Made by a program: the position numbers and the translations under genes. Source: an uncultured Eubacteriales bacterium (GTDB lineage Bacteria; Bacillota_A; Clostridia; Christensenellales; Aristaeellaceae). From it: 13,072 nt of DNA. The stretch is from the NCBI GenBank assembly GCA_902775835.1, contig CACYNZ010000070.1:1-13072 (forward strand). The letters are read 5' to 3'. Of the stretch, positions 1 to 13,072 are shown piece after piece. Position 1 is the stretch's first letter; the number at the start of each line of letters is the position of its first letter. Below the pieces are notes generated by a model. It saw only the letters and a program-made list of their open reading frames with translations, had not been told where the DNA came from and did no database searches.

Positions 1-1
1 T

Positions 2-766
2 GAGGTAAGCGAAAGCCCGGAAAATACGGAGGAACCGCCTGCATCGCCAGCACCTGCCGATGTACAGGAGGTGACCGAAGCGCCGGAGGTGACGGAAAGT
101 CCCGCTCTTGAAACGGAAGGAACTGCCGCGCCGACCGCTGTGGCCACAGATGCTCCAACAAAAAAGCCCGTGACTCCAACGGCAGTGCCAACACAGCCAG
201 CCTCCGGCATCAATCTGGAGGCGTGCCTTTCGCAGAACAGGGACTTTGTCGCCTGGCTGACGATTCCGGGAACAAAGATCAATTACCCCGTTGTCCGTTC
301 GGATAACACGGAGTATTACCTGCATCACCTGTTTACCGGAAAAGAAAGCAAGCTGGGCTGTCTGTTTTCCCTGAAAAGCTCGGATTACCAGACACCCAGC
401 AGGAACATAGCGATCTATGGCCATCATATCAGTCACAGCGATGCCATGTTCAGCACCCTGATGGATTACAAGAATGCCTCCTACTGCACCGCGCACAGCC
501 AGTTCCAGCTGAGCAGTCTGTATGGAGACCGAAATTACCGCGTTTTTGCGGTACTCAACATGAAGGTCAGCGATTGGGATGCCGCTACAGCTTCGTTCTC
601 AAGTGATGAGAGCTTCATGCGCTTCGTCAATCGCGCCGTCAAAAAGTCCATGGTTGATACCGGTGTTCAGGTAACGGCTGAGGACAACATCCTGACCCTG
701 ATCACCTGTGATCGCAGCTATGGCGGAGCCAGCGGGCGGCTTATCGTCATGGCTGTACAAGAATAA
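2..766 (+). CDS. srtB: Class B sortase, 5'-partial
   Basis: This is the C-terminal part of a membrane-bound cysteine transpeptidase that cleaves sorting signals and joins surface proteins to the wall or to each other. The frame is open from base 2, so the true start and the expected N-terminal membrane anchor lie off the left edge. The GTG at 71 sits inside the same Pro/Thr/Glu-rich linker and is unlikely to be the start. Counting from that GTG, residues 1-45 are low-complexity linker and about 48-231 form the sortase fold. The catalytic triad is visible: His118 in IAIYGHHIS, Cys213 in TLITC, and Arg223 in GASGRLIV. Its stop overlaps the ribosome site of the adhesin gene, so the two are probably cotranscribed. 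Its likely client is the anchor protein at 5918-8278, the only neighbour with a C-terminal membrane tail. Confidence 0.92.
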   Translation, partial: EVSESPENTEEPPASPAPADVQEVTEAPEVTESPALETEGTAAPTAVATDAPTKKPVTPTAVPTQPASGINLEACLSQNRDFVAWLTIPGTKINYPVVRSDNTEYYLHHLFTGKESKLGCLFSLKSSDYQTPSRNIAIYGHHISHSDAMFSTLMDYKNASYCTAHSQFQLSSLYGDRNYRVFAVLNMKVSDWDAATASFSSDESFMRFVNRAVKKSMVDTGVQVTAEDNILTLITCDRSYGGASGRLIVMAVQE

Positions 767-771
767 GGAGG
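765..771 (+). promoter_or_regulatory. Ribosome binding site deciding the adhesin start
   Basis: AAGGAGG lies 7 nt before the ATG at 779. An in-frame TTG at 773 would be only 1 nt from this site, so ATG 779 is the better start. The site overlaps the sortase stop codon (764-766), which suggests coupled translation. Confidence 0.8.
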
Positions 772-778
772 TTTGCAA

Positions 779-3700
779 ATGCAAGCGAGATTCAAGCGTT
801 TCACTGCGCTCATCCTGTCGGTGCTCATGGTGCTGACATGTATGCCCATGAGTGCGATGGCGGAAGAGACAGCGATTCCGACAGAGAACATCAGCATCGA
901 AGTGATCCCTGATGATGCTGAAGAGCTGGCTGATGAGGAGACTGCGCCGGCTGCGGACACAGATGCTTCTGTTCCCTCAGACGAGCCTGCGGGAGAAGCT
1001 GCTTCGGACGCGGAGAAAGTGACCGATCAGGCATCCTCCGAAGAGACATCCGCTCCTGAAGCACCGCAGGAAGAGCAGGTGTCCCAGGAGGAAGTGCCTC
1101 AGGAAGAGACGATTCCGCAAGCCGGGGAAACGGAGCCTGCGGAGGCTTCTGATGAACAGCCGGTCTCAGGGGAGAACCTGGCAGAAGAACCGGCAGCGGA
1201 AGCTCTGGCTGAAACCAGACAGGAAACCGCTGAACCGGCTGTAGATGATCGCCATCCTTTGCAGGCGGCGATTGATACCTACGGCCATATTTATGTGGCG
1301 ACGGTAGGACGGACAGACGTGTTCAGCACGGCGGAGCTGAAAGCGGACACTCTCATCTTCTCTACGGCTAAAGATGCTTTCCTGCTGATGGCGACAAAGT
1401 TCACTGAACAGAGCACCGTCAAGGTCTGGTTCCTGGACATGGATGGAAATGTGGTAACTGGTTTTGTCTCCAGAAAGGATCTGGATGAGGGATACCTTCT
1501 GGATGAGGACATCCGTGAGGTCAATTACCTTCCGGTGGGTCAGGGCATGACGGCCATCGGCATGATGAGCCTGTTCCAGGTGAACGGAAGCTATCCTGCC
1601 GCAGAGACAGATCCACAGATTGTGGAAGCGCCTGTGGATACTCCTTCCGAAGAGGAAGAGCCAGTAAGCACTGAAGCAGAGGAACCTGTTGAGAGCGAAC
1701 CGGCAGAGACTGAGCTTCCTGCTGAACCGGCGGAAGACGAGCCCCTGCCGGAAACCGATCCGGCAGAACAGTCTGCTTCTGAGGAAGAACCCCCTGCGGA
1801 TGAACCTCAGGAGCCCGAGCAGGAGGAGCCTGCGCCGGATTCTGAAACGGCAGAGAATCCTGAGGAAAGCACGGAAACCCCGGAAGCTTTTCCCACTGAA
1901 GCTGAGGATCCTCTTGGGGAAGCCTCGGAGACTTCCGATGAGCCTGCCTATGAAGCAGCCGGTTCCTATGTCGGCGTTACCACGAAAACCCGTGTGTTTG
2001 CCGGCATTGATGCCCAGGCATCTGAAACCTATTACAGCGGCGAATACCTGGGCAACTTTGTGAAGGATGCCACCGTTCAGATCCTGTCCGTCGATTTTGA
2101 TGAAACCGGTCATATCTGGTATCAGGTGCGGTTCCTCTACGGAGAGGATGCTGCCGACGGACGTATCAAGTGGACGGATTACGATTCCGTCTGGATTCTG
2201 TCTGATGAAACCGGTGAATCAGCAGATGAATTCCTTACGGTCACGGATTACGCCTATACGTTGGAGTTCCTGAACATGAAACGCAGCAGCGGAAGAAAAC
2301 GGCTCAGGGCTGCGACGCCCATGAACGGTTTTACGCTCAAAAACATCAGCGGTAAGGTCGGTGAATTCCATGCCGGCCAGTCTGACCTGTACGGAGACTC
2401 CGGCAGGAATGCTGAATATCCGCAGATCGCTGAGTCTGCTGCACACGGTAAAATCTACGCTCCCCCACACTATCTGGAGGGCTTCACGGTGTTCTGTCTG
2501 GAGCATAACCTCTCCGGTCCCGGTGAAGGTTCCGACTTCGGACCGATCCCAAAAGGTCCATTTATGGTGGTGGACATGGATGCTTTCGTGACGGATTCCA
2601 GCTATGGAGGCGCTTCCGGTGTCCGGTTTAAGGCCAGCACCATGCACGCCCTGGGATGGGTGCTGCGTCACACATATCCATTCATGGTGCTTGACCGCAG
2701 CGATTCCTACAACGAAGCATGGACCCGTGTAGCCGGTCAGTTTGCCATGCGCGAAGTCATCAAACAGCTGGAAGGCGCGGAGTATGTGCGCAGTTTCTGG
2801 GACATGGATAACTTCTATGCGTTTTCTGACGGTGCGCCTGCGGTGTATCTGGAATATGCCCGTTGGCTGGCGGCAAACGGCATCGCCCATGCAAAGATTA
2901 CCGGAAACATCACGGCTTCCAATCAGAGCCTGAGCGTTTCCGGCGGCAGCTATATCGGCACGGTCAAGCTGACCACAGATGCCGATCTGATCCGCATTCC
3001 CAGGTCTGCCGGTGCGATTACCGGGAACAGCGGCGGATCGGACGCCGACTATTACTACGTGAAGAGCGGAGATACTATCAGGATCACATCAACCATGAGC
3101 AGATTCTCCGTTTCCATGGAGTCTCTTTCCTCAAGTGAGGAGGAAGCCAATTTCCTTGTCGGCATTCCTTCCGTGGATCTCCAGAAGCTCATCGTCCCGA
3201 CGTACGGTGCGCCGAATTCTCTGAAAAGCGGAAGCATTACCTTTGAGCTGAGCCTGGGCGAGATTGCGGTCACCAAGAAATCGGATGACGGTATTCTGCT
3301 GAAGGGCACCGTGTTCGAGCTGCTGAACAGCTCTGGAGGCGTAATTGCCACGGCGACCACCGATGCCAACGGCGTAGCCACTTTTGCCAGCCTGCAGCCC
3401 GGTACCTACACCGTGAGGGAAAAGACGGCACCTCAGGGCTACAGGCTTGCGTCTGCTTCGCAGAACGTTTCTGTAGCCGCCGGCGTCACTTCGACCGTGA
3501 CTTTTATCAATCCGCGGATTACAGGCCGCATTCGGATTGTCAAAACAGATCAGCTGACAGAAAAGCCTCTGGCCGGTGCAGTGTTTACTGTCACCAGACT
3601 ATCCGGCCCTGAATCGGACAATGCTTCCGATATCGGGAAGGTAGTCGCCACCATCACCACCAATGCGCAGGGTATCGCTGAAACCAGCGTTCTGCCCTGG

Positions 3701-3781
3701 GGCGAGTACAAGGTTGTTGAAACGGGTGTGCCGGAGGACTATCTGGATTCCGGCTATACCGCTACTGTCTGGATCAAGTAA
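779..3781 (+). CDS. Secreted thioester (TQXA-like) adhesin with C-terminal CnaB domains
   Basis: This 1000-residue secreted protein is a likely surface adhesin. Numbered from ATG 779: signal peptide about 1-28 ending SAMA; acidic Pro/Glu/Ala-rich stalk 29-157; an SH3-like segment about 166-245; a second acidic stalk about 270-390; a second SH3-like segment about 396-475; a Cys-Gln thioester-type domain about 512-705; a complete CnaB domain about 827-911; and a shortened CnaB domain about 916-1000. The thioester candidates are Cys573 (VFCLEHN) and Gln654 (AGQFAMRE, resembling the family TQxA motif). Cys573 is the only cysteine in the mature protein. The first CnaB domain has Lys833, Glu881 and Asn911. 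The last has Lys922 and Glu981 but ends before the strand that would carry Asn. There is no LPXTG-like signal and no C-terminal membrane helix, so retention at the cell must come from another protein. The SH3 calls are tentative; the thioester call is good but made by motif only. Confidence 0.85.
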   Translation: MQARFKRFTALILSVLMVLTCMPMSAMAEETAIPTENISIEVIPDDAEELADEETAPAADTDASVPSDEPAGEAASDAEKVTDQASSEETSAPEAPQEEQVSQEEVPQEETIPQAGETEPAEASDEQPVSGENLAEEPAAEALAETRQETAEPAVDDRHPLQAAIDTYGHIYVATVGRTDVFSTAELKADTLIFSTAKDAFLLMATKFTEQSTVKVWFLDMDGNVVTGFVSRKDLDEGYLLDEDIREVNYLPVGQGMTAIGMMSLFQVNGSYPAAETDPQIVEAPVDTPSEEEEPVSTEAEEPVESEPAETELPAEPAEDEPLPETDPAEQSASEEEPPADEPQEPEQEEPAPDSETAENPEESTETPEAFPTEAEDPLGEASETSDEPAYEAAGSYVGVTTKTRVFAGIDAQASETYYSGEYLGNFVKDATVQILSVDFDETGHIWYQVRFLYGEDAADGRIKWTDYDSVWILSDETGESADEFLTVTDYAYTLEFLNMKRSSGRKRLRAATPMNGFTLKNISGKVGEFHAGQSDLYGDSGRNAEYPQIAESAAHGKIYAPPHYLEGFTVFCLEHNLSGPGEGSDFGPIPKGPFMVVDMDAFVTDSSYGGASGVRFKASTMHALGWVLRHTYPFMVLDRSDSYNEAWTRVAGQFAMREVIKQLEGAEYVRSFWDMDNFYAFSDGAPAVYLEYARWLAANGIAHAKITGNITASNQSLSVSGGSYIGTVKLTTDADLIRIPRSAGAITGNSGGSDADYYYVKSGDTIRITSTMSRFSVSMESLSSSEEEANFLVGIPSVDLQKLIVPTYGAPNSLKSGSITFELSLGEIAVTKKSDDGILLKGTVFELLNSSGGVIATATTDANGVATFASLQPGTYTVREKTAPQGYRLASASQNVSVAAGVTSTVTFINPRITGRIRIVKTDQLTEKPLAGAVFTVTRLSGPESDNASDIGKVVATITTNAQGIAETSVLPWGEYKVVETGVPEDYLDSGYTATVWIK
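2495..2740 (+). other. Thioester Cys-Gln core of the adhesin
   Basis: The span runs from the cysteine codon in VFCLEHN to the glutamine codon in AGQFAMRE, about 81 residues apart. Thioester domains of Gram-positive adhesins form an internal Cys-Gln bond that reacts with host-surface amines. The order (Cys first, then Gln at a helix start) and the absence of any other cysteine in the mature protein support the call. No thioester has been shown here. Confidence 0.7.
3524..3778 (+). other. Shortened C-terminal CnaB domain of the adhesin (putative acceptor)
   Basis: It begins GRIRIVKTD, with the reactive-type Lys922, and continues to VVETGVPEDY, with the catalytic-type Glu981. The protein stops at YTATVWIK, where the penultimate strand of a CnaB domain should end. 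The final strand and its Asn are absent. About 50 of 84 positions match the equally shortened last domain of the next gene in a gapless hand alignment. Confidence 0.75.
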
Positions 3782-3798
3782 CTGAGGAGGAATGAGAT

Positions 3799-5820
3799 AT
3801 GTTCAATATGAAGCGCTTTCTTCATCTGATGCTCGCAGTGATTATGCTGCTGTCCTGCTTTCAGAGTTCCTGTGCCTACGCCGCGGATGAACCTGCGACC
3901 GTCACCCTGCATGTCACCAACACACCCGTGCGCGGCGACATTATACTGGAAAAGAGTGGAATGCAGCTGGTTCGCTTTTCGGATGAAAAGGATTCCTATG
4001 GCAATACTGTCATGAAGCCGGTGTATCAGAACGGAAGTCTGGCCGGTGCTGTTTTCGAGCTTCATGCTGCCGAGAATATTGTCGGCAAGGAAGGCACCGT
4101 CTTCTACAAAAAGGATGAGCTGGTGGAAAAGCTGACCAGCAGCGCATCCGGCTCGGTCAGGTCCAGGGTGCTGCCTCTGGGCAAGTATTATCTGAAGGAG
4201 ATTTCCGCTCCGGACGGCTATGTGTTTGACAGCACTCCCCATAACGTTACCCTGTCCGCTGTGGACAAGAAGACGGCGGTTGTTGAGGTGAAGGTCTCTG
4301 TTTCCAATACCTATCTTCCGATTCGTGTGACACTGCGCAAGGAGAAGGAAAACCTGAAGGTGACCGAGACCGAGGATGGAATGATTCACCAGACCATTGA
4401 GGTGGTTCCCGGTCAGGGGTTTGTGTTCGGCCTGTACAACAATGCCGTGATCACATATGGCAATGATCAGAAGCTGCCTGCCAACACCCTGATGGCAACC
4501 GGAACCACGGATGCCAGAGGCAATCTGACCTTCTCCGGCATGTTCCCTCATGGGGATTACTACGTGAAGGAAATCTCTGTGCCCCAGGGCTGGCTGCTGA
4601 GCGCGGAAAAGTATCCCGTGAAGCTGACCAGTGCCAATAAGTCCGACAGCGAGAATGTGATCACTGTGTATCTGGAAGATCCTATCCTGAATCACCTGAT
4701 TTACACGCCGGTCACTCTCAGCAAGACGGACATGACCGGCAGGGAAAAGCTGGCCGGCGCGCTGATCGAAGTGTATGACGCGGACGGCAATGCTATCTAC
4801 CGCGATTACACCAATAGCAGGGGTGAGATCCCCAACATTCCTGTCGTGCCCGGCACCTACACCTTCAGAGAAGTCTGTGCTCCTTCCGGCTATGCACTGA
4901 ATGCCGCCATCAAAACCTTTGCCGTCACAGCGGACGGCAAGGTGACGGGCGATACCGTGATTCGTGATGAAGTGAACAGGGTGGCACTGAAGAAGGTCAA
5001 GGATAATGGCGATCCTCTGCCTGGCGCGGTTTTCGGACTGTTTGACGCGAAGGATACCAGGATCCAGGAAGCGACCTCCAAAGCGGACGGCTCTGTGGTG
5101 TTTGAGAAGATTCCGTATGGCAGCTATACCATCCGGGAAATCAGTGCTCCCTACGGCTACCACCCATCCAGGCAGGAATGGAAGGTGGACGTGGACGGCA
5201 CCTACGTCAATCCTTCTACGCTGCTTGCGACCGTTGAGAATCAGACGGCACCTGGCCACATAAAGATCCTCAAGCAGGATGAGCTGGATAAGCATGTGAT
5301 TGCCGGTGTGCAGTTCGACATTTTCAAGGTCGGTGCTGACGGCAAGCCGGGTGATCTGGTGGCGAAGATGACGACCGGCAAGGACGGGATCGCGGAATCT
5401 CCGGATCTGTTCCCGGCGGATTACTTTGTGCAGGAGCACGTAAATCCCACCGGCTATACAAATCAGCTGTGGAGTGAAAAGATCACCGTGGGCATGGATG
5501 AAACCATTACCCGGACCGTCACCAATATGCCGGTTCAGGGAAGGATCCGCATTGTGAAAACAGACAGCGAAACCGGCAGAGGCCTGCCCGGTGCGGTGTT
5601 TACGGTGACAAGGATTACCGGCCTGCCCAGCCATAACGGCGAGAATGACGGCGAAATCGTCGCGGTCATTACCTCCGGCGCTGACGGCACAGTGGAAACC
5701 CCACTGCTGACATGGGGCGAATACCAGATCGTTGAAACCCATGTGCCGGATGATTACCTGGATGCCGGTTATTCCGTGACGGTTCGAATTTCTGATGAAG
5801 TCAGGACAGAAGAACCCTAA
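3799..5820 (+). CDS. Multi-CnaB (SpaA-like) secreted middle/shaft protein without wall anchor
   Basis: This 673-residue secreted protein is made of CnaB/SpaA-type domains, which stiffen through internal Lys-Asn isopeptide bonds. The start is supported by AGGAGG at 3785-3790, 8 nt upstream. The signal peptide is about 1-28 (AYA cleavage motif). The mature N terminus carries a spare strand, TVTLHVTN, ending at Asn41. Six domains follow, at about 46-171, 174-300, 303-393, 394-482, 486-577 and 580-665. Lys/Glu/Asn sets are readable in the first five: K52/E134/N170, K181/E258/N298, K309/E358/N393, K399/E447/N481 and K492/E546/N576. The sixth has K587 and E646 but ends before the Asn strand. There is no sorting motif or membrane tail. 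Domains 1-4 are clearly paralogous to those of the gene at 5918, and domain 6 to the adhesin's last domain. I infer a link between tip and base, possibly a self-polymerising shaft. Confidence 0.85.
   Translation: MFNMKRFLHLMLAVIMLLSCFQSSCAYAADEPATVTLHVTNTPVRGDIILEKSGMQLVRFSDEKDSYGNTVMKPVYQNGSLAGAVFELHAAENIVGKEGTVFYKKDELVEKLTSSASGSVRSRVLPLGKYYLKEISAPDGYVFDSTPHNVTLSAVDKKTAVVEVKVSVSNTYLPIRVTLRKEKENLKVTETEDGMIHQTIEVVPGQGFVFGLYNNAVITYGNDQKLPANTLMATGTTDARGNLTFSGMFPHGDYYVKEISVPQGWLLSAEKYPVKLTSANKSDSENVITVYLEDPILNHLIYTPVTLSKTDMTGREKLAGALIEVYDADGNAIYRDYTNSRGEIPNIPVVPGTYTFREVCAPSGYALNAAIKTFAVTADGKVTGDTVIRDEVNRVALKKVKDNGDPLPGAVFGLFDAKDTRIQEATSKADGSVVFEKIPYGSYTIREISAPYGYHPSRQEWKVDVDGTYVNPSTLLATVENQTAPGHIKILKQDELDKHVIAGVQFDIFKVGADGKPGDLVAKMTTGKDGIAESPDLFPADYFVQEHVNPTGYTNQLWSEKITVGMDETITRTVTNMPVQGRIRIVKTDSETGRGLPGAVFTVTRITGLPSHNGENDGEIVAVITSGADGTVETPLLTWGEYQIVETHVPDDYLDAGYSVTVRISDEVRTEEP
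3895..3921 (+). other. Orphan N-terminal last-strand segment (putative donor) in the middle protein
   Basis: Just after the predicted signal cleavage (after residue 28), ATVTLHVTN ends in Asn41 and leads through TPVRG into the first complete domain. It closely resembles the real last strand of domain 5 of the same protein, TITRTVTN followed by MPVQG. No preceding domain exists for this strand to complete, and domain 1 already has its own Asn170. Confidence 0.7.
5539..5817 (+). other. Shortened C-terminal CnaB domain of the middle protein (putative acceptor)
   Basis: It starts GRIRIVKTD (K587), has VETHVPDDY (E646), and reaches YSVTVRI at the expected penultimate strand. A short acidic tail, SDEVRTEEP, follows instead of the last strand with Asn. 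This is the same end point as in the adhesin's last domain. Confidence 0.75.
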
Positions 5821-5855
5821 ACCGAAGAAACGCCAGATCCTGTGAAGTGAGTCTG

Positions 5856-5883
5856 AAGGCAGCGGCGAAAACCGCTGCCTTTT
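5856..5883 (+). terminator. Intrinsic terminator between middle and anchor protein genes
   Basis: A perfect 8-bp stem, GGCAGCGG (5858-5865) with CCGCTGCC (5872-5879), encloses a 6-nt CGAAAA loop and is followed by TTTTCTCTCTT. Flanking AA/TT can extend the stem. It lies 38 nt past the middle gene's stop and 34 nt before the anchor gene, so it could lower transcription of the anchor gene relative to the genes upstream. Confidence 0.85.
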
Positions 5884-5917
5884 CTCTCTTCATGAACTGA
5901 GAAACGAGGTATAACGG

Positions 5918-8278
5918 ATGTATTTTACAAGGAATAAAATGCCGGTCATCCTGCTTGCGCTGTTTCTGCTGATCGCCTGTCTGCCTGTTATGTCGATGGC
6001 TGAATCGGTGGACACGCAGGAAATTACGGTGGCCAATACGCCGATCAAGGGCCTGATTCAGATAAAGAAGCAGGGTCCGGTGCTGATCGGCTTCAACGAG
6101 CATCAGGATCCCTTCGGCAACACGGTGAACACGCCCATGTACAGCAAAGGCTCTGTGAGCGGCGCGGTGTTTGAAGTGCGCGCTGTGGAGGATATTGTCG
6201 GCAAGGATGGTACCCTCTGGTTCAAGGCGGACGAGGTGGCAGCTACACTGACCACAAAGGACGGCGAAGTGGAAACAGATCCGCTGCCGCTGGGGCACTA
6301 CTATGTGATGGAAGTATCCGCCCCTGAAGGGTATATCCTCGACAGTACCCGCTACGATGTGCTGCTGGAAGCCAGGGATCATGTGACGCCGACTGTCTCT
6401 GTCAGTGTGGTCGCAGTCAATGATTACATGCCCACAAAGATCAGCCTGTTCAAGGAAAAGGAGATTCTGAATACGGAAACGGATCAGGATGGTATGACCC
6501 ATACCATTCTGAAGCGTGTGCCCGGTGAGGGCTTTGTGTTCGGCCTTTATAACAGCGATCCCATCGCGTATGAAAATGGCACGCTGGACGCCGATACCCT
6601 GCTGGCGACTGCAGTCTCCGACAGGAACGGTAAAATCAGCTTCAGCGGTCAGTTCCCGCATGGGGAATACTGTGTTCGGGAACTCTCCGGGCCGGATGGC
6701 TGGAAGCTGAGTGAAGCGGATTTTCTGCTGAGAATCAGTGATGAATATGCCACAGAACATCATGAGATCGTCATCAGTCTGGATATGCCGGTTGTCAATG
6801 AACTGATTCACAGTGATGTGCGCGTGTCCAAGACGAATCTGAGCGGTTCGGATTATCTGCCGCATACACTGATCGAAGTGAAGAGCGAGGACGGTAAGAC
6901 TGTACTGAAGGATTACACCGGCGATGACGGTTATCTGCCAGCCTTCCCTGCTGTTCCCGGCAAATACACCTACCGTGAGGTACTGGCACCGGAGGGTTAT
7001 GAGCTTTGTACGGCCGAGCTGGCCTTCTCCGTCAATGAGCATGGTGAAATCGAAGGCAGGACAACAGTAACGGATGACTGCACCCGGTTCAGCCTCCTGA
7101 AGGTGGATGAGTATCATAAGCCCTTGGCTGGCGTAGAGTTCGGCCTCTTCCGGGAGGATGGTACGCAGCAGGCAAAGGCAGTATCGGATGAAAAGGGTCT
7201 TGTGACCTTTGAAAAGATCCCGTATGGCACCTACACCGTTCAGGAAACCAAAACATTGACCGGCTACCTGAAGAATCTCACCAGGGTGCCGATTACCATT
7301 GACGGAACATTTGTCAATCCGAAGGAGCCGATTGCCACGCTGGAAAACTGCCAGTCCGAGATCCTGATCCGGAAGGTCGATCAGAACAGCACGGCACTGC
7401 AGGGCGCTGAGTTTGGGCTGTATGACGAAAGCGGCAGGCTGGTCATGACCGCTGTCTCTGATATGGAGGGCAACGTCCGTTTCATCGGCGTGGATTATGG
7501 GAAATATACCATCCGCGAGCTTTCTGCTCCGGACGGATATCTGGCTGGCCGCGATGTGATCTCCATCACCATTGACGAGGGCTATACCAATACCGACCAG
7601 CCCGCAGCGACTGTGATCAATCCCGAGAAGAAGATCATGTGCATCAAGGCGGATACCTCCGGTAAGCCTATCCCCGGGGTTGAATTCTCCCTCTACAATG
7701 CCGCCACCATGGAAAAGGTGGAGACTGCTGTCAGCGACAAGGATGGTGTAATCATCTTCCGCAATTTCGATTACGGCGACTGGATCATCCGTGAAAACGC
7801 GGCTCCGGAAGGGTATTCCAGGATGGAAGATATCCGCTTCCAGGTCAGCACCGGCTGGAAAGAGCCCAAGCCTATCCTGTGCGTGAATATCCCGAACCAC
7901 TACGAATTTATGAAAACTGACAGTTCCGGCAATCCTCTGGCCGGCGCGAAATTCCGACTGGAGGATGAAAACGGCAAGGATCTGGGTACCTATGAGTCCG
8001 GTAAGGACGGCATGGTACAGATCAAAGACCTGAAGCCTGGCACCTATCTCATCCGGGAGATTGAAACCCTGGAGGGCTACAGCGTTTCCGGCGAGGTCAT
8101 TAAGCTGAAGCTGGATGAATACTACACGGTCCCTGAAAAGCCGACACAGTTCGTCAACTACACCACCATCCAGACCGGCGTGCATATCGCGGTCACCGGA
8201 GTCATGTGGGCAGGCCTTGGCCTGATGGCGATCAGCGGCACGGTGGGGCTGATCCGCAGGCGGCGTAAAACGAACTAA
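5918..8278 (+). CDS. Multi-CnaB (SpaA-like) surface protein with C-terminal anchor (base)
   Basis: This 786-residue surface protein is the likely wall- or membrane-attached base of the fibre. The ribosome site GAGGT at 5906-5910 is weaker than those of its neighbours. Signal peptide about 1-28 (SMA motif). A spare N-terminal strand, EITVAN, ends at Asn40. Seven CnaB domains follow at about 45-168, 171-294, 297-389, 390-477, 480-568, 571-657 and 660-747. Lys/Glu/Asn sets: K51/E132/N168, K179/E255/N294, K395/E443/N477, K486/E534/N568, K577/E626/N657 and K666/E714/N747. Domain 3 has K305 and E354 but Thr389 where Asn is expected. After the last domain come TIQTG (750-754), a hydrophobic helix about 756-779 and the basic tail RRRRKTN, the layout of a sortase signal with an unusual motif. 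Unlike the two upstream proteins, its last domain is complete. It is paralogous to the middle protein over domains 1-4. Confidence 0.87.
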   Translation: MYFTRNKMPVILLALFLLIACLPVMSMAESVDTQEITVANTPIKGLIQIKKQGPVLIGFNEHQDPFGNTVNTPMYSKGSVSGAVFEVRAVEDIVGKDGTLWFKADEVAATLTTKDGEVETDPLPLGHYYVMEVSAPEGYILDSTRYDVLLEARDHVTPTVSVSVVAVNDYMPTKISLFKEKEILNTETDQDGMTHTILKRVPGEGFVFGLYNSDPIAYENGTLDADTLLATAVSDRNGKISFSGQFPHGEYCVRELSGPDGWKLSEADFLLRISDEYATEHHEIVISLDMPVVNELIHSDVRVSKTNLSGSDYLPHTLIEVKSEDGKTVLKDYTGDDGYLPAFPAVPGKYTYREVLAPEGYELCTAELAFSVNEHGEIEGRTTVTDDCTRFSLLKVDEYHKPLAGVEFGLFREDGTQQAKAVSDEKGLVTFEKIPYGTYTVQETKTLTGYLKNLTRVPITIDGTFVNPKEPIATLENCQSEILIRKVDQNSTALQGAEFGLYDESGRLVMTAVSDMEGNVRFIGVDYGKYTIRELSAPDGYLAGRDVISITIDEGYTNTDQPAATVINPEKKIMCIKADTSGKPIPGVEFSLYNAATMEKVETAVSDKDGVIIFRNFDYGDWIIRENAAPEGYSRMEDIRFQVSTGWKEPKPILCVNIPNHYEFMKTDSSGNPLAGAKFRLEDENGKDLGTYESGKDGMVQIKDLKPGTYLIREIETLEGYSVSGEVIKLKLDEYYTVPEKPTQFVNYTTIQTGVHIAVTGVMWAGLGLMAISGTVGLIRRRRKTN
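6014..6037 (+). other. Orphan N-terminal last-strand segment (putative donor) in the anchor protein
   Basis: The mature N terminus (after about residue 28) has TQEITVAN ending in Asn40, followed by TPIKG and the first complete CnaB domain. The Asn sits about 12 residues into the mature chain, against about 13 in the middle protein, and the following T-P-[VI]-[RK]-G is shared. Confidence 0.7.
8165..8275 (+). other. C-terminal sorting-like signal (TIQTG, helix, basic tail)
   Basis: Residues 750-786 of the anchor protein read TIQTG, then about 24 mostly hydrophobic residues, then RRRRKTN. Position and layout match cell-wall sorting signals. The motif itself has Ile where LPXTG and NPXTG-type signals have Pro. 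It may be the specific substrate of the class B sortase at 2-766. Confidence 0.65.
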
Positions 8279-8325
8279 GCAGGGAGAGATGCCTGAATGA
8301 AGCGTCTGTATTTCCTTCACCGACT

Positions 8326-8352
8326 GGAGGTGCCTCCCTGGCACTTCCTTTT
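8326..8352 (+). terminator. Intrinsic terminator before the transfer genes
   Basis: Stem GGAGGTGCC (8326-8334) with GGCACTTCC (8340-8348), including one G-T wobble, a TCCCT loop and a TTTT run at 8349-8352. It lies between the anchor gene and the DUF3801 gene. Only about 14 nt separate it from the next ribosome site, leaving no room for a separate promoter, so transfer genes would depend on read-through or an upstream start. Confidence 0.75.
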
Positions 8353-8379
8353 CCATTCTGACAGAGAAGGGAGATTCCC

Positions 8380-8868
8380 ATGCAGGAAGAGATCGAAAAC
8401 AAATCGGTGACCCTGATCATCAATACCAGTAAGCTGACGGCGCGAACCCTGACGACGGCGTTCATGAAATTCCTGCGCTACTCCAAAGGAAAGCTCAAAG
8501 ATCATCATGATGTAAAGCCGCAGGGTAAGCAGTCAGTCAAGAAGCTGATCGCCCAGAACCAGGGTGTGGAAAAGACCGAGCTGGCTGACAGGGCTGAGGT
8601 GAAAACCTTCGATCATATTGCCAGGCAGTATGGCGTGGATTATGCCATCAAGAAAGGCATGTCCCCGGAGGGGAAGCAGCGCTACATACTGTTCTTCAAG
8701 GCCCGTGACCGGAGTGCCATTGACCAGGCTATGTCCGCCTATGCTGCCAGCTACGTGAAAAAGCATAAGCGGGAGCATCCGCCCATTGAACAGGTCGCAG
8801 ATCCGCTCAAGGAAATGCTGCCGGGCCGCAAAAAGGATCGCGTCCGGGAGAAGGGGATGCAGCGATGA
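8380..8868 (+). CDS. DUF3801 / PcfB-like conjugation accessory protein
   Basis: A 162-residue soluble, basic protein with no signal peptide or membrane segment. Length, composition and position directly before a VirD4 gene match the PcfB/DUF3801 family. In plasmid pCF10, PcfB acts with the coupling protein PcfC and the relaxase to deliver the DNA substrate to the channel. Visible features are an N-terminal strand-rich start (VTLIINTSKLTARTL), a lysine-rich middle (about 36-52) and a Lys/Arg-rich C-terminal tail. The ATG is preceded by AAGGGAGA at 8367-8374. Its stop overlaps the VirD4 start by 4 nt (ATGA), so translation is probably coupled. The family call is from recognition and context. 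Confidence 0.8.
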   Translation: MQEEIENKSVTLIINTSKLTARTLTTAFMKFLRYSKGKLKDHHDVKPQGKQSVKKLIAQNQGVEKTELADRAEVKTFDHIARQYGVDYAIKKGMSPEGKQRYILFFKARDRSAIDQAMSAYAASYVKKHKREHPPIEQVADPLKEMLPGRKKDRVREKGMQR

Positions 8869-10718
8869 ACGGTGATAAGCTGAAAAAGCAGTTGATCCTT
8901 AATGTCCCGTATATCCTGATCGGGCTTTACGCGACCAAACTGGGAGAAGCCTGGCGCTTAGCCGAGGGTGCTGACGCTTCTCAAAAATTCCTCCACCTGA
9001 TGGACGGCTTCAGCGCCGCCTTTCAGTCTGCGCTTCCCAGCTTTCATCCTACGGATCTCCTGATCGGTCTGCTGGTCGGCTGCGTGCTGCGTCTGCTGGT
9101 GTATGAGAAAAGCCGGAACGCAAAAAAATATCGGCGCAATGAAGAGTACGGCTCCGCCCGCTGGGGTACGCACTCCGATATCGCGCCGTTCATTGATCCG
9201 GATCCATGGAACAATGTAATCCTGACGAAAACGGAAAGCCTGACCATGAGCAGCCGTCCGAAGGATCCGCGCAATGCCCGGAACAAAAATGTGCTGGTGG
9301 TCGGTGGCTCCGGTTCCGGCAAAACCAGGTTTTTCATCAAGCCCAACATCATGCAGTGTACAAAAACGAAGGGTACATCGATCGTAGTCACCGATCCGAA
9401 AGGTACCCTGATCGTGGAAACCGGCAAAATGCTGGTCGCCGCCGGCTATGACGTCCGGGCGTTCAATACGATCAATTTTCAGAAGTCGATGCACTACAAT
9501 CCGTTCGCCTATATTCATTCAGAAAAGGATATCCTGAAGCTTGTTACCGTCCTCATCTCCAATACCAAGGGTGAAGGAAAAGGCGGCGACGATTTCTGGG
9601 TAAAAGCGGAAACGCTGCTGTACATCGCTCTGATCGGATATATCCATTACGAGCTGCCGCCGGAGGAGCAGAACTTCGCGACCCTGATCGACATGCTCAA
9701 CAAAATGGATGCCCGTGAGGATGATGAGGATTACCAGAACGAGGTGGATCGCTGGTTCGAGGATCTTGGCAGACGGAAGCCGGGACACTTCGCTGTTCGG
9801 CAGTATGCCAAGTATAAGATGGCTGCCGGCAAGACAGCGAAGAGCATCCTGGTCAGCTGCGGCGCACGCCTGGCTGTATTTGATATTGAGGAGCTTCGGG
9901 AGATTACAGCCTACGATGAGCTTCATCTGGATACGATTGGAGAAAAGCGGACGGCCCTGTTTCTCATCATGTCAGACACGGACGCCAGCTTCAATTTTCT
10001 CATCAGCATGGCGTATTCTCAGATGTTCAATCTGCTCTGCGAAATGGCGGACGATGTGCACGGAGGCCGCCTGCCGGTGCATGTCCGCTGCCTGATCGAT
10101 GAATTTGCCAACATCGGGCAGATTCCCAACTTTGAGAAGCTGATCGCCACCATCCGCAGCCGTGAGATTTCAGCATGTATTGTCCTCCAGGCACAGTCTC
10201 AGCTCAAGGCGATCTACAAGGATAATGCGGATACCATTGTCGGCAACTGCGACACGCTGCTGTTTCTCGGCGGCAAGGAAAAGACCACGCTCAAGGAGAT
10301 GGAGGAGCTCCTGGGCAAGGAAACCATTGATACGTTCAATACCGGCGAGAGCCGGGGCCGTGAGACCTCTCACAGCCTGAACTATCAGAAGCTCGGCAAA
10401 TCCCTGATGTCGGTGGACGAGATCGCTGTCATGGACGGCGGCAAATGTATCCTGCAGGTTCGGGGCGTCAGACCCTTCCTCTCGGACAAGTACGACATCA
10501 CATCGCATCCCAACTACAAATATCTGTCAGACTCCGATCCCAGGAACGCCTTCCACATCGAAAAGTACCTTTCCCGCCAGCTGAGGCTTCGGCTGGAGGA
10601 AGAAAGTCAGGTCTGGGAAATCGACGTGAGCGATACCCCGGGTGAGGAGGAAGAGCTTCTGGAAGAGCTGACGGATGAAACCCAACTACTGGCTGCCGGA
10701 TATGGCGGCCTTTTATAA
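8865..10718 (+). CDS. virD4: VirD4/TraG-type conjugative coupling protein (T4SS ATPase)
   Basis: A 617-residue membrane ATPase that links the relaxase-DNA complex to the secretion channel. Two N-terminal hydrophobic segments (about 11-25 and 63-80) precede the cytoplasmic ATPase domain. The Walker A motif is GGSGSGKT at 147-154. The Walker B-type motif is LIDEFANIG, with Asp412-Glu413, and is characteristic of VirD4/TraG coupling proteins. TSIVVTDPKG (171-180) and the IVLQAQSQL segment (about 439-447) are further family-typical stretches. The C terminus is strongly acidic (about 577-604). The length is normal for the family. The gene overlaps the PcfB-like gene by 4 nt and is followed 15 nt later by Maff2, fitting one transfer operon. 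Confidence 0.95.
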   Translation: MNGDKLKKQLILNVPYILIGLYATKLGEAWRLAEGADASQKFLHLMDGFSAAFQSALPSFHPTDLLIGLLVGCVLRLLVYEKSRNAKKYRRNEEYGSARWGTHSDIAPFIDPDPWNNVILTKTESLTMSSRPKDPRNARNKNVLVVGGSGSGKTRFFIKPNIMQCTKTKGTSIVVTDPKGTLIVETGKMLVAAGYDVRAFNTINFQKSMHYNPFAYIHSEKDILKLVTVLISNTKGEGKGGDDFWVKAETLLYIALIGYIHYELPPEEQNFATLIDMLNKMDAREDDEDYQNEVDRWFEDLGRRKPGHFAVRQYAKYKMAAGKTAKSILVSCGARLAVFDIEELREITAYDELHLDTIGEKRTALFLIMSDTDASFNFLISMAYSQMFNLLCEMADDVHGGRLPVHVRCLIDEFANIGQIPNFEKLIATIRSREISACIVLQAQSQLKAIYKDNADTIVGNCDTLLFLGGKEKTTLKEMEELLGKETIDTFNTGESRGRETSHSLNYQKLGKSLMSVDEIAVMDGGKCILQVRGVRPFLSDKYDITSHPNYKYLSDSDPRNAFHIEKYLSRQLRLRLEEESQVWEIDVSDTPGEEEELLEELTDETQLLAAGYGGLL

Positions 10719-10733
10719 TAAGGAGGTTTATGT

Positions 10734-10949
10734 ATGGACTTTTTTAATTCTGCTGTAACGGTTCTCCAGACCCTGGTCATTGCTATCGGTGCCGGTCTCG
10801 GTATCTGGGGTGTTGTCAACCTGCTCGAAGGATATGGCAATGATAACCCCGGTGCGAAGTCCCAGGGCATTAAGCAGCTCATGGCCGGCGGTGGTGTTGC
10901 TCTGATCGGCACCACGCTCGTTCCTCTGCTCAGCGGCCTCTTTGGCTGA
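10734..10949 (+). CDS. Maff2-family small membrane protein, possible VirB2/pilin-like subunit
   Basis: A 71-residue protein with two hydrophobic helices (about 8-31 and 49-68) joined by a short polar loop, GYGNDNPGAKSQG. The sequence fits the Maff2 family found in Tn1549-like elements. A strong AAGGAGG site (10720-10726) lies 7 nt before the ATG. The family's function is not established. Its size, two-helix topology and place just before the VirB6-like gene resemble VirB2/TrbC pilin subunits, so a pilin-like role is a reasonable inference. The strong ribosome site and the stable hairpin just downstream suggest high expression. Confidence 0.85.
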   Translation: MDFFNSAVTVLQTLVIAIGAGLGIWGVVNLLEGYGNDNPGAKSQGIKQLMAGGGVALIGTTLVPLLSGLFG

Positions 10950-10970
10950 TGCGCATCCGACCACTCTTGC

Positions 10971-10998
10971 GCCCTCTCCCGCATCTGCGGGAGGGGGC
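10971..10998 (+). terminator. Long hairpin between Maff2 and VirB6-like genes (attenuator or 3'-stabiliser)
   Basis: Arms 10971-10983 and 10986-10998 pair over 13 positions with one G-T wobble; in practice this gives about 12 pairs and a 4-nt loop. Only CTTT follows before the ribosome site AAGGAGG, so the U-run is weak. It could be a partial terminator, a block to 3' decay protecting Maff2 mRNA, or both. Confidence 0.65.
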
Positions 10999-11004
10999 CT
11001 TTAA

Positions 11005-11009
11005 GGAGG
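11005..11009 (+). promoter_or_regulatory. Ribosome binding site deciding the VirB6-like start (TTG 11017)
   Basis: GGAGG lies directly against the ATG at 11011, too close to serve it, but 7 nt before the in-frame TTG at 11017. The TTG start gives a protein beginning MNFIWDKI. Confidence 0.7.
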
Positions 11010-11016
11010 GATGTCC

Positions 11017-11886
11017 TTGAATTTCATTTGGGACAAGATTACCGAGTGGCTAAAAGAGCTGCTGGTCGGCGGCATCGTCAGCAATCTGTCCGGACTGTTT
11101 GACAGTATCAATACCCGGGTAGCCGATGTGGCTTCAACTGTGGGTAAGACACCCCAGGCGTGGAACGGAAGCATCTTCAGTATGATCAAGAGTCTTTCTG
11201 AAAATGTGGTGGTGCCCATCGCCGGGATCATCCTGACCTTTGTCATGTGCCTTGAGCTGATTCAGCTTCTGATCGACCGGAACAACATGCATGATTTTGA
11301 GACCTTCATTTTCTTTAAATGGGTTTTCAAGACCTTTGCCGCCGTGCTGATCGTCACCAATACCTGGAACATTGTTATGGGTGTTTTTGATGTCGCGCAG
11401 CATGTGGTCAGTCAGGCAGCCGGTGTGATCATCGGGGATACAGCACTGGATATATCAACGCTGCTCGGAGATATGGAAGCGAAGCTCATGGAAATGGACA
11501 TTGGTCCGCTGTTCGGGCTGTGGTTCCAGTCCTCCCTCATGGGCATTATTGCATGGGTGCTGAGCATCTGCATCTTCATCATCGTGTATGGCCGAATGAT
11601 CGAGATCTACATGGTGACTTCCGTCGCTCCCATCCCCATGGCGACCATGGTCAACCGGGAATGGGGCCAGATGGGACAGAACTATCTGCGGTCGCTCTTT
11701 GCCCTTGGCTTTCAGGCGTTCCTCATTATGGTGTGCGTTGGAATCTATGCCGTGCTGGTGCAGAACATCAGTGTGGGCAGTGACGTCAGCGCCGCGCTCT
11801 GGACGTGCATCGGGTACACGGTGCTGCTGTGTTTCACCCTGTTCAAGTCCAGCTCCGTCGCCAGGTCCATTTTCAACGCACATTAA
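11017..11886 (+). CDS. VirB6/TrbL-like polytopic channel protein
   Basis: A membrane protein of 289 residues from TTG 11017 (291 from ATG 11011), matching the VirB6/TrbL-like inner-membrane component of Tn1549-type conjugation systems by sequence character and gene order. An amphipathic N-terminal stretch (NFIWDKITEWLKELLVGG) is followed by about five or six hydrophobic segments, near residues 60-86, 96-122, 164-195, 226-249 and 256-276. The TTG is preferred because of ribosome-site spacing. In T4SS, VirB6-type proteins form the membrane passage and contact the VirB4 and VirB3 proteins, which are the next genes here. It is separated from Maff2 by the hairpin at 10971-10998. Confidence 0.85.
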   Translation: MNFIWDKITEWLKELLVGGIVSNLSGLFDSINTRVADVASTVGKTPQAWNGSIFSMIKSLSENVVVPIAGIILTFVMCLELIQLLIDRNNMHDFETFIFFKWVFKTFAAVLIVTNTWNIVMGVFDVAQHVVSQAAGVIIGDTALDISTLLGDMEAKLMEMDIGPLFGLWFQSSLMGIIAWVLSICIFIIVYGRMIEIYMVTSVAPIPMATMVNREWGQMGQNYLRSLFALGFQAFLIMVCVGIYAVLVQNISVGSDVSAALWTCIGYTVLLCFTLFKSSSVARSIFNAH

Positions 11887-11907
11887 TCAGGAACGGACGT
11901 GACGGCA

Positions 11908-12039
11908 ATGAAAAAGAAAAACACAACCCGGAAAGCAAAATCACGAAAGAAGTACCGGACACTGCGAAAGCGGAAGCACCGGCGTCAGGCCGGGAAACGG
12001 CTTCCTGTCTGGTACGTGCTTCGCAGAAAAGGAGGATGA
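11908..12039 (+). CDS. Small, extremely basic 43-residue hypothetical protein
   Basis: An ORF of 43 codons, starting MKKKNTTRKAKSRKK and ending YVLRRKGG. By count, 21 of 43 residues are Lys or Arg, with no acidic residue and one short non-basic patch, LPVWYVL. It fills the gap between the VirB6-like and PrgI genes on the same strand. An alternative start is the in-frame GTG at 11899, better spaced from AGGAA at 11889-11893. The ATG has no well-placed site. Its last codons and stop contain the AGGAGG used by the PrgI gene, so coupling is possible. I do not recognise a family. It could bind nucleic acid or membrane, or merely be a translated leader. Confidence 0.5.
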   Translation: MKKKNTTRKAKSRKKYRTLRKRKHRRQAGKRLPVWYVLRRKGG

Positions 12040-12042
12040 CCG

Positions 12043-12426
12043 ATGGCTTATGTACCTGTTCCTAAAGATCTGACCCGCGTCAAATCCAAGTTCCTGTTCA
12101 ACCTGACCAAGCGGCAGGTTGTCTGCTTCGGTCTGGGAGCACTGGCTGGTCTGCCGGTGTTCTTCCTGACCAAGGAGGCGATCGGCGTGAGTATGGCGGC
12201 GGCGCTCATGATTGTCATCATGCTGCCGTTTTTTCTGTTCGCCATGTTTGAACGCAACGGCCAGCCTCTGGAGGTTCTGCTGAAGCATTACGTTCAGGCC
12301 CGGTTCGTCCGGCCAAGGACGCGTATATTTCAAACGGAGAATTTTTACGCTGCCCTTGAACAGAACACGAGAAACAGACGGGAGGTCAGAAAGATCCTTC
12401 ATGGCAAGAAAAAAGGAAAAGCTTAA
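12043..12426 (+). CDS. PrgI-family (VirB3-like) T4SS membrane protein
   Basis: A 127-residue protein with a conserved-looking N terminus (AYVPVPKDLTRVKSKF), two adjacent hydrophobic helices at about 26-43 and 49-71, and a basic C-terminal tail ending GKKKGKA. This fits the PrgI family, a VirB3-like partner of VirB4 in Gram-positive conjugation systems. AGGAGG at 12030-12035 lies 7 nt before the ATG. The 3' end overlaps the virB4 start by 26 nt, which agrees with the tight functional pairing of VirB3 and VirB4. Confidence 0.88.
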   Translation: MAYVPVPKDLTRVKSKFLFNLTKRQVVCFGLGALAGLPVFFLTKEAIGVSMAAALMIVIMLPFFLFAMFERNGQPLEVLLKHYVQARFVRPRTRIFQTENFYAALEQNTRNRREVRKILHGKKKGKA

Positions 12427-13072
12427 GCTGACGCGGGCTGAAAAGAAGCAGCTGCAGCAGCTGATGACGCGCAGCCAGCAGCAAAACACAAAGAAAGGTC
12501 CGCGGACAGCGCAGGCGACTATTCCATATCAGCGGATGTGGCCTGACGGTATCTGCCGCGTCACGGATAACTATTACACGAAAACCATTCAGTTTCAGGA
12601 TATCAACTACCAGCTGGCTCAGAACGACGATAAGACCTCGATCTTTGAGGGCTGGTGCGATTTCCTCAACTACTTCGACGCATCCATTCACCTTCAGTTT
12701 TCCTTCCTCAACCTGACTGCCAGCGCGGAGTCCTTCGAGCAGAGCATTATCATCCCGGATAAGGATGATGGTTTCAACGATGTGCGGCATGAATATGCCG
12801 AAATGCTCCAGAACCAGCTGGCCAAGGGTAACAATGGTCTGACCAAGACCAAGTTCATTACCTACGGCATTGAGGCGGAAAACTTCAAGACGGCCAAGCC
12901 TCGGCTGGAGCGCATTGAGATTGATCTGCTGAACAATTTCAAGCGTCTGGGCGTTGCCGCCGCTCCGCTGGACGGACGGGAGCGGCTGAAGCTGATGCAT
13001 GACATGTTCCACATGGACACGCAGGCACCGTTCCAGTTCGACTGGAAATGGCTGGCCCCGACCGGGCTTTCC
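12401..13072 (+). CDS. virB4: VirB4-type conjugation ATPase, 3'-partial
   Basis: An open frame runs from ATG 12401 to the right edge (224 codons) without a stop. It begins MARKKEKLKLTRAEKKQ, a Lys-rich coil, followed by IPYQRMWPDGICRVTDNYYTK and LAQNDDKTSIFEGWCDFLNY. These stretches match the N-terminal domain of VirB4/TraE ATPases of Tn1549-like elements. VirB4 powers assembly and transport in the T4SS. Its Walker motifs would lie beyond the window. The start overlaps PrgI by 26 nt. The nearest good ribosome site, GGAGG at 12381-12385, is 15 nt upstream, longer than usual, so initiation may depend on coupling to PrgI. A start at the ATG at 12464 is possible but would remove the basic N terminus. 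Confidence 0.88.
   Translation, partial: MARKKEKLKLTRAEKKQLQQLMTRSQQQNTKKGPRTAQATIPYQRMWPDGICRVTDNYYTKTIQFQDINYQLAQNDDKTSIFEGWCDFLNYFDASIHLQFSFLNLTASAESFEQSIIIPDKDDGFNDVRHEYAEMLQNQLAKGNNGLTKTKFITYGIEAENFKTAKPRLERIEIDLLNNFKRLGVAAAPLDGRERLKLMHDMFHMDTQAPFQFDWKWLAPTGLS

What the first reader, a model, noticed from the sequence alone, without database searches (positions are those of the whole stretch)
779..8278. Putative natural split-CnaB fibre: tip adhesin, middle protein and anchored base joined in gene order
Three consecutive secreted proteins carry complementary half-domains. The adhesin has only a C-terminal acceptor (a CnaB domain missing its last strand and Asn). The middle protein has an N-terminal orphan last strand with Asn and a C-terminal acceptor. 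The base has an N-terminal orphan strand, a complete last domain and a membrane/sorting tail. The spare parts match the gaps exactly in gene order. CnaB domains are known to form Lys-Asn bonds between first and last strands, and the engineered SpyTag/SpyCatcher pair shows that a separated last strand can rejoin covalently. I infer head-to-tail assembly by donor-strand insertion and intermolecular isopeptide bonds, with sortase needed only at the base. I do not know of a described system of this form, but I could not search for one.
Basis: partly seen in the sequence, partly recalled or inferred. Interest (0 to 1): 0.93.

Follow-up and report, generated by a model that had tools for sequence, protein, structure and literature searches.

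The report
Natural SpyTag/SpyCatcher-like fibre on a conjugative element
Three neighbouring surface-protein genes on a conjugative element of gut Clostridia end and begin in the middle of one kind of protein domain, so that each protein carries the piece the one before it lacks, and they are predicted to click together, likely by a self-made covalent bond, into one anchored adhesive stalk, a trick that our searches turned up only as laboratory-engineered protein glue.

Summary
The adhesin (779-3781) and middle protein (3799-5820) end inside a CnaB domain just before its last strand; the middle and base (5918-8278) begin, after a signal peptide, with such a strand and its Asn. Conserved: middle donor Asn 120 of 120, base donor Asn 118 of 120 (two lack that N-terminus), acceptor Lys 120 of 120 twice, Glu 120 and 119 of 120; matched ends in 11 of 11 complete loci. 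New: related elements carry, in the same slot, one giant protein that starts like the adhesin and ends like the base, in which the acceptor-type domains are whole and the base's orphan strand closes a preceding domain. Split loci fall on one side of a branch (100/99). AlphaFold2 orders the middle's strand (pLDDT about 87) when the adhesin acceptor is in the chain and leaves it disordered when it is not. Paper listings showed only engineered split CnaB domains. Best explanation: head-to-tail donor-strand joining, likely sealed by Lys-Asn isopeptide bonds, with sortase needed only at the base. The bond is untested.

The parts
2..766 (+). Class B-like sortase (5' end outside the window)
   Evidence: Pfam Sortase 2.7e-13; TIGR03064 class B 135.1 bits, below its cut-off of 153.75, the protein being incomplete
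779..3781 (+). Tip adhesin: signal peptide, acidic N region, thioester-type domain, CnaB D1, truncated CnaB D2 (acceptor)
2495..2497 (+). Cys573 of the thioester motif (FCLE)
   Evidence: Cys in 120 of 120 homologues; motif form [YFL]C-hydrophobic-hydrophilic as printed in PMC8092201
2738..2740 (+). Gln654, candidate thioester partner
   Evidence: Gln in 120 of 120; role inferred
3524..3778 (+). Acceptor domain of the adhesin (residues 916-1000): CnaB without last strand and Asn; Lys922 (3542-3544), Glu981 (3719-3721)
   Evidence: profile 1-72 of 92; Lys and Glu 120 of 120; positions checked
3799..5820 (+). Middle protein: signal peptide, orphan donor strand, five CnaB-type domains, truncated sixth (acceptor)
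3895..3927 (+). Orphan donor strand of the middle protein (residues 33-43), Asn41 at 3919-3921
   Evidence: Asn 120 of 120; in the L010 relative, ordered strand only with the adhesin acceptor present
5539..5817 (+). Acceptor domain of the middle protein (residues 581-673); Lys587 (5557-5559), Glu646 (5734-5736)
   Evidence: profile 1-77 of 92; Lys 120 of 120, Glu 119 of 120
5918..8278 (+). Base protein: signal peptide, orphan donor strand, seven CnaB-type domains, sorting tail
6014..6043 (+). Orphan donor strand of the base protein (residues 33-42), Asn40 at 6035-6037
   Evidence: Asn in 118 of 120; 2 lack this N-terminus
8162..8275 (+). Sorting tail of the base: TTIQTG, hydrophobic stretch, RRRRKTN
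   Evidence: xIQTG or xFQTG in 114 of 120 base homologues; the other 6 have cut or shifted ends by eye; role as sorting signal inferred
8380..8868 (+). DUF3801 protein of the element (context)
   Evidence: Pfam PF12687
8865..10718 (+). VirD4-like coupling protein, CD1115 family (context)
   Evidence: NF045973, 569.3 bits, cut-off 250
11011..11886 (+). TrbL/VirB6-like protein (context)
   Evidence: PF19478
12043..12426 (+). PrgI family protein (context)
   Evidence: PF12666
12401..13072 (+). VirB4-like ATPase, CD1110 family, 3' end outside the window (context)
   Evidence: NF045971, 215.6 bits for the part present, below the cut-off of 325

Best explanation
Three consecutive genes of a conjugative element encode a thioester-type adhesin, a middle protein and a base with a sorting tail that carry complementary halves of split CnaB domains, and they are predicted to assemble head to tail by inserting each protein's orphan N-terminal strand into the unfinished last domain of the one before it, where a Lys-Asn isopeptide bond likely forms by itself. 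Shown by sequence and calls: the missing strand, the orphan strand, the kept Lys, Glu and Asn, and one-piece relatives in the same gene slot in which acceptor-type domains are whole and the base's strand closes a preceding domain. Predicted by model: the strand docks in the acceptor domain. Inferred: the covalent bond in trans; that the class B-like sortase fixes only the base to the wall; that the stalk holds the thioester adhesin away from the cell for mating contact. The cassette likely arose when a one-piece giant adhesin was cut between the last two strands of CnaB domains and the pieces gained their own starts and signal peptides. The middle protein looks like a base-like front joined to a giant-like back, so it carries both plug and socket and could repeat.
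For: Profile truncation of both acceptors against whole domains in L014, L015 and L016. Donor Asn, acceptor Lys and Glu conserved. 11 of 11 loci with all three genes have all matched ends and a base IQTG tail. One-piece proteins in the same slot between sortase and DUF3801/VirD4: L014, L015, L022, L023, L092. L015 residues 1722-2480 are 48% identical to the base from residue 33, and the strand there closes an intact preceding domain. Tree of the thioester region: 11 split rows on one side of a branch at 100/99 against 9 one-piece-type rows. AlphaFold2 model 1: acceptor block means pLDDT 79-93, linker below 50, donor strand 530-540 about 87. Matches of model 1 to the two-domain LGG SpaA pilin end at model 542, 543, 544 = chain 299, 300, 301 (rmsd 9.2-9.3 over both domains), which puts the donor Asn538 level with SpaA 295, the residue mutated in the entry titles. 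Model 2: the same middle strand, now without its acceptor, is disordered, while the base strand becomes a strand. Adhesin and middle have no hydrophobic tail.
Against: No experiment; no cross-link seen. The models are single tethered chains (stop codons read as Gly), with shallow alignments (14 and 21 rows) and pTM 0.45 and 0.47; coordinates were not given, so Lys-Asn distances were not measured. The base donor in model 2 is weak (block means 48 and 67), and 2 of 50 listed matches reach it. The one-piece proteins hold no copy of the adhesin-middle junction itself, and the domain that the base's strand closes there is not of the acceptor type. Conserved Lys and Glu would also fit a domain closed without a covalent bond. 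Many of the 120 rows per protein are near-copies. The loci are MAG or metagenome sequence; no cultured host was found.
Confidence: 0.77

Rival explanations
1. The strand exchange is real but not covalent: the orphan strand completes the domain by hydrogen bonds and packing alone, as in chaperone-usher pili.
For: Docking does not need the bond; the models cannot show a bond.
Against: The full Lys-Glu-Asn triad is kept at both junctions. Engineered CnaB domains cut at the same place can form the bond in trans: two of four in one study, slowly (PMC5487036, passages).
Confidence: 0.12
2. The middle protein joins mainly to itself (homopolymer, or a ring by its own two ends) and the adhesin and base are end caps of a long fibre. 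This uses the same chemistry and does not exclude the best explanation.
For: The middle has both plug and socket; adhesin and middle acceptors are 57% identical; donors of middle and base share N-x-P-x-x-G.
Against: Each one-piece relative has a set number of domains, though it differs between elements; none of the 11 complete split loci has a second middle gene; a ring would need a rod of six domains to bend back. In model 2 the middle's N-terminus did not enter its own last domain, which the base strand could fill.
Confidence: 0.3
3. The parts do not join: the gene was split by accident and the orphan ends are leftovers.
For: Broken one-piece genes do occur (L083, L084), as does a CnaB gene cut by a stop (L058).
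Against: In those broken genes the later piece has no signal peptide. The split cassettes have ribosome-site-like sequences and signal peptides by eye and keep the ends over loci 62-79% identical to the window in the thioester region, with the donor Asn kept in every homologue that has this N-terminus.
Confidence: 0.06
4. The three genes are really read as one protein by stop-codon read-through or frameshifting, so no assembly is needed.
For: Adhesin and middle frames agree in 8 of the 13 places where the middle start was placed, out of 14 looked at.
Against: They disagree in the other 5, the window among them (L003 was not placed); each gene has a ribosome-site-like sequence, and the later signal peptides would lie in mid-chain.
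Confidence: 0.02

Closest known systems
SpyTag/SpyCatcher and other engineered split CnaB tag/catcher pairs (PMC5487036, passages read)
   Same: A CnaB domain cut before its last strand; Lys and Glu on the large part, Asn (or Asp) on the strand; rejoining in trans.
   Different: Engineered in the laboratory. Here the cut lies between natural neighbouring genes, twice in a row, with the tag at the N-terminus of a secreted protein.
TIE adhesins: BaTIE (PDB 6fwv) and the pLS20 conjugation adhesin (PMC8092201, passages and Discussion read)
   Different: BaTIE is one chain with its own sorting signal. The pLS20 protein lacks a sorting signal and its anchoring is an open question in that paper; no split CnaB end was seen in it by eye.
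Sortase-assembled pili of Gram-positive bacteria (recalled; PMC8244301 and PMC6123636 seen in listings only)
   Same: Tip adhesin, shaft and base in one operon with a sortase; CnaB domains.
   Different: There sortase joins subunits at sorting signals; here adhesin and middle have none.
Archaeal threads of Sulfolobus (PMC9715654, passages read)
   Same: N-terminal donor strand completes the neighbour's fold, with a proposed isopeptide bond between subunits.
   Different: Not described there as CnaB; one repeated subunit; the proposed bond joins N-terminal Asp24 to Asn57 two subunits along.
CD0386 of C. difficile CTn1 (PMC3158075 and PMC5569036, passages read)
   Same: CnaB-repeat surface protein encoded on a conjugative transposon and anchored by a class B sortase.
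   Different: One protein with a SPKTG signal; no split partner is described in the passages read.

Membership tests
CnaB / SpaA (prealbumin-like) isopeptide domains | Profile match | tested here: met
   PF17802: adhesin 2.8e-34, middle 2.4e-93, base 1.6e-107
CnaB / SpaA (prealbumin-like) isopeptide domains | Complete domain in one chain with Lys, Glu and Asn | tested here: not met
   Last domains of adhesin and middle lack the last strand and Asn
CnaB / SpaA (prealbumin-like) isopeptide domains | Isopeptide bond formed | not testable with these tools
   Needs mass spectrometry or a structure
Sortase-assembled pilus | Sorting signal on every joined subunit | tested here: not met
   No hydrophobic tail in the window's adhesin or middle (highest 19-residue means after residue 40: 1.2 and 1.04; base 1.68)
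Sortase-assembled pilus | Pilus-type (class C) sortase in the operon | tested here: inconclusive
   The one sortase seen in the window is incomplete and matches class B best, below that model's cut-off; genes outside the window were not examined
Chaperone-usher donor-strand pili | Incomplete domain plus N-terminal donor strand on the next subunit | tested here: met
   By sequence and prediction only
Chaperone-usher donor-strand pili | Chaperone and usher genes | tested here: not met
   None among the 9 window proteins scanned
TIE adhesins (thioester, isopeptide, ester) | Thioester Cys motif and Gln | tested here: met
   Cys573 in FCLE and Gln654, each 120 of 120
TIE adhesins (thioester, isopeptide, ester) | Thioester domain fold | tested here: inconclusive
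   Residues 1-196 of model 1 are below pLDDT 50; 6fwv aligns from its residue 132 on
Natural split CnaB (tag/catcher-like) pair | Halves on separate secreted proteins whose counterparts lie in whole domains of one-piece relatives | tested here: met
Natural split CnaB (tag/catcher-like) pair | Covalent joining in trans | not testable with these tools
   Needs mixed purified proteins

The most novel reading that the evidence does not exclude
This is a natural self-welding pilus: a conjugative element makes adhesin, repeatable middle and anchored base as plug-and-socket parts that polymerise outside the cell by donor-strand insertion and spontaneous Lys-Asn isopeptide bonds, with no sortase, chaperone or usher between subunits and with a length set by the supply of middle protein.
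Probability: 0.4. Interest if true: 0.95.

Novelty: new variant of a known kind. Interest (0 to 1): 0.87.

Why it matters
If true, it is a natural version of a tool known to us only as man-made, and a way for Gram-positive bacteria to build a covalent surface fibre without joining subunits by sortase. It offers one possible answer to a question left open in print for a conjugation adhesin without a sorting signal (how it stays on the cell; PMC8092201), although that protein itself shows no split end by eye. It would supply naturally evolved, two-junction tag/catcher pairs. It is also a clear case of genes split at a strand boundary, with whole and split forms side by side: the genomes of L011 and L017 hold both.

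Tried and rejected
Viral contigs gave no relative; plasmid and phage records gave partial CnaB matches, 0 of 50 and 0 of 18 records covering 80% of the query. P0202 and P0203 looked like natural adhesin-middle fusions but keep the middle's signal peptide and have a shifted stretch at the junction by eye, so they were not counted as evidence. P0214 is a one-piece-type relative without a sorting tail in its listed sequence. L083 and L084 looked like two-piece splits but are frame-disrupted one-piece genes whose later piece lacks a signal peptide; L094 stops without the base tail. The pLS20 adhesin was checked as a possible second case and shows no split end by eye. The order-wide search found the adhesin in 4 of 396 genomes; the family-wide search with the middle profile in 26 of 300, and the same 26 from another centre. 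L092 gave no hit for the tree and was left out; of its 9 one-piece-type rows, 5 (L014, L015, L022, L023, L087) have both ends in view and 4 (L016, L084, L094, L095) are cut or disrupted. The VirD4 tree (7 split, 3 one-piece rows) has only 58/94 support for the split side. The first set of control loci was too short to show protein ends, so longer stretches were fetched. A hydrophobic stretch of 1.6 or more after residue 45 was seen in 6 of 120 adhesin rows (4 of them at residues 186-250, 2 the shifted fusions) and, after rounding, 1 of 120 middle rows (none without rounding). Structural matches of both models were drawn from 1000 Foldseek-ranked chains, 50 shown. Paper listings with split, fission and strand terms showed only engineered or unrelated systems.

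Full report
What is in the window. The window is part of a conjugative element of Clostridia type: class B-like sortase (2-766), adhesin (779-3781), middle protein (3799-5820), base protein (5918-8278), DUF3801 (8380-8868), VirD4 of the CD1115 family (8865-10718), TrbL-like (11011-11886), PrgI (12043-12426) and the start of a CD1110-type VirB4. No whole genome is held for it. The 17 loci found in genome contigs are titled MAG or uncultured, of Clostridia; two bear a Christensenella or Christensenellaceae name.

The ends. CnaB domains close with a last strand that carries the bond-forming Asn (recalled); between consecutive domains here it reads like VTNMPVQG. The adhesin stops at GYTATVWIK and the middle at GYSVTVRISDEVRTEEP, before any such strand. 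The middle and the base start, after a signal peptide, with ATVTLHVTNTP and TQEITVANTP. A profile built here from whole domains (92 positions) matches the adhesin's last domain over 1-72 and the middle's over 1-77; acceptor-type domains of L014, L015 and L016 reach 91 or 92. Scored the same way, the last domains of base and one-piece proteins also match only in part (for example 5-75), but their chains run on for some 50 residues to the sorting tail, with an Asn (FVNYTT) just before it.

Conservation. The searches listed 120 of 885 middle, 120 of 911 adhesin and 120 of 2130 base homologues. Donor Asn of the middle: 120 of 120. Donor Asn of the base: 118 of 120, the other two lacking that N-terminus. 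Acceptor Lys: 120 of 120 in the adhesin and in the middle. Acceptor Glu: 120 of 120 and 119 of 120; the exception, P0074, has a shifted tail. Many rows are near-copies, so the counts are not independent; the 19-row middle alignment (70-89% identical to the window) and the 15-row adhesin alignment (45-77%) keep the same residues invariant.

Gene context. Eleven loci including the window hold all three genes with the four ends in question; in 11 of 11 the adhesin is cut, the middle has donor and cut end, and the base has donor and IQTG tail. Of the other split loci, L002 runs off the contig in the middle gene, L001's middle breaks off after 74 codons near the contig end, L006's middle leaves the family after about residue 622 near the contig end, and L012 ends after the adhesin; the ends that are present agree. 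Three of the 17 loci (L014, L015, L016) carry instead one protein of 2214, 2480 and at least 2082 residues, starting like the adhesin and ending like the base; L022 and L023 add two of 2730, and adds L087 (1831) and L092 (3196), with others cut or disrupted. In L014, L015, L022, L023 and L092 the flanks are the same: sortase before, DUF3801 and VirD4 after. In L014-L016 the domain homologous to the adhesin's acceptor is followed in the same chain by its last strand, and the strand homologous to the base's orphan N-terminus closes a preceding domain. Limits: the middle's base-like front has no second copy there, so the adhesin-middle junction as such is not seen, and the domain closed by the base-type strand is not of the acceptor type.

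Origin. In a tree of the thioester region, 11 split rows are one side of a branch (100/99) against 9 one-piece-type rows; midpoint rooting, for drawing only, makes the split derived. The middle's residues 29-481 resemble the base (43-44%), its last 192 resemble the repeat pairs of the one-piece proteins (47%) more than the base (27%), and its acceptor is 57% identical to the adhesin's. So the middle is a base-like plug with an adhesin-like socket.

Anchoring and role. Adhesin and middle have no hydrophobic tail; the base does, with TTIQTG before it. The adhesin keeps a thioester-type Cys (FCLE) and a Gln in 120 of 120. A thioester adhesin is needed for efficient mating of pLS20, and how it stays on the cell is open (PMC8092201, passages and Discussion). 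I infer that this stalk holds donor and recipient cells together and that its parts are held on the cell through the base.

Against what is known. Engineered tag/catcher pairs use the same cut (PMC5487036, passages). Archaeal threads combine donor strands with a proposed inter-subunit bond of another kind (PMC9715654, passages). A 2025 survey of isopeptide bonds names inter-chain autocatalytic bonds in phage capsids and in a helical hairpin; its main text does not hold the words split or SpyTag (PMC12617251, passages). A sortase-independent filament system of Bacillus cereus is built otherwise (PMC13082335, passages). The listings (20 of 22; 9 of 9; 20 of 46; 20 of 55; 14 of 14; 10 of 56; 9 of 9; 15 of 40), judged by title and start of abstract, showed no natural split CnaB pair. 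Most subscription papers and preprints are not held, so this is not proof of absence.

Verdict. The covalent bond, the anchoring and the question of repeating middles need the bench.

Noticed in passing
G007 and G012 (genomes of L011 and L017); L023, L022: These two genomes carry both the split cassette and, on another contig, a one-piece 2730-residue form, so whole and split stalks occur in one assembly.
   Followed up: partly
L083, L084, L094: One-piece-type genes disrupted or ended early; in L083 and L084 the later piece has no signal peptide. They may be assembly errors or decayed genes, in contrast to the split cassettes.
   Followed up: partly
L008 19261-20658 and 23099-23668: The VirD4 gene appears as two pieces about 2.4 kb apart; what lies between was not identified.
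   Followed up: no
L006 (same contig as L090) after about residue 622 of the middle protein; L091: The middle gene leaves the family near the contig end; another contig of the same genome (L091) carries a normal middle end followed by a base gene. Insertion or assembly effect not resolved.
   Followed up: partly
L058 96-6275: Another CnaB surface protein of the genome of L013 is cut by a stop inside a CnaB domain; the second piece has no signal peptide.
   Followed up: partly
one-piece proteins L014, L015, L022, L023, L087, L092: The number of CnaB profile hits varies from 10 to 29 (cut-offs 1e-4 and 1e-3), with an alternating pair of domain types in L014-L016, so stalk length seems to vary widely between elements.
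   Followed up: no
window 3754-5742 and 5801-8356, minus strand: Long open frames (662 and 851 residues) lie antisense to the middle and base genes; probably a by-product of codon use.
   Followed up: no
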